A program made the position numbers and the translations under genes. From assembly GCA_944383455.1 (NCBI GenBank), contig CALWPP010000008.1, positions 1 to 64,000 of the forward strand: 64,000 nucleotides of DNA, read 5' to 3'. Below are positions 1 to 64,000 of this stretch, one piece after another (position 1 is the stretch's first letter; each line of letters opens with the position of its first letter). Below the pieces are notes generated by a model, which was not told the origin of the DNA, did not search any database, and saw only the letters and a program-made list of their open reading frames with translations. The stretch is from an uncultured Peptostreptococcaceae bacterium (GTDB lineage Bacteria > Bacillota > Clostridia > Peptostreptococcales > Peptostreptococcaceae).

Positions 1-2
1 AA

Positions 3-467
3 CTACAAAAAGAATTATCAAGAAAAACAATTGGTAGTTCAAATAGAAATAAAAAAAGAATAAAAGTAGCAAGACTTAAGGAACATATAGCTAATCAAAG
101 AAAGGATTTTCTACAAAAATTATCTACTAAATTAATAAAAGAGAATGATATTATCTGTATAGAAGATTTACAAATAAAAAATATGATTAAAAATTGTAAA
201 TTATCACGCTCTATATCAGATGTATCTTGGTCAGAATTTATAAGAATGTTAGAATACAAAGCCAAGTGGTATGGTAAAAAACTAATAAAAGTAGATAAAT
301 TCTTTGCAAGTAGTAAACTATGTAGTGAGTGTGGATATAAAAATGAGGAAGTTAAAAGTTTAAAAATAAGAGAATGGATTTGTCCAAAATGTAACACACA
401 TCACGATAGATATGTAAATGCAAGTATAAATATATTAAATGAAGGAATAAAACTTATAATAAAATAG
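3..467 (+). CDS. tnpB: TnpB (IS605 OrfB) RNA-guided nuclease, C-terminal part
   Basis: The frame is open from the window edge to the stop at 465-467, so the 5' part is missing. The visible 154 residues match the TnpB C-terminus. They contain the RuvC glutamate in IEDL (near base 159), a zinc finger with two Cys-x2-Cys pairs (CSEC and CPKC), and the final RuvC aspartate in [10 protein letters not shown]. TnpB proteins are RNA-guided nucleases that promote retention of their transposon. The catalytic E and D and all four zinc ligands are present, so this part shows no sign of decay. An internal ATG at 183 would give only the last 94 residues and is not a credible start. Base composition is like the neighbours. 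Confidence 0.85.
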
Positions 468-589
468 ATAACTTATATAAGAACCGTAGGAACTACGGGG
501 ATAGCCTGTGGAGAATTAATAAGACATATTTTAAGTATTCAAGATTCTAAGAAGCAGGAACATCGCGACTTTAGTCGTGAGAGGTTCAG
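468..589 (+). ncRNA. Putative omega RNA (reRNA) / element right end
   Basis: The sequence downstream of tnpB keeps the layout of TnpB guide RNAs: a short perfect hairpin (CCGTAG-GAA-CTACGG, 484-498), a conserved GGGGATAGCCTG segment just after it, and a terminal hairpin built on CGCGACT/AGTCGTG (about 564-580) ending in GAGGTTCA. In characterised systems the guide segment begins exactly at the element end, which here would be 589/590. The guide would then read flavoprotein gene sequence. Transcription and processing are inferred from family knowledge. Confidence 0.5.
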
Positions 590-1117
590 ATTTCAAGAAA
601 AATAAGTAAAAGTTTAGAGAGAGAAAATATAGAAAATAAAATATATGATATTTATAACTTAGAAATAAATTATTGTATAGCTTGTGGGTACTGTGAAAAG
701 ACAAAGGGTTGTGTTTTTAAAGATGATATGCTTTATGATGAATTTGATAAATCAGATGGAGTTATTGTTGTTAGCCCGGTTTGTTTTAATAGCACAAGTG
801 CAAAATTAAAAACTTTAGTAGATAGAACTCAAGCTATTTATGCTAGCAAATATATTCTTAATGATTCTATTATAGATAGAGATAAAAAAAGAATAGGTAT
901 ATATATTGCAGTTGGTGGTTCTAACTCTTATGAAAATCAATTTGATGGTGGTCAAATTCTTATGGACTTTTTCTTTAAAAGTATAAACACAAAATTAAAG
1001 TATAATATTAGATTTAATAATACAGATAAAGTTGAATTTAAAGATAATAATAAATTTATTGAAGAATTAGAAAAAAACTTAAAATATTATATTTTTGATA
1101 TAAAAAGGCTCAAATAA
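590..1117 (+). pseudogene. Iron-sulfur flavoprotein / NADPH-dependent FMN reductase family, 5' end replaced by IS element
   Basis: The frame is open from the element boundary to 1117. Read from base 590 it gives ISRKISKSLEREN followed by CIACGYCEKTKGC, the cysteine cluster typical of the iron-sulfur flavoprotein branch of FMN reductases, then the flavodoxin-fold VIVVSPVCFNSTSAKLK segment. The N-terminal strand and the start of the FMN phosphate loop (usually G-S-P-R) are missing and the transposon abuts at that point. The largest ATG-initiated piece starts at 728 and would lack both the phosphate loop and the cysteine cluster. The simplest reading is a gene broken by insertion. If the element is a self-splicing IStron, the gene could still be expressed. 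The redox partner and substrate are unknown. Confidence 0.7.
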
Positions 1118-1141
1118 GAGTCTTTTTAATTAGGAGGAAAA

Positions 1142-2305
1142 ATGCTTAGATATTTAACTAGTGGAGAATCTCACGGAAAAAGTCTAGTTTCTATATTAGA
1201 AGGTATACCCTCTAATATAGTTTTAGATATTGATGAAATAAATAATGAACTTTCAAAAAGACAATGCGGATATGGTCGTGGAAAAAGAATGCAAATAGAA
1301 AAAGATACTATAAATATTTTAAGTGGAGTTAGAGGACTTAAGACTTTAGGAAGTCCTATTTCTATTGAAATTAAAAATAAAGATTATGATAACTGGAAAG
1401 AATACATGAACCCGATGGGAAAAATTGATGAGACTACTAAAGAAGTATCAAATGTTAGACCAGGACACGCCGATTTAGTTGGATGTCTGAAGTATGATTT
1501 TTTAGATGCTAGAAATGTTCTTGAGAGGTCAAGTGCAAGAGAAACTGCTAGTAAAGTAGCAATTGGTGCTATTTGTAAGCAAGTTTTAAAAAACTTTAAT
1601 ATTGAATTTACTTCTCACGTTGTACAAATTGGAAATATAAGTCTAGATAAAACTTATGATTTTCATTACATAAAAGAAAATGTGGATAAAAGTATTATTA
1701 GATGTGTAGATAAAAACTTAGAAGAAAAAATTATAAAAGAAATAGACTATGCAAAACAAAATGGAGATACTTTAGGTGGTATAGTTGAAATCAGAGTTAA
1801 AAACTTAATACCAGGACTTGGTTCTTACACACATTTTGATAAGAAAATAGATGGAGAACTTGCAAAGCATCTTATGAGTGTACAAGCTATAAAAGGTGTT
1901 GAATTTGGAATGGGATTTGATGTTTCTAAAAATTTTGGGTCTTCAGTTATGGATGAAATTTATTATGATGATAAAATAAAAAGAAAAACTAATAATTTAG
2001 GTGGTATTGAGGGTGGAATGACAACTGGAGAAGAAATAGTAATAAAATGTGCTATGAAACCTATTCCAACTTTATATAAGCCACTTAACTCTATTAACAT
2101 AAAAAATCTAAATAACTATCAAGCTACAGTTGAAAGGTCTGACACTTGTGCAGTTCCTACTTGTAGTGTGGTTTGTGAAAATGTAGTATCTTTTGTTATT
2201 TGTAAATATTTTTTAGAAAAAATAGGTGGAGACAATTTATCAGACTTAAAATCTAATTACAATTCATATTTGAAAAGATTAGGAGATATGGGATGGAAAA
2301 TGTAA
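1142..2305 (+). CDS. aroC: Chorismate synthase
   Basis: Last step of the shikimate pathway: converts 5-enolpyruvylshikimate-3-phosphate to chorismate, using reduced FMN. The 387-residue protein has the family's normal length and starts MLRYLTSGESHGKSLV, with the N-terminal SGESHG signature. It also has the flavin/substrate motif ERSSARETASKVAIGA near residue 130 and the GGIEGGMTTGEE segment near residue 285. TAGGAGG sits 6 bases before the ATG. The next gene, aroB, starts 13 bases before this one stops, so the two are translationally coupled. The order aroC-aroB-aroA groups late and early pathway steps in one operon. No separate flavin reductase is seen nearby, apart from the broken flavoprotein upstream. 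Confidence 0.96.
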   Translation: MLRYLTSGESHGKSLVSILEGIPSNIVLDIDEINNELSKRQCGYGRGKRMQIEKDTINILSGVRGLKTLGSPISIEIKNKDYDNWKEYMNPMGKIDETTKEVSNVRPGHADLVGCLKYDFLDARNVLERSSARETASKVAIGAICKQVLKNFNIEFTSHVVQIGNISLDKTYDFHYIKENVDKSIIRCVDKNLEEKIIKEIDYAKQNGDTLGGIVEIRVKNLIPGLGSYTHFDKKIDGELAKHLMSVQAIKGVEFGMGFDVSKNFGSSVMDEIYYDDKIKRKTNNLGGIEGGMTTGEEIVIKCAMKPIPTLYKPLNSINIKNLNNYQATVERSDTCAVPTCSVVCENVVSFVICKYFLEKIGGDNLSDLKSNYNSYLKRLGDMGWKM

Positions 2306-3366
2306 AAAATGATATTTGTAATATTTTTATAGATGATAGTTATTGTAATTTTTCAAAATGTTTCGATAACGATTTAAATAAAATTTATGATGAAATTTTA
2401 ATAATAACTGATGATAATGTTTATAATCATCAATTAGAGTTATTTACTAAAACTTTAAATTCAAAAATATTATATGAGTATGTAATACCATCTGGCGAGT
2501 ATTCTAAGAGTTTAGATGTATATGAAACATTAATAAATTATATCATAAAAATAAATTTATCAAGAAAATCTTTAATAATAGCTCTAGGCGGTGGAGTAGT
2601 TGGAGATTTAGCGGGATTTGTAGCGTCTACTTATATGAGAGGTATTGATTTTTGTATAGTACCTACAACACTTTTATCTCAAGTAGACTCATCTGTTGGA
2701 GGAAAAGTTGGTATAAATATAGGTAATTTTAAAAATATTATTGGAAGTTTTTATCAACCAAAACTAACATACATAAACATAAATAGTTTAAATACATTAT
2801 GTGATGATGATTTTTTAAGTGGTATGTCTGAAGTTATAAAGTATGGAATAATTTATGATTACAGTTTTTTAGAATACTTAAAAGTAAATAGTGGCAAGAT
2901 TTTAAATAAAGAAAAAGAAAGTATTTACTACATAATAAAAAAATGCGTAGAAATTAAATCAAAAATAGTTCTTGAAGATGAGAAAGAAAGTGGACTTAGA
3001 AAAATATTAAACTTTGGTCATACATTTGCTCATGGACTTGAGAATTTATTACATATAAGTCATGGTTATGCTGTAAGTATTGGTATGAGTATTGCTTTTA
3101 AATTAGCCTTTTATGAAAATTTAATAGAAAAAAACTATTATGATTATTTTTTAGAAGTATTAAGTTTATATAATCTACCTATTAGTTTTTATAGTGATGA
3201 TAAAGATATAGAAAACAAGATACTACAAATTATCAAGAGTGATAAAAAAAATAATTTTGGAAAAATAAATTTTATCTTGCCTATAAAATATGGAGTAGTT
3301 AGAGAATTTAATAACGTATCTTATGAAAAAATAATAAGTTTATTAAGGGAGTTTAAAAATGCTTAA
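2293..3366 (+). CDS. aroB: 3-Dehydroquinate synthase
   Basis: Converts DAHP to 3-dehydroquinate, using bound NAD+ and a divalent metal in the cytoplasm. The 357-residue protein has the NAD-binding ALGGGVVGDLAGFVASTYMRG motif near residues 96-116, followed by PTTLLSQVDSSVGGKVGIN and the metal-binding region with E-V-I-K-Y-G, HTFAHGLE and HGYAVSIG. Length is normal for the family. It overlaps aroC by 13 bases at the start and aroA by 8 bases at the end, so all three should be translated from one mRNA. The start ATG at 2293 has GGAGATATG just upstream, inside aroC. The DAHP synthase, aroD, aroE and aroK genes are not in the window. Confidence 0.95.
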   Translation: MENVKNDICNIFIDDSYCNFSKCFDNDLNKIYDEILIITDDNVYNHQLELFTKTLNSKILYEYVIPSGEYSKSLDVYETLINYIIKINLSRKSLIIALGGGVVGDLAGFVASTYMRGIDFCIVPTTLLSQVDSSVGGKVGINIGNFKNIIGSFYQPKLTYININSLNTLCDDDFLSGMSEVIKYGIIYDYSFLEYLKVNSGKILNKEKESIYYIIKKCVEIKSKIVLEDEKESGLRKILNFGHTFAHGLENLLHISHGYAVSIGMSIAFKLAFYENLIEKNYYDYFLEVLSLYNLPISFYSDDKDIENKILQIIKSDKKNNFGKINFILPIKYGVVREFNNVSYEKIISLLREFKNA

Positions 3367-4609
3367 AGGAACTATTGAACTTTTAGGAGATAAATCAATT
3401 TCTCATAGAGCTATAATGTTTTCTTCAATATCAAAAGGATATAATAGAATAAGTAATTTTTTGATGGGTGAAGATTGTTTAAGTACAATATCTTGTTTTA
3501 AAAAGCTTGGGGTGGGTATAGAGATTAAGAAAAATGATGTTTTTATAAGAGGAAATGGATTATATGGATTAAAAAAGCCAAGTGATATATTAGATGTTGG
3601 TAATTCTGGTACAACTATAAGACTTATGATGGGAATATTAGCTGGAAATAATCTTGAGGCTACTTTAGTAGGTGATAGTTCTATCTCAAAAAGACCTATG
3701 GATAGAGTTATAAATCCACTTAGAGAGATGGGATGTGATATAATTGGTGATAATTTTACTCCAATAACTATAAAAGGTGGAAATTTAAATCCAATACATT
3801 ATAAAATGCCAATATCATCTGCACAAGTAAAATCATCTCTTATACTTGCAAGTCTTTATGCAAATGGAGAAAGTACTATAATTGAAAAAAGTAAAAGCAG
3901 AAACCATACAGAAATAATGTTAAAATCTTTTGGAGCCAACATAAATGTTGATAGCCTCAAAATAAAAGTAAATCCAGTAGATGAACTTTTTAGTCAAGAT
4001 ATATATGTACCAGGAGATATATCATCAGCATCTTTCATAATAGTGGCAACTCTTATAACAAAAAATTCTGAAGTTATAATTAAAAATGTTGGACTTAATG
4101 AAACAAGAACTGGTATAATAGATGTAATAAAAAAAATGGGTGGAAACATAGAGATAATAAATAATAAAACTATATGTGGTGAATTAGTAGGAGACTTATT
4201 AGTTAAGTACACAAAAAACTTAAATGGTATAGTAATAGAAAAAGACTTAATACCAAGATTAATAGATGAAATACCAATAATAGCAGTACTAGCAACTCAA
4301 GCTGATGGAAAAACTATAATAAAAGATGCTAGTGAACTAAAAGTAAAAGAAAGTAACAGGATAAAATCTGTGGTTGATAATTTAAAACTACTTAAAGCGG
4401 ATATAAAAGAAACTGATGATGGAATGATTATTAATGGGAAATCTAAGTTAAAAGGAAATAAAATAAAAACTTATAATGATCACAGAGTAGCGATGTCATT
4501 TTTTGTAGCAGGTCTTATATCTGAAGGTGAAGTTTTAATTGATAATAAAGATTGTGTTGATATTTCGTTTCCAGGTTATTTTGATACCATAAAAAAACTA
4601 ATTAAATAG
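3359..4609 (+). CDS. aroA: 3-Phosphoshikimate 1-carboxyvinyltransferase (EPSP synthase)
   Basis: Transfers the enolpyruvyl group of PEP to shikimate-3-phosphate, the step before chorismate synthase. The 416-residue protein has the conserved GDKSISHRAIMFS near residue 10, GNSGTTIRLMMG near residue 80, SKRPMDRV, KVKESNRIK and YNDHRVAMSF near residue 370. All lie in the expected order for the two-lobed inside-out alpha/beta fold. The ATG lies 8 bases before the aroB stop and is preceded by AAGGGAG. No hairpin terminator was seen after the stop, only an AT-rich gap leading into the pduL promoter. Confidence 0.95.
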   Translation: MLKGTIELLGDKSISHRAIMFSSISKGYNRISNFLMGEDCLSTISCFKKLGVGIEIKKNDVFIRGNGLYGLKKPSDILDVGNSGTTIRLMMGILAGNNLEATLVGDSSISKRPMDRVINPLREMGCDIIGDNFTPITIKGGNLNPIHYKMPISSAQVKSSLILASLYANGESTIIEKSKSRNHTEIMLKSFGANINVDSLKIKVNPVDELFSQDIYVPGDISSASFIIVATLITKNSEVIIKNVGLNETRTGIIDVIKKMGGNIEIINNKTICGELVGDLLVKYTKNLNGIVIEKDLIPRLIDEIPIIAVLATQADGKTIIKDASELKVKESNRIKSVVDNLKLLKADIKETDDGMIINGKSKLKGNKIKTYNDHRVAMSFFVAGLISEGEVLIDNKDCVDISFPGYFDTIKKLIK

Positions 4610-4625
4610 ACCATAACAAAATTAT

Positions 4626-4654
4626 TTGATTTGTATAAAAATATTTTATATAAT
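4626..4654 (+). promoter_or_regulatory. Putative SigA-type promoter for pduL-deoC
   Basis: TTGATT (4626-4631) and TATAAT (4649-4654) are separated by exactly 17 bases and lie 46 bases before the pduL ATG. A 12-base perfect palindrome, ATTGTATACAAT (4658-4669), begins 4 bases after the -10 box and would overlap the transcription start, as an operator would. The box matches are seen directly; function is inferred. Confidence 0.6.
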
Positions 4655-4700
4655 TGTATTGTATACAATATTATATATTATTAGTAGGAGGATTTTAATT

Positions 4701-5267
4701 ATGAAATTACCAATAGCATTATCAAATAAACATATACATTTAAGTAAGAGTGATTTAGAAAATTTATTTGGACAAGGGTATGAATTAACAGTATTAAAGG
4801 ATTTATCTCAACCAGGTCAATATGCTTGTGAGGAAAAGGTTGACTTAGTTGGACCAAAAGGAACTATAAAGGGAGTAAGAGTTTTAGGACCTGTAAGACC
4901 TGATACTCAAGTTGAAGTTTCTTTAGCAGATTGCTTTACATTAGGAGTAAAAGCTCCAATAAAAGAGTCTGGTGATATAGAAGGTACTCCAGGTGTTAAA
5001 TTAGTAGGACCAAAAGGTGAAGTTGAATTAGCTCAAGGTGTTATAGTTGCATCAAGACATATTCATATGAGTTTAGAAGATGCAAATAATTTTGGAGTAA
5101 AAGATAAAGATATAGTTAAAGTTAAGACTTTTGGTCAAAGAGCTTTAGTTTTTGAAAATGTTTTAGTTAGAGCTAGAGAAGATTTTGCTCTTGAGATGCA
5201 CGTTGATGTTGAAGAAGGAAATGCAGCTGGAGTAAAAAATGGAGATTTAGTTGAATTAATAAAGTAA
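4701..5267 (+). CDS. pduL: Phosphate propanoyltransferase/acetyltransferase (PduL family)
   Basis: PduL enzymes exchange CoA and phosphate on short acyl groups (acyl-CoA + Pi to acyl-phosphate + CoA), unrelated in sequence to Pta. The 188-residue protein has two copies of the PduL beta-barrel domain. The zinc-binding histidines are visible in LSNKHIHLS (about residue 9), VASRHIHMS (about residue 118) and LEMHVD. Start chosen at 4701 because TAGGAGGATT lies just upstream; an in-frame ATG at 4626 would add 25 hydrophobic residues encoded by promoter sequence. There are no microcompartment shell genes nearby and no obvious N-terminal encapsulation peptide, so it is probably a housekeeping cytoplasmic phosphotransacylase. 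deoC follows after 20 bases. Confidence 0.92.
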   Translation: MKLPIALSNKHIHLSKSDLENLFGQGYELTVLKDLSQPGQYACEEKVDLVGPKGTIKGVRVLGPVRPDTQVEVSLADCFTLGVKAPIKESGDIEGTPGVKLVGPKGEVELAQGVIVASRHIHMSLEDANNFGVKDKDIVKVKTFGQRALVFENVLVRAREDFALEMHVDVEEGNAAGVKNGDLVELIK

Positions 5268-5287
5268 TTTAAGGAGATAAATTAATA

Positions 5288-5956
5288 ATGCAAAATATTG
5301 CAGGTATTATAGATCATACAGTTTTAAAGGCATATGCAACTAAAGAAGATGTCTTAAAGATTTGTAATGAAGCTAAAGAATATGGATTTTTTTCGGTATG
5401 TATAAATCCAACTCATATAGAATTTGCAAAAGAAAATCTAAAAGGTACAAATGTAAAAGTTTGTACTGTAATAGGATTTCCACTAGGAGCTAATACTAAA
5501 GAAACAAAGGCTTTTGAAACTATTGATGCAATAAAAAAAGGTGCTGATGAAGTAGATATGGTAATAAATATTGGTGCCTTAAAAGATAAGAATTATGATT
5601 TAGTTTTAGAAGATATAAAATCTGTAGTTAATGCTTCTAATAACAAGGCTTTGGTAAAGGTTATAATAGAAACTTGCTACTTAACTGATGAAGAAAAAGA
5701 AATTGCATGTAAATTAGCTAAAGAAGCTGGTTGTGATTTTGTAAAGACTTCAACAGGGTTTGGAACAGGTGGTTCTACTAAAGAAGATATTTCTCTTATG
5801 AGAAAAGTTGTAGGAGAAAATGTAGGAGTAAAAGCATCTGGAGGAGTAAGAAGTAAAGAAGATGCTTTAAAAGTAATAAAAGCTGGTGCTAATAGAATTG
5901 GTGCAAGTTCTTCAGTTTCTATAGTAACTGGAGATATTTCAAACGGAGATTATTAA
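5288..5956 (+). CDS. deoC: Deoxyribose-phosphate aldolase
   Basis: Cleaves 2-deoxyribose-5-phosphate to glyceraldehyde-3-phosphate and acetaldehyde. The 222-residue TIM-barrel protein shows [15 protein letters not shown] (near residue 90), where a conserved Asp assists catalysis, and the Schiff-base lysine in [15 protein letters not shown] near residue 155. [10 protein letters not shown] carries the second conserved lysine. AAGGAGATAA precedes the ATG. It lies 20 bases after pduL and is presumably co-transcribed. No deoxynucleoside kinase, phosphopentomutase or phosphorylase gene is adjacent, unlike classical deo operons. Confidence 0.95.
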
Positions 5957-5968
5957 ATTTAAAGTTTA

Positions 5969-9595
<3,627 letters not shown>

Positions 9596-9608
9596 TATTT
9601 AAATATTA

Positions 9609-9638
9609 AAAGATGGATATGTTTTATCCATCTTTTTT
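9609..9638 (+). terminator. Rho-independent terminator after PFOR
   Basis: AGATGGAT (9611-9618) pairs with ATCCATCT (9626-9633), and a run of T follows to 9638. Confidence 0.85.
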
Positions 9639-9657
9639 GCTTGTTGATACAAGTTTA

Positions 9658-9686
9658 TTGACAAAAGAAATTAACTGATATAGAAT
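9658..9686 (+). promoter_or_regulatory. Promoter of the antiterminator gene
   Basis: A perfect TTGACA (9658-9663) and TAGAAT (9681-9686) are separated by 17 bases, about 50 bases before the antiterminator start codon. Confidence 0.6.
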
Positions 9687-9734
9687 AACTTTGTATAAGT
9701 CATTAAAACTCACTACAATGGGGGAAGTAAGATT

Positions 9735-10580
9735 GTGATTATAAAAAAGGTTTATAATAATAATGTTTTATTAGTTTTTGATAAATTGACTGATAAAGAA
9801 TTAGTTGTTATTGGAAGTGGTATAGGTTTTAAAAAGTCTAAAGGAGATATTGTTGATACCTTAAAAATAGAAAAAAAGTTTGTTACTCAAGATGATAGTT
9901 TTTGTGATAGGATTAATGATTTAAGCAAGAATGTTTCAGATGAAGTATTTAGTATAACTAATAAAATAGTTGATTATGCAGAAAATGTGCTTAATACTAA
10001 TTTAGATAAGTATATTTATATATCACTTGCTGATCATATATCATTTGCACTTAAAAGACACAAAGAAGGAATATTTCTTAAAAACGAACTATTAAGCGAG
10101 ATAAAAAGAATACATAAAAAAGAATATGAAATAGGGAAATGGTCTATAGATTATATAAATAAAGCTATGAATATTGATTTTGATAATAATGAAGCAGGAT
10201 TTATAGCAATACATATTATAAATTCTAATTATAAAGCAAGTTTTACAGAATCTAAATATATAATAAAAATTATAGATGAAACATTAAATATAATCAAAAA
10301 CTATTATAATATTGAATTTAAAGAAGACTACATAAGTTATGAAAGGCTTATAACTCATCTTAAGTTTTTTATAAAAAGATTAATAGATAAGAAAGAGTAT
10401 AATGACTATAGTAATGAACTACTTGATGTAGTTAAAGAAAAATATAAAGATGCTTATGATTGTGCAAACGATATTAAAGAGAATCTTTATGAAAAATATA
10501 AATACAAAATAAATGAAGATGAAATACTATATTTAACAATTCATATAAATAAAGTAGTTTCAGATATCAAAAACTTATAA
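9735..10580 (+). CDS. BglG/LicT-family transcriptional antiterminator, probably glucose PTS (GlcT-like)
   Basis: Binds a short RNA hairpin (RAT) and prevents formation of an overlapping terminator, under control of PTS phosphorylation. The 281-residue protein has the N-terminal RNA-binding domain (about 1-55, with NNNVLLVFDKLTDKE and GSGIGFKKSKGD) followed by two PRD domains. Candidate phosphorylation histidines lie in LADHISFALKRH (PRD1) and in ERLITHLKFF and TIHINKV (PRD2). It starts at GTG 9735 after a GGGGAAG sequence. The genes downstream encode glucose-type EIIA and EIICB, and a RAT/terminator sits before EIICB at 11241-11315. That makes the glucose PTS the likely target. Confidence 0.88.
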   Translation: MIIKKVYNNNVLLVFDKLTDKELVVIGSGIGFKKSKGDIVDTLKIEKKFVTQDDSFCDRINDLSKNVSDEVFSITNKIVDYAENVLNTNLDKYIYISLADHISFALKRHKEGIFLKNELLSEIKRIHKKEYEIGKWSIDYINKAMNIDFDNNEAGFIAIHIINSNYKASFTESKYIIKIIDETLNIIKNYYNIEFKEDYISYERLITHLKFFIKRLIDKKEYNDYSNELLDVVKEKYKDAYDCANDIKENLYEKYKYKINEDEILYLTIHINKVVSDIKNL

Positions 10581-10667
10581 AATTTGTTAAATAAATTAAA
10601 TTTATGTTAATATATACTAAACATTATTTAATTTTTGAAAATATAAAAATATATAAGGAGAATAAAT

Positions 10668-11168
10668 ATGTCTTTTTTTAAAAAATTATTTGGTGGTAAA
10701 AAAGAAGAGCAAACAAAAGAAATTATAGCACCTGTTACAAATGGTGAATTACTTGAAATAAGTGAAGTTCCAGATGAGGTTTTCTCAAGTAAAATGATGG
10801 GTGATGGGTTTTCTATGAAGGTAACTGATGGAGAAATATTTTCGCCAGTTGATGGAAAAATTGTAACTATATTCCCAACAAAACACGCTTTAACAATACT
10901 GTCAAGTCATAATAGAGAAATATTAATTCATTTAGGAGTTGACACAGTTAATTTAAAAGGTGAAGGTTTTGAATGTTTTGTTTCAGAGGGGCAAGAAGTT
11001 AAAGTTGGAGATAAATTAGTTAAAATGGATGTTGACTTTATAAACGAGAATGCAAAATCTTCTATGCCAATAGTAGTATTTACAAACTTAGAAGAAGGTC
11101 AGTCTGTAAAGATTACTAAAGGAGATGCTAAGCCAAAAGAAGAAGGAAGAATAGAAATAGTAGGATAA
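10668..11168 (+). CDS. crr: PTS glucose-type EIIA component
   Basis: Carries phosphate from HPr to the EIIB domain of a sugar permease. The 166-residue protein is a full-length EIIA-Glc domain with a short N-terminal tail containing FFKKLFGG. The sequence PVDGKIVTIFPTKHALTI and the phosphorylated histidine (His88) in REILIHLGVDTV are characteristic. It starts at ATG after AAGGAGAATAA. The EIICB gene follows after the RAT/terminator region, and this IIA gene lies upstream of that switch. It should therefore be made without antitermination, whereas EIICB is regulated. Free-standing EIIA of this type may serve other permeases as well. Confidence 0.9.
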   Translation: MSFFKKLFGGKKEEQTKEIIAPVTNGELLEISEVPDEVFSSKMMGDGFSMKVTDGEIFSPVDGKIVTIFPTKHALTILSSHNREILIHLGVDTVNLKGEGFECFVSEGQEVKVGDKLVKMDVDFINENAKSSMPIVVFTNLEEGQSVKITKGDAKPKEEGRIEIVG

Positions 11169-11190
11169 TTTAAAAAATATAAGAAAATGT

Positions 11191-11219
11191 TTGCAAAACT
11201 GTAATAAATATGCTATAAT
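11191..11219 (+). promoter_or_regulatory. Promoter of the EIICB leader
   Basis: TTGCAA (11191-11196) and TATAAT (11214-11219) are 17 bases apart. The resulting transcript would begin a few bases before the antiterminator-binding site, so EIICB has its own regulated leader. Confidence 0.65.
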
Positions 11220-11240
11220 TTACCTAAAGATAAATAAAAG

Positions 11241-11315
11241 AGCGTTGTTACTGGTTATGCAGGCAAGGGCTAAGTAATTTACATTATTTTTGTGTAAATT
11301 ATTTAGCCCTTTTTT
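11241..11315 (+). promoter_or_regulatory. RAT antiterminator site overlapping an intrinsic terminator
   Basis: Bases 11241-11270 match the RAT hairpin bound by LicT/GlcT-type proteins, with TTGTTACTG on one side and GCAGGCA on the other. Its 3' end shares GGGC with the left arm of a 17-pair stem (11267-11283 with 11293-11309, one G-U pair), followed by TTTTTT. Formation of RAT and of the terminator are mutually exclusive. EIICB expression should therefore require the antiterminator encoded at 9735. Confidence 0.88.
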
Positions 11316-11379
11316 ATTTATAATTCATAAATAAAAAACATATATTATAAGTAACAACCAAAAAAGGGGACAGTAATTT

Positions 11380-13035
11380 ATGCTACAATTTTTGCAAAGA
11401 ATAGGTAAGGCTATAATGCTTCCAATAGCAGCCCTACCAGTTGCAGGTATATTACTTGGAGTTGGTGGTTCACTTCTTAATATAACAAACCTAACTGACG
11501 CTCCAGCAATATATCAACCACTTATAAGTTTTGTTTCTATACCTTTTGTAACGATAATTTTAAAAATTATGCAAGGTGTAGGAGATATAGTATTTGGTAA
11601 CTTGCCACTTTTATTTGCAGTAGGAACTGCTGTTGGTTTAGCTGATGATGATAAAGGAACTTCAGCACTTGCTTCAGTTTTTGGATTTTTAATAATGAAT
11701 CAGGTTATAAGTATATTACTTGGTGTTGGTGCAACGCCTCTTGGAGTTATAACTAAAGATAATATACCTGCTGAGTTTGGTCAATATGTAACTACAACAC
11801 TTGGAATATTTACTCTTAATATGTCTGTTTTTGGTGGTATTATAACTGGTATTGTAACTGCATTTTTACACAATAAATATTATAGAATTCAACTTCCAGC
11901 AGTTATAGGATTTTTCTCAGGTTCAAGATTTGTTCCAATAGCTGTTTCTGTTGTAATGGCTATTGTTGGAGGAATACTTGCATTTGTTTGGCCATTTGTT
12001 CAAGACGGTATAGCAGTTATTGCTCTTTTTGTTAAGAATGCAGGTTCATTAGGAACATTATTATATGGTTTTATAGAAAGAGCTTTAATTCCATTTGGTC
12101 TTCATCATATATTCTACACTCCATTTTGGTATGGTTCATTCGTTGAAGGTCAAGTTTTAATAGATGGTGCTTGGCAAACTATTCAAGGAGCAAATTACGC
12201 TTATTTTGCGCAACTTGGAAGTATGCAAAGTATAACTGGTGCAGATACTGCTACAATGTCAACTATAATAGATGGTTCTACTAGATTTATGGCTGGTAAA
12301 TTCCCGTTTATGATGTTTGGACTTCCAGCAGCAGCTTATGCAATGTATAAAACTGCAAATGATAGTAAGAAAAAAGTTGTAGGAAGTTTATTAGTTTCAG
12401 CAGCAGTTACATCTTTCTTAACTGGTATAACAGAGCCTCTTGAGTTTACATTCTTATTCGTTGCTCCAGTTTTATATGTAGTTCACTGTGTGTTAGCTGG
12501 ATTATCATTCTTCTTAATGGATATCTTAAATGTATTTATAGGAATGACTTTCTCTGGAGGATTTATAGACTTTACTTTATTTGGTCTTTTACCAGCAGGA
12601 GCAGGAGTTCCAACTAGATGGTATATGTTATTATTAGTAGGTTTAGTTTATGCAGTTGTTTATTATTTCTTATTCAAATTTATGATAGAAAAATTAAACT
12701 TAAAAACTCCAGGTAGAGAATCAGATGATGAAGAAGCTAAACTTTATAGTAAAGCAGATTATAATGCATCAAAAGGAAAAAATGCTCAAGATGAGATAGT
12801 AGAAAATGCTCCAGAAGTTTTAAAAGCTTTAGGAAGTGATGATAATATAGTTTCTGTTGATGCTTGTATAACAAGACTTAGAGTTGAAGTTAAAGATAAA
12901 TCAAAAGTTGATAAGGATAAACTAAAAGCACTTGGTGCAGTTGGAGTTATGGAAGTAGGTAATGGAATACAAGCTATATTTGGAGCTAAAGCTGATGCAT
13001 ATAAAAATGAAATAAACAAAATAAGAAAAAGATAA
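11380..13035 (+). CDS. ptsG: PTS glucose-type transporter EIICB
   Basis: Imports a hexose, most likely glucose, while phosphorylating it. The 551-residue protein has an N-terminal membrane EIIC domain of the glucose superfamily (about 1-400; MLPIAALPVAGILLGVGG near the start, GLHHIFYTPFWYGS in the substrate region, and TGITEPLEF with the conserved GITEP). A charged linker leads to an EIIB domain whose phosphorylated cysteine is Cys496 in DACITRLRVEV. It has no EIIA domain; EIIA is encoded just upstream. GGGG precedes the ATG. Glucose rather than N-acetylglucosamine is inferred from the neighbours and is not certain. A strong terminator follows. Confidence 0.9.
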   Translation: MLQFLQRIGKAIMLPIAALPVAGILLGVGGSLLNITNLTDAPAIYQPLISFVSIPFVTIILKIMQGVGDIVFGNLPLLFAVGTAVGLADDDKGTSALASVFGFLIMNQVISILLGVGATPLGVITKDNIPAEFGQYVTTTLGIFTLNMSVFGGIITGIVTAFLHNKYYRIQLPAVIGFFSGSRFVPIAVSVVMAIVGGILAFVWPFVQDGIAVIALFVKNAGSLGTLLYGFIERALIPFGLHHIFYTPFWYGSFVEGQVLIDGAWQTIQGANYAYFAQLGSMQSITGADTATMSTIIDGSTRFMAGKFPFMMFGLPAAAYAMYKTANDSKKKVVGSLLVSAAVTSFLTGITEPLEFTFLFVAPVLYVVHCVLAGLSFFLMDILNVFIGMTFSGGFIDFTLFGLLPAGAGVPTRWYMLLLVGLVYAVVYYFLFKFMIEKLNLKTPGRESDDEEAKLYSKADYNASKGKNAQDEIVENAPEVLKALGSDDNIVSVDACITRLRVEVKDKSKVDKDKLKALGAVGVMEVGNGIQAIFGAKADAYKNEINKIRKR

Positions 13036-13040
13036 AATAA

Positions 13041-13074
13041 AAAGAGTTTTGAGATTTCTCAAAACTCTTTTTTA
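13041..13074 (+). terminator. Rho-independent terminator after ptsG
   Basis: AAAGAGTTTTGAG (13041-13053) pairs perfectly with CTCAAAACTCTTT (13058-13070), and the T run continues to 13073. Confidence 0.9.
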
Positions 13075-13216
13075 TTATAATTACTATAAATAATAACTTA
13101 TCTAAAATTATTAAAACTAATTATTAGATACTAATATTATAATTATAAACTCTGTAAATTTTAATCTAATAATATTTAACTTTTATTAAGTTCATTATAT
13201 TTATAGTAAATAAAAT

Positions 13217-13245
13217 TTGAATAAACATATAACAAAAGTTATAAT
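13217..13245 (+). promoter_or_regulatory. Putative promoter of murE
   Basis: TTGAAT (13217-13222) and TATAAT (13240-13245) are 17 bases apart, 29 bases before the murE start. The rest of the gap 13075-13216 is AT-rich and shows no gene or clear structure. Confidence 0.6.
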
Positions 13246-13274
13246 ATTAATGTAAAATATTTGGGAGGAAATTT

Positions 13275-14732
13275 ATGAAGTTAAAAGATATAATAAAAGA
13301 TTTAGAAGTAATTTCTATAAAAGGAGATACTAATATAGAAATTTCAAGTATTGAATTTGATTCAAGAAATGTTAGTAAAGGTACGCTATTTATTTGCATT
13401 AAAGGATTTACTGTTGACTCTCATAAATTTATAAATAGTTCAATAGAAAAAGGAGCAGTAGCTTTTTTAGTTGAAGAAGATGTAGAAATTAAAGGTTACA
13501 CTTTTGTAAGAGTTAAGAACACTAGAGAAGCTATGGCTAAAATATCTAATAATTTTTGTGAAAACCCATCAAGTAAAATGAATGTAATTGGAGTTACTGG
13601 AACTAACGGGAAAACTAGTATAACAACTTTTTTAAGTGAAATTTTATCTAAAAACAATGAAAAAGTAGGTCTTATTGGAACTATAAAAACATTTGATGGT
13701 AAAGATGAAATAATATCTAAAAATACTACACCAGAAAGTATTAATTTACAAAAGTATTTTAAAAGAATGGTTGATAATAATTGTAAAAGTTGTGTTATGG
13801 AGGTTTCATCTCACGCACTTAGTTTAAATAGAGTTGATGAAACTGATTTTAAAATAGGTATTTTTACTAACTTAACTCCTGACCATCTTGATTTTCATAA
13901 AGATTTAGAGGATTATAGATTGTCAAAAGAAAAGTTATTTCATAAGACAAGTATAGCAAATATAATTAATATTGATGATATTGGTGGGAGAAAAATATAC
14001 GAAAATATAAAAAATTTAGATACTAAAGTTTATACTTATGGAATAGATAATAAGGCTGATTTTTTTGCAAAAGATATTAAAATGACAATAGATGGAGTTT
14101 ATTATACTGTTTGTACACCTACTTATGAGAGTGAAGTTTTTGTACCTGTTTGTGGTAAATTTACTATTTATAATACCTTAGCAGTTTTTGCTACTTGTTA
14201 TTTACTTAATATAGATAAAGATATAATAGTAGATACTCTTAAAAATACTAGTGGAGTTAGTGGAAGATTTGAGTCAGTGAAAAACGATAAAAAAGTTAAT
14301 ATTGTAGTTGATTATGCACATACTCCAGATGCTCTTTGTAATGTAATTAAAACTGCAAAAGAGTTTACTAAAGGAAAGGTTATAACAGTTTTTGGTTGTG
14401 GTGGAGATAGAGACAAAACTAAAAGACCTTTAATGGGAGAAATAGCAGAAAACTTATCAGACTTTTGCATAGTTACATCAGATAATCCAAGAACAGAATT
14501 GCCAACAGATATAATAAATGATATATTGTGTGGAATGAAAAAAGATAATCATAAAGTTATTATTGATAGAAAAGAAGCTATATTTGAAGCAATAGGAATG
14601 ATACAAAAAGATGATCTAGTATTAATTGCAGGAAAAGGACACGAAAATTATCAAATAATTGGAAATGAAAAAAATCATTTTGATGACAAAGAAGTAGCTA
14701 AAGAAGCTATTTTTAAGAAGTTTAATATTTAA
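13275..14732 (+). CDS. murE: UDP-MurNAc-L-Ala-D-Glu:meso-diaminopimelate ligase
   Basis: Adds the third residue of the peptidoglycan stem peptide in the cytoplasm. The 485-residue Mur ligase has the N-terminal UDP-binding region (FDSRNVSKGTLFICIKG), the ATP loop GVTGTNGKTSI near residue 106, EVSSHALSLNRV in the centre and GRFESV at the start of the C-terminal domain. DNPR at residues 403-406 is the motif that marks selection of meso-diaminopimelate rather than lysine. GGGAGG precedes the ATG. It stands upstream of, and separate from, the other mur genes of this window, which resume at 22499. Confidence 0.95.
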   Translation: MKLKDIIKDLEVISIKGDTNIEISSIEFDSRNVSKGTLFICIKGFTVDSHKFINSSIEKGAVAFLVEEDVEIKGYTFVRVKNTREAMAKISNNFCENPSSKMNVIGVTGTNGKTSITTFLSEILSKNNEKVGLIGTIKTFDGKDEIISKNTTPESINLQKYFKRMVDNNCKSCVMEVSSHALSLNRVDETDFKIGIFTNLTPDHLDFHKDLEDYRLSKEKLFHKTSIANIINIDDIGGRKIYENIKNLDTKVYTYGIDNKADFFAKDIKMTIDGVYYTVCTPTYESEVFVPVCGKFTIYNTLAVFATCYLLNIDKDIIVDTLKNTSGVSGRFESVKNDKKVNIVVDYAHTPDALCNVIKTAKEFTKGKVITVFGCGGDRDKTKRPLMGEIAENLSDFCIVTSDNPRTELPTDIINDILCGMKKDNHKVIIDRKEAIFEAIGMIQKDDLVLIAGKGHENYQIIGNEKNHFDDKEVAKEAIFKKFNI

Positions 14733-14790
14733 AATTATAAATATAATTTATTAAATAATTTAAACAAAAAATTTAGAAGGCGAATAAGTT

Positions 14791-15249
14791 ATGACTAGAA
14801 GAAGAATTTTCCTAATTTTATCAATCATTTGGATGAGTATTATCTTTTACTTTTCAAATCAAGTAGCGTCTGTTTCATCAGGCCATTCTGGTGGATTTAT
14901 AAATACTTTAAGTAATGTATTTATAATAGGTGATATTATAAAATTTATGGAAAGTATTGATATAGCAGAGTTTGTAGTTAGAAAATCTGCACATATGTTT
15001 GTATATTTAGTTTTGGCAATTTTAATATTTATGAGTATTTATGAAAAAAATGATACTAAAGAAATTTACTTAAAATCAATGTTTTTAACATTTTTATATG
15101 CAGTAAGTGATGAAATTCACCAAAGATTTGTAGAGGGTAGAAGTGGTGAAGTAAGAGATATTTTTGTGGATAGTTTTGGAGCATTTTTAGGGCTTTTAAT
15201 AGTTTATTTTATATTTAGAAAGATAGAAAAAAGGGCAAAATCAAATTGA
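14791..15249 (+). CDS. VanZ-family membrane protein
   Basis: A 152-residue membrane protein with the VanZ-like pattern. It has an N-terminal transmembrane segment (IFLILSIIWMSIIFYFSNQ), then VVRKSAHMFVYLVLAILIF, the polar patch SDEIHQRFVEGRSGEVRDIFVDSFGA, and a final membrane segment. VanZ itself contributes to teicoplanin resistance, but most homologues have no assigned role and no glycopeptide-resistance genes are near. AGAAGG precedes the ATG. It follows murE by about 60 bases and may share its transcript. Its stop codon lies in the loop of the terminator hairpin that separates it from ychF. Confidence 0.85.
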   Translation: MTRRRIFLILSIIWMSIIFYFSNQVASVSSGHSGGFINTLSNVFIIGDIIKFMESIDIAEFVVRKSAHMFVYLVLAILIFMSIYEKNDTKEIYLKSMFLTFLYAVSDEIHQRFVEGRSGEVRDIFVDSFGAFLGLLIVYFIFRKIEKRAKSN

Positions 15250-15265
15250 GATTTTGCTCTTTTAA
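15230..15265. terminator. Bidirectional terminator between the vanZ-like gene and ychF
   Basis: AAAGGGCAAAATC (15230-15242) pairs with GATTTTGCTCTTT (15250-15262). T runs flank the stem on both strands, so it can serve the vanZ-like gene (plus) and ychF (minus), which converge here. Bases 15266-15353 are AT-rich with no other feature. Confidence 0.75.
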
Positions 15266-15353
15266 TTTATAAAAATTTATATTAGTGTATAGTAAATTCA
15301 TTAAATTTTTACTTATTTTATAGTATTTTTTAAAAATTAAACTACTACAAATT

Positions 15354-16451
15354 TTACACATTAAATCTAAATAATATAACGTCTCCGTCTTTTACTATAT
15401 ATTCTTTACCTTCAAGTCTAACAAGACCTTTTTCTTTTGCAGCAGTCATAGTTCCAACATTAACTAAATCGTCAAACGCTATAGTTTCGGCTCTTATAAA
15501 TCCTCTTTCTATATCTGAGTGTATTTTTCCACCTGCTTGAGGAGCTTTAGTTCCTACCTTTATTGTCCAAGCTCTAACTTCTTGAGGTCCAGCAGTTAAA
15601 TAAGATATAAGACCAAGTAAAGCATAAGAAGATTTTATTAATTTATCAAGACCAGATTGAGTAAGTCCTAAAGTCTCTAAAAATTCTTTCTTTTCTTCTT
15701 CCGATTCAAGTTCAGAAATCTCAGCTTCAATTTGAGCACATACAACAACTACTTCAGCATTTTCTGTTTTAGCAAATTCACGAACAGTATTAACATATTC
15801 ATTATTTTGAGCTTCATCTGCTAAGTCATCTTCTGAAACGTTTGTAGCATATATTACAGGCTTTGAAGTAAGTAAATTTAAGCTATTTACAAAGATTTGT
15901 TCTTCTTCTGTAAATTCCATTGTTCTAACGCATTTACTTTCTTCTAGTGTAGCCATTATTTTGTTTAAAAACTCAAGTTCACTAACTAAACTTTTATCAG
16001 CTTTACTAGCTTTTTGAGTTTTTTGTATTCTTCTTTCTAAAACTTCTATATCAGAAAAAATTAATTCAAGATTTATAGTTTCAATATCACGAAGAGGATT
16101 AACACTTCCATCAACATGAACAACATTTGGGTCTTCAAAACATCTAACAACGTGTACTATTGCATCAACTTCTCTTATATGAGATAAGAATTTATTTCCA
16201 AGACCCTCTCCTTTTGATGCACCTCTAACAAGTCCTGCTATATCGCAAAACTCTATTGCAGTTGGAACTATTTTTTTAGAATCGTATAATTCTCTTAACT
16301 TATGTAATCTTTCATCTGGAACAGCAACAACACCAACATTTGGCTCTATTGTACAAAATGGATAATTTGCAGACTCTGCACCAGCTTGAGTTATTGCATT
16401 AAATAAAGTACTCTTACCAACGTTTGGTAAACCAACTATACCTAATTTCAT
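15354..16451 (-). CDS. ychF: Redox-regulated ATPase YchF (OLA1 family)
   Basis: A translation-associated P-loop protein of the Obg/OLA1 group that prefers ATP to GTP. The 365-residue product starts [21 protein letters not shown], with the G1 loop at about residues 7-15. FCDIAGLVRGASKGEGLGNKF gives the G3 region, and NVSE replaces the usual NKxD base-recognition motif, as expected for YchF. A C-terminal TGS domain ends in GKEYIVKDGDVILFRFNV. GAAAGGAAGAA precedes the start on the minus strand. It is the only minus-strand gene in the first 54 kb and converges with the vanZ-like gene. Confidence 0.95.
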   Translation of the reverse strand: MKLGIVGLPNVGKSTLFNAITQAGAESANYPFCTIEPNVGVVAVPDERLHKLRELYDSKKIVPTAIEFCDIAGLVRGASKGEGLGNKFLSHIREVDAIVHVVRCFEDPNVVHVDGSVNPLRDIETINLELIFSDIEVLERRIQKTQKASKADKSLVSELEFLNKIMATLEESKCVRTMEFTEEEQIFVNSLNLLTSKPVIYATNVSEDDLADEAQNNEYVNTVREFAKTENAEVVVVCAQIEAEISELESEEEKKEFLETLGLTQSGLDKLIKSSYALLGLISYLTAGPQEVRAWTIKVGTKAPQAGGKIHSDIERGFIRAETIAFDDLVNVGTMTAAKEKGLVRLEGKEYIVKDGDVILFRFNV

Positions 16452-16565
16452 AAAATTCTTCCTTTCTTTATCAAACCCTCATTGGGACTATTTTTACGCA
16501 TACATTTTAATTATACATCATATTTATAATAGATGTAAACTAAATAATATGTTGGGGTTGATTGA

Positions 16566-17681
16566 GTGTTTTATTCAATAGTTTTATTTGTTAGTTTATT
16601 TTTGAGCTTTATATTTAAAGGAAATTTAGAAAATATTTTAATAATACTTTCAAGTATTATGTTTTATAAAGTTGTATTTGTTAAAAAGCTATATAAACAA
16701 TTAATATATGGATTTTTTATTTCTTTTTTTATGGTAAATTTTTTTATAGTATTTGGAATAAGAGATTATATTTTTGTTGATAAATCAGAATCAACAGTTG
16801 AGAAAAAAGAAACGTTAGTTTTACTAGTGTCAGAAGGAGAAGACAAAAATTACAACATAAGAGAAAGAGCAACTCAAATATATCAAGAAAAAGGTTATAA
16901 AGCACTATTTACTTCAATAAAAGACTTAAATAAATATAAACTTTACTATCAAGATACTGGAATTAGTAATTTTAAGAAAAAGACTGAGGAAATATCAAAA
17001 AAATTAAGTTATAATTTGGGGAGTGAATATATGGTTGTTAATTCATATCTTTTTAGTAAGCCATATTTTGAACAAATGGTAGAAGTTTTGTTGTCTGAAG
17101 GGTACAAAAATATAATAATTTGCCCTTTATTTATGACTAATGGGGTTGATTATGAAGTATTTTTAAAAAGACTTGAGAAAATAAATCTACCATCTAGAAA
17201 TATAGTAGGAGTTAAAATTTTAAATGCATTTTATGATTCTGACGAAATAGCAAACATTTATAAAGATGATATTTTAAAAAATATAGAAAAGTTAAAGGAA
17301 GATACTGGAGTAATACTTGTAGGACTTGAAGATAAAAATGATATAGAAGAAGATATAATCCTAAGGCAAAAAATAGAAAAAGGGATAGAAAAAGAAAAAA
17401 ATGACCTAGATATTCAAATAAGGTTACCTCTTTTAGAAAATGAAGATGAAGATATCATAAAATCTGCAGAAGAACTTTTAGAATATGGAATACATAGCTT
17501 GTATGTTGTAACTCCAACAACTTTAATTGATACAATGTATACTAAAAACTTAGTAGAAAGTATATTTTATAAGTTAGATTTAGGGTATACAGACTTTTAT
17601 TATGTAAATCCTGAAGAAAGAGTTGATGCAATAGTAGAAAGTATTATAAACAAGATAAACAAAAAAGATTTTAAAGATTAG
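16566..17681 (+). CDS. Membrane-anchored protein with a chelatase-like (HemH/CbiX-like) double domain, function unknown
   Basis: I do not recognise a named family. The 371-residue protein begins with two or three hydrophobic segments (residues about 1-70), then has a soluble part with two similar halves. The first half runs from ETLVLLVSEGEDKN to GYKNIIICPLFMTNGVDYE. The second runs from TGVILVGLEDKND to GIHSLYVVTPTTLID. A strand, a helix-rich region, then a strand ending near Pro resembles the half-domains of ferrochelatase and CbiX-type chelatases. The histidine that normally follows the first strand (AHG) is replaced by SEG and GLE, and the only histidine in the soluble part is in the GIHS strand. 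Metal chelation is therefore doubtful. Start is GTG 16566 after GGGG. lgt follows after 88 bases. Confidence 0.6.
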   Translation: MFYSIVLFVSLFLSFIFKGNLENILIILSSIMFYKVVFVKKLYKQLIYGFFISFFMVNFFIVFGIRDYIFVDKSESTVEKKETLVLLVSEGEDKNYNIRERATQIYQEKGYKALFTSIKDLNKYKLYYQDTGISNFKKKTEEISKKLSYNLGSEYMVVNSYLFSKPYFEQMVEVLLSEGYKNIIICPLFMTNGVDYEVFLKRLEKINLPSRNIVGVKILNAFYDSDEIANIYKDDILKNIEKLKEDTGVILVGLEDKNDIEEDIILRQKIEKGIEKEKNDLDIQIRLPLLENEDEDIIKSAEELLEYGIHSLYVVTPTTLIDTMYTKNLVESIFYKLDLGYTDFYYVNPEERVDAIVESIINKINKKDFKD

Positions 17682-17769
17682 TATTTTAAATACTTTATAA
17701 AAAATAAATATATTATTATTTTTTATAAACTGATATAATATTAATAAAACTAAAGTAAGAGGTGTAAAA

Positions 17770-18639
17770 ATGGATAAAGTAGCATTTACCATATTTGGAA
17801 TAGATATAATGTGGTATGGGATTTTAATGGCAACTGGTATAATGACTGCATCTTTTATTGCATTAAAAGAGGCTAAAAGGATTGGTATAAATGAAGATTA
17901 TATACTTGATTTAGCAATATTTGCAATACCTATAGGCCTTTTAGGAGCAAGACTTTACTATGTTTTATTTAATTTAGATTATTATTTAAGTAATCCTTCT
18001 CAGATATTAAATTTTAGAGGAGGAGGAATGGCAATACATGGAGCTTTAATTTCTGGAGTTTTAACAGGCTATATTTTCTGTAAGGTTAAAAAGATAAACT
18101 TTTTACAAATGGCAGATGTTGTTTTACTTGGTGCTCCACTTGCTCAAGCCATAGGTAGATGGGGAAATTTTATTAATCAAGAAGCTCATGGAGGTCCAAC
18201 AAACCTACCTTGGGGAATAATGGTTAATGGTGAAAAAGTTCACCCAACTTTTCTTTATGAGTCAATTTGGAATTTATTAGTATTTTTTGTTTTATATTTT
18301 TTGATTAGAAAAAACAAAAAATATGATGGTCAAGTTTTATTTACATATTTTGGTTTATACTCGTTTGGAAGATTTTTTATAGAAGGACTTAGAACCGATA
18401 GTTTAATGTTTGGTCCTTTTAGAGTTGCACAACTTGTTAGCTTAACATTTATTATTTTATCAATTTTACTTCATATATATTTTAAAAATAGGTCTATGAA
18501 TAATATTAAAGTTAAATTAGATAAAGATACTAAAGAGAATATAGTAAATGATGAAAAAAAAGATACAAACTACATAAATGAAAATATAATAAATGAAAAT
18601 ATAAATGACGAAAATAATACGAACAATAAGGAGAATTAA
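17770..18639 (+). CDS. lgt: Prolipoprotein diacylglyceryl transferase
   Basis: Transfers diacylglycerol from phosphatidylglycerol to the lipobox cysteine of prolipoproteins in the membrane. The 289-residue protein has multiple membrane segments, the conserved histidine in GGMAIHGALISG, and the Lgt signature GRWGNFINQEAHGG near residue 130. The catalytic core ends near residue 242. The last 45 or so residues form a highly charged, Asn/Glu-rich tail with the repeated unit NENI, which is not part of the usual enzyme. AGAGGTGT precedes the ATG. The next gene, rsmH, starts at the base after its stop. The lipoprotein signal peptidase lspA is 40 kb away at 59048. Confidence 0.95.
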   Translation: MDKVAFTIFGIDIMWYGILMATGIMTASFIALKEAKRIGINEDYILDLAIFAIPIGLLGARLYYVLFNLDYYLSNPSQILNFRGGGMAIHGALISGVLTGYIFCKVKKINFLQMADVVLLGAPLAQAIGRWGNFINQEAHGGPTNLPWGIMVNGEKVHPTFLYESIWNLLVFFVLYFLIRKNKKYDGQVLFTYFGLYSFGRFFIEGLRTDSLMFGPFRVAQLVSLTFIILSILLHIYFKNRSMNNIKVKLDKDTKENIVNDEKKDTNYINENIINENINDENNTNNKEN

Positions 18640-19575
18640 ATGGAATTTCATCACGTATCAGTCCTTTTAAATGAATGTATAGAAAACTTAAATATAAAGC
18701 CCGATGGAGTTTATGTTGATTGTACTATGGGAGGTGCAGGTCATTCAAAAGAAATAGTAAAAAGATTATCAAAAAATGGTCTTTTTATAGGATTTGACCA
18801 AGATAAAAATGCAATAGAAACTGCAAAAGAAAGATTAAAAGATTATAGTGATAGAGTAAAGTTTATTCATAGTAATTTTGAAAATCTAAAAGAAGAGTTA
18901 GAAAAAATAGGAGTATATAAAATTGATGGAGTACTCGCAGATTTAGGAGTATCATCTCATCAATTAGATGAAGCTGATAGAGGGTTTTCTTATATGCAAG
19001 ATGCACCACTTGATATGAGAATGGATATTAGAAAAGATTTTAGTGCTTATGATGTTGTTAATGCTTATTCTGAGGAGGAACTTGCAAGAATAATCAAAGA
19101 ATATGGTGAGGATAATTGGTCAAAGCGAATAGCAAAATTTATTGTAGAAAAAAGAAGCGAAAAAGAAATAAAAACTACTGGTGAATTAGTTGATGTTATA
19201 AAAAGTGCTATTCCAAAAAAAGCAAGAATTGATGGACCTCACCCTGCAAAAAGAACTTTTCAAGCTATAAGAATTGAAGTAAACAACGAGCTTGGTGTAA
19301 TAAATAAAATGATAAATGATGCTGTTAGCATTATGAATGAAGGTGGTAGAGTTTGTATAATAACGTTTCATTCACTTGAAGATAGAATAGTTAAAAATGA
19401 ATTTAAGTATTTAGCCACTGATTGTATTTGTCCACCACATTTTTTAATGTGTCAATGTGATAAAGAAGCTTTAGTAAAAGTTATAACAAGAAAACCAATA
19501 CTTCCAACTAAAAATGAAATAGAAGAAAATCCAAGATCAAGAAGTGCAAAGCTTAGAGTTTGTGAGAGAATATAA
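18640..19575 (+). CDS. rsmH: 16S rRNA (cytosine(1402)-N4)-methyltransferase
   Basis: Methylates C1402 in the 16S rRNA decoding centre. The 311-residue protein starts [17 protein letters not shown] and has the SAM-binding motif [14 protein letters not shown] near residue 28, [15 protein letters not shown] and [16 protein letters not shown] near residues 105-130, and the late motif [10 protein letters not shown]. This is the normal family length and order. The ribosome-binding site AAGGAG lies within the last codons of lgt. rsmH is the first standard member of the division and cell-wall cluster here; mraZ, its usual partner, is absent upstream. Confidence 0.95.
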
Positions 19576-19663
19576 AATTCATACTTAATAAATTTTATTT
19601 TATCCGTAAAATCTAACTAAGTAAATGTATAAATTTTCTACCTAGAAATTGGAGGTGTAAAGT

Positions 19664-19873
19664 ATGACTATAAATAGTGGTATGATGATGAGTATTGCTA
19701 ATATGGTTTCTAATAACTACGAGGCATCTGGTGAATCTATGATGGCAATAGCTAGTGGAGATATATCTACATCAGCAACTTCATCAAGTTCGATAAAGAG
19801 TGAATTATCTATAAGTGTTTTAGATATGGCACTTGAAACTCAAAAAGGATTAAACTTAGATGTACTTGCTTAA
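19664..19873 (+). CDS. YjfB-like putative motility protein
   Basis: A 69-residue soluble peptide with a strong ribosome-binding site (TTGGAGGTG) and its own terminator. Its C-terminus, ISVLDMALETQKGLNLDVLA, resembles the end of small YjfB-type proteins. The family is annotated as motility-linked because Bacillus members belong to the motility regulon. The middle is a Ser/Thr-rich stretch. No flagellar genes lie in the window. The assignment rests on size and the C-terminal pattern only, so it is tentative. Confidence 0.6.
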   Translation: MTINSGMMMSIANMVSNNYEASGESMMAIASGDISTSATSSSSIKSELSISVLDMALETQKGLNLDVLA

Positions 19874-19906
19874 AAAATGAACTCTTATAAAGAGTTCATT
19901 TTTTTT
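19874..19906 (+). terminator. Terminator after the YjfB-like gene
   Basis: AAAATGAACTCTT (19874-19886) pairs with AAGAGTTCATTTT (19890-19902), followed by more T residues. It separates this small gene and rsmH from the ftsL-like gene. Confidence 0.85.
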
Positions 19907-19992
19907 GTAGAAATTTTTGGTATGTTTACTTAGAGGAAATAAAAATAATAGACAAAATATATAATAATATATTTATTATTTTGGGTGATTTT

Positions 19993-20346
19993 ATGAAACA
20001 TAAAAAAGTTAGAAATATAAATGAATATAAAAAAGAAAAGAAGAATAAAAATAAAAAGAGAAATAGAAAAAAGATATTTAAAGTTTTTATAAAGTTTTCT
20101 TCTTTTATTATTGCTTTATTTATAGTAATAGGAAATATTTGTGGTCAAGTAATAATATCAAATTTAAGCTATAGAGTACATTATTTAAAAAAAGACCTAA
20201 AAGAATTAGAAATAAAACTCTCTTCACTAAATCATAAAAATTACAAAGATATGTCTATAAAAGAAATAGAAAAAAGAGCAAGAGAAGAACTTAATATGGA
20301 TTATCCAAAAAAAAGTCAAATAAGATATATTCAAGTTGATAATTAA
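19993..20346 (+). CDS. ftsL: FtsL/DivIC-like cell division protein
   Basis: A bitopic division protein, by position and architecture. The 117-residue product has a very basic N-terminus (residues about 1-30, rich in Lys/Arg/Asn). One membrane segment follows (FSSFIIALFIVIGNICGQVII), then an extracytoplasmic coiled-coil stretch (YLKKDLKELEIKLSSL) and a conserved-looking end (EKRAREELNMDYPKKSQIRYI) typical of FtsL/DivIC proteins. I chose ATG 19993 because GGGTGATT lies 5-10 bases before it; a TTG at 19981 is possible but lies before that site. It sits directly before spoVD, where ftsL is expected. Confidence 0.8.
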   Translation: MKHKKVRNINEYKKEKKNKNKKRNRKKIFKVFIKFSSFIIALFIVIGNICGQVIISNLSYRVHYLKKDLKELEIKLSSLNHKNYKDMSIKEIEKRAREELNMDYPKKSQIRYIQVDN

Positions 20347-20358
20347 TTGGGGTGATTT

Positions 20359-22338
20359 ATGAAAAGAAAAATAAAGGGAATGAGTAAAAAAAGGATAGTA
20401 ATAATTCTTGTTTCATCTTGTGGGCTATTTTTTGGATTAACTGCAAGGACTGCATATTTACAAATTATAAAGGGAAATTGGTTAAGTAAAAAAGCAATAG
20501 AACAACAAACAAGAGAAGTTCCTATTCCAGCAAAAAGAGGTACAATTTATGATAGAAATATGAAAGAACTAGCGGTTAGTGCAACTAAATATACAGTTTG
20601 GTGTAAGCCTGTTGAAGTTGAAGACAAGGAAAAAGCATCAAAAATTTTATCAAGAATACTAGATAAAGATGAAAAAGAAATAGCAGAACTTGTTGGAAAA
20701 AAGAATATGGCACTTGTTAAGATAGAAAGATGGATTGATGATGAGAAGGCAGGTAAGATAAGAGAAGCTAAGATTCCAGGGATTTGGGTTGCAGAGGATA
20801 ATCAAAGGTATTATCCATACGGAAATTTTGCACCGTATGTACTAGGTCATACATCAGCAGATTCTCAAGGAATTGCAGGGATTGAGATGCAGTATAATAA
20901 AGAACTTCAAGGAACGGATGGAAAACTTATAATAAGTACTGATGCATCAGGTCGTGAAATACCAAGGGGTATGGAGAAGTATTTTGAGCCAACTCAAGGA
21001 AATGGAGTAGTACTTACCATTGATGAGGTCATTCAGCACTATACGGAAAAAGCGGTGCAAAAAGCATACGAACTTAATAATGCAAAAAGAGTAACTGTTG
21101 TAGCACTTGACCCAAAAACTGGAGATGTATTATCTATGGCATCAAAGCCAGATTATGACCCAAATGACCCAAGAAATCCAATTTACCCATACTTTGAAGA
21201 TGAGTTAGCTAAGTACTCTGAAAAAGATAAACTAAAAGGATATTATCAAATGTGGAGAAATCCAGCAGTTAGTGATACTTATGAGCCAGGTTCAACATTT
21301 AAATTGGTAACATCATCTGCAGGACTTGAGGAAAATGTTATAAAAGATGATGAAACATTTGTTTGTACAGGTAGTGTAACTATTGGTGGTCGTAGAATTA
21401 AATGTTGGAGGCATTATGAACCTCACGGAGAGCAAAATTTTGCACAAGGAGTTCAAAACTCTTGTAACCCAGTATTTATTGAGGTTGGTAATAGATTAGG
21501 TGTATCAAAATTATATGATTACATAGAAGGATTTGGATTTAAAGAAAAAACAGGACTTGATTTGCCAGGGGAAGCTAAGGGAATAATGTATAACGAAAAA
21601 AATGTTGGACCAGTTGAGCTTGCAACAATTTCATTTGGTCAATCAATATCTGTAACTCCAATGCAACTTACTAGGGCTATAAGTGGTATTGCAAATGATG
21701 GTAAACTAATGAAGCCAAGAGTAGTAAAAGCATTTACAGATGATAAAGGAAATATAATTGAAGAATTAGAACCAATAATGTCAAGACAAGTTATATCAGA
21801 AGAAACTTCAAAAAAAATGATGGAAATAGCAGAGAGTGTTGTTAGTCAAGGTTCGGGAAAAGCAGCATATATTCCAGGATACAAGATAGGGGGTAAAACT
21901 GGTACAGCACAAAAAGTTATTGATGGAAGGTATGCACAAGGAAAATATATATGTTCTTTTATTGGTATAGCACCAACTGATGACCCTCAAATAGTAGTTT
22001 TAGCAATAGTAGATGAACCAACTGGAGTTATGGCGTTTGGTAGTACAACTGCAGGACCAATAGTTAAAGAAATTATGCAAGATTCTTTAAAATACCTTGG
22101 AGTTGAGCAAAAATATACAGAAGAAGAAAAAGAAGAATTTGAAAAGAAGCAAGTAGTTGTACCTGATGTTAGAAATATGAATATAGGAGATGCAACTAAA
22201 ACCTTAGAAGAAAATGGCCTTAAAGCAAATTTAGACACAGATATAGAACTTTCAGAAAATACTAAAATAAAAGATATGTTTCCAAAGCCTGGAATAAAAG
22301 TTGAAGAAGATTCAAGTATAATTCTTTATTTTGAATAA
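20359..22338 (+). CDS. spoVD: Stage V sporulation protein D-type penicillin-binding transpeptidase
   Basis: A class B penicillin-binding protein that cross-links peptidoglycan, in the SpoVD type for the spore cortex. The 659-residue protein has one N-terminal membrane anchor, a dimerisation domain, and a transpeptidase domain with STFK at 312-315 (active Ser312), SCN at 368-370 and KTG at 513-515. A single PASTA domain (about 600-659, VVPDVRNMNIGDATKTLEENG) follows and fits SpoVD. GGGGTGATTT precedes the ATG. No separate ftsI gene lies in the cluster, as I recall for Clostridioides. Whether it also serves vegetative division cannot be told from sequence. Confidence 0.92.
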   Translation: MKRKIKGMSKKRIVIILVSSCGLFFGLTARTAYLQIIKGNWLSKKAIEQQTREVPIPAKRGTIYDRNMKELAVSATKYTVWCKPVEVEDKEKASKILSRILDKDEKEIAELVGKKNMALVKIERWIDDEKAGKIREAKIPGIWVAEDNQRYYPYGNFAPYVLGHTSADSQGIAGIEMQYNKELQGTDGKLIISTDASGREIPRGMEKYFEPTQGNGVVLTIDEVIQHYTEKAVQKAYELNNAKRVTVVALDPKTGDVLSMASKPDYDPNDPRNPIYPYFEDELAKYSEKDKLKGYYQMWRNPAVSDTYEPGSTFKLVTSSAGLEENVIKDDETFVCTGSVTIGGRRIKCWRHYEPHGEQNFAQGVQNSCNPVFIEVGNRLGVSKLYDYIEGFGFKEKTGLDLPGEAKGIMYNEKNVGPVELATISFGQSISVTPMQLTRAISGIANDGKLMKPRVVKAFTDDKGNIIEELEPIMSRQVISEETSKKMMEIAESVVSQGSGKAAYIPGYKIGGKTGTAQKVIDGRYAQGKYICSFIGIAPTDDPQIVVLAIVDEPTGVMAFGSTTAGPIVKEIMQDSLKYLGVEQKYTEEEKEEFEKKQVVVPDVRNMNIGDATKTLEENGLKANLDTDIELSENTKIKDMFPKPGIKVEEDSSIILYFE

Positions 22339-22394
22339 GTAACACATAAGTAACAGAAAAATATAAAGATATTTAAAAAAAACAAAAAATAGTA

Positions 22395-22433
22395 TATAAT
22401 TATTTAAGCAATGTATTTATACATTGCTTTTTA
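22395..22433 (+). promoter_or_regulatory. Hairpin and -10-like box between spoVD and murF
   Basis: AAGCAATGTA (22406-22415) pairs perfectly with TACATTGCTT (22420-22429), followed by a short T run. This could terminate spoVD transcripts. A perfect TATAAT (22395-22400) lies just before it, so a transcript from that box would begin with the hairpin. No good -35 box is visible at the right distance. Confidence 0.5.
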
Positions 22434-22498
22434 ATTGGAAAATAATTTTAAATAAATATAAAATTACTATCATAAAATGTTATAAAGGAGGGATTTGT

Positions 22499-23863
22499 TT
22501 GAAAGTATTTGAAATATTAAATGCAACTGGTGGAAACTTATTAAAAGGAAATAAGGACTATCATATAGAAGAAGTTTTAATAGATAGTAGAAAAGCAAAA
22601 GAAAAAAGTGTATATATTTCAATCATAGGAAAAAATTTAGATGGTCATACATTTATGGAAGATGCTTATAATAATGGATGTAGGACATTTATTAAAAATA
22701 AAGATAGTATCATAAATATTGATTATAATGACATAAACTTAATTGAAGTAGATGATACTGAAATAGCACTTGGAGATATATCAAAATATTATAAAGAAAA
22801 ATTTAGTATACCATTTATTTCAGTAACTGGAAGTGTTGGAAAAACTACTACAAGGGATATAATACATTCTGTTTTAAGTTCTAAATTTAAAACTTTAAAA
22901 AATGAAGGAAATCTAAATAATAGTTTTGGAGTGCCTCTTACTCTTTTTAATCTAAATTCTACATATGAAAGTGCAGTTATAGAAATGGGAATGTCTGGAT
23001 TTAATGAAATAAAATATTTATCACACATAGTAAATCCAGATATAGCAGTCATAACTAATATTGGTTCTTCACATATTGAAAATTTAGGATCAAAAGAAGG
23101 AATATTTAAGGCTAAAATGGAAATAACATCAAATTTTAAAAAAGGAAATACTTTAATAGTAAATGGAGATGATGATTTTTTAAAATTATTAAAGGAAAAA
23201 AGTTTAGAATATGATTTAAAAACATTTGGTTTTGGCAAAAATAATGATGTATACTGTAGCTCTTATGAAATATTTGAAAATAAGACTATATTTAATATAA
23301 TTATAGATGAAAGAGAAGAAAGTTTTGAAATACCTTTACCAGGAAAACACAATATATATAATGCTATGGCATCAATTTTAGTTGGAAAAACTTTAAATTT
23401 AACTTTAGATGAAATAAGAAATGGTCTTTTAAACTTTAAAATAACTAAAATGAGACTAGATATAATTAAATTAAACGACATAACAATAATAAATGATGCT
23501 TATAATGCAAGTGTTGAATCTATGAAAGCATCAATTGAAGTGTTAAAAAATTACAAACAAAGAAAAGTAGCAATACTTGGAGATATGTTTGAAATGGGAG
23601 AATACGAAGAAGTAGGTCATAAAGCTGTTGGAGAGTTTGCTTCAGATAAAGTAGATATTTTAATAACTATTGGAAAAGCCTCAATGTTTATACGCCAAAA
23701 AGCTTTAGAAAATGGATTTTTAGAGGATAATTCATACCATTTTAATACAAAAGATGATGCTATAAGATGTTTAAGCAAAATAATAAAAAATAATGATGTT
23801 GTATTAATTAAGGCATCAAGAGGAATGAAGCTTGAGGAATTAATTAATCATCTAAATAGTTAG
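22499..23863 (+). CDS. murF: UDP-MurNAc-tripeptide:D-alanyl-D-alanine ligase
   Basis: Adds D-Ala-D-Ala to complete the cytoplasmic peptidoglycan precursor. The 454-residue Mur ligase has the UDP-binding region (IDSRKAKEKSVYISIIGK), the ATP loop VTGSVGKTTTRD near residue 109, EMGMSGFNEIKYLS, and the late motif INDAYNASVESM. I chose TTG 22499 because the strong site AAAGGAGGG ends 6 bases before it. An upstream in-frame ATG at 22424 lies inside the preceding hairpin and would add 25 residues of no family likeness. mraY follows after 17 bases. Confidence 0.94.
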   Translation: MKVFEILNATGGNLLKGNKDYHIEEVLIDSRKAKEKSVYISIIGKNLDGHTFMEDAYNNGCRTFIKNKDSIINIDYNDINLIEVDDTEIALGDISKYYKEKFSIPFISVTGSVGKTTTRDIIHSVLSSKFKTLKNEGNLNNSFGVPLTLFNLNSTYESAVIEMGMSGFNEIKYLSHIVNPDIAVITNIGSSHIENLGSKEGIFKAKMEITSNFKKGNTLIVNGDDDFLKLLKEKSLEYDLKTFGFGKNNDVYCSSYEIFENKTIFNIIIDEREESFEIPLPGKHNIYNAMASILVGKTLNLTLDEIRNGLLNFKITKMRLDIIKLNDITIINDAYNASVESMKASIEVLKNYKQRKVAILGDMFEMGEYEEVGHKAVGEFASDKVDILITIGKASMFIRQKALENGFLEDNSYHFNTKDDAIRCLSKIIKNNDVVLIKASRGMKLEELINHLNS

Positions 23864-23880
23864 CAGGGAGATGATATATT

Positions 23881-24852
23881 ATGTTAGTAGGAATAACAGA
23901 ACTAACTTACACAGCACTTATTTCTTTTTTGATAGTAATAATATTAGCACCAATATTTATACCAATGCTTACAAAGTTTAAATTTGGTCAGACTGTAAGA
24001 AATGATGGTCCAAAAACTCATCTATCAAAAAATGGAACGCCTACAATGGGTGGTGTTCTTATGATACTTGCAATACTTATAACAGGTATAACAAGAAGTA
24101 ATATAGGGTCTGATTTAAGAGTTGGTCTTATATGTATAGTAGGGTTTGGCTTTATAGGATTTTTAGATGATTTTATAATAATAAAAAAGAGAAGGTCTTT
24201 AGGTCTTAGAGCTTGGCAAAAAATAGTACTTCAATTAGCAGTAGCTATTTACGTTTCTTATTATCAATACACTTCATCAGCAAGTGCACCACAACTTATG
24301 GTTCCATTTACTGATTTAGTAATAAATGTAGGGCCACTTTATATACCTATAATGACATTTATAATAATTGGAACTGTTAATGCAGTAAATCTAACTGATG
24401 GGCTTGATGGTTTGGCTTCAGGAGTAACTTTAATAGTATCAGCATTTTTTATGTTACTTGCATCATACTCAGGAACTGTAAATCAAGAAGTTGCTGTTTT
24501 GGCAGCTGCAACTGTTGGAGCTTGTTTAGGATTTTTAGGTTTTAATTCATATCCTGCAAAAATATTTATGGGGGATACAGGTTCTATGGCTTTAGGTGGA
24601 GCAGTAGTTTCATTTGCAGTTTTAACTAATACAGTTTTATTTATACCTTTAGTTGGAGGAATATACTTTGCAGAAGCAATATCTGTTATACTTCAAGTTT
24701 TATCATTTAAGTTAACAGGAAAGAGAATATTTAAAATGGCCCCTATACATCATCATTTTGAACAATGTGGTTGGCCAGAAACTAGGGTAGTGTTCACTTT
24801 TTGGATAATAACAGTTATACTTGCTTGGTTTGGTATAATAGCTATATTTTAG
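23881..24852 (+). CDS. mraY: Phospho-N-acetylmuramoyl-pentapeptide transferase
   Basis: Makes lipid I by moving phospho-MurNAc-pentapeptide onto undecaprenyl phosphate. The 323-residue protein has about ten membrane segments and the family's conserved cytoplasmic motifs: FLDDFIIIKKRRSLGLRAWQ (catalytic aspartates), NAVNLTDGLDGLASG, FMGDTGSMALGG and APIHHHFEQCG. Length is normal. GGGAGATGATAT precedes the ATG. It is tightly spaced between murF and murD (17 and 12 bases). Confidence 0.96.
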   Translation: MLVGITELTYTALISFLIVIILAPIFIPMLTKFKFGQTVRNDGPKTHLSKNGTPTMGGVLMILAILITGITRSNIGSDLRVGLICIVGFGFIGFLDDFIIIKKRRSLGLRAWQKIVLQLAVAIYVSYYQYTSSASAPQLMVPFTDLVINVGPLYIPIMTFIIIGTVNAVNLTDGLDGLASGVTLIVSAFFMLLASYSGTVNQEVAVLAAATVGACLGFLGFNSYPAKIFMGDTGSMALGGAVVSFAVLTNTVLFIPLVGGIYFAEAISVILQVLSFKLTGKRIFKMAPIHHHFEQCGWPETRVVFTFWIITVILAWFGIIAIF

Positions 24853-24864
24853 GGGGCATAAATT

Positions 24865-26220
24865 ATGTATTTAGACAAGAAAAATATTTTAATTGTTGGG
24901 CTTGCAAAAACTGGTATATCAACTATAAAATATCTAAGCAAACTAGGTGCTAACATAATAGTAAATGATATAAAAAAAGAAGAAGACCTAAAAGAAATAC
25001 TATGCGAGTTAAAAAGCATAAATAATATTAAGTACATACTTGGATATCATCCACAAAATATAGATAATATTGATTTAGTAGTTGTATCTCCTGGTGTACC
25101 ACTTGACTTGGATTTTATATTAAAGATAAAGAATAAAAAAATAGATCTAATAGGTGAAGTTGAACTCTCATATAGAATAAATAATAATCCATATATTATT
25201 GGAATAACAGGAACTAATGGCAAAACAACAACAACTTCATTAACTTATGAAATATTTAAAAAAGGAATGAAAGATGCTTATAAAGTGGGAAACATAGGAA
25301 ATCCTATTATAGATACTGTTGAAACTGTAAATAAAGATTCTGTGCTTATAGCTGAACTTAGTAGTTTTCAACTTGAAAGTATAAATTCTTTTAGACCAAA
25401 TATAAGTGTAATACTTAATATAACTGAAGACCATCTAAATAGACATAAAACTATGGAAAACTATATAAATGCTAAATTTAATATATTTAAAAATCAAACA
25501 AAAGACGATTTTGTAATTTTAAATTATGATGATTTTAGTATTAGAGAGTTAGAGAGTAAAATAAATTCAAATATAATTTATTTTTCAACAAAAGAGAAAC
25601 TAGATAGAGGAATATATTTAGAAGAAGATAATATAATAATAAATCTAGATAAAAAAATAAATCTAATAAATAAAAACAAACTAACTCTAAAAGGAGAACA
25701 TAATATACAAAATGCAATGGCTAGCATTTTAATTTCATATATTTATGGAATAGATATTTCTGATATAAAATATGTATTAGAAAACTTTTCAGGGGTTGAG
25801 CATAGACAAGAGTTAGTAGCAGATATTAAAGGTATTAAATTTATAAATGATTCAAAAGCTACAAATCCAGATTCTACTATAAAAGCATTAAATTCTTATA
25901 ATGAGAAAATAATCTTAATACTTGGTGGAATGGATAAAGGAACTAACTTTGATGAAGTATTAGAAGTAGCAAAGAAAAATGTAAAAGGACTTATTTTACT
26001 TGGAGAAACTAAAGACAAAATAAATTCTATTGCTATAAAAAAAGGATTTACCAATATAAAAATAGTAAATAATATGAATGAAGCAGTACTTAATTCTTAT
26101 AAAATGGCTGAAAAAGGGGATATAGTTTTATTATCACCAGCTTGTGCAAGTTGGGATATGTACAAGAGTTTTGAGGTTAGGGGAAAAGACTTTAAAGAAA
26201 ATGTATACAACATAAAATAG
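24865..26220 (+). CDS. murD: UDP-MurNAc-L-alanine:D-glutamate ligase
   Basis: Adds D-Glu to UDP-MurNAc-L-Ala. The 451-residue Mur ligase has an N-terminal Rossmann-like domain (ILIVGLAKTGISTIKYLSKLG), VVVSPGVPLD, the ATP loop GITGTNGKTTT near residue 113, AELSSFQLE, EHRQELV, NDSKATNPDSTIKAL and LLSPACASWDMYKSFEVRG near the C-terminus. All family landmarks are present in order. AGGGGGC precedes the ATG 12 bases after mraY. Confidence 0.96.
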   Translation: MYLDKKNILIVGLAKTGISTIKYLSKLGANIIVNDIKKEEDLKEILCELKSINNIKYILGYHPQNIDNIDLVVVSPGVPLDLDFILKIKNKKIDLIGEVELSYRINNNPYIIGITGTNGKTTTTSLTYEIFKKGMKDAYKVGNIGNPIIDTVETVNKDSVLIAELSSFQLESINSFRPNISVILNITEDHLNRHKTMENYINAKFNIFKNQTKDDFVILNYDDFSIRELESKINSNIIYFSTKEKLDRGIYLEEDNIIINLDKKINLINKNKLTLKGEHNIQNAMASILISYIYGIDISDIKYVLENFSGVEHRQELVADIKGIKFINDSKATNPDSTIKALNSYNEKIILILGGMDKGTNFDEVLEVAKKNVKGLILLGETKDKINSIAIKKGFTNIKIVNNMNEAVLNSYKMAEKGDIVLLSPACASWDMYKSFEVRGKDFKENVYNIK

Positions 26221-26249
26221 CCTCTTAGGGAATGGAGGAAAATTTTTTA

Positions 26250-27383
26250 ATGCCAAAAATATCTATACGAAAAAAACAAAAAGATATAATAGCGCGAAAA
26301 GATTTTGATAATGTAATTTTTTATACAACTATAATATTAGTATTTGTAGGAATCATCATGGTGTTTAGTGCAAGTTATGTTCAGTCTGCCTTTAAACATG
26401 GTGATTCTTATCATTTTCTAAAAAGAAATTTGATATTTGCTATACTTGGATTTATATCTATGATGATAATTTCAAACATTCATTATGAATTTTGGAAAAA
26501 ACACGCAAAAACTATAGGTATAGTATCAGTAGTGCTACTTTTATTAGTATTAACTCCACTTGGTATAAAACTAAATGGAGCTAGAAGATGGCTTGGAGTA
26601 GGTTCTGCTACTATTCAACCAGCAGAACTTGCAAAGTTTGCAACTATTGTTATAACTGCAAAATTAATTGAAAAAAAATATAGTGATATAAAATCATTCA
26701 AAAAAGGTGTTATACCACTTTTGGTATTACCTATGATATTTTTTATATTGATAATGCTTCAACCAAATATGTCAACAGCAGGAACTATAATATTAGTTAC
26801 TTTTGTTATGATATTTGTTGCAGGAATGAATATAAAGATAGTTATTGGAATGTTTTTTAGTGGAGTATTTTTATTCTTAGCACTTGCACTAACTTCACCA
26901 TACCGATTAAAACGTGTTCTTTCATTTTTAGACCCATTTCAAGACCCACTTGGGAATGGATATCAGGTTATACAAGGTCTTTATGCACTAGGTTCTGGAG
27001 GTCTTTTTGGAATGGGACTTGGGAAGAGTCAACAAAAATGGTTTTACATACCAGAGCCTCAAAATGACTTTATCTTCGCAATAATAGGTGAAGAACTTGG
27101 TCTAGTTGGTTGTAGTATTGTTATACTTCTTTTTGTAATTCTTGTTTATAGATGTGTAATAATAGCACTTAAATGTCCGGATATATTTTCTTGTATGATG
27201 GTTATAGGTATAGGTGCTCAAATAGGAATTCAAGCAGCACTTAATATAGCTGTTGCTACTTCTTCTATGCCTGTTACAGGAGTTGCACTTCCTTTTATAA
27301 GTTATGGTGGTACTTCTCTTACAATACTTATGAGTGCAATAGGTATAGTTTTAAACATTTCAAGAAACGTCAAAATTAACTAA
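26250..27383 (+). CDS. spoVE: FtsW/RodA/SpoVE-family lipid II polymerase
   Basis: A SEDS-family membrane glycosyltransferase that polymerises lipid II with a partner class B PBP. The protein has about ten membrane segments, with QPAELAKFATIV in the middle and EPQNDFIFAIIGEELGLVG near residue 270, both SEDS signatures. Between mraY-murD and murG it occupies the ftsW position. Calling it spoVE rests on spoVD being the only PBP in the cluster. ATG 26250 follows GGAGG by 11 bases; an alternative ATG at 26232 would place that sequence inside the gene and add six residues. Either start leaves the family core intact. Confidence 0.9.
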   Translation: MPKISIRKKQKDIIARKDFDNVIFYTTIILVFVGIIMVFSASYVQSAFKHGDSYHFLKRNLIFAILGFISMMIISNIHYEFWKKHAKTIGIVSVVLLLLVLTPLGIKLNGARRWLGVGSATIQPAELAKFATIVITAKLIEKKYSDIKSFKKGVIPLLVLPMIFFILIMLQPNMSTAGTIILVTFVMIFVAGMNIKIVIGMFFSGVFLFLALALTSPYRLKRVLSFLDPFQDPLGNGYQVIQGLYALGSGGLFGMGLGKSQQKWFYIPEPQNDFIFAIIGEELGLVGCSIVILLFVILVYRCVIIALKCPDIFSCMMVIGIGAQIGIQAALNIAVATSSMPVTGVALPFISYGGTSLTILMSAIGIVLNISRNVKIN

Positions 27384-27394
27384 GGAGTGAGTTT

Positions 27395-28609
27395 ATGAGA
27401 GTTTTATTATCTGGTGGAGGAACAGGAGGTCATGTTTATCCAGCAATTGCAATAGCAAACAAAATAAAAGAAGAAAATCCAGATGCAGAAATTTTATTTG
27501 TTGGAACTGAAAAAGGAATAGAATCAGAAATAGTACCAAAATATGGATATGAAATAAAAACTGTTACTGTTCAAGGGTTTAGACGAAAAATTGATTTAGA
27601 GAATGTAAAAAGAGTTTTTAGATTATTTAAAGGTCTTGAACAATCAAGAAAAATAATAAAAAAGTTTAAGCCAGACATTGTAATAGGTACTGGTGGTTAT
27701 GTTAGTGGACCGGTACTTTTTAATGCATCACTTCAGAAAGTTCCTACAATAGTACATGAGCAAAATTCTTTTCCTGGAGTTACTAATAAAATTTTATCTA
27801 AGGTAGTTACAAAAGTATTAACTACATTTGAAGATTCACATCAAAGATTTCCAAAAGAAAGTATAGATAAGTTAGTATTTACAGGAAATCCAGTCAGAAA
27901 AGAAATATTAACTACAAAAAAACATATCGCAAGAAGAAAGCTTGGAATAAATGAAGATAAAAAAATGATTTTATGTTATGGGGGAAGTGGTGGCTCAAAG
28001 AAAATAAATGATGCCATGAAATTTGTTATAAAAAATCTTTACAAAGAAGATGTAGCGTTTATTATAGCTACCGGAAAGCCATATTATGAAGAATTTTTAG
28101 AGAGCATAAAGGAATTAGATTTAAAACCATACCAAAAAGTACTACCTTACTTAGATGATATGGCAAATGCACTTGGCGCAAGTGATTTAGTAATAGGAGG
28201 AGCTGGTGCTACTTCAATTTCTGAAATAACTGCACTAGAAAAGCCATCAATAATAATTCCAAAAGCATATACAGCAGAAAATCATCAAGAATATAATGCA
28301 AAAAGTGTTGAATCAAAAGGTGCAGGAGTTTGTATTTTAGAAAAAGATTTAACAGGAGAAAAACTAAATGAAGTTTTATTTAAGATTTTAGGAGATAATG
28401 AAAAGCTACTTGAAATGTCAGAAAAGAGTAAGGAAATAGGTAATCCAAAATCTATAAATTATATATATGATGAGATACTTAAAGTATATAATGATAATAA
28501 AAAGAAAAGTAAATCAAAAGAAAATCATAAAGAGGCAGAAGAACATATTTTAACTAATAATATAGGAGAAACTGTACCACAAAAAGTTATAGGAATAAAG
28601 AAAAGGTAA
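27395..28609 (+). CDS. murG: UDP-GlcNAc:lipid I GlcNAc transferase
   Basis: Converts lipid I to lipid II on the inner face of the membrane. The 404-residue GT-B protein has GGGTGGHVYPAIAIA at residues about 6-20, GTGGYVSGPVLFN, HEQNSFPGVTNK, and the donor-binding GGAGATSISEITAL near residue 268. The usual MurG is about 355-370 residues. This one carries about 40 extra C-terminal residues that are very rich in Lys and Glu and look disordered. AAGGAGTGAG precedes the ATG. An unusual leader for murA follows. Confidence 0.95.
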   Translation: MRVLLSGGGTGGHVYPAIAIANKIKEENPDAEILFVGTEKGIESEIVPKYGYEIKTVTVQGFRRKIDLENVKRVFRLFKGLEQSRKIIKKFKPDIVIGTGGYVSGPVLFNASLQKVPTIVHEQNSFPGVTNKILSKVVTKVLTTFEDSHQRFPKESIDKLVFTGNPVRKEILTTKKHIARRKLGINEDKKMILCYGGSGGSKKINDAMKFVIKNLYKEDVAFIIATGKPYYEEFLESIKELDLKPYQKVLPYLDDMANALGASDLVIGGAGATSISEITALEKPSIIIPKAYTAENHQEYNAKSVESKGAGVCILEKDLTGEKLNEVLFKILGDNEKLLEMSEKSKEIGNPKSINYIYDEILKVYNDNKKKSKSKENHKEAEEHILTNNIGETVPQKVIGIKKR

Positions 28610-28615
28610 CATATA

Positions 28616-28677
28616 CCCCCTAATCTACATAAATTATAAATTATAAACATTTATGATTAAGACATAATTAGGGGGGA
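28616..28677 (+). promoter_or_regulatory. Nested hairpin leader that can bury the murA ribosome-binding site
   Basis: CCCCCTAAT (28616-28624) pairs perfectly with ATTAGGGGG (28667-28675), and inside it CATAAAT (28628-28634) pairs with ATTTATG (28649-28655). The GGGGGGA in the outer right arm is also the only good Shine-Dalgarno sequence for murA (start 28683). The same stem is followed by ATTTTT, so it could instead act as a terminator for murG transcripts. Both readings are inference. Confidence 0.6.
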
Positions 28678-28682
28678 TTTTT

Positions 28683-29945
28683 GTGTCTAAATATATAATA
28701 GAGGGTGGCACTAAGATAGAAGGGGTACTAGATATAAGGGGTGCAAAAAACTCTATATTACCAATAATTGCGGGTACTATATTAAATGAAAACAAAAGTA
28801 TAATTCACAACGTTCCAAATATATCTGATGTTTACCTTATGATAAAAATACTAAAAAGTATAGGTTGTTTTGCAAGTTATGATGATGGAACTTTAATAGT
28901 TGATAGTACTAATATTTCTTCTTGTGATATAGAAGAAGAGTATGTTAGAAAAATGAGGTCATCAATAATAATTATGGGCGCAATGATAGGAAGATTAGAT
29001 TACACAAAAATAAGTCATCCTGGAGGATGTGCAATAGGTAAAAGACCAATAGACTTACATTTAGATTCATTTAAAAAGTTAGGTATAAGAATAGAGGAAG
29101 AAAATGGGTTTATAAATTGTTATAAAGACAAATTAGAAGGAACTACTATAAATTTAGATTTTCCTAGTGTTGGAGCAACTGAAAATATAATGCTAGCAAG
29201 TGTTAAGGCAAAAGGTATAACTATTATAAATAACTCAGCAAGAGAACCTGAAATTGAAGATTTACAAAATTTTTTAAATAAAATGGGTGCAAAAATTAAG
29301 GGAGCAGGAACTAGTAAAATAATAATTGAAGGAGTAAAAAAATTAAATTCAGTTGAACATAGTGTAATACCAGATAGAATAGCTATAGGAACTTATATGG
29401 TGGCAAGTGCTATGACTGGTGGAAAATTACATGTAAAAAATGTTATTCATTCACATATGAAACCTATTTATGAAAACTTAATAAAATGTGGATGTGAGTT
29501 AGATTTATTAGAAAAAGAAGCTATTCTTTACTCTCCTAGATGTATAAAAGCATTAGAATTTATAAAAACTAGCCCTCATCCAGGATTTCCAACTGATATG
29601 CAATCACAGTTTATGACTTTGATGACTATAAGTGATGGGGAGACTATATTTAATGAAACTATTTTTGAGAATAGATTTATGAATACTAAAGAATTAATAA
29701 AAATGGGTGCAAATATTAAAGTTTTAAATGATAATATTTGTGTTATAAATGGTGTTAAAAGTTTATCTGGTAAAAGTGTAGTATCACCTGATTTAAGAGG
29801 AGGAGCAAGTCTTGTTCTTGCAGGACTTGTTTCAAATGGACAAACAGAAGTTTCAAATATTTATCATATTGAAAGAGGTTATGAAAATTTTGAGTATGTT
29901 TTAAGTAGTCTTGGTGCTAATATAAAAAGAGTTGATAATTTATAG
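28683..29945 (+). CDS. murA: UDP-N-acetylglucosamine 1-carboxyvinyltransferase
   Basis: First committed step of peptidoglycan synthesis: enolpyruvyl transfer from PEP to UDP-GlcNAc. The 420-residue protein has the N-terminal IRGAKNSILPIIAGTIL and the catalytic loop HPGGCAIGKRPIDLHLD near residue 115, whose cysteine is the fosfomycin target. Further motifs are DFPSVGATENIMLA, PDRIAIGTYMVA and the C-terminal PDLRGGASLVLAGL with ERGYENF. It starts with GTG 28683 behind GGGGGGA, a site that lies in a potential hairpin. A terminator follows, so murA may be a transcription unit of its own. Firmicutes often have two murA genes; the other is not here. Confidence 0.94.
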   Translation: MSKYIIEGGTKIEGVLDIRGAKNSILPIIAGTILNENKSIIHNVPNISDVYLMIKILKSIGCFASYDDGTLIVDSTNISSCDIEEEYVRKMRSSIIIMGAMIGRLDYTKISHPGGCAIGKRPIDLHLDSFKKLGIRIEEENGFINCYKDKLEGTTINLDFPSVGATENIMLASVKAKGITIINNSAREPEIEDLQNFLNKMGAKIKGAGTSKIIIEGVKKLNSVEHSVIPDRIAIGTYMVASAMTGGKLHVKNVIHSHMKPIYENLIKCGCELDLLEKEAILYSPRCIKALEFIKTSPHPGFPTDMQSQFMTLMTISDGETIFNETIFENRFMNTKELIKMGANIKVLNDNICVINGVKSLSGKSVVSPDLRGGASLVLAGLVSNGQTEVSNIYHIERGYENFEYVLSSLGANIKRVDNL

Positions 29946-29967
29946 CTGTGTAATCACAGCTTTTTTT
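29944..29967 (+). terminator. Terminator after murA
   Basis: AGCTGTG (29944-29950) pairs with CACAGCT (29955-29961), followed by seven T. The stem overlaps the murA stop codon. Confidence 0.85.
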
Positions 29968-30048
29968 ATTTCTTATAATTTTTTGGTAGGATTTAAGTTA
30001 TAAAAGTTGTATGTATAATATAAAAATTAAATTTAGGTGATTTTAAAA

Positions 30049-30777
30049 ATGAGAAAAAAAACTAAAAATACAAATGTATCTAAAGTTACTATAATTTTAA
30101 GTTTATCTATTATGGGGATAATTTTTATATACACTATAATAAATAGTAATTATTTTTATAGTAAAAATATAAATATAAGTGGTAACAAAAATATATCAAA
30201 TGAAGAAATAATAGACTTTTTAAATATAAAAAAAGATAAAAATATTTTTATGTATAGTATTTCTAGCATGGAGGAAAAGTTACTTAGTAATAATTACATA
30301 AAAGATGTAAAAATAGAAAGAAAAATTCCAGATACAATAAATATTAAATTACAAGAAAGAGATATTTTTGCTATACTATCTAATGGTAAATTTAATTATC
30401 TTGTTGATGAAGAAGGAGAAATAATTGAAAAAATAGATGAAATAAAAAAAGATAGTCATAATATATTGGTAATACAAGCCGATTATGATATAATTGAGGA
30501 TAAATTGGTATATGAAAACCTTGAAAATGACAAAAATATACCGTATCTTATAAAATGCATAAAAAATGAGAACTTAGCTAAACAAATAAAAACTATAAAA
30601 TTAGACACAAATCAAATAAATATGATAACAAAAGATGATTTAGAAATTATTTTAAATAATAATAACATAGGTTATAACTTAAGTATGATTAGTGCGGTAT
30701 TAGTTGATATTCAAAGTGATAATAAAAAAGGTGGATATTTAGATTTGACTAATGGATATGCACTTTATAAACCATAA
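30049..30777 (+). CDS. ftsQ: FtsQ/DivIB-type cell division protein
   Basis: A bitopic division protein that, with FtsL and FtsB/DivIC, activates septal wall synthesis. The 242-residue product has a basic N-terminus and one membrane segment (VTIILSLSIMGIIFIYTII). A POTRA domain (about residues 37-105, with INISGNKNISNEEIIDFLNI and IKDVKIERKIPDTINIKLQERD) and an extracytoplasmic beta domain follow. ATG 30049 is 9 bases past TAGGTGA; an in-frame GTG at 30037 overlaps that site and is less likely. It stands between murA and ftsZ. ftsA is missing, as in other clostridia. Confidence 0.88.
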   Translation: MRKKTKNTNVSKVTIILSLSIMGIIFIYTIINSNYFYSKNINISGNKNISNEEIIDFLNIKKDKNIFMYSISSMEEKLLSNNYIKDVKIERKIPDTINIKLQERDIFAILSNGKFNYLVDEEGEIIEKIDEIKKDSHNILVIQADYDIIEDKLVYENLENDKNIPYLIKCIKNENLAKQIKTIKLDTNQINMITKDDLEIILNNNNIGYNLSMISAVLVDIQSDNKKGGYLDLTNGYALYKP

Positions 30778-30971
30778 AATCCTTATGAATACATAGAATT
30801 TAATATACGAATTTAAAATTTTATTTTGGAGATTTATGACACATATTGATATAAATAGTCTAAAATAAAAAGGATTAATATTAAGTATGTGGAATAAATT
30901 ATAGTGAATTAATACGTAAAATAATAATTTAAAACATATAGGTTATTACAAATGAAGGAGGCTATATATCT
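30778..30971 (+). other. Gap upstream of ftsZ with a possible 9-codon leader frame
   Basis: No recognisable protein gene. A tiny frame, MTHIDINSLK, lies at 30837-30869 behind TTTGGAGATTT, an apparently good ribosome-binding site. AATCCTT near 30779 and AAGGATT near 30870 bracket it as a weak inverted repeat. No convincing promoter pair was found, although ftsZ normally has several promoters. Regulatory meaning is unknown. Confidence 0.35.
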
Positions 30972-32108
30972 ATGATAAATTTTGATATGGAATCAGATTC
31001 TTTAGCTAAGATTAAGGTTATAGGTGCTGGTGGTGGAGGTAATAATGCTGTTAATAGAATGATTGAAGCTCAACTAAAGGGAGTTGAATTTATCGCAGTT
31101 AATACAGATAAACAAGCATTACAAATATCTAAAGCCGAACATAAAATACAAATAGGTGAAAAACTAACAAAAGGACTTGGAGCTGGAGCAAATCCTGATG
31201 TTGGAAAAAGAGCAGCAGAAGAAAGTAAAGATGAAATAATAAAAGTTTTACAAGGTGCTGATATGGTTTTTGTAACTGCAGGTATGGGTGGAGGAACAGG
31301 AACTGGTTCTGCTCCTGTTATAGCTCAACTTGCAAAAGAAATGGGAATACTTACTGTTGGAGTTGTAACTAAGCCTTTTGTATTTGAAGGTAAAGTTAGA
31401 ATGAAAAATGCAGAAAATGGTATAGCTGAACTTAAATCAAAAGTTGATACATTAATAACTATACCTAATGATAGATTACTTCAAATAGTTCAAAGAAATA
31501 CAAGTATGACTGAGGCATTTTCAATAGCTGATGATGTATTAAAGCAAGGTATACAATCTATATCTGACTTAATAGCAGTACCTGGGCTTATAAACTTAGA
31601 CTTTGCAGATGTTACATCTGTTATGAAGGAAAAAGGTTTAGCTCATATGGGGATTGGTCATTCTTCTGGAGAAAATAGAGCAATAAATGCTGCAAAAGAA
31701 GCTATACAATCTCCACTTCTTGAAACTTCTATAAAAGGAGCGAAGGGAGTTTTACTTAATATAACTGGTGGAGAAAATTTAGGTCTTGTTGAGATAAATG
31801 AAGCATCTACTTTAGTCCAAGAGTCTTGTGACCCAGAAGCAAATATTATATTTGGAGCTACTATAACTAAAGAATTAGATGAGGAAATAAGAATAACTGT
31901 AATAGCTACAGGGTTTGATGAGAATAATAAAAATGATATGGTTTTAAATCAAAAACCTCAAATAAGAACTACACCACAACCCAAAAAAGAAAATATTGAG
32001 GTTGTAGAAGAAACTAAAGAAGAAGTAGTAGTTGAAGAAACGCCAAAGAGAGTTGAACCTATAGAAGATGATATGGAAATACCAACTTTTTTAAGAAGAA
32101 GAAGATAA
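30972..32108 (+). CDS. ftsZ: Cell division protein FtsZ
   Basis: The tubulin-like GTPase that forms the division ring. The 378-residue protein has [16 protein letters not shown] at the N-terminus and the tubulin signature [10 protein letters not shown] near residue 106. The catalytic-loop region [11 protein letters not shown] (near residue 210) follows, then a variable acidic linker rich in Glu and Val, and the C-terminal anchor peptide [18 protein letters not shown] precedes the ATG. With FtsA absent, that C-terminal peptide probably binds SepF, whose gene is at 49021. A short terminator follows. Confidence 0.97.
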
Positions 32109-32113
32109 TTTTA

Positions 32114-32137
32114 AGAAGCCTTAGGCTTCTTTTTAAT
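32114..32137 (+). terminator. Terminator after ftsZ
   Basis: AAGAAGCC (32114-32121), loop TTA and GGCTTCTT (32125-32132), followed by T residues. Confidence 0.8.
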
Positions 32138-32177
32138 TTTTAGGTAATATAAAATATACATACGAAAGAGGAAAATT

Positions 32178-32816
32178 ATGAGAAGAAGAAAGAAAAAAGG
32201 TGCAGATGAAAAATTATTAAGTTATAAAAATTACGTTATAAGACCAAAAAATATTAATTTAAAAGGAAAGTGGAGTGAAAAATTTAATAATAATAACCCT
32301 ATTCATATAGAAATTGGTACAGGAAGAGGAAAATTTATAACAACTCTTGCTAAAAATAACAAAGACATAAATTATATTGCTATTGAAATGAAAGAAGAGG
32401 TATTACTTCAAGCTGTTTATAAAGCTAGTGAAAATAATTTAGATAATATACTATTTATTTGGGCAGATGCAAATAATATAACTGATTATTTTGATGAAAA
32501 TGAATTATCGAGAATTTATATTAATTTTTGTGACCCTTGGCCAAAGAAAAGATGGTCAAAAAGAAGACTTACATCATATAATTTTTTACAAAAGTATGAA
32601 ATAATACTTAAAAATAATGGAGAGATACATTTTAAAACTGATAATGATAAACTATTTGAATTTAGTTTAAACGAATTTTCAAATTATAACCTAAAATTAA
32701 GAAATATTTCATTAGACTTAGCAAATAGCGAATTTAGTGAAAATATAACTACTGAATACGAAGATAAATTTATGAATCTTGGTATGAAAATTTATAGGGT
32801 AGAAGCAATATACTAG
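32178..32816 (+). CDS. trmB: tRNA (guanine-N7-)-methyltransferase
   Basis: Methylates G46 of tRNA to m7G. The 212-residue protein has the SAM-binding motif EIGTGRGKFI near residue 51, NYIAIEMKEEVLLQA, and the signature INFCDPWPKKRWSKRRLT near residue 118 with the catalytic aspartate. The C-terminus EDKFMNLGMKIYRVEA also fits TrmB. GAAAGAGGAAA precedes the ATG. It appears to be a single-gene unit between the ftsZ terminator and a strong terminator at 32875. Confidence 0.94.
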   Translation: MRRRKKKGADEKLLSYKNYVIRPKNINLKGKWSEKFNNNNPIHIEIGTGRGKFITTLAKNNKDINYIAIEMKEEVLLQAVYKASENNLDNILFIWADANNITDYFDENELSRIYINFCDPWPKKRWSKRRLTSYNFLQKYEIILKNNGEIHFKTDNDKLFEFSLNEFSNYNLKLRNISLDLANSEFSENITTEYEDKFMNLGMKIYRVEAIY

Positions 32817-32874
32817 AAAAATTAATATAAAAATATATAAATAAAGATTAACTTTAACAAATTATATTGTGTGA

Positions 32875-32919
32875 AAATAAGAAATTATAATACTTAGTAT
32901 ATGATTTCTTATTTTTTTG
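32875..32919 (+). terminator. Terminator after trmB
   Basis: AAATAAGAAAT (32875-32885) pairs with ATTTCTTATTT (32904-32914), followed by a run of T. It ends the upstream unit before the spoIIGA promoter region. Confidence 0.8.
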
Positions 32920-32945
32920 TATATTTTTATTGTAAAGTTTATTTA

Positions 32946-32992
32946 TTCGACTTTTGAAAATGACATAAAGTACATAACTTTTAAAGTATAAT
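32946..32992 (+). promoter_or_regulatory. Putative spoIIG-type promoter (long spacer, Spo0A-box-like site)
   Basis: TATAAT (32987-32992) lies 31 bases before the proposed spoIIGA start. The best -35-like sequence, ATGACA (32960-32965), is 21 bases away instead of 17. TTCGACT (32946-32952), complement AGTCGAA, matches six of seven bases of the Spo0A box TGTCGAA. The Bacillus subtilis spoIIG promoter is known for a 22-base spacer and Spo0A binding near its -35 region, so the arrangement fits. Binding is inferred. Confidence 0.5.
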
Positions 32993-33022
32993 TATATAAA
33001 GAATGAAAGGAGGTATTTTATA

Positions 33023-33847
33023 ATTTATATAGAGTATTATATTTTAGAAAATTTTTTTATAAATTATATTCTTATATCTTGTACCTCTATTTTATTAAAA
33101 TTATATGTACCATTATATAAAAAGATTATAGGTTCAGTAATAGGTACATTTTATTCACTGATGTATATATACATAGTTTTTGATTTTTTATTTACTATAC
33201 CATTTAAAATTGTTTTTATGAGTATTATAACTCTAATAAGTTTTGGGTTTACTAATTTAAAACATTTTATAAGAACTTCAATTGTTTTTTATATTGTTAA
33301 TATATTTATATCAGGAAGTACTTTCTTTATAATGTATTTTACTGGGACAAGTAATACAAAAATTTCGTTTATAATAGCTTGTGTTTATTTTAGTTGCGAG
33401 CTTTTAAAATACATTTACAAAGAATTAAAAAGTACAAGTTATATTGAAAGTATCAAAAAAAATATAATCATAAATATTCTTGAAAAAAATTTAGAATGTA
33501 CAGCACTTTTAGATAGTGGCAACTTATTAAAAGATCCATTAGGGAATAATGATGTAATAATAATAAAGCCAAATTTGTTAGAGGACATTTTGCCTGAGAG
33601 TATATTAAAAGAAAAAGATATAGGTAATATATACGAAGTTCTATCAGATTATAATAAAGAATTAGCATCAAAAATAAAAATAATACCTTATAAAGATATA
33701 ACAAACAACAAAAATAATTTAATACTTGGAATAAAAGCTAACTATATTGAAATTGACAACAAAAAAATAGGTAATATAGTTCTTGGTATATCTGATTTTG
33801 ATGAGGTTGATTACCAAGCTATATTAAATCCAAGTGTTATTAATTAG
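33023..33847 (+). CDS. spoIIGA: Sigma-E processing peptidase SpoIIGA (non-canonical start)
   Basis: A membrane-embedded aspartic protease that activates pro-sigma-E in the mother cell. The protease domain has ALLDSGNLLKDP, whose Asp in D-S-G is catalytic. From the first ATG (33161) the product is only 228 residues and lacks the first membrane segments. The same frame is open upstream and reads YIEYYILENFFINYILISC, the usual SpoIIGA N-terminus, right after a strong AAAGGAGG (33007-33013). No ATG, GTG or TTG is available there, so initiation probably uses ATT 33023 (spacing 9) or ATA 33020. From 33023 the product is 274 residues with about five membrane segments. sigE follows after 9 bases. Confidence 0.88.
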   Translation: MYIEYYILENFFINYILISCTSILLKLYVPLYKKIIGSVIGTFYSLMYIYIVFDFLFTIPFKIVFMSIITLISFGFTNLKHFIRTSIVFYIVNIFISGSTFFIMYFTGTSNTKISFIIACVYFSCELLKYIYKELKSTSYIESIKKNIIINILEKNLECTALLDSGNLLKDPLGNNDVIIIKPNLLEDILPESILKEKDIGNIYEVLSDYNKELASKIKIIPYKDITNNKNNLILGIKANYIEIDNKKIGNIVLGISDFDEVDYQAILNPSVIN

Positions 33848-33856
33848 GGGGATAAA

Positions 33857-34567
33857 ATGAATAAATTAAAAAACAAGATTATATTATTTCTTATCAAGCT
33901 AAAAATAATAAAAGCAAAAGGAATTTATTATATGGGTGGTACAAATGTACTTCCACCACCACTAAATCAAGAAGAAGAATTTGAACTTTTACAAAAATTA
34001 GAAGATGACGACAGTATAAAACAAACTCTAATAGAGAGAAATTTAAGACTTGTGGTTTATATTTCACGAAAATTTGAAAATACTGGAATAGATGTTGAAG
34101 ATTTAGTTTCAATAGGTACAATAGGACTTATAAAAGCTGTTAATACATTTAAATTAAATAAAAATATAAAGCTTGCTACATATGCCTCAAGATGTATTGA
34201 AAATGAAATACTTATGTATCTTAGAAAAAATAGCAAGAAAAAAGTTGAAGTTTCATTTGATGAACCTTTAAATGTTGATTTAGATGGAAATGAACTTTTG
34301 CTTTCTGATATTTTAGGAACAGAAAGTGACGAAATATATAAAATTATAGAGGAAGAAATAGATAAGGACCTTTTAGTTATGGCACTAGATAGTTTATCTG
34401 AAAGAGAAAAACAAATAATGGAACTTAGATTTGCACTAAAAACTAGTGGTAGAGAAAAAACTCAAAAAGAAGTTGCTAATATGCTTGGAATATCTCAGTC
34501 ATATATATCAAGGCTTGAAAAAAAGATTATATCAAGGCTTAAAAAAGAAATAAAAAAGTTTGTATAA
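33857..34567 (+). CDS. sigE: RNA polymerase sporulation sigma factor SigE
   Basis: Directs early mother-cell gene expression after cleavage by SpoIIGA. The 236-residue protein carries an N-terminal pro-sequence (about 1-25, basic with a hydrophobic run) ending at [10 protein letters not shown], the region cleaved in Bacillus. Region 2 ([42 protein letters not shown]) and region 4 ([23 protein letters not shown]) are complete. GGGGGATAAA precedes the ATG. It is co-transcribed with spoIIGA. sigG follows after 87 bases with its own upstream region. Confidence 0.96.
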
Positions 34568-34654
34568 AATAAGTTTAGCAAAAAGTATTAAATACTTATT
34601 ATATGTAAATAATGGGTATAGGAAATACTTTTAAAGAGAGGACTGAATTTTTAT

Positions 34655-35428
34655 ATGCAAATTAATAAAGTTGAAATCTGTGGAGTAAACACATCAGAAC
34701 TTCCAGTAATAAAAGGTAGCCAAATGATGGAATTACTTTTAAAAGTAAAAAGTGGAGATGATGTTGCTAGACAGCAGTTTGTTAGGGGTAACTTAAGACT
34801 TGTCTTAAGTGTAATACAAAAGTTTAATAACAGAGGAGAAAACATTGATGATTTATTTCAAATAGGTTGTATTGGACTAATAAAGGCTATTGATAATTTT
34901 GATTTAAGTCAGAATGTTAGATTTTCAACTTATGCAGTACCAATGATTATAGGAGAAATAAGAAGATATTTAAGAGATAATAATCCTATAAGAGTTAGTA
35001 GGTCTTTAAAAGATATCGCATATAAAGCATTACAAGTTAGGGAAAGACTAGTTAGAGATAATGCAAAAGAGCCAACAGTTGGTGAGATTGCAAAAGAATT
35101 AGAAATTCCTGTTGAAGATGTTGTTATGGCTCTTGATGCTATTCAAGACCCTGTTTCACTTTTTGACCCTGTTTATCAAGATAATGGTGATGCAATTTTT
35201 GTTATGGACCAAGTTCAAGACAAAAAAGACACTGATGATAACTGGCTTCAAGAGATAGCTTTAAAAGAGGCAATAAAAAAACTAAATACAAGAGAGAGAT
35301 TAGTTCTTGATTTAAGATTTTACAAAGGAAGAACTCAAATTGAAGTTGCAGATGAAATAGGGATATCTCAAGCACAAGTATCAAGAATTGAAAAGACAGC
35401 TCTTAAAAATATGAGAAAATACATATAG
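34655..35428 (+). CDS. sigG: RNA polymerase sporulation sigma factor SigG
   Basis: Controls late forespore genes. The 257-residue protein has no pro-sequence and begins MQINKVEICGVNTSELPVI, close to known SigG N-termini. Region 2 is NLRLVLSVIQKFNNRGENIDDLFQIG with TYAVPMIIGEIRRYLRDN; region 3 has PTVGEIAKELEIPVEDVVMALDA; region 4 has TQIEVADEIGISQAQVSRIEKTAL. AAAGAGAGG precedes the start. The sigE-sigG pair is the ancestral arrangement in endospore formers. A terminator closes the unit. Confidence 0.96.
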   Translation: MQINKVEICGVNTSELPVIKGSQMMELLLKVKSGDDVARQQFVRGNLRLVLSVIQKFNNRGENIDDLFQIGCIGLIKAIDNFDLSQNVRFSTYAVPMIIGEIRRYLRDNNPIRVSRSLKDIAYKALQVRERLVRDNAKEPTVGEIAKELEIPVEDVVMALDAIQDPVSLFDPVYQDNGDAIFVMDQVQDKKDTDDNWLQEIALKEAIKKLNTRERLVLDLRFYKGRTQIEVADEIGISQAQVSRIEKTALKNMRKYI

Positions 35429-35460
35429 AAAATGACCTTAATAGGTCATTTTTTATTTTT
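35429..35460 (+). terminator. Terminator after sigG
   Basis: AAAATGACCT (35429-35438), loop TAAT and AGGTCATTTT (35443-35452), followed by further T. Confidence 0.85.
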
Positions 35461-35510
35461 TATAAGCATATTTATTTTTAAATAGTTTTTAATTTAAAAG
35501 GAGAAATTAA

Positions 35511-35774
35511 ATGATAAGAATATCAGATATAATGGATAAAGAAGTTATAAATGTGAAAAATGGAAAAAGACTTGGATATATAATGGATATAGATATAGAT
35601 TTAACTGAAGGGAAAGTGGTATCATTTTCTATATCAGGTTCAGATACTAGAGGATTTTTTTCTAGAGGAAATGATGGACAAGTGGTATTTTGGAATGATA
35701 TATTAAAAATAGGATATGATACAATAATAGTAAATATTGGTTCAGAAATAAATTTAGATGAACTAAAAATTTAG
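35511..35774 (+). CDS. ylmC: YlmC/YmxH-family PRC-barrel protein
   Basis: An 87-residue PRC-barrel protein of the YlmC/YmxH group found beside sigma factor genes in spore formers. The first half, MIRISDIMDKEVINVKNGKRLGYIMDIDIDL, is the typical PRC start, followed by GKVVSFSISG and a final strand ILKIGYDTIIVNI. The family is called sporulation-associated from conservation and context; the molecular role is unknown. AAAAGGAGAAA precedes the ATG. nrdR starts 9 bases after its stop. Confidence 0.88.
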   Translation: MIRISDIMDKEVINVKNGKRLGYIMDIDIDLTEGKVVSFSISGSDTRGFFSRGNDGQVVFWNDILKIGYDTIIVNIGSEINLDELKI

Positions 35775-35783
35775 GAGGATAAA

Positions 35784-36242
35784 ATGCAGTGTCCATATTG
35801 CAACTATAAAGAATCAAAAGTTGTTGATTCAAGGCATACAGATTCAAAGTCAATTAGAAGAAGAAGAGAATGTGAATCTTGTAAAAAGAGATTTACAACT
35901 TATGAAAAGATAGAGACAACACCAATTATAGTTATAAAAAAAGACGGGACTAGAGAACATTTTGATTCGAGTAAACTAAAAAAAGGAATACTAAAATCTT
36001 GTGAAAAAAGACCCGTTTCTATGGATAAAATAGACGATATTGTTTTTTATGTTGAAAACGAGATTAATAAATTTAATTCATCAGAAATTGAAACTAAAGA
36101 AATTGGTGAATTAGTTATGGAAAAGTTAAAGTATTTAGATGAAGTTTCATACGTTAGATTTGCTTCTGTTTATAGGCAGTTTAAGGATATAAATACATTT
36201 GTAAATGAATTAAAATCAATTCTTACAGAAAAGGGAGAATAG
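35784..36242 (+). CDS. nrdR: Transcriptional repressor NrdR
   Basis: Represses ribonucleotide reductase genes in response to nucleotides bound by its ATP-cone. The 152-residue protein has a zinc ribbon, [15 protein letters not shown] with [18 protein letters not shown], in the first 40 residues. The ATP-cone domain starts at [22 protein letters not shown] and ends at [25 protein letters not shown] precedes the ATG. NrdR boxes upstream of ribonucleotide reductase genes are not in this window. It is packed between ylmC and pgeF, with 9 and 3 bases between genes. Confidence 0.95.
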
Positions 36243-36245
36243 TAT

Positions 36246-36944
36246 ATGTTTATTACTTTTGATGAATTTGATAAAAAGTATGATTTTTTTAAGTTTGTAG
36301 TAACCACTAAAGAAGTTGATGGAAAAAGTAGAGAAGATATGCAGAGTGTTTGTAAGAAAGCTGGTTTAAATATAAATAATTTAACTAGTAATATTCAAAT
36401 ACACTCAGATATAGTAAATACTATTGATAAAAATACTATTTCTACTAAAAAGGAGGGAGATTCTTTAATTACCAACTTAAAAGAAGTTCCTCTTTTGGTT
36501 TTTACAGCAGATTGTGTGCCTATATCACTAATTGATACAAAAAACAAGGCAATAGGACTTATACACGCAGGGTGGAGAGGTACTTATGAAGAAATTTCAA
36601 AAAAAACTATTCTTTCTATGAAAAACACATATAATTCAAAAGAAGAAGATTTAATAGCTATAATAGGACCATCAATAGGACCTTGTTGTTATGAGGTATC
36701 AAAAGATTTAGTAGAGAAATTTAGTGAAAAATTTATAAATTTAGATGAAAACTTTTATAAAATAGATAATAAAAGATATATGCTTGATTTATGGAAAATA
36801 AACGAATATATTTTAAAAAGTTGTAATATAGGAGAAATTATAAATTTAAATTTATGTACTGTTTGTAATAATGATAAATTTTATTCTTATAGAAAAGATA
36901 ATAAAACTACAAAAAGAATAGCTACATTATTACAATTAATTTAG
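36246..36944 (+). CDS. pgeF: Peptidoglycan editing factor PgeF (YlmD, laccase-domain family)
   Basis: Members of this family remove wrongly built muropeptide precursors (PgeF) or show polyphenol oxidase/purine nucleoside activity in vitro. The 232-residue protein has the conserved FTADCVPISLIDTK and HAGWRGTYEEISKK, GPSIGPCCYEVSKDLVEKF, and the C-terminal LCTVCNNDKFYSYRKDNKTTKR. This includes the His/Cys/His set that binds metal. AAGGGAGAAT precedes the ATG, just after nrdR. In Bacillus subtilis the same gene lies beside ylmC, ylmE and sepF; here ylmE and sepF are 12 kb further on. Confidence 0.92.
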   Translation: MFITFDEFDKKYDFFKFVVTTKEVDGKSREDMQSVCKKAGLNINNLTSNIQIHSDIVNTIDKNTISTKKEGDSLITNLKEVPLLVFTADCVPISLIDTKNKAIGLIHAGWRGTYEEISKKTILSMKNTYNSKEEDLIAIIGPSIGPCCYEVSKDLVEKFSEKFINLDENFYKIDNKRYMLDLWKINEYILKSCNIGEIINLNLCTVCNNDKFYSYRKDNKTTKRIATLLQLI

Positions 36945-36958
36945 GGAGAGATTTACTA

Positions 36959-37648
36959 ATGAAGACAAGAATTCTTATAATAGATGATGAGATACACATA
37001 GTAGAGCTTTTAAAGTTTAATCTTGAAGTTTCAGGGTATGAGGTTGACTTTGCTTATGATGGTCTTGATGGATTTATGAAAATGAAAGATACAAATCCGG
37101 ATTTGATTTTACTTGATTGGATGCTTCCAAGTATTAGTGGAATTGATATGCTAAAAAGAATAAGAACAGATAGTTCTTTGAGTAAAAAACCTGTAATAAT
37201 GCTTACTGCAAAAAATATGGAAAGTGATAAGATTGAAGGTCTTGAAAGTGGTGCTGATGATTATATAACTAAGCCTTTTAGTATAAAGGAGCTTTTAGCT
37301 CGTATAACTTCAGTTCTTAGAAGATACAATATAAATGAAAAATCAACCAATCAAATACTAACAACAAAAAACTTAACGCTTGATTTAAATAAATATGAAG
37401 TTTATAAGGGGAGTGAAAAAATAGATTTAACTCTAAAAGAGTTTGAACTTTTAAAACTTTTGCTTGAAAACAAGGGAAAAGTTTTATCAAGGAATAATCT
37501 TTTAGATAAAATATGGGGATATGAGTATTATGGAGAAACTAGAACCGTTGATGTTCATATAAGGTATTTAAGAAAAAAGATAGAAGGAGATAGTTCATCT
37601 GAAAAATATATTCAAACTATAAGAGGAGTAGGATATAAAATAGACTAA
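36959..37648 (+). CDS. OmpR/PhoB-type response regulator
   Basis: A 229-residue regulator with a receiver domain (ILIIDDEIHIVELLKF at the start, phosphoryl acceptor Asp53 in LILLDWMLPS, the conserved Lys in YITKPFS). A winged-helix DNA-binding domain ends YLRKKIEGDSSSEKYIQTIRGVGYKID. It closely resembles PhoP/PhoB regulators, but the regulated genes cannot be told from this window. The histidine kinase starts within its stop codon (TAATG), so production is coupled. AGGGAGAG precedes the ATG. It follows pgeF after 14 bases. Confidence 0.92.
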   Translation: MKTRILIIDDEIHIVELLKFNLEVSGYEVDFAYDGLDGFMKMKDTNPDLILLDWMLPSISGIDMLKRIRTDSSLSKKPVIMLTAKNMESDKIEGLESGADDYITKPFSIKELLARITSVLRRYNINEKSTNQILTTKNLTLDLNKYEVYKGSEKIDLTLKEFELLKLLLENKGKVLSRNNLLDKIWGYEYYGETRTVDVHIRYLRKKIEGDSSSEKYIQTIRGVGYKID

Positions 37649-38934
37649 TGGAAAACAATTTATTATATATAATACTTTTATCAATAACTTTAATTTCTGT
37701 TATTATTTCTATAATAAGCTTAAGGTATGCTATAACAATTAGAAAATATTTAAAAAAGTTTATAATCATTTCAAAAAAAATAAGCAAAAAGGAATTTCAT
37801 ATAAGGCTTGATACAAATGCTAAAGGAGAATTAGGAGAACTTAGCAAAAATTTTAATGAAATGATAGAAATAATGCACAGTACAATACTTGAAGTTGAAA
37901 ATAGTCATTTACAAAAAGAATCTATATTAAAAAGTATATCTCACGGAATTTTAGCAGTTGATATAAACTCTAATATTATTCTGATAAATGAAAGAGCAAA
38001 AAAAATGCTAAAATGTGAGAAGTACGCTAAAATCGAAGGGAAAAGTATAAATCTAGCAATAAAAGAAAAGACAATCCTAAAGGCTATAATGCCATTTATA
38101 GCATCAAAACACAGTGTAGTAAAAGAAATAAAGCTACCCAATGATGATGTTTATACTATAAATATAGACCCAATTTATCTTCATAATGTTAATGATAGGA
38201 TTATAATTGGTTCAATAATAAATATAAAAAATATAACTAAAAGAGTTATGCTTGAGAATATGAGAAGTGATTTTGTTGCAAATGTTAGTCACGAACTTAA
38301 AACTCCAATTACATCAATTAGTGGATTTGTAGAAACTTTAAAACTTAATGAAGACTTAGACAAGGAAACTAGAAATAGATTTTTAAGTATAATAGAAAGT
38401 GAGTCAAATAGACTAAAAAGATTAATAGATGATATATTATTACTTTCTTTTATAGAAAATAAAGAAAGTGTTCTGTTTGAAGAAGTTAATATTTATGATG
38501 TTTTTATTGAAGTTTATGATATGACAAGCTATCTTGCAAAAAATAAGAACATAACTGTTACCTATAATATAAATGATGAAAAAATAAAATGTAGAACTAA
38601 TAGAGACTATATAAAACAAATATTTATAAATATAATTGAAAATGCAATAAAATACACCCCCAAGGACAAATATATATATATTAAAATAGAAAATTTTGAT
38701 AAATACTTTATATTTAGTGTAAGAGATGAAGGTATTGGAATACCTGATGAAGATTTAGATAGAATTTTTGAAAGGTTTTATAGAGTAGATAAAGCTAGAA
38801 GTAGAGAAATAGGTGGTACTGGATTAGGTCTTGCAATTACAAAGCATATAGTAAAAAATATTGGTGGTAGTATAAAAGTTAATAGTGAATTAGGAGTTGG
38901 TAGTGAGTTTATAATTAAAATTCCTAAAAAATAA
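37648..38934 (+). CDS. PhoR-like sensor histidine kinase with minimal membrane part
   Basis: The 428-residue kinase has one strong N-terminal membrane segment (about residues 5-26) and a HAMP-like region (ELGELSKNFNEMIE). A PAS domain (ILAVDINSNIILINERAKKML) follows, then the HisKA domain with phosphorylated His215 in NVSHELKTPITS, and the ATPase domain with INIIENAIKYTP, DEGIGIPDEDL and GGTGLGLAITKHIV. There is no clear extracytoplasmic sensor loop. The signal is probably read through the PAS domain, the membrane or a partner protein. It pairs with the overlapping response regulator gene. A strong terminator follows. Confidence 0.92.
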   Translation: MENNLLYIILLSITLISVIISIISLRYAITIRKYLKKFIIISKKISKKEFHIRLDTNAKGELGELSKNFNEMIEIMHSTILEVENSHLQKESILKSISHGILAVDINSNIILINERAKKMLKCEKYAKIEGKSINLAIKEKTILKAIMPFIASKHSVVKEIKLPNDDVYTINIDPIYLHNVNDRIIIGSIINIKNITKRVMLENMRSDFVANVSHELKTPITSISGFVETLKLNEDLDKETRNRFLSIIESESNRLKRLIDDILLLSFIENKESVLFEEVNIYDVFIEVYDMTSYLAKNKNITVTYNINDEKIKCRTNRDYIKQIFINIIENAIKYTPKDKYIYIKIENFDKYFIFSVRDEGIGIPDEDLDRIFERFYRVDKARSREIGGTGLGLAITKHIVKNIGGSIKVNSELGVGSEFIIKIPKK

Positions 38935-38938
38935 TAAA

Positions 38939-38968
38939 GAATTTCCTTTTTTAAGGAAATTTTTTTAT
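38939..38968 (+). terminator. Terminator after the two-component genes
   Basis: ATTTCCTT (38941-38948), loop TTTT and AAGGAAAT (38953-38960), followed by T residues. Confidence 0.85.
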
Positions 38969-39011
38969 TTTTTTGTACAAACTAAAATAAAAACAAAGGG
39001 AAGGTGAAAAT

Positions 39012-39935
39012 ATGGAAGAAAGTAAAATAGCTGAAGAATTATTTAGAAGGTCATTTATTGTAGCTATGATGGTTGGGATTTTATGTAGATTTATAGTTTT
39101 AAGAGTAAAAGACCATCAATATCCATCAAGACCACAAGACTATTTAGAACAACTTATAATATCTGCTCTTTCTTCTTCACTTGGTGCTGTTGCATTTCCA
39201 GCACTAATAGATAAGGAGTTTTCTGCGCTTACTTTTTTTGCAGTAGCTATTCAGCAGTTTCAAGGTCTTTCAAAACAAGAAAGAATAACAATAGAAAATA
39301 TAGATAAAACTGAAATAGTTCCAAAAGGAGTTGGATATATTGAAGATATATGCTCAACATATGAAAGTAGAAGTTACATAAGTTTAACATCATCACTTGT
39401 TGCATCAGTTTGTTTTATAAGGGGATATAAAGTACATAATTTGGGATATTTTTGGACTACAATACTTGCTGTTTTTGGTGGGGCAATAGTTGGACTTATA
39501 TTCAGAAGATATTTAAGAAGAGATAGTATAGGTGATTTTGCAGATGTAGTTGTAGCTAAAATATCATTTGATGGACCAAACCTTAAAGTAAATAATGTTT
39601 TTATAGAAAATATAGGTCTTAAAGATACTAGAAAAAGATATATAGATAAAGCATTAGCAGTTGAAATAAAACCAAAAGATATGAGAAGTTTTGGTATTAT
39701 ATCTGATGATTCTCAAAGACAAGCAATACTTCACAATATTTTTATAAATCTTGGTATTGATAAAGATGTCGATGAAAAAGATATTTTGTCAATTTCAAGA
39801 GTTGATTTAGAAAATAAAACTGTTGTAATACCTTATATACCACTTATAAATGATATAGATAAATTTATAAATGTGATAAAAAGTACTCCAATAATTGAGT
39901 ATGCTAAAGGAAAAAATAGTGCTTATCAAAAATAA
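39012..39935 (+). CDS. YIEGIA-family membrane protein, copy 1
   Basis: A 307-residue protein with about four membrane segments (FIVAMMVGILCRFIVL; YLEQLIISALSSSLGAVAFP; SLTSSLVASVCFIRGY; TILAVFGGAIVGLIF). Between the second and third lies a cytoplasmic loop with GVGYIEDICSTYESRSYI, the segment for which the family is named (Y-I-E-x-I). The C-terminal 120 residues form a soluble domain. The family is known from spore-forming Firmicutes; as far as I know its function is undetermined. AAGGGAAGGTG precedes the ATG. A paralogue follows 13 bases later and a small partner gene after that. Confidence 0.8.
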   Translation: MEESKIAEELFRRSFIVAMMVGILCRFIVLRVKDHQYPSRPQDYLEQLIISALSSSLGAVAFPALIDKEFSALTFFAVAIQQFQGLSKQERITIENIDKTEIVPKGVGYIEDICSTYESRSYISLTSSLVASVCFIRGYKVHNLGYFWTTILAVFGGAIVGLIFRRYLRRDSIGDFADVVVAKISFDGPNLKVNNVFIENIGLKDTRKRYIDKALAVEIKPKDMRSFGIISDDSQRQAILHNIFINLGIDKDVDEKDILSISRVDLENKTVVIPYIPLINDIDKFINVIKSTPIIEYAKGKNSAYQK

Positions 39936-39948
39936 AGGAAGGGATTAA

Positions 39949-40881
39949 ATGGATAAAATATTTCTAATAGGTATAGTTGTTGGAATAGTTTCAAGAGGAA
40001 TAATGCTAAATACAGACAAAAATCAATACCCAACAAAACCAAATGATTTATTAAACCAATTTATATTAGCTTTTGTAGCTTCATCACTAGGTGCTTTGTT
40101 AGTACCTGCTTTAATAGAGCGTTCATATACATCTATAACATTTTTATCTCTTGCAGCGGAGCAGTTTAGACAAGTAAGAGAAAATATGAGAACTTCTCTT
40201 GAAAAAATGGAAGATACACAACTTGTAAAAAGAGGAGAAGCATTTATAGAGGAAATAGCAAGAACTTATGAAGTTAGAAACTATATGTGTATAATAGCTT
40301 CGTTTATTACTGTTGGAAGTTATTATCTAATAACTGAAGAACTTAAAATAGAAAAAAATATAACAATATTTATAAGTGTATTTTTAGGTATTTTACTATC
40401 GATAATAATGAAAAAACTATTAAGAAGAAAGCAACTTCACGAAATAGCAGATATACAAATTGTAGATATAAGTTTTGTGAATAATTCTATCTTAAAGGTT
40501 GGTGATTTACAAGGGATAACTAATGTTGGACTTGAAAGTGATAGAAAAAGATATTTAGAAAAAGGTATTGGAATAGAAATAATTCCAAAAGATAATAATT
40601 ATCAATATGCAGGTGTAATACTTGACCCTGGGCAAAGGCAAACTATAATATATAACTTGTATTCAAGACTTGGAATTTATAGAGAGAATTATGAGGTAGC
40701 ATTTTATCCACTTCCAAGAAGAAATCCAAAAAAGGAAAGTCTTGTTATAGCTTATATCCCAGTTGAAAAAAATATAAATAAAGTTATAGATGCAGTAAAA
40801 TCAACACCAGTTCTTTCAAGTTCAAAGGGTAAGAATATATCTTTGACTAATTATAAAATAAATGATAAAGGAAGTGTATAA
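39949..40881 (+). CDS. YIEGIA-family membrane protein, copy 2
   Basis: A 310-residue paralogue of the preceding protein with the same layout: membrane start IFLIGIVVGIVSRGIML, QYPTKPNDLLNQFILAFVASS, signature region GEAFIEEIARTYEVRNYM, two more membrane segments, then a soluble C-terminal domain. Shared short motifs include QYP near the N-terminus, RRKxxHEIAD/RRDSIGDFAD after the last membrane helix, and VIxAVKSTP near the end. The signature is more divergent here (F-I-E-E-I-A). AAAGGAAGGGAT precedes the ATG. Two unequal copies suggest a hetero-oligomeric membrane complex; that is inference. Confidence 0.8.
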   Translation: MDKIFLIGIVVGIVSRGIMLNTDKNQYPTKPNDLLNQFILAFVASSLGALLVPALIERSYTSITFLSLAAEQFRQVRENMRTSLEKMEDTQLVKRGEAFIEEIARTYEVRNYMCIIASFITVGSYYLITEELKIEKNITIFISVFLGILLSIIMKKLLRRKQLHEIADIQIVDISFVNNSILKVGDLQGITNVGLESDRKRYLEKGIGIEIIPKDNNYQYAGVILDPGQRQTIIYNLYSRLGIYRENYEVAFYPLPRRNPKKESLVIAYIPVEKNINKVIDAVKSTPVLSSSKGKNISLTNYKINDKGSV

Positions 40882-40882
40882 T

Positions 40883-41080
40883 ATGGGTATGAATGTAGGT
40901 ATAACAGAATATACTTTAGCAATTATAACTACAGATAAAGAAGTTAAAAACGCAGGTTGTCCAACTTTTTATGCAAAAAATGATAAAGAACTTCAACAAA
41001 AAGCATTACTTATGGCAAAGAGTGTTGGAGGTATGGTTCACGCTATAACAGAGGAAACATTAATAGTTGTTAAGCATTAA
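40883..41080 (+). CDS. Small partner protein of YIEGIA proteins ('capping complex subunit')
   Basis: A 65-residue soluble protein, MGMNVGITEYTLAIITTDKE through HAITEETLIVVKH, with alternating strand and helix character. Proteins like this are conserved next to YIEGIA genes and are annotated as a capping complex subunit for YIEGIA. No biochemical role is known to me. I chose ATG 40883, just after the upstream stop and 8 bases past GGAAG; an in-frame ATG at 40862 lies within the upstream gene. A 12-pair terminator follows. Confidence 0.8.
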   Translation: MGMNVGITEYTLAIITTDKEVKNAGCPTFYAKNDKELQQKALLMAKSVGGMVHAITEETLIVVKH

Positions 41081-41083
41081 TAT

Positions 41084-41135
41084 ATGCGTTACAAAGTGAG
41101 GTTTTGCTTCGTTTTGTAACGCATTTTGTATTTTA
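41084..41135 (+). terminator. Terminator after the YIEGIA genes
   Basis: ATGCGTTACAAA (41084-41095) pairs perfectly with TTTGTAACGCAT (41113-41124). T-rich sequence follows to about 41135. The 17-base loop is unusually long. Confidence 0.75.
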
Positions 41136-41207
41136 ATTATATTGACTATATTTATTAAACTATGTTATTATAACTTGATATACGTAAGAAAAGTGGTGAT
41201 ATGTAAG

Positions 41208-42545
41208 ATGGAAGTTAATGTAAAAAAAAGCAACAATGTAATAAGCAAAGTTTATAAAAATAGTATAGCATCAGAACTTAATATAGAAGAAGGCGATTTA
41301 TTAATTTCTATAAATAATGAACCAATAAGTGATATTATAGAGTATAGATTTTTAATAAGTGATGAATACTTAGAACTTGAAATACAAAAGAAAAATAAAG
41401 AAATATATATATATGAAATAGAAAAAGAATACGATGAAGATTTAGGAATTGAATTTACAAATCCTATAATAGATAAGGCAAAAAGTTGTAGAAATAATTG
41501 TGTATTTTGTTTTATAGACCAATTGCCTGATGGAATGAGAGATACTTTATATTTCAAAGATGATGATTCAAGACTTTCGTTTTTACAAGGAAATTTTATA
41601 ACTTTAACTAATATGAGTGAAGAAGATATAAACAACATAATAAAATATAGGATAAGCCCAATAAATATATCTGTTCACACTACAAATAAAGACTTAAGAG
41701 TTAAAATGCTAAACAATAGATTTGCAGGAAATGTTTATGATATAATAAAGAGGCTTTCAGAAGCTAAGATAGAAATGAACTGTCAAATAGTTCTTTGCCC
41801 TGGATATAATGATAAAGAAGAACTTGAAAGAACTGTTTCAGATTTATCAAAACTTTATCCATATGTAAAAAGTGTAGCAGCAGTTCCTGTTGGTATAACT
41901 AAGTACAGAGAAAATTTACCAACACTTGAAATATTTAATGAAAAAACTGCTAAAGAAACTATAAATCAAGTACATAATCTTCATAAGAAATATTTAAAAG
42001 AACTTGGAACTAGATTTATATTTTTATCTGATGAGTTTTATATAATTGGAAATGAAAAATTATTAGAGTATGATGAGTATGAAGGATTTATACAATTTGA
42101 AAATGGAGTAGGAATGATTGTAAAGCAGGAAACTGAAGTAAAAAATTACTTAAGTGAACTAGAAAATATAAAGAGTGATAAGTTAAATGTGAGTAAAAGA
42201 GTTTCAATAGCTACAGGTCATTCGGCTTATGAATTTATAAAAGATATTTCTAATTATATAATGAGTAAATGTAATAATTTAAAAATCGATGTATATAAAA
42301 TAGTTAATAACTTCTTTGGAGATACTATAACAGTTTCAGGTCTTGTAACTGCTACTGATATAATAGAGCAATTAAAGGACAATGACTTAGGAGACACTTT
42401 ATATATTCCAAGGAGTATGTTAAAAGCAGATGAAGAAATTTTTCTTGATGATATAACCTTAAACCAATTAAGAGAAACTCTTAATATAGATGTAATACAT
42501 TGTTTGAATGAAGGAAAAGATTTTGTTGATAAGATATTAAAATAA
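41208..42545 (+). CDS. PDZ/radical-SAM-type DUF512 protein
   Basis: A 445-residue protein starting with a PDZ-like region (KSNNVISKVYKNSIASELNIEEGDLLISINNEPISDII). A cysteine motif, CRNNCVFCFIDQLPDGMRD, near residue 95 resembles the radical-SAM CxxxCxxC loop. The rest is a TIM-barrel-like part with NISVHTTNKDLRVKMLNN and a C-terminal DUF512 domain (SIATGHSAYEFI to SMLKADEEIFLDD). In clostridia this gene is usually next to der, as here; its substrate is unknown to me. ATG 41208 is 8 bases after GGTGAT; an in-frame ATG at 41142 would add 22 hydrophobic residues encoded by promoter-like sequence. Confidence 0.85.
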   Translation: MEVNVKKSNNVISKVYKNSIASELNIEEGDLLISINNEPISDIIEYRFLISDEYLELEIQKKNKEIYIYEIEKEYDEDLGIEFTNPIIDKAKSCRNNCVFCFIDQLPDGMRDTLYFKDDDSRLSFLQGNFITLTNMSEEDINNIIKYRISPINISVHTTNKDLRVKMLNNRFAGNVYDIIKRLSEAKIEMNCQIVLCPGYNDKEELERTVSDLSKLYPYVKSVAAVPVGITKYRENLPTLEIFNEKTAKETINQVHNLHKKYLKELGTRFIFLSDEFYIIGNEKLLEYDEYEGFIQFENGVGMIVKQETEVKNYLSELENIKSDKLNVSKRVSIATGHSAYEFIKDISNYIMSKCNNLKIDVYKIVNNFFGDTITVSGLVTATDIIEQLKDNDLGDTLYIPRSMLKADEEIFLDDITLNQLRETLNIDVIHCLNEGKDFVDKILK

Positions 42546-42560
42546 AGAAAGGGTGGTATT

Positions 42561-43883
42561 ATGAGTGATAATAGACCTATTGTAGCAGTAGTTGGTAGAC
42601 CAAATGTTGGTAAAAGTACACTTTTTAATAAATTAGCTGGAAAAAGAATATCAATAGTAGAAGATACTCCAGGAGTTACAAGAGATAGAATTTTTACGGA
42701 AGTTGAATGGTTAAATAAATATTTTACTCTTATAGATACTGGTGGTATTGAGCCTGATAATGGAGATATAATATTATCTCAAATGAGAAATCAAGCAATG
42801 CTTGCTATGGATATGGCACACGTTATACTTTTTGTTGTTGATGGAAAATCAGGTCTTACAGCAGCAGATAAAGAGGTTGCACAAATTCTTAGAAAAACTA
42901 AAAAACCTGTTATATTAGTTGTAAATAAAATAGATAGTCAAAAGCAATTTGATGATATTTATGATTTTTATGAGCTAGGGCTTGGAGTACCATTTCCAAT
43001 ATCAAGTGCAAATAGTATGGGGCTTGGAGATTTATTAGATGAAGTTGTAGAAAACTTCCCAGAGGGATTAAATACAGAATTTGATGAAGATATAATAAGA
43101 GTTGCTATAACTGGAAAGCCAAATGCAGGAAAAAGTTCTATATTAAATAACATATTAGGAGAAGAAAGAGTAATAGTTTCTCCTATTGCAGGAACTACAA
43201 GAGATGCAGTAGATACTTACTTAGAAAAAAATGGACAAAAGTTTTTACTTATAGATACAGCTGGTATAAGAAGAAAAAGTAAAATTTATGAAACAGTTGA
43301 AAAATATAGTGTAATAAGGTCTATGGCAGCAGTTGACAGAGCAGATGTTGTCTTAATAGTAATTGATGCAGTAGAAGGAATAACAGAACAAGACACAAAA
43401 GTTGCAGGAATTGCACATGATGAAGGAAAAGCTTGTATATTTGTTGTTAATAAGTGGGATTTACTTGAAAAAGACCATAAAACTTTAGGAAACTACACTA
43501 AAGAAATAAAAGAGAAATTTCCATTTATGATGTATGCACCATCTCTTTTTGTATCTGCAAAGACTAATCAAAGAATGAATAAAATTCTTGATATGGTTGA
43601 GTTTGTGGCTAGTGAGCATTCAAAAAGAGTTTCAACATCAGTTCTTAATGATGTTATTGGTGAAGCTGTTATGCTTAATCAACCACCATCAGACAAAGGA
43701 AAAAGACTTAAAATTTATTATGGTTCTCAAACATCAGTTAAACCACCTAAATTTACATTATTTATAAATGATAAAGAGCTTACTCATTTTTCTTATCAAA
43801 GATATCTTGAAAATAAAATAAGAGAAAATTTTGGGTTTGAAGGAACGCCTATTCATTTTGAGTATAGAGAAAAGAAAAAATAA
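42561..43883 (+). CDS. der: Ribosome biogenesis GTPase Der (EngA)
   Basis: An essential GTPase for 50S subunit assembly. The 440-residue protein has two GTPase domains in tandem. The first has [18 protein letters not shown] near residue 12 and NKID; the second has [18 protein letters not shown] near residue 182, [13 protein letters not shown] and NKWD. A C-terminal KH-like domain ([22 protein letters not shown]) follows. GAAAGGGTGG precedes the ATG. It is the first gene of a tight der-plsY-gpsA run. Confidence 0.97.
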
Positions 43884-43903
43884 TTAGTATAAGGGGAGAT
43901 AAA

Positions 43904-44497
43904 ATGTTATTAATTATTTTGGTTTCGTATATATTAGGTAGCATATCAACTTCTTATATAATAGCAAAAAAATTTGCAGGAGTTGATATTAGAACTCAAG
44001 GATCAGGAAACGCGGGTTCTACTAATGTTTTAAGAACATTAGGAAAAAAAGCAGGAGCATTAACATTTGTAGGAGATTTTTTAAAAGGAAGCCTTGCAGT
44101 TTTTATATCAAAAATTATTGCAAAAAAGTATGGAATTGATGAGTTAAGTGCAGGATATCTTGCAGCTGCATTTGTAGTACTTGGGCATAACTATCCAGTA
44201 TTTTTGGGATTTAAAGGAGGAAAAGGAGTAGCTACAAGTCTTGGTTCTATGATAACTTTAAATCCAATAATTGCATCTATTTGTTTTGTAGTATTTTTAA
44301 TTGTAGTATTTTTTACTAGATATATATCTTTAGGATCTATACTTGGGATAAGTATTTCTCCATTTATAATGATAATACTTAAAAATAAACAAGCATTTTT
44401 TATAACTTTATTTTTAACTGCTGTAACTCTTATTAGTCACAGAGAAAATATAAAAAGACTTATAAATGGAACAGAAAGAAAGTTGGGTCAAAAATAA
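43904..44497 (+). CDS. plsY: Glycerol-3-phosphate acyltransferase PlsY
   Basis: Transfers the acyl group from acyl-phosphate to glycerol-3-phosphate, the first step of phospholipid synthesis. The 197-residue membrane protein has the family motifs: GSGNAGSTNVLRTLGKKAG near residue 36, LGHNYPVFLGFKGGKGVATSLG near residue 100, and the late SHRENIKRLINGTERKLG. About five membrane segments are present. AAGGGGAGAT precedes the ATG. The next gene, gpsA, makes its substrate. Confidence 0.95.
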   Translation: MLLIILVSYILGSISTSYIIAKKFAGVDIRTQGSGNAGSTNVLRTLGKKAGALTFVGDFLKGSLAVFISKIIAKKYGIDELSAGYLAAAFVVLGHNYPVFLGFKGGKGVATSLGSMITLNPIIASICFVVFLIVVFFTRYISLGSILGISISPFIMIILKNKQAFFITLFLTAVTLISHRENIKRLINGTERKLGQK

Positions 44498-44513
44498 AAT
44501 GGGTGGTGTTTTT

Positions 44514-45521
44514 ATGAGAAGTATTTCTATAATAGGTGCAGGGAGTTGGGGAAGTGCATTATCTTTAGTTCTTTTAAATAAAGGATACGACGTATGTATG
44601 TGGACTTTAAATAAAGAACAAGCAGATGAGATGAATAATTTTCATACTAATAAAAATTATTTGCCAGAAATATTATTTCCTACAAATTTACAGGTAACTA
44701 CTGATATAAAAAGTTCTGTTGTAGGCAAGGATATTTTAGTATTAGCAGTTCCTTCTCAAGCTATAAGAAGTGTTTTAAATCAAATAAAAGATTTTGTAAA
44801 TAAAACTCAAATAATAGTTAATGTTGCAAAAGGCCTTGAAAAAGGTACAGGTCTTAGACTTTCAGAAGTTTGTAAGGAAATTTTACCAGACAATAAATTT
44901 GTTACATTATCAGGACCTTCTCACGCTGAGGAAGTTGCAAAAAATATCCCAACAACATTAGTTGCTTCTTCAACCGATTTAGATGCATCAAAAGTTATTC
45001 AAGATTTATTTATGACATCAAAACTTAGGGTTTATACAAATCCTGATATAGTAGGTGTTGAACTTGGTGGAGCACTTAAAAATATTATAGCTTTTGGTGC
45101 TGGTATATGTGATGGAATAGGTCTTGGGGATAATTCAAAAGCAGCACTTATAACTCGTGGTATAAGAGAAATATCAAGGCTTGGAGTTTCTATGGGAGCA
45201 AAAGAATCTACTTTTTCAGGATTATCAGGAATTGGAGATTTAATAGTTACTTGTACAAGTATACATAGTAGAAATAGAAAAGCAGGAGTTTTAATAGGTC
45301 AAGGAAAAAGTCTTGAGGAAACTTTAGATGAAGTTAAAATGGTAGTTGAGGGAATAGTTGCAACAGATGTTGCTTACCACTTAGCTAAAAAATTAAATGT
45401 CGAGATGCCAATAACTAATGCTATTTATAGTGTACTTTATCAAGGTGTAAATCCAAATGATGCTATAAATAATCTTATGCTTAGAGAAAAAACTGATGAA
45501 ATGGAAGAAAAATTTTGCTAG
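44514..45521 (+). CDS. gpsA: Glycerol-3-phosphate dehydrogenase (NAD(P)+)
   Basis: Reduces dihydroxyacetone phosphate to sn-glycerol-3-phosphate for lipid synthesis. The 335-residue protein has the nucleotide-binding IIGAGSWGSALSLVLLNKG, VNVAKGLEKGTG, LSGPSHAEEVA, and ELGGALKNIIAFGAGICDG with the catalytic lysine near residue 180. ATG 44514 follows GGGTGG by about 8 bases; an in-frame upstream ATG at 44466 lies inside plsY and would add 16 residues before the family's start. A perfect terminator overlaps its stop codon. Confidence 0.95.
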   Translation: MRSISIIGAGSWGSALSLVLLNKGYDVCMWTLNKEQADEMNNFHTNKNYLPEILFPTNLQVTTDIKSSVVGKDILVLAVPSQAIRSVLNQIKDFVNKTQIIVNVAKGLEKGTGLRLSEVCKEILPDNKFVTLSGPSHAEEVAKNIPTTLVASSTDLDASKVIQDLFMTSKLRVYTNPDIVGVELGGALKNIIAFGAGICDGIGLGDNSKAALITRGIREISRLGVSMGAKESTFSGLSGIGDLIVTCTSIHSRNRKAGVLIGQGKSLEETLDEVKMVVEGIVATDVAYHLAKKLNVEMPITNAIYSVLYQGVNPNDAINNLMLREKTDEMEEKFC

Positions 45522-45546
45522 GACTAATTTAGTCCTAGCTTTTTTA
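45516..45546 (+). terminator. Terminator after gpsA
   Basis: GCTAGGACT (45517-45525) pairs with AGTCCTAGC (45531-45539), then TTTTTTT. The gpsA stop codon lies inside the stem. Confidence 0.9.
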
Positions 45547-45614
45547 ATATTTTGGAATAATATTTGTTTTTAACAATATAATTTAATATAAAATTTAAGT
45601 TGGAGGGAGATTTT

Positions 45615-47087
45615 TTGAGTAATATATATGAAGATATAGCAAAAAGAACTCAGGGGGATATTTATATTGGTGTTGTTGGACCTGTTAGAACTGGTAAATC
45701 AACTTTTATAAGAAAATTCGTTGAAACTATAGTTTTACCTAATATAGAAAATGAGTTTAAAAGAGAAAGAACAAAAGATGAGATACCTCAAAGTGGTTCA
45801 GGAAAGACTATAATGACTGTTGAACCAAAGTTTGTACCAGCAGATGGTGTTGAGATAAAAATAAAGGATACGGTTACATTAAAAGTAAGAATGGTTGATT
45901 GTGTTGGTTACATAGTTGATGGAGCATTAGGTCATCAAGAAGGTGGAAAACAAAGACTTGTTTCAACACCTTGGTCTAGTGAACCTATGACATTTGAAAA
46001 AGCAGCAGAAATAGGTACTAGAAAAGTTATAAAAGAACATTCAACTTTAGGAATAGTAGTGTTAACTGATGGTTCTGTAACTGGTATAGATAGGTCTAGT
46101 TATATAAGTGCTGAAGAAAGAGTTATAAAAGAATTAAAAGAACTTAATAAGCCTTTTTCAATAGTTTTAAATACTTTATATCCAGAAAATGAAGAAACTC
46201 TTTCTTTAAAAAGAGAGCTAGAAGAAAAATATAATGTTTCTGTAATTCCACTAGATGTTGATTCTATGGATGAAAAAGATATAGAATCAGTTATGGAAAC
46301 TGTTTTATATGACTTTCCATTAAATGAAATAAGAATAAATCTACCTAAATGGGTAGAAGGGCTTGAAAGAAATCATTGGATAAAAAATAACATAATATCA
46401 ACTCTAAAGCAAAGTATAGAAAAAATTGAAAAAATAAGAGATGTTGATAGTATAGTTGATGGATTTAGAGAACTTGAGTTTTTAGATAGTTCAAAGCTTG
46501 ATAATGTAGAGCTTGGAGAAGGAGTAATAAGCATTGATTTATCTGCAAAGCAAGATTTATTTTATAATGTATTAGAAGAAAAAAGTGGATTTAAAATAGA
46601 TGGGGACCATCAACTACTAAGTCTTATAACTAAATTATCTAGAATAAAGAATGAATATGATAAGGTTGAATATGCAATAGAACAAGCAAGAAATGGTGGG
46701 TATGGTTTAGTTGCACCTGCACTTGATGATTTATCTCTTGAAAATCCAGAAATTACAAAACAAGGAAAGCAATATGGAATAAGAATAAGAGCTAATGCAC
46801 CATCTCTTCATATAATAAAGGCAGATATATCAACAGAAGTTCATCCAATAGCAGGAAATCAGACTCAAGGAGAAGAAATGCTAAAGTATTTACAAGAAGA
46901 ATTAGAACAAAATCCAAATGGTATTTGGGATGCGAATATGTTTGGAAAATCACTTAATGACTTAGTAAAAGAACAGCTACAAACAAAGTTATATGATATG
47001 CCAGAAGAAATAAGAATTAAAATGCAAAGAACACTTCAAAAAATAATTAATGAAGGAAGCAAAAATATAATAACTATACTTTTATAA
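45615..47087 (+). CDS. spoIVA: Stage IV sporulation protein A (spore coat basement ATPase)
   Basis: Polymerises on the forespore surface using ATP and anchors the coat. The 490-residue protein begins SNIYEDIAKRTQGDIYIGVVG, with the Walker A motif GPVRTGKSTFIRKF near residue 22 and a downstream MVDCVGYIVDGALGHQEGG region. The middle domain and the C-terminal part with NGIWDANMFGKSLNDLV are complete. TTG 45615 follows GGAGGGA by 6 bases; an upstream in-frame TTG at 45600 overlaps that site. Its own upstream region (45547-45614) presumably carries a SigE promoter, which I could not place with confidence. A terminator follows. Confidence 0.96.
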   Translation: MSNIYEDIAKRTQGDIYIGVVGPVRTGKSTFIRKFVETIVLPNIENEFKRERTKDEIPQSGSGKTIMTVEPKFVPADGVEIKIKDTVTLKVRMVDCVGYIVDGALGHQEGGKQRLVSTPWSSEPMTFEKAAEIGTRKVIKEHSTLGIVVLTDGSVTGIDRSSYISAEERVIKELKELNKPFSIVLNTLYPENEETLSLKRELEEKYNVSVIPLDVDSMDEKDIESVMETVLYDFPLNEIRINLPKWVEGLERNHWIKNNIISTLKQSIEKIEKIRDVDSIVDGFRELEFLDSSKLDNVELGEGVISIDLSAKQDLFYNVLEEKSGFKIDGDHQLLSLITKLSRIKNEYDKVEYAIEQARNGGYGLVAPALDDLSLENPEITKQGKQYGIRIRANAPSLHIIKADISTEVHPIAGNQTQGEEMLKYLQEELEQNPNGIWDANMFGKSLNDLVKEQLQTKLYDMPEEIRIKMQRTLQKIINEGSKNIITILL

Positions 47088-47096
47088 AAAGTTTTG

Positions 47097-47124
47097 GAAG
47101 GGAGTTTATCTCTTCCTTTTTTAT
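47097..47124 (+). terminator. Terminator after spoIVA
   Basis: GGAAGGGA (47097-47104) pairs with TCTCTTCC (47110-47117) with one G-U pair, followed by seven T. Confidence 0.85.
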
Positions 47125-47197
47125 TTATAAATTCAAGGAAAATATACTCTTTATGGAGAAATTATTAATTTATTATTTAAGTTGGGGGTAGTATTTT

Positions 47198-48292
47198 TTG
47201 AGAAAAATTAATTATTCTAAAGTTATGATTATTGGTATAATTTTGTATATTTTTTTCCAAATAATAATTAATATACTAGGAAAAAGTGTTAAAACAGAAG
47301 CACTAGAAAGTAAAAACTATGAATTTAGTATAAACAAAGACGGCCTAATAATAAAGAATGAAACTTTAATTTCAAGCGAGTATACAGGAGTTATTGATTT
47401 ATTAGTATCTAATAATGAAAAAGTAAAAAAGGGAGAAGTTATAGCAAGGGTATATAAAAATAATAATATAAAAAATTTAAATATAGATTTAGATAAATTA
47501 AATAATGATATAAAAAAATTACAACAAGAGCTAAAAAAGGATATATCATATGCGAGTAAGGAATTAATAAATACTAAAATAAAATTAAAAGAAGATGAAT
47601 TAGAAAATATAACAAAAAAACTTAGTGAATATTATGAGATATTTTCTCCAATATCAGGTAGGATTTCATTTACATATAATGAGAAAGACAAAAATATAAC
47701 AAAATTAAAAAGTATAGAAGATATAAATATAGACTATATAAAAAATTTCTCAGATAAAAAATATAACGTAGAATTTAAAAATTCTAAAGTAAATGAAGGT
47801 AATATTTTAGGAAGAGTAATTGATACATCTGAAATTTATATTGCTTTTTTATTAGATGATAAAGAGGCTAAACTATTTGAAAATAATAAAGCTGTTTTCT
47901 TAAAAAAAGATAATTTAAAAATAAGAGGAGAAGTTTATGATATAAAAAAATATGAAAAAGGAAATATTTTGATAGTTAAAATTAACTCTGAAAATGAAGA
48001 AATATTAAATGAAAATTTCAAAAACTTTGATATAATATATAATGAATTAGAATGCATAAAGATAAAAAAGTCATCAACAAAGACAGTTAACAACAAATTA
48101 GGTGTTTTTATAGTTGATTTTGAAAGTAGTATGCCTAAGTTTGTAGAAATAAAAGGTATTGAGTATCAAGATGACGAATATATTTATATAAACTATTATA
48201 AAAATAAAAAAGAGAACTTAAAATCAGTTAAAATTTACGATGAATTAATTTTAAATCCTAATATTATAAATACCAAAATAAAGATAGAATAG
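47198..48292 (+). CDS. HlyD-like membrane-anchored adaptor protein
   Basis: A 364-residue protein with a single N-terminal membrane segment (VMIIGIILYIFFQIIINILG). It then has a lipoyl/barrel-sandwich half (YTGVIDLLVSNNEKVKKGEVIARVYKN), a Lys-rich coiled-coil hairpin (about 90-145), the second barrel half (SPISGRISFTYNEKD) and beta-barrel repeats. This is the architecture of HlyD/membrane-fusion proteins, but no transporter gene is adjacent. It lies between spoIVA and yggS, a position I recall for similar clostridial genes. TTG 47198 follows GGGGG by about 9 bases. yggS starts 8 bases after its stop, so they are co-transcribed. Confidence 0.75.
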   Translation: MRKINYSKVMIIGIILYIFFQIIINILGKSVKTEALESKNYEFSINKDGLIIKNETLISSEYTGVIDLLVSNNEKVKKGEVIARVYKNNNIKNLNIDLDKLNNDIKKLQQELKKDISYASKELINTKIKLKEDELENITKKLSEYYEIFSPISGRISFTYNEKDKNITKLKSIEDINIDYIKNFSDKKYNVEFKNSKVNEGNILGRVIDTSEIYIAFLLDDKEAKLFENNKAVFLKKDNLKIRGEVYDIKKYEKGNILIVKINSENEEILNENFKNFDIIYNELECIKIKKSSTKTVNNKLGVFIVDFESSMPKFVEIKGIEYQDDEYIYINYYKNKKENLKSVKIYDELILNPNIINTKIKIE

Positions 48293-48300
48293 GAGTATTT

Positions 48301-48993
48301 ATGAATCAAATCAAAGAAAATATAGAAATTATAAATAAAAACATAAAAAACTCTGTTAAAAAATCGAATATTAAAGATAAATGTGATATAATTTTACTTG
48401 CTGTCACAAAAACAGTTGAATGTGATACTATAATCAAAGCTATTGAATGTGGTATAAAAGACATTGGCGAAAATAAACCTCAAGAATTATCTAGAAAGTA
48501 TGATATTATAGGAAATAATGTAAGATGGCATTTAATAGGTAGTCTTCAGACTAATAAAGTAAAAAGTATAATAGATAAAGTTTATATGATTCATTCGTTA
48601 GATAGAATATCTTTATGTGAAGAAATTCAAAAAAGAGCAAAAAAAGATATTAATTGTTTAGTTCAGGTGAATATAACAAAAGAAGAGACAAAAAGTGGAT
48701 TATATAAAGAAGATGTTATGAATTTTATAAAATGTGTATCAAGAAACTATCCTAAAATAAAAATCAAAGGACTTATGACTATGGCTCCTTTTACTAATGA
48801 TGAGGATATTTTAAGGAGAACTTTTAGAGAATTAAAAGCTTTATCAGATACTATTTTAAGTGAAAATATTGATAGTGTTTCTATGGATTATTTGTCTATG
48901 GGGATGAGTAATGATTATGAAATAGCAATAGAAGAAGGAGCTAATATAGTTAGAATTGGAACTTCTATTTTTGGAAAAAGAAATTTAACTTAA
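48301..48993 (+). CDS. yggS: YggS/PLPBP family pyridoxal-phosphate homeostasis protein (YlmE)
   Basis: Binds pyridoxal 5'-phosphate and keeps free PLP and related amino-acid pools in balance. The 230-residue TIM-barrel protein has the PLP lysine in LLAVTKTVECDTI near residue 37, IGENKPQEL, WHLIGSLQTNKVK, VNITKEETKSG, and the C-terminal SMGMSNDYEIAIEEGANIVRIGTSIFG that binds the phosphate. In Bacillus subtilis it is ylmE, next to sepF, as here. AGGAGT precedes the ATG. Confidence 0.94.
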   Translation: MNQIKENIEIINKNIKNSVKKSNIKDKCDIILLAVTKTVECDTIIKAIECGIKDIGENKPQELSRKYDIIGNNVRWHLIGSLQTNKVKSIIDKVYMIHSLDRISLCEEIQKRAKKDINCLVQVNITKEETKSGLYKEDVMNFIKCVSRNYPKIKIKGLMTMAPFTNDEDILRRTFRELKALSDTILSENIDSVSMDYLSMGMSNDYEIAIEEGANIVRIGTSIFGKRNLT

Positions 48994-49020
48994 GAATAAT
49001 ATTAAAGGAGCGTGTCAATA

Positions 49021-49482
49021 ATGGGAGAAGGAATATTTACTAAGCTAAAAAATTATATACTAGAAGAAGAAGTTGAAGAGGAAATTGATGAAGCTTATGA
49101 AGAGGGGATAGTAGAAGAAGAGGTAGACCTTTTTCAAACTGTGGCAAACAATAAAAATTCTTCATCTAAGGTTGTTAATTTACATAATACTGTTAATATG
49201 AAAGTTGTTATAGTTGAACCTAAAAGTTATGATGAAGTAACTTTGATAGCTGACCATTTAAAGCAAAAAAAGGCAGTTATTGCAAATTTAGAAAATATGG
49301 AAGATCCTAAAGTTAAAAAAGCTATTTTTGATTTTATGAACGGTGCTGTTTATGTTTTAGAAGGCGAGATACAAAGGGTTTCAAAAGGAATATATATATT
49401 AGCCCCAAATAATGTTAATATAGATTCAAGTATAAAAAAAGAATTAGAAAGTAAAACTCTTTTCCCGTGGCAAAATAAATAA
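49021..49482 (+). CDS. sepF: Cell division protein SepF
   Basis: Polymerises with FtsZ and tethers it to the membrane. The 153-residue protein has an N-terminal amphipathic start (MGEGIFTKLKNYILE), an acidic linker (EEEVEEEIDEAYEEG), and the C-terminal SepF domain (VVIVEPKSYDEVTLIADHLKQKKAVIANLENM to FMNGAVYVLEGEIQRVSKGIYILAPNNV). ATG 49021 is 10 bases past AAAGGAG; the in-frame GTG 49012 overlaps the site. As no ftsA lies before ftsZ, SepF is probably the main FtsZ anchor. Confidence 0.94.
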   Translation: MGEGIFTKLKNYILEEEVEEEIDEAYEEGIVEEEVDLFQTVANNKNSSSKVVNLHNTVNMKVVIVEPKSYDEVTLIADHLKQKKAVIANLENMEDPKVKKAIFDFMNGAVYVLEGEIQRVSKGIYILAPNNVNIDSSIKKELESKTLFPWQNK

Positions 49483-49498
49483 GAAAGGATATGGTAAT

Positions 49499-49756
49499 TT
49501 GTATACAATAGTAATAGCTTTATACAATTTATTGGATTTAATATCGTGGATAATTGTTATTAAAAGCTTTCTTACTTGGTTTCCAAATGAAACAACAGAA
49601 AAAATATATAATGTATTATCTATACTTACAGAACCAATAGAAGCACCAATCAGGTCTATTACATATAAATATATGACAGGTCCTGTTGATTTTACTCCTA
49701 TGGTGGCTATTATTTTAATAATGATAGTTAAAAACTTATTAATAAGATTTTTGTAG
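49499..49756 (+). CDS. ylmG: YggT-family membrane protein (YlmG)
   Basis: An 85-residue protein with two membrane segments, one at each end, and the typical central motif TWFPNETTEKIYNVLSILTEPIEAPIRS. Family members (YggT, YlmG, plastid CCB3) are linked to division, osmotic response or cytochrome assembly; the bacterial role is uncertain. Start is TTG 49499, about 9 bases after AAAGGAT. It follows sepF by 16 bases and ylmH follows by 8, in the usual ylm order. Confidence 0.88.
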   Translation: MYTIVIALYNLLDLISWIIVIKSFLTWFPNETTEKIYNVLSILTEPIEAPIRSITYKYMTGPVDFTPMVAIILIMIVKNLLIRFL

Positions 49757-49764
49757 GTGCATTT

Positions 49765-50550
49765 ATGGATAAAATTAAACTGACTAATCATATAAAAGAT
49801 ATAGAACTTAAAAATAAAATGTATAAAGTGATTGATAAAGCTAATAAATGTTTAAAAAATTATGAAGTTACTCAGACAGATTTTTTAAACCCTTTCGAAG
49901 TAAAAAATGCTATATCAATTTTAAATAGTTATGATGATATAAAATTTAGTGTTGATGGTGGGTATGAAAATTCTGAAAGAAGTGTTATTTTTATATATCC
50001 TTTTTATATGGAGTATGAAAATTTAGAACATACCCTTTCTTTTTTGCAAATAGATGGAAATTTTAAGTTTAGGGAAGTTTCTCATAAAGACTATTTAGGC
50101 TCACTTCTTGGACTTGGAATAAAAAGAGAGAAAATAGGTGATATATTAATAAGTGATGATTTTTGTCAAGTTATATTAAGTTATGATATATCAGACTTTA
50201 TATTATTTAATCTAAAAAAAGTATCAAAAAATAATGTCTCTATAAAACAAATAAAAAAAGAAGACTTAATTAACAAAGAAATTAAATTTAAAGAAATAAC
50301 AACAACTATTTCATCACAAAGATTAGATTGTGTTATAAGTGGAGTTTATAATATATCAAGGCAAGAAAGTTCAAAGTATATATCATCTGATAGAGTTTTT
50401 GTTGATTATGAAAAGATAACTTCAAATTCTAAAATACTTGAAAATAATGCTATGGTATCGGTTCGTGGAAAAGGACGATTTATAATAGATAGTATAGGAG
50501 ATATGACCAAAAAAGATAGAATAAAACTAAAAGCTAAAATAATTGTTTAA
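49765..50550 (+). CDS. ylmH: S4-domain RNA-binding protein YlmH
   Basis: A 261-residue protein with an N-terminal YlmH domain (FLNPFEVKNAISILNSYDDIKFSVDGGYENSERSVIFI) and GSLLGLGIKREKIGDILIS in the centre. A C-terminal S4 RNA-binding domain (TTISSQRLDCVISGVYNISRQESSKYISSDRVFVDYEKI) follows. Recent work on Bacillus subtilis implicates YlmH in ribosome-associated quality control, where it binds peptidyl-tRNA-carrying 50S subunits. The gene is between ylmG and divIVA as in Bacillus. Confidence 0.92.
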   Translation: MDKIKLTNHIKDIELKNKMYKVIDKANKCLKNYEVTQTDFLNPFEVKNAISILNSYDDIKFSVDGGYENSERSVIFIYPFYMEYENLEHTLSFLQIDGNFKFREVSHKDYLGSLLGLGIKREKIGDILISDDFCQVILSYDISDFILFNLKKVSKNNVSIKQIKKEDLINKEIKFKEITTTISSQRLDCVISGVYNISRQESSKYISSDRVFVDYEKITSNSKILENNAMVSVRGKGRFIIDSIGDMTKKDRIKLKAKIIV

Positions 50551-50567
50551 AGGAGGAGAAAAATATA

Positions 50568-51098
50568 ATGGTTACTCCACAAGAAATTGAAAATAGAGAA
50601 TTTAAAAAAGGTATAAGAGGATACAAAGAAGAAGAAGTTGATGAATTTTTAGATGAAATAAAAGAAGACTACGAAAAGATATTAAGAGAAAATATTGAAC
50701 TAAAAGAAAAAATAAGAATATACCAAGACCAAATTACAAAATATGAAAACCTAGAAGAAACATTAAAGGCAACTTTAATAAGAGCAGAAAGTGTGGCTGA
50801 AGATACTTGTTCTACTGCAAACAAAAAAGCTAAAGTTATGGTTGAGGAAGCTGACTTAAAAGCAAGACAAATAATAGAACAGGCTAATAATCAAGTCATA
50901 GAAATAAGAAAAGAATATGATGAGATGGTTAAAGAATTTAAAATATTTAGAAATAAATTCAAATCATTGCTTGAAGATGAGATAAGAAGTATAGATGAAA
51001 TATTTTATAATGTTGATGATGAAAATATTTCAGGATTTGAACATACTGCTAGATACAATAGTATATCTCAAGAAGCAGCTATATCTGGTATAGACTAA
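50568..51098 (+). CDS. divIVA: DivIVA-family protein
   Basis: A coiled-coil scaffold that binds curved membrane at poles and septum. The 176-residue protein begins MVTPQEIENREFKKGIRGYKEEEVDEFLDEI, the lipid-binding DivIVA domain. A long coiled coil follows (about 35-150) rich in Glu/Lys heptads, then a short tail. AAAGGAGGAG precedes the ATG. It is the last gene before the ileS T-box and its own promoter. Confidence 0.94.
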   Translation: MVTPQEIENREFKKGIRGYKEEEVDEFLDEIKEDYEKILRENIELKEKIRIYQDQITKYENLEETLKATLIRAESVAEDTCSTANKKAKVMVEEADLKARQIIEQANNQVIEIRKEYDEMVKEFKIFRNKFKSLLEDEIRSIDEIFYNVDDENISGFEHTARYNSISQEAAISGID

Positions 51099-51105
51099 AA
51101 AAGTA

Positions 51106-51134
51106 TTGACTATTTTAATAGTTTATTATAAAAT
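51106..51134 (+). promoter_or_regulatory. Promoter of the ileS T-box transcript
   Basis: TTGACT (51106-51111) and TAAAAT (51129-51134) are 17 bases apart, a short distance before the T-box leader. Confidence 0.6.
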
Positions 51135-51160
51135 TTACAAATATAAATTAAATATTTAAA

Positions 51161-51389
51161 AGCTATGATGGAGAGAGTAGATTTTAGATAATTTTACAGA
51201 GAGTTGGAATAGCTGAGAACCAATAAATTTATAAAGTTGAAAATCACTCCTAAGCTGTAGGCTGAACGATTAATTTTATTAAGCTGAGCCGGTTAATGCC
51301 GTTAAACTATGTGAGTGCTATACAAATTTTGTATAGAATTAGGGTGGTAACGCGATTAATACTCGTCCCTTTTTTGGGACGAGTTTTTT
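51161..51389 (+). promoter_or_regulatory. T-box riboswitch controlling ileS (Ile specifier)
   Basis: Senses uncharged tRNA-Ile and allows transcription of ileS when isoleucine is short. The conserved T-box sequence AGGGTGGTAACGCG is at 51341-51354; its TGGT (51345-51348) can pair with ACCA at the tRNA end. Stem I carries ATC at 51243-51245, in the right context (GAAAATCACTCC) for a specifier that reads the isoleucine anticodon GAU. The terminator is the perfect stem ACTCGTCCC (51361-51369) with GGGACGAGT (51376-51384) and a T run. The gap 51099-51160 holds only the promoter. Confidence 0.95.
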
Positions 51390-51453
51390 AATGCAAAAAT
51401 TTATATAAATTAAAGTTTTATTTTTGCTAAACAAATATAGAAAGGATGATAAT

Positions 51454-54400
51454 ATGTCAAAGTTTAAAAGTTTAGTTGATAGTTCTGTTAAAGATGCAGA
51501 AAGTCAAATCTCTAGCTATTGGAAAAGTATTAATATACTAGAGAAAGCTTTAGAAAAAGGTAAGAATGACCCAAGTTTTGTATTTTATGAAGGTCCTCCG
51601 ACTGCAAATGGAAATCCAGGAATACATCACGTTATAGCAAGAACATTAAAAGATTCTGTTTGTAGATACAAAACTATGAATGGATACCAAGTTAAAAGAA
51701 AGGCAGGTTGGGATACTCACGGACTTCCTGTTGAAATTCAAGTAGAAAAAGAACTTGGCTTATCAGATAAGCAAGAAATAGAGAACTATGGAATAGATAA
51801 ATTTAATGAAAAGTGTAGAGAGTCAGTTTTTTCTTATGAAAAACAATGGAGAGAAATGACAGAAAGAATGGCTTATGAGATAGATTTAGATAATCCATAT
51901 ATAACTCTTGATAATAATTATATCGAGTCTGTTTGGTGGATACTTGATAAATTCAATAAAGAAGGGTATGTTTATGAAGGTCATAAGATACTTCCATACT
52001 GTCCAAGATGTGGAACAGGATTAGCTTCTCACGAGGTAGCACAAGGGTACAAAGAAAGAAAAGATAACACAGTTATTGCAAAATTTAAAAGAGTTGATAA
52101 AGATGAGTATTTCCTAGCTTGGACAACTACTCCTTGGACGCTTCCTTCAAATGTAGCACTTACTGTTGGGCCTGAAGTTGATTATGTTAAGGTTAAGCAA
52201 AATGATGAAGTCTACTATGTTGCAAAAGCTTTAGCAAATAAAGTTTTAGGAGATGATTACGAAGTAATCGAAGAAATAAAAGGTAAAGATTTAGAACATA
52301 TTGAATACGAACAATTAATGCCATTTGTTGAAACTGATGAGAAGGCGTTTTTTGTGACTTTAGGTGATTATGTTACAACTGAAGATGGTACAGGTATAGT
52401 TCATACTGCACCAGCATTTGGGGAAGATGATTATAACTTAGGAAGAAAATATAATTTACCAGTTTTACAACCAGTTGATGAAAGTGGTAAATTTACTACT
52501 ACTCCTTGGCAAGGAAAATTCGTTATGGAAGAAGGAGTAGACGTTGAGATAATAAAATGGTTACACTCTGAGAATAAATTATATTCAAAAGAAAAAGTAG
52601 CACATAATTATCCACATTGCTGGAGATGTCAAACTCCACTTGTATACTATGCAAAACCAAGCTGGTATATAGAAATGACAAGACTTAAAGATAAGTTAAT
52701 AGAAAATAATAAGACTGTTGAGTGGTATCCAAAGTTCGTTGGTGAAGGAAGATTTGGAAATTGGCTTGAAAACTTAAATGACTGGGCGATATCAAGAAGT
52801 AGATATTGGGGAACTCCGCTTAATATATGGAAATGTGAATGTGGAAACAAAACTTCAGTTGGTTCAAGACAAGAATTAGCAGATAAAGCTATTGAAAAAA
52901 TAGACCCAAAAACTGTTGAACTTCATAGACCTTATGTTGATGATATTCACTTAAAGTGTGATTGTTGTGGAAAAGCTATGACAAGAGTTACAGAAGTTAT
53001 AGATTGTTGGTTTGATAGTGGTTCTATGCCATTTGCACAACACCATTATCCATTTGAAAACAAAGAAAACTTTGAAAAACTATTCCCAGCAGATTATATT
53101 TGTGAAGGTATAGATCAAACTAGAGGATGGTTCTATTCTTTACTTGCAATATCAACTTTTGTTATGGGTAAAGCTCCATACAAAAAAGTTTTAGTTAATG
53201 ATTTAGTTCTTGATAAAGAAGGAAAGAAGATGAGTAAATCAAGAGGAAACACAGTAAATCCTTTTGAATTATTTGATAAATACGGAGCAGATGCTTTAAG
53301 ATGGTATTTATTATACGTTTCTCCACCTTGGACTCCAACTAGATTTGATGTTGATGGTCTTAAAGAAGTTCAAAGTAAGTTTTTAGGAACTATTAAAAAC
53401 GTATATAATTTCTTTACTTTATATGCAAATACAGATAACTTAAATCCAAAAGAGTTTTTCGTTGAATATAAAAATAGACCAGAACTAGATAGATGGATAC
53501 TATCTAAATTTAATAATTTAAAGAAAGAAGTTGAAGAAAACTTAGAAATATTTGAACTTAATAAAACTGTTAGAAGTATTCAAGACTTCATAAATGAAGA
53601 TTTATCTAACTGGTATATAAGACGTTCAAGAAGAAGATTTTGGGCTACTGAATTAACTGATGACAAAAAGTCAGTATATAATACTACTTACGAAATATTA
53701 ACAGAGCTTTGTAAATTAATAGCTCCATTTGCTCCATATATTTCAGAAGAAATATACAAAAATTTAACAGGAGAAGTATCAGTTCATTTATCTACTTATC
53801 CAAAAGCTAATTTAGAGTTAATAGATTCTAAATTAGAAGAAAAGATGGATTTAGTTAAAAACTTAGTTACTCTTGGTAGAGCATCAAGAGAAGGGGCTAA
53901 GATAAAGGTTCGTCAACCAATTCAAAAAGTTTTAGTTGATGGAAACTTTGAAGAATCTATAGGGGATGTAGTTGATCTTATAAAAGAAGAATTAAACGTT
54001 AAAGAAGTTGTTTTTGCTAAAGATTTAGGAGAATATATGAACTTTAGCTTAAAGCCTAACTTTAAAGTTTTAGGACCTATACTTGGTGCTAATATGAAAC
54101 TTTTTGCAGGAGAGTTATCTAAATTAAATCCAAATGAAGTAGTTCCAAAACTTGAAAATGGTGAAACTTTAACTTTAAAAATAAATGAAGAAGATTTTGA
54201 ATTTAATAAAGAACACGTTTTAATAAATATATCTGCCAAAGAAGGATTTAACGTTTCTATGGAAAATAATTTATTCGTTATCCTTGATACTACTTTAAAT
54301 AAAGAACTTATAGAAGAAGGATTTGCAAGAGAGTTTATTTCTAAAGTTCAACAAATCAGAAAATCAAGTAATTTTGATGTTTTAGATAATATAGATGTAG

Positions 54401-54561
54401 ACTTTAATTCAGATGATGAAGTAGCAGAGGCTATTTGTAATTTTAAAGACTATATAAAATCAGAAACATTAGCTGTAGAAATTAATAGAGTTAATGATGA
54501 AAGTTTAGAAAAACATAATTTAAATGACCACACAACAGGTATAAAAGTAACTAAAAGATAA
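51454..54561 (+). CDS. ileS: Isoleucyl-tRNA synthetase, long eukaryote-like type
   Basis: Charges tRNA-Ile. The 1035-residue class I enzyme has the HIGH-type motif in NGNPGIHHVIARTL near residue 56 and KMSKS at 593-597 following DKEGK. The editing domain (YVTTEDGTGIVHTAPAFGEDDYNLG) contains the usual threonine-rich and GHxAP-like regions. It then has an anticodon-binding domain and a long C-terminal part. The start pattern FVFYEGPPTANGNPGIHH and length above 1000 place it in the IleS2 group rather than the ~920-residue Bacillus type. ATG 51454 follows AAAGGATG; the in-frame start at 51424 is upstream of that site. It is controlled by the T-box above. Confidence 0.96.
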   Translation: MSKFKSLVDSSVKDAESQISSYWKSINILEKALEKGKNDPSFVFYEGPPTANGNPGIHHVIARTLKDSVCRYKTMNGYQVKRKAGWDTHGLPVEIQVEKELGLSDKQEIENYGIDKFNEKCRESVFSYEKQWREMTERMAYEIDLDNPYITLDNNYIESVWWILDKFNKEGYVYEGHKILPYCPRCGTGLASHEVAQGYKERKDNTVIAKFKRVDKDEYFLAWTTTPWTLPSNVALTVGPEVDYVKVKQNDEVYYVAKALANKVLGDDYEVIEEIKGKDLEHIEYEQLMPFVETDEKAFFVTLGDYVTTEDGTGIVHTAPAFGEDDYNLGRKYNLPVLQPVDESGKFTTTPWQGKFVMEEGVDVEIIKWLHSENKLYSKEKVAHNYPHCWRCQTPLVYYAKPSWYIEMTRLKDKLIENNKTVEWYPKFVGEGRFGNWLENLNDWAISRSRYWGTPLNIWKCECGNKTSVGSRQELADKAIEKIDPKTVELHRPYVDDIHLKCDCCGKAMTRVTEVIDCWFDSGSMPFAQHHYPFENKENFEKLFPADYICEGIDQTRGWFYSLLAISTFVMGKAPYKKVLVNDLVLDKEGKKMSKSRGNTVNPFELFDKYGADALRWYLLYVSPPWTPTRFDVDGLKEVQSKFLGTIKNVYNFFTLYANTDNLNPKEFFVEYKNRPELDRWILSKFNNLKKEVEENLEIFELNKTVRSIQDFINEDLSNWYIRRSRRRFWATELTDDKKSVYNTTYEILTELCKLIAPFAPYISEEIYKNLTGEVSVHLSTYPKANLELIDSKLEEKMDLVKNLVTLGRASREGAKIKVRQPIQKVLVDGNFEESIGDVVDLIKEELNVKEVVFAKDLGEYMNFSLKPNFKVLGPILGANMKLFAGELSKLNPNEVVPKLENGETLTLKINEEDFEFNKEHVLINISAKEGFNVSMENNLFVILDTTLNKELIEEGFAREFISKVQQIRKSSNFDVLDNIDVDFNSDDEVAEAICNFKDYIKSETLAVEINRVNDESLEKHNLNDHTTGIKVTKR

Positions 54562-54563
54562 TT

Positions 54564-54591
54564 AAAAGGAGACTAAAATTAGTCTCCTTTT
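54564..54591. terminator. Bidirectional terminator after ileS
   Basis: AAAAGGAGACT (54564-54574) pairs perfectly with AGTCTCCTTTT (54581-54591). It ends ileS on the plus strand. On the minus strand it begins directly after the stop codon of the small gene at 54590-54688. Confidence 0.8.
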
Positions 54592-54688
54592 ATGATTTTG
54601 CTAACTTTTTAAAAATAGTTTTTATAAAATCAAGCAATAATTCTCCAATTATTATACCTATTGCAACTATTAATATTTCTTTAATCAA
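54590..54688 (-). CDS. Putative 32-residue hydrophobic peptide
   Basis: An uninterrupted minus-strand frame encodes 32 residues: MIKEILIVAIGIIIGELLLD followed by a basic amphipathic end, FIKTIFKKLAKS. TAGGAGT lies 9-10 bases before its TTG start (54686-54688). Its stop codon abuts a perfect terminator stem. It follows the zinc-ribbon membrane protein gene by 58 bases on the same strand, so it may be the third gene of that unit. A single membrane segment plus a Lys-rich tail resembles small membrane peptides and type I toxins, but I cannot assign a family. Promoter-like TTGAAT is present upstream without a clear -10 box. Confidence 0.5.
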   Translation of the reverse strand: MIKEILIVAIGIIIGELLLDFIKTIFKKLAKS

Positions 54689-54746
54689 ATTTACAAACTC
54701 CTACTTTTACAAATATTATTATTATTTTTTATATATCTTATTCAAG

Positions 54747-55406
54747 CTATATATGTAGTCTTTTTTGTATCTCAATCTTTAATTTCTTATAAAATCTAAC
54801 ACTCATAAAAAGAAGTGATAAAATAGAAAAATAAATTGCTATAAGCCATGCCCAAGTAATACTTGTCTCTAAAAATAAATAGTAAATAAATGATGAAATA
54901 CAAATTAAAGAAAATATAATATGATATACAAAATAGTCTTTCCATTTGAATTTATAAATAAAAACTATCATATTAATACTAAATAAAATACCAATAACTA
55001 AAATTGGAATAATATAATCAAGTGATAAACTACCGGTACCAATTATTTTATCAGATATAAAAAGTATTATTGATACAACTAAAAAATTACAAAAGACTCT
55101 CTCACCTAAGCTAGAATTAGAGTGAATAGTGTGATTTATAAAAAACCATATGTAAAAACTAGTACCAATAATAAGTAAACTCCAAAATGTATTATTAAAT
55201 ATAAATATATTTAAAATAGTAGATACAATACAAGTTAAAGACGCACTAAGTATAAATAAATTGTATCTTAGCCTTAATATATTAAATTTATTATAGCTTG
55301 GGTAAAATCCATTTTCATAGTTATTTTTATCACTAATTTTAGTTTTGCAAAGAGGACAATTTATCAAACTATCTTCAACTATTACGTCACAATTATCACA
55401 TTTCAT
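54747..55406 (-). CDS. Zinc-ribbon membrane protein, DUF6320-like
   Basis: A 219-residue protein beginning with a zinc ribbon (MKCDNCDVIVEDSLINCPLCKTKI, two Cys-x2-Cys pairs). About six membrane segments from residue 50 onwards and a short basic tail (RFYKKLKIEIQKRLHI) follow. The layout fits DUF6320-type proteins, which occur beside alcohol acetyltransferase-like genes, as here. The function is unknown to me. GGAGATAATTTT precedes the ATG. The acyltransferase gene ends 12 bases upstream, so the two are co-transcribed. Confidence 0.75.
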   Translation of the reverse strand: MKCDNCDVIVEDSLINCPLCKTKISDKNNYENGFYPSYNKFNILRLRYNLFILSASLTCIVSTILNIFIFNNTFWSLLIIGTSFYIWFFINHTIHSNSSLGERVFCNFLVVSIILFISDKIIGTGSLSLDYIIPILVIGILFSINMIVFIYKFKWKDYFVYHIIFSLICISSFIYYLFLETSITWAWLIAIYFSILSLLFMSVRFYKKLKIEIQKRLHI

Positions 55407-55418
55407 AAAATTATCTCC

Positions 55419-56681
55419 TTAATCATTTGAATATATAAACACATCTAAATTAAGATTTTTTGATAAATAAGTAAAAAAGTATCTTATAATATCTGTTTCT
55501 ACTATGCTTTTTGACATTGAGATAACTATTTTATCATTAAATGTACATATACCACAATTTATATTAACAGGAGGAGCTGAATATAATATGAACTCAAAAT
55601 GACTCACTAAATTTATCATACTTTCTGGAAGTTTTATAACTCCAAGATTAGTCATAGTTGATGTTTTTATATTATCAGAAAGCATCTTTCTAGTATTTTT
55701 TAGTATAAGATTTTTAATAAAAAGAGGAGTAAGTCTTAATAAAGTATTTTTATCAGCTTTTACTATAGTATTTAGTTTAGAATTTATATTTTCTTTTTTT
55801 GTTCCTTCTCTTAAATTTTGTTTTACTTTAGTTAGTATTTTATCAAATGTTAAATCTTTATTAGTATCTATAGATACATTTACAAAATAAGAAAAGTTTC
55901 TAAGACTTTTTGAGTCGTATAAATTTCTTAAGTTAACAGGAATGTTTATTGTTATAGGCTTTTTAGTTATTGTTTTATTTTTTTCATAAACTGATAATAC
56001 AAAAAGTGATGCTAAGTATTCTGTTAATGTAACATCAAGAGATTTTGATATTTTTAATAAATCATTTACATTTAATACCCCGTGTATAACATCTATTGAG
56101 TTATTTTTTAAAACTTTTCCCTTTATATGTTGAGCTTTTCTTATTTTTTCTTTTTTTATTCTTTCTTTACTTACTACTTTATAGTAGCTATCTTCAAGTT
56201 CATATATACTTGGAAAATCTTTATTAGTTATAATCATGTTTTCACAATTTAATTTATATGATTTTAATTCAAAATATCTATATAAAATTGACTTTAAAAA
56301 TTCCATACCACCAGTTCCATCAGTTAAAGCATGAAATATTTCAAGTGAAATTCTTCTATTATAATAAGATACTCTAAATAAATAATTATTATTTAAGTTT
56401 TGATTTATCATATAACAAGGCGAATATTCTTCTTTATGAACTAAAACTTTTTTATCATTGTTTTCAAAGTAATTCCAAAAAAGACCTTTTTTTAATTTAA
56501 CTTTCATAGTAGGAAATCTATCTATTACATCATTAACAGAAGATAAAAGGATATCTTTGTCAACATATTCATTTAAAATAACTGCGACTCTAAAAGTTGC
56601 AGGGTTTTTTCTAGATAAGATAGCAGGATAAATTTTTGCAGCATTATCAAGTTTATACCAAGATGAATTTTCATTTTTCAA
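55419..56681 (-). CDS. Condensation/alcohol acetyltransferase-like acyltransferase
   Basis: A 420-residue protein of the CoA-dependent acyltransferase (condensation) superfamily. The active-site motif HxxxDG is seen as EIFHALTDGTGGMEFLK near residue 115. The start WYKLDNAAKIYPAILSRKNPATFRVAVIL is typical of the alcohol acetyltransferase-like branch, and a late NLGVIKLPESM-type segment is present. Substrates are unknown; there are no NRPS or lipid-glycosyl genes nearby. A GGGGGGAT ribosome-binding site precedes the ATG on the minus strand. It is divergent from mtnN and forms a unit with the next two minus-strand genes. Confidence 0.8.
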   Translation of the reverse strand: MKNENSSWYKLDNAAKIYPAILSRKNPATFRVAVILNEYVDKDILLSSVNDVIDRFPTMKVKLKKGLFWNYFENNDKKVLVHKEEYSPCYMINQNLNNNYLFRVSYYNRRISLEIFHALTDGTGGMEFLKSILYRYFELKSYKLNCENMIITNKDFPSIYELEDSYYKVVSKERIKKEKIRKAQHIKGKVLKNNSIDVIHGVLNVNDLLKISKSLDVTLTEYLASLFVLSVYEKNKTITKKPITINIPVNLRNLYDSKSLRNFSYFVNVSIDTNKDLTFDKILTKVKQNLREGTKKENINSKLNTIVKADKNTLLRLTPLFIKNLILKNTRKMLSDNIKTSTMTNLGVIKLPESMINLVSHFEFILYSAPPVNINCGICTFNDKIVISMSKSIVETDIIRYFFTYLSKNLNLDVFIYSND

Positions 56682-56765
56682 ATTATATCCCCCCTTTTCA
56701 CAATATAAAAATAATTATACATAAAAATAGTGAATATATAAATATAAATTATTTTTGTGTGAGAG

Positions 56766-56794
56766 TTGACAAAAATTATATAAATAAATATTAT
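56766..56794 (+). promoter_or_regulatory. Promoter of mtnN-trpS
   Basis: A perfect TTGACA (56766-56771) and TATTAT (56789-56794) are separated by 17 bases, 44 bases before mtnN. Confidence 0.65.
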
Positions 56795-56837
56795 AAATTT
56801 AAGTTAAAAACCATAAAATACATAAGGAGAATTATAG

Positions 56838-57539
56838 ATGATAAAAAAATTAGGTATAATTGGTGCAATGGACGAAGAAGTTGATATATTAGTTGATTTG
56901 ATGAATGTTAAGGAAACTATAGAAAAAGCTAGCTTAAAGTTTTATAAAGGTGAAATAGAAAATAAAGACATTGTTGTTGTTAGATGTGGAATAGGGAAAG
57001 TTAACTCAGCACTTTGTGCACAAATTTTAATTAGTGAATTTTGTGTTGATGCAATTATTAATACTGGTGTGGCAGGTGCACTAAATTGTGAACTTGATGT
57101 TTTTGATATAGTTATTTCAACTGATGCAATTCAGTATGATTTTGATACGACAGTTTTTGGTCATAAAAAAGGAGAAATTCCAAGAATGGAAACTTCAGTT
57201 TTTGTAGCTGATGAAAGACTTGTTAATTTAGCTTATGAAAGTTCAAAAGAAGAGGTTAAAACTCATAAAATAGTAAAGGGTAGAGTAGTTACAGGAGATA
57301 AATTTATAAGTTCAAAAGAGTTAAAAGATGAACTTGTTGATGAGTTTGATGCATACTGTGGAGAAATGGAAGGAGCATCTATTGCTCATGTTTGTCATGT
57401 AAATAAAATACCATTTGTTATAATAAGAGCTATGTCTGATAAGGCTGATGGAAGTGCTGATGTTAGTTATGAGGAATTCGTAAAAGATGCTGCAATAAAT
57501 TCAAAAGACATAGTAGTTAATATGTTAAAGTCAATGTAG
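56838..57539 (+). CDS. mtnN: 5'-Methylthioadenosine/S-adenosylhomocysteine nucleosidase
   Basis: Cleaves adenine from MTA, SAH and 5'-deoxyadenosine, recycling products of SAM chemistry. The 233-residue protein has IGAMDEEVDILVDLM at the start, the acid residue of which is catalytic in the family. VVRCGIGKVNSALCAQILI, INTGVAGALN, TGDKFIS, EMEGASIAHVC and RAMSDKADGSA follow in the expected order. AAGGAGAAT precedes the ATG. trpS starts 9 bases after its stop. Confidence 0.95.
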   Translation: MIKKLGIIGAMDEEVDILVDLMNVKETIEKASLKFYKGEIENKDIVVVRCGIGKVNSALCAQILISEFCVDAIINTGVAGALNCELDVFDIVISTDAIQYDFDTTVFGHKKGEIPRMETSVFVADERLVNLAYESSKEEVKTHKIVKGRVVTGDKFISSKELKDELVDEFDAYCGEMEGASIAHVCHVNKIPFVIIRAMSDKADGSADVSYEEFVKDAAINSKDIVVNMLKSM

Positions 57540-57548
57540 AGGTGTTTT

Positions 57549-58553
57549 ATGAATGATAAGAAAATAATATTTAGTGGTGCTCAACCATCAGGAAAAATGA
57601 CTTTAGGAAATTACCTAGGAGCTATTCAAAATTGGTTAAAATTACAAGATGAGTATAATTGCTTTTATAGTGTAGTTGATTTACATGCTATAACAGTTCC
57701 ACAAGAAGCTAAAAATTTAAGAAAAAATACTGTAGAGCTTTTAGCTCAATATTTAGCTTGTGGACTTAGCCCAGAAAAAAACACTATATTTATACAATCA
57801 CACGTAAAAGAACATGTTGAGCTTATGTGGATACTTAGCACTATGACTTATATGGGTGAATTATCTAGAATGACACAGTTTAAAGATAAATCACAAAAAA
57901 ATGAAGCAAACTTAAATGCAGGTCTTTTTACCTATCCTGTCTTAATGGCTTCAGATATTTTACTTTATCAAACTGATTTAGTTCCAGTTGGAGAAGATCA
58001 AAAACAACATTTAGAACTTGCAAGAGATTTAGCTAATAGATTTAATAATAGATACTCAGAAACTTTTAAGATACCAGAGGCTTATATTCCAAAAGAAGTA
58101 GGTAGAGTTATGAGTCTTCAAGAGCCTACTAAAAAAATGAGTAAATCTGATGAAAATGAAAATGCATATATATTACTTATAGATGAACCTGATACAATAA
58201 GAAGAAAAATAAGAAGAAGTGTAACAGATTCAGTTGGAATTATATCTTACAATAAAGAACAAGCAGGAATTAAAAATTTACTTGATATATACTCAAAACT
58301 AGATAACAAATCTATAGATGAATTAATTTCTGTTTATGAAGGAAAAGGATATGGTGTATTAAAAGAAGATATTTCTGAAGTTATTATAGAGAATTTAAAG
58401 CCTATAAGAGAAAAATACGTTGATTTATTAAACAATAAAGATTACTTGGAAAAAGTTTATAGTGAGGGAGCTGAAAAAGCTCAGTACCAGGCTAGAAAAA
58501 CTTTAAGAAAAGTATATAAAAAGGTTGGATTAATAGAAAAAAAGTTTATATAG
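57549..58553 (+). CDS. trpS: Tryptophanyl-tRNA synthetase
   Basis: Charges tRNA-Trp. The 334-residue class I enzyme has the HIGH-equivalent TLGNYLGA in SGAQPSGKMTLGNYLGAIQNW, VVDLHAITV, MASDILLYQTDLVPVGEDQKQHLELARD in the tryptophan pocket, and KMSKS near residue 197. AGAGGTGTTTT precedes the ATG. It is co-transcribed with mtnN and has no T-box of its own. A perfect terminator follows. Confidence 0.96.
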   Translation: MNDKKIIFSGAQPSGKMTLGNYLGAIQNWLKLQDEYNCFYSVVDLHAITVPQEAKNLRKNTVELLAQYLACGLSPEKNTIFIQSHVKEHVELMWILSTMTYMGELSRMTQFKDKSQKNEANLNAGLFTYPVLMASDILLYQTDLVPVGEDQKQHLELARDLANRFNNRYSETFKIPEAYIPKEVGRVMSLQEPTKKMSKSDENENAYILLIDEPDTIRRKIRRSVTDSVGIISYNKEQAGIKNLLDIYSKLDNKSIDELISVYEGKGYGVLKEDISEVIIENLKPIREKYVDLLNNKDYLEKVYSEGAEKAQYQARKTLRKVYKKVGLIEKKFI

Positions 58554-58558
58554 ATTAA

Positions 58559-58585
58559 TAAAAGTAGCATTTTTGCTACTTTTTA
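58559..58585 (+). terminator. Terminator after trpS
   Basis: AAAGTAGCA (58561-58569) pairs with TGCTACTTT (58574-58582), followed by T. Confidence 0.85.
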
Positions 58586-58613
58586 AAGTATTATAATAAA
58601 AAGGATGTGTATA

Positions 58614-58988
58614 ATGAAGTTTAATGAGAATAAAAAATTAGAAGAAGATTACATAATTAATATGAAAGAGCTAGATAATGCTATAAATGAATTCTCAGAA
58701 AGTCAAAATGCTGAAAACTTAGTATTAATAAAAAGATACCTAGAAAGATTAATACTAATAATCGAAAGAAGTAGAGTAAGAGAGTATATGATGCTAACTG
58801 ATAGTAAAAGAAGACTTTTTATTATAAATTTTGTTGCAGGGCTTGGAAAAGGATTTGGTCAAGCAATAGGATTTACATTTTTAGCTGCAATTGCGGTTTA
58901 TATAGTTACAAGCTGGGTAAACTTACCTATAATAGGTCAGTATATAGCAGATATAATAAATATTGTAGACCAGTATAGAGGTCAATAA
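58614..58988 (+). CDS. DUF5665-family small membrane protein
   Basis: A 124-residue protein: a helical charged region (about 1-60, with NLVLIKRYLERLILIIERSRVREYMML), then FVAGLGKGFGQAIGFTFLAAIAVYIVTSW, a glycine-rich membrane segment, and a short tail. This is the DUF5665 pattern; function unknown. ATG 58614 is 8 bases past AAGGAT; the in-frame ATG 58605 overlaps that site. lspA follows after 59 bases with its own ribosome-binding site. Confidence 0.75.
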   Translation: MKFNENKKLEEDYIINMKELDNAINEFSESQNAENLVLIKRYLERLILIIERSRVREYMMLTDSKRRLFIINFVAGLGKGFGQAIGFTFLAAIAVYIVTSWVNLPIIGQYIADIINIVDQYRGQ

Positions 58989-59047
58989 TATATTTTGTTA
59001 AATATAAAACTTATGTATAATCATATAAAAAGTATTGGAAGTGACTT

Positions 59048-59515
59048 ATGTTAATTACGATTTTAATTATTTTTGCGCTTTTAGTAATTGACCAACTATC
59101 AAAATTATGGGCTCTTAATTACTTAAAAGATGTGGGGAGTATTCCTATTATTGAAAATATTTTTCATTTGACTTATGTAGAAAACCGTGGAGCTGCATTT
59201 GGAATGTTTCAAAATAATCAATTGATATTTGTAGTTGTAGCACTAATTTCATCAATATATGGACTTTATTATTTGAGTAAAAATAAAGTTCACATAACAG
59301 GTAAGGTTGGTATTATTCTTTTAGTATCTGGTGCGATAGGAAATTTAATAGATAGATTAAGACTTGGATTTGTAGTAGATTATTTTGACTTTAGGTTTAT
59401 TTGGGATTATGTTTTTAATGTGGCTGATATTTTTGTTGTTATTGGTACTATAATTTTATGTATATATATAATATATTTTGAAGGTAAAACTAATGAGGTA
59501 GAAAATGGACAATAG
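59048..59515 (+). CDS. lspA: Lipoprotein signal peptidase (signal peptidase II)
   Basis: Removes signal peptides from prolipoproteins after Lgt has acted. The 155-residue protein has four membrane segments and the conserved blocks VENRGAAFGMF, SGAIGNLIDRLRLGFVVDY (first catalytic Asp) and FNVADIFVVIGTI (second catalytic Asp). TTGGAAGTGA precedes the ATG. It overlaps rluD by 11 bases, the common lspA-rluD pairing. Its functional partner lgt lies at 17770. Confidence 0.95.
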   Translation: MLITILIIFALLVIDQLSKLWALNYLKDVGSIPIIENIFHLTYVENRGAAFGMFQNNQLIFVVVALISSIYGLYYLSKNKVHITGKVGIILLVSGAIGNLIDRLRLGFVVDYFDFRFIWDYVFNVADIFVVIGTIILCIYIIYFEGKTNEVENGQ

Positions 59516-60419
59516 TAAAGAATTTTTAGTAACTGAAGAAGATGAGGGAGATAGATTAGATATTTACCTTTCAAATCAGTTAAATGATATGTCAAGAAGT
59601 TATATTCAAAAAATAATAAAAGAAGAAAAGGTAATAGTAAATAATAAAAAAGAGAAAGCAAAATATATAGTTAAAGAATATGATAAGGTGGTTATTCAAA
59701 TTCCTTCACCAAAAGTTTTAGAAGTTACTCCTGAAAATATAGATATAAATATTATTTATGAAGATAGTGATTTGCTTATAGTAAATAAAGAAAAAGGAAT
59801 GGTTGTGCACCCTGCTCCTGGAAATTATAATAATACTCTTGTTAATGCAATTCTTTATCATTGCAAGGATAATTTATCATCAATAAATGGAGTTATAAGA
59901 CCTGGAATAGTTCATAGAATAGATAAAGATACGTCAGGACTTTTAATGATTGCAAAAAATAATAATTCTCATAATTTTTTAGCAAGTCAATTAAAAGATC
60001 ATTCAATAACTAGAGAATATGAGTTTATTTGTCACGGAGTAGTTAAAGAAGATAAAATAACTGTAAATAAACCAATAGGAAGAAATCCTAAGGATAGACT
60101 TAAAATGGGAATAGTAAAAGATGGAAAAGAAGCTATTACTCATTTTGAAGTAATAAAAAGATTTAAAAATTTTACATATATGAAAGCTACTTTAGAAACT
60201 GGAAGAACACATCAAATAAGAGTTCACTCTATGAGTATAAATCATCCTCTTTTAGGTGATAGTATATATGGACCAAAAAATAATAAATTTAAAATTGAAG
60301 GTCAAACACTTCATGCAAGAAAGCTTGGATTTATTCATCCAACTAAAAAAAGTTATGTAGAGTTTAATTCGGGTTTACCGGAGTACTTTATTGACACACT
60401 TAATAAACTAGATAAATAA
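59505..60419 (+). CDS. rluD: RluA-family pseudouridine synthase (RluD type)
   Basis: Makes pseudouridines in 23S rRNA. The 304-residue protein has an N-terminal S4 domain (GDRLDIYLSNQLNDMSRSYIQKIIKEEKVIVNN) and VVHPAPGN. The catalytic motif HRIDKDTSGLLMIAKN is near residue 143, followed by ETGRTHQIRVH near residue 230. The S4 domain and lspA neighbour fit RluD-type enzymes (YlyB in Bacillus). The start ATG lies inside lspA. A terminator follows. Confidence 0.93.
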   Translation: MDNSKEFLVTEEDEGDRLDIYLSNQLNDMSRSYIQKIIKEEKVIVNNKKEKAKYIVKEYDKVVIQIPSPKVLEVTPENIDINIIYEDSDLLIVNKEKGMVVHPAPGNYNNTLVNAILYHCKDNLSSINGVIRPGIVHRIDKDTSGLLMIAKNNNSHNFLASQLKDHSITREYEFICHGVVKEDKITVNKPIGRNPKDRLKMGIVKDGKEAITHFEVIKRFKNFTYMKATLETGRTHQIRVHSMSINHPLLGDSIYGPKNNKFKIEGQTLHARKLGFIHPTKKSYVEFNSGLPEYFIDTLNKLDK

Positions 60420-60424
60420 TATTT

Positions 60425-60462
60425 AATACACCATAATTATTTAATAGTTATGGTGTATTTTT
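60425..60462 (+). terminator. Terminator after rluD
   Basis: AATACACCATAA (60425-60436) pairs perfectly with TTATGGTGTATT (60448-60459), followed by T. Confidence 0.85.
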
Positions 60463-60571
60463 ATGTTTTAAATTTATTATAATATAAGTAATTTTTAAAA
60501 TTCAAATATAGAAAAAATGAATCAATTAATTCAAATAAAATTCAAAAATTATAATCAAAAAATGTAGAATA

Positions 60572-60599
60572 TTGAAAAATTTTTAACATCAAGTATAAT
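60572..60599 (+). promoter_or_regulatory. Promoter of the XRE-type regulator gene
   Basis: TTGAAA (60572-60577) and TATAAT (60594-60599) are 16 bases apart, 42 bases before the gene. The rest of the gap 60463-60640 is very AT-rich with several ATTCAAA-type repeats and no gene. Confidence 0.55.
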
Positions 60600-60640
60600 T
60601 TATAATATAACGTTAAAAAATAAAGTTAGGAGGTAGATAC

Positions 60641-62149
60641 ATGAAAAATATGACTTTTGGTCAATTATTAGAAAAGCTTTTGTATCTCTCGAATCAGAAA
60701 AAAAGTGTGCTAGCAAAAGAACTGGGATATGATATTTCTTACATAAGTAAATGGGTAAATGGAAAAAATCTACCTACTCAAAAGAATATATCTAACATCT
60801 GTAAGATAGCATCAGAGTTTATAGTAAATAGTTTAAATGAATTATCTAGACAAGAATTAAAGCAATATTTTGAAATAGATACAGAAATAAAAAATGATAA
60901 TGAATTAAAAAGTTACTTAGAATATTCTCTAAGAGAATCATATATGAACTCAGCCGAAAATACTATACCAAACATATATCAAAAAACTAACTCAGAGGAC
61001 AATTATAATAGCATAATACATATTAATCCAAGGCTTAGGAAACAATATTTATCAAGATATGTTGAAAGCTACATAAAAAAATCTGAAACATTAGATATGA
61101 TAATATTTCATAATATTTATGGACTTAATGATAATGATAAAGTAGTTATTTCAAATATGAAAAATGTTTTATCTTCAATTTCTGATAAAAAGGATATAAG
61201 AGTAAGTTTACTTCTTGGGTTTGAAGGTGAAAATGATGATATAGTTTTTAATACAATGTCTATTATAAATATGATAACTACTCATTCAAATATGAATTTT
61301 AAAGTATATAACTGTGATATAGACCAAGGACTAATAATATCTGTCATAAAAGGAGTAATGTTTCATACTGCTACATTTACAAAAGATAAAAGATGTTTAT
61401 TTACTAATATGTCAAGAAAGAAAAGTGTAATAGATGATGCCTATAATACACTTGATGAACTTAGATTGTCAAAGGCTAAAGAAATAGTTTATAACATAAA
61501 AAAAGAAAACTATATAAAAGAAAAAGTATGTCTTCAGTATATTATGGGAAATGATTTAAGATTATTAATTGGATATATTAATGAGTTTTTTATGCCAGAG
61601 GACCTTTTTGATGAAATATCTAATCAAGTTTTTAAAGATGATAAGGATATAATATCTGATTTAAAAAAGGTGAATATGTTTTTACAAAATGTAACGTATA
61701 ACTCTGAAATGAAAGTTTTAATATATGAAAAAGAACTAATCAAATATATAACTACAGGAGAAGTGAATTTTTTTAATAATCAAATAAACCTTAATCAATC
61801 TCAAGTTAAAAGACATGTAAATTATATAAAAAGTATACTAGAAGATAATAACTCTAAGATACAAATAAAGCTTATAGAAGGATACTTTATTGAGGAGTTT
61901 AAAGACTACAAAAACTCTACTATATATCTATCAAAAGATTTAAAAATAGCAAAAATATATCCAGAAGATAACGGTTATGATTATGCAATAATTAAGGATA
62001 ATCACTTTAAAAATGTATGTGATGAGTTTTTTGAATATCTATGGTCTAATAAAAATGAATTACCTGTACACAAAAAAGAAGAAATAGTACAAAAAATTGA
62101 TAAGACTTTATTATACACCGATGTAGTAAACGCATATAAGAATAAATAA
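60641..62149 (+). CDS. Large XRE-type helix-turn-helix protein, probable regulator
   Basis: A 502-residue protein with an N-terminal Cro/C1-type helix-turn-helix (about 8-60: KSVLAKELGYDISYISKWVNGKNLPTQKNISNICK). About 430 residues follow that I do not recognise. They are rich in helices and strands, contain no membrane segment and show no enzymatic motif. The size and layout suggest a ligand-sensing regulator. AGGAGGTAG precedes the ATG. The transporter gene downstream has its own promoter with an inverted repeat, a natural candidate target. That link is inference from position only. Confidence 0.7.
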   Translation: MKNMTFGQLLEKLLYLSNQKKSVLAKELGYDISYISKWVNGKNLPTQKNISNICKIASEFIVNSLNELSRQELKQYFEIDTEIKNDNELKSYLEYSLRESYMNSAENTIPNIYQKTNSEDNYNSIIHINPRLRKQYLSRYVESYIKKSETLDMIIFHNIYGLNDNDKVVISNMKNVLSSISDKKDIRVSLLLGFEGENDDIVFNTMSIINMITTHSNMNFKVYNCDIDQGLIISVIKGVMFHTATFTKDKRCLFTNMSRKKSVIDDAYNTLDELRLSKAKEIVYNIKKENYIKEKVCLQYIMGNDLRLLIGYINEFFMPEDLFDEISNQVFKDDKDIISDLKKVNMFLQNVTYNSEMKVLIYEKELIKYITTGEVNFFNNQINLNQSQVKRHVNYIKSILEDNNSKIQIKLIEGYFIEEFKDYKNSTIYLSKDLKIAKIYPEDNGYDYAIIKDNHFKNVCDEFFEYLWSNKNELPVHKKEEIVQKIDKTLLYTDVVNAYKNK

Positions 62150-62205
62150 TTTAGAATATAAATTTGAAAAAATTGAATTTTGCAAAAAATATAACAAATA
62201 TTGAA

Positions 62206-62268
62206 TTGACTTTTTAGACAAAAAAAAAGATAATACTTTACGTACAAAAATTAAAGTATTTTGTCGAA
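62206..62268 (+). promoter_or_regulatory. Promoter with inverted repeat upstream of the AGCS transporter
   Basis: TTGACT (62206-62211) and GATAAT (62229-62234) are 17 bases apart. AATACTTTA (62232-62240) and TAAAGTATT (62252-62260) form a 9-base inverted repeat starting in the -10 box, which could be an operator or a leader hairpin. TGTCGAA, a perfect Spo0A-box sequence, follows at 62262-62268; a 7-base match can occur by chance. Confidence 0.5.
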
Positions 62269-62328
62269 AATTAAAGTGGTAAAGCAATTATTTTAAAATT
62301 AATTTTAATAACGGAAAGGAAGATGAGA

Positions 62329-63663
62329 ATGCACGATATTTTATTACAACTTGAACATGCAATAACAGCAATATCAGAAGCTGTTTGGCCTGTGTTCATT
62401 CCATTTATGCTAATTGTTGGTGCTACTATGTCTATTAGGACAATATTTATTATTCAAAAGCAAGCTACTAGCGCTTCAAAATTAAATATTAAAAACGTTA
62501 TAGGTCCAGCGTCTATATCTTTAGGGGCTATGATAGGTACAGGAGCTATAATAGGGGTTTTAGGTGCCTTATCGAAATTATCAGCAAATGGACAACCATT
62601 TATAGAATCAATGGCTATATGGGCTTTAATAGGTTCTGCTGTAATGTTACCAGTTTCTTATTCTGAAACTTTAAACTCAAAAATAATGAAGAAAACTCCA
62701 AAGGAATATATATCTTCTTTATTACACCCAAGTTTAGGAAAATTATATGCAGTAGCATTCGTTGCACTTGCAGTTTTCGGATTTGGAGGTTTCCAATTTA
62801 GTGGTATAGATTCAGTTGCTGCTACTATATTAACTGATAAATTTGGAATGAAACTTTCATTAGTTCAAAGATATTTATTTATAGTTATTCCAGTAATATT
62901 AGTTGTTGCGGCTTTAGTTTTATCTAAAAAGCATGAGTTATTCATGAATGCAATGACTTATATGATAGGTACTGCTGTTATAGGATATTTCATATTCTTT
63001 ACTATGTTTGTAATTAAAACTAGTGACTATATACCAGTGTTTTTCGACAGAATGATTCAAGGGTTATCAAACCCAGTAGGAGCAATGTTTGGAGTTCCTT
63101 TAGGGCTTATATTAGGTATGCAAAAAGTTTTACAAACTGCAGAAACAGGTCTTGGAGCATTAGCAATGGCAGCTCAAGAAGCTGATACAGAGCCAAGAGA
63201 AGCAGCTATGATATCTTTATTACCAACAGCTGTTACAGTTTTTGTTTCTATAGTTGTAACTTCATATATAGCATCTTATGGTGTACATGCAGGAACATTA
63301 ATGTTAGTTGATGAAAACGGGGCTGCAGCTTCAACAGTTCAAAGATTAGCAGGATATTTCTCAACTGCTGAGCACGTTGTTGGAATATTTGGTCTTATAG
63401 TTTTATCAGCATTTACAGTTTTATCAGCATTAACAACAATATTAGGTTCTTATTACTATATGACAAAGTTATTTAAGCAAAATCCAATAAATCAGAATAT
63501 AGCAATATATTTAGGATTAGTTGTTTTAGCGGGTACTTTAGCAGTATTTGGAGCTAATGTTGTATTTGAAGCAGTTGACTTATTATTATTTGTTCTTTGT
63601 GGTATAAACGTAACAGCTTTAGCTGTATTTACATTTAAGCATTGGGAACAATTTAAAAGATAA
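62329..63663 (+). CDS. Sodium:alanine symporter (AGCS) family transporter
   Basis: An integral membrane amino-acid carrier of the alanine/glycine:cation symporter family. The 444-residue protein has about ten membrane segments. The conserved region GPASISLGAMIGTGAIIGVLGAL is near residue 60, and GFGGFQFSGIDSVAATI and ETGLGALAMAAQEADTEPREAAMISLLP lie further on. The real substrate is unknown; the gene next door encodes an amidohydrolase, so a peptide or amide-bearing substrate is possible. ATG 62329 is 8 bases past AAAGGA; ATG 62323 is too close to it. Confidence 0.88.
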   Translation: MHDILLQLEHAITAISEAVWPVFIPFMLIVGATMSIRTIFIIQKQATSASKLNIKNVIGPASISLGAMIGTGAIIGVLGALSKLSANGQPFIESMAIWALIGSAVMLPVSYSETLNSKIMKKTPKEYISSLLHPSLGKLYAVAFVALAVFGFGGFQFSGIDSVAATILTDKFGMKLSLVQRYLFIVIPVILVVAALVLSKKHELFMNAMTYMIGTAVIGYFIFFTMFVIKTSDYIPVFFDRMIQGLSNPVGAMFGVPLGLILGMQKVLQTAETGLGALAMAAQEADTEPREAAMISLLPTAVTVFVSIVVTSYIASYGVHAGTLMLVDENGAAASTVQRLAGYFSTAEHVVGIFGLIVLSAFTVLSALTTILGSYYYMTKLFKQNPINQNIAIYLGLVVLAGTLAVFGANVVFEAVDLLLFVLCGINVTALAVFTFKHWEQFKR

Positions 63664-63681
63664 CATAATAATATTTGCTAT

Positions 63682-63725
63682 AAAACTACCCATTTTTGAT
63701 TAATCTATCATTAATGGGTGGTTTT
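63682..63725 (+). terminator. Hairpin after the transporter gene
   Basis: AAAACTACCCAT (63682-63693) pairs with ATGGGTGGTTTT (63714-63725), with one G-U pair and a 20-base loop. The T residues are part of the stem and no T run follows it, so it may be a weak terminator or a processing site before the amidohydrolase. Confidence 0.6.
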
Positions 63726-63761
63726 ACATAAATTTAAAACCGTTTTGGAAAGGTGATTAAA

Positions 63762-64000
63762 ATGAAAAAGATTTATTTTAATGGAAAAGTAGTTACTGTT
63801 GACAAAAATGAGTCAATAAAAGAAGCTGTTTTAGTTGAAGATGGAATAATAAAATCTGTTGGAACTAATGATGAAATATTAGCTTTATCTGATGAAAATA
63901 CTGAAAAAATTGATTTAGAAGGTAAAGCTCTTTTACCAGGATTTATAGATCCTCACGGTCATATAGTAGCAATAGCTCAAACTTTAATGATAGTAAATTT
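63762..64000 (+). CDS. Amidohydrolase family protein (YtcJ-like), 5' part
   Basis: Cut by the window end; 79 residues are visible. It starts MKKIYFNGKVVTVDKNESIKEAVLVEDGIIKSVG and reaches LLPGFIDPHGHIVAIA, the metal-binding H-x-H of the amidohydrolase superfamily (as D-P-H-G-H). The layout matches the YtcJ-like group, which often acts on amides or peptides. GGAAAGGTGAT precedes the ATG. It follows the AGCS transporter and could hydrolyse what that protein imports, but this is only a suggestion from position. Confidence 0.8.
   Translation, partial: MKKIYFNGKVVTVDKNESIKEAVLVEDGIIKSVGTNDEILALSDENTEKIDLEGKALLPGFIDPHGHIVAIAQTLMIVN

Follow-up and report, generated by a model that had tools for sequence, protein, structure and literature searches.

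The spoIIGA gene of an uncultured Peptostreptococcaceae bacterium has very probably lost its AUG start codon to an AUU at position 33023, and our comparison with homologous genes suggests that it is still translated from this codon, with a strong Shine–Dalgarno (SD) sequence compensating in part for the weak start. Such a start of spoIIGA is rare and, judging by comparable systems, most likely works by a mechanism that is already known. The gene lies in a stretch of 64,000 nucleotides (the window; the features described here are on its forward strand), which belongs to contig C8 of a draft metagenome-assembled genome (MAG) of 1.64 Mb (27 contigs, 88.6% complete, 26% G+C). According to homology searches, the host family also takes in Romboutsia and Clostridioides.

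Results

The frame upstream of the first ATG encodes the SpoIIGA N-terminus

In the list of open reading frames (ORFs) of the window, spoIIGA is preceded by ftsZ and a methyltransferase-like ORF and is clustered with sigE and sigG, which follow it. Except for spoIIGA, we take these gene names from established knowledge: the ORF at 33857–34567, which includes a pro-sequence, is presumably sigE (pro-sigma-E) by established gene order and sequence, and the next ORF, at 34655–35428, is taken to be sigG. The spoIIGA frame extends from stop to stop over 32978–33847. Upstream of 33161 it has no ATG, GTG or TTG codon, and the in-frame codons 3' of the SD sequence read AGG TAT TTT ATA (33020–33022) ATT (33023–33025) TAT ATA GAG. 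The first standard in-frame start codon, and the choice of a standard gene caller, is the ATG at 33161–33163, which lies 46 codons after the ATT. The original prediction, that only this ATA and this ATT are available before the first ATG and that standard callers would cut off 46 residues, agrees with sequence, coordinates and frame.

By its conservation, the frame 5' of ATG 33161 is coding and specifies the N-terminus of SpoIIGA, as was also predicted. The product of 33023–33847 (274 amino acids plus stop) matches Pfam PF03419 (Peptidase_U4) over its full length (E = 7.7e-55, profile positions 2–283 of 284), whereas the match of a product begun at ATG 33161 starts only at profile position 51. 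The translated segment upstream of 33161 aligns with the SpoIIGA N-termini of the family. Residues 3–46 are on average 55% identical to 24 homologues, compared with 49% and 47% for two later parts of the protein; against the homologue from the same genus, the values are 66% for residues 3–46 and 62% and 46% for the rest. The catalytic DSGN-type aspartic protease motif is at 33512–33523, and its D, G and N are invariant in 25 homologues. SpoIIGA is a membrane protein with five segments that is activated by SpoIIR (PMC13174948), so that a lack of the first segment would probably matter.

Start codons of spoIIGA in relatives

SpoIIGA loci were collected by searching 71 family genomes and GTDB contigs, and were compared codon for codon at their 5' ends; in the GTDB contigs an alignment query gave loci and a single-protein query returned nothing. 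A standard start codon (ATG, GTG or TTG) stands at the column of ATT 33023, or at most two codons upstream of it, in 88 of the 90 distinct homologous loci. This column holds ATG in most Peptostreptococcaceae, including the only genome of the same genus (L014/L065); C. difficile and Paraclostridium have GTG there, and a few others TTG. In more distant Clostridia, spoIIGA starts two codons earlier. The two other loci, the window and MAG Md513_bin53 (L051/L085), have ATT at the start column and no standard start, and in Md513_bin53 the ATT is at the same codon and follows a strong GGGGGTGG SD. A standard start codon is thus absent from a conserved gene start in these two loci, as would be expected of a natural AUU or AUA start, and this supports the non-standard start that had been proposed. 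The column of ATA 33020 is a variable spacer codon in relatives, with ATA preceding the ATG in several of them; for this reason, ATT 33023 is the better start candidate.

A separate irregularity was seen in Clostridium sp. CCUG 7971 (L021/L055/L078), in which spoIIGA is apparently frameshifted near its 5' end: a standard start is present, but its frame differs from that of the protein body.

Strength of the Shine–Dalgarno sequence

The original prediction had described a strong SD before the start, and the comparison with relatives bore this out. The core AAAGGAGG at 33006–33013 extends with its flanks to GAAAGGAGGT at 33005–33014, a ten-base match to the anti-SD sequence. Predicted to pair with the 16S tail at −17.0 kcal/mol, it ranks first among 84 distinct SpoIIGA loci, for which the family median is −11.9, and surpasses every one of the 272 ATG-start genes of this genome that were examined (median −9.7). 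Md513_bin53, with the second ATT copy, comes third of the 84. By chance, the two ATT copies would both be placed among the first three with a probability of about 0.0009 (3 of 3486 pairs), if the relatedness of the loci is ignored. These ranks are as expected if strong pairing compensates for a weak codon. The original prediction suggested that weak initiation could keep the protease scarce; as the AUG of spoIIGA in relatives is accompanied by weaker SDs, the strong SD may simply offset the codon. Both candidates are at a suitable distance from it: the spacing is 9 nt to ATT 33023 and 6 nt to ATA 33020, compared with about 5–8 nt, judged by eye, in relatives.

Promoter and leader

In C. difficile, a sigma-A promoter (GTGACA/TATAAT) has been mapped upstream of spoIIGA (PMC3789822). 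The window has a corresponding layout. Most relatives carry, equally far upstream, the TTCGAC...ATGACAT block that lies at 32946–32966 in the window and is presumably the Spo0A-box/−35 region. The presumed −10 box, TATAAT at 32987–32992, is likewise conserved; in the relatives compared it precedes the start column by 31–36 nt. A promoter scan stayed at chance level, and the promoter assignment rests on this conservation. Because the promoter elements sit just upstream of the gene, only a short leader remains; we infer, by analogy with the mapped promoter, that the mRNA begins near 33000 and has a leader of about 23 nt. The leader showed no special hairpin (z = −1.1). Termination-reinitiation was also considered, from an out-of-frame mini-ORF (ATG AAA GGA GGT ATT TTA TAA, 33003–33023) whose stop overlaps the ATT. 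It was set aside, as the mini-ORF begins about 3 nt from the probable mRNA 5' end and lacks an SD of its own.

Integrity of the assembly and of sporulation genes

About 464 conserved genes are unbroken in this assembly and 13 were flagged as broken. Most of those flagged resemble antisense shadow frames, and by our reading no more than one is a real break. If errors were frequent enough to make one at this single base plausible, many genes would be broken; with some 460 intact and the ATT present in two MAGs, a sequencing error there is unlikely. The spoIIGA frame, the catalytic DSGN, the promoter elements, the sigma-E pro-sequence, sigE and sigG are all intact, and the genome encodes uninterrupted SpoIIR, Spo0A and SpoIVA. 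SpoIIR is the signal to which a SpoIIGA of this family would respond by processing pro-sigma-E.

Discussion

Based on these comparisons, we propose a model for the start of spoIIGA. A third-base change in this lineage would have turned AUG into AUU at 33023. The extended, near-perfect SD of the short leader would fix the 30S subunit on this AUU, which the initiator tRNA would then read. Initiation would probably be weaker than at an AUG behind the same SD, and the strong SD would make up for part of the difference. The product would be full-length SpoIIGA, including the first membrane segment. The sequence, the alignment, the SD strength and the intactness of the gene and of the pathway genes are observed here; that initiation takes place at the AUU, how efficient it is and whether it has regulatory consequences are inferences. 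The loss of AUG from a checkpoint protease gene that has the strongest SD among the copies of the family looks like a natural example in which SD strength stands in for the start codon.

Two observations argue against the AUU. At 9 nt, its spacing slightly exceeds that of relatives and ATA 33020 also fits, so translation might begin one codon earlier, at the ATA, or at both codons. We consider this unlikely. The ATA has a workable spacing of 6 nt, S. aureus has documented AUA starts (PMC13009471) and infC of this same genome apparently uses ATA; however, the start-codon column of the family is 33023, and the codon before it is the variable one that reads ATA ahead of ATG in several relatives. 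The other observation is the ATG of the same-genus relative, which means that the ATT may have arisen recently and be harmful, leaving spoIIGA silent or nearly so in a lineage that is losing sporulation. The small size of the (draft) genome and the several other family genomes without any SpoIIGA match fit such a loss. Yet no damage is seen in the frame, the catalytic motif, the promoter, sigE, sigG or the genes for SpoIIR, Spo0A and SpoIVA, the SD has not decayed but is stronger than any other in the family, and a second MAG shares the ATT; such a silencing is therefore improbable.

The ATT itself rests on the consensus of a single MAG, and with ATG in relatives the true codon might be ATG. 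The original prediction had named ATG in relatives, combined with a sequencing error, as what would speak against it. The first half came true, for relatives do carry ATG, the same-genus MAG included, but an assembly or sequencing error is very improbable given the low rate of gene breakage, the ATT at the same codon in Md513_bin53, and the further genes of this genome and of G002, a relative with a closed genome, that appear to start at AUU or AUA. A shorter protein begun at ATG 33161 would have the first standard in-frame start codon in its favour, but it would drop 46 conserved residues with the first membrane segment and leave the strong upstream SD unused, and a scan of the first 70 codons gave no standard start with an SD. 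We regard this start as extremely improbable. We thus favour the AUU at 33023.

To our knowledge, natural AUU/AUA starts have, infC apart, been established for few genes. The E. coli infC gene is a chromosomal gene with an AUU start that limits its translation; it encodes IF3 and is under feedback control. E. coli pcnB also has an AUU start and limited translation (Binns and Masters 2002, as cited in PMC13009471). The proposed spoIIGA start resembles both in being the AUU of a chromosomal gene. Unlike infC, spoIIGA encodes a sporulation protease, and among the lineages seen its change is confined to this one. In S. aureus, Ribo-Ret identified natural AUU/AUA starts in infC, cvfC1, ccpN and citZ; infC (AUA), cvfC1 and ccpN have extended SDs. 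In reporters of three genes, expression was about 10% of that from AUG, with ccpN reaching up to 30% in rich medium (PMC13009471). The likeness to spoIIGA is close: a Firmicute, an AUU or AUA codon and extended SD pairing, and infC at AUA in both genomes. However, the S. aureus starts were mapped by Ribo-Ret and three of them measured by reporters, whereas the spoIIGA start is predicted from sequence. Moreover, the non-canonical starts of cvfC1 and ccpN are conserved in relatives (PMC13009471), whereas the relatives' spoIIGA uses AUG, GUG or UUG. Within the Peptostreptococcaceae, C. difficile and others share the protein, gene neighbourhood and promoter layout, but spoIIGA starts at ATG-GTG in C. 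difficile and at ATG in most others, behind a weaker GGGGG-type SD.

Predicted non-standard starts elsewhere in the family

The likeness to infC suggested in the original prediction holds as to codon type, for infC of this genome itself starts, by prediction, at ATA (C5:44890; L298). In most relatives examined it has ATT, apparently also in G002. In G002, the start is clear for 462 genes; for three of these, this genome has ATA or ATT behind a strong SD instead: spoIIGA, cls (predicted ATA, C1:142749; L160:2749) and a gene for a GntR regulator (predicted ATT, C22:3319; L217:3319). A scan for orphan SDs gave further candidates, whose family names come from Pfam matching. One is rny (RNase Y), with a predicted ATA start behind AGGAGGTG (C3:37160; L174:17160–18686); G002 rny (C1 near 1768560) has an apparent ATA start behind AAAGGAGGTG, and the non-standard start is possibly conserved between the two genomes. 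A PilB-like ATPase gene has a predicted ATT start (C5:22645; L188:2645), and its G002 counterpart an apparent one. Two candidates lack a close homologue: a PotC-like permease gene (predicted ATT, C8:76089; L202:12089) and a glycosyltransferase gene (predicted ATA, C17:14874; L149:14874). The scan selected for strong SDs and is noisy alone, as other codons appear too, and we place weight on the homologue-backed cases. All these starts, from infC, rny, cls and the GntR regulator to the PilB-like ATPase and the rest, are predictions of a grade equal to or below that of spoIIGA. One further G002 gene has ATT where this genome carries ATG, so the change between AUG and AUU/AUA seems to be bidirectional in the family and to occur in a closed genome as well.

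These cases suggest that AUU/AUA starts make up roughly half a percent of genes in the family, and this wider pattern is a more interesting lead than spoIIGA alone. Gene callers that allow only ATG, GTG and TTG would mis-annotate such genes, for instance by cutting off the membrane-anchoring N-terminus of SpoIIGA. It is conceivable, if doubtful, that the Peptostreptococcaceae maintain a small AUU/AUA set with extended SDs (infC, rny, the PilB-like ATPase gene and the spoIIGA of this lineage) whose members react jointly to growth state or to the level of IF3. The stringency of initiation would then tune both sigma-E activation and RNA turnover.

A release-factor-like ORF on the minus strand of contig C9 (21069–22116) was also noticed. 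Its similarity sets in with no start codon, as the programmed frameshift known from prfB would lead one to expect.
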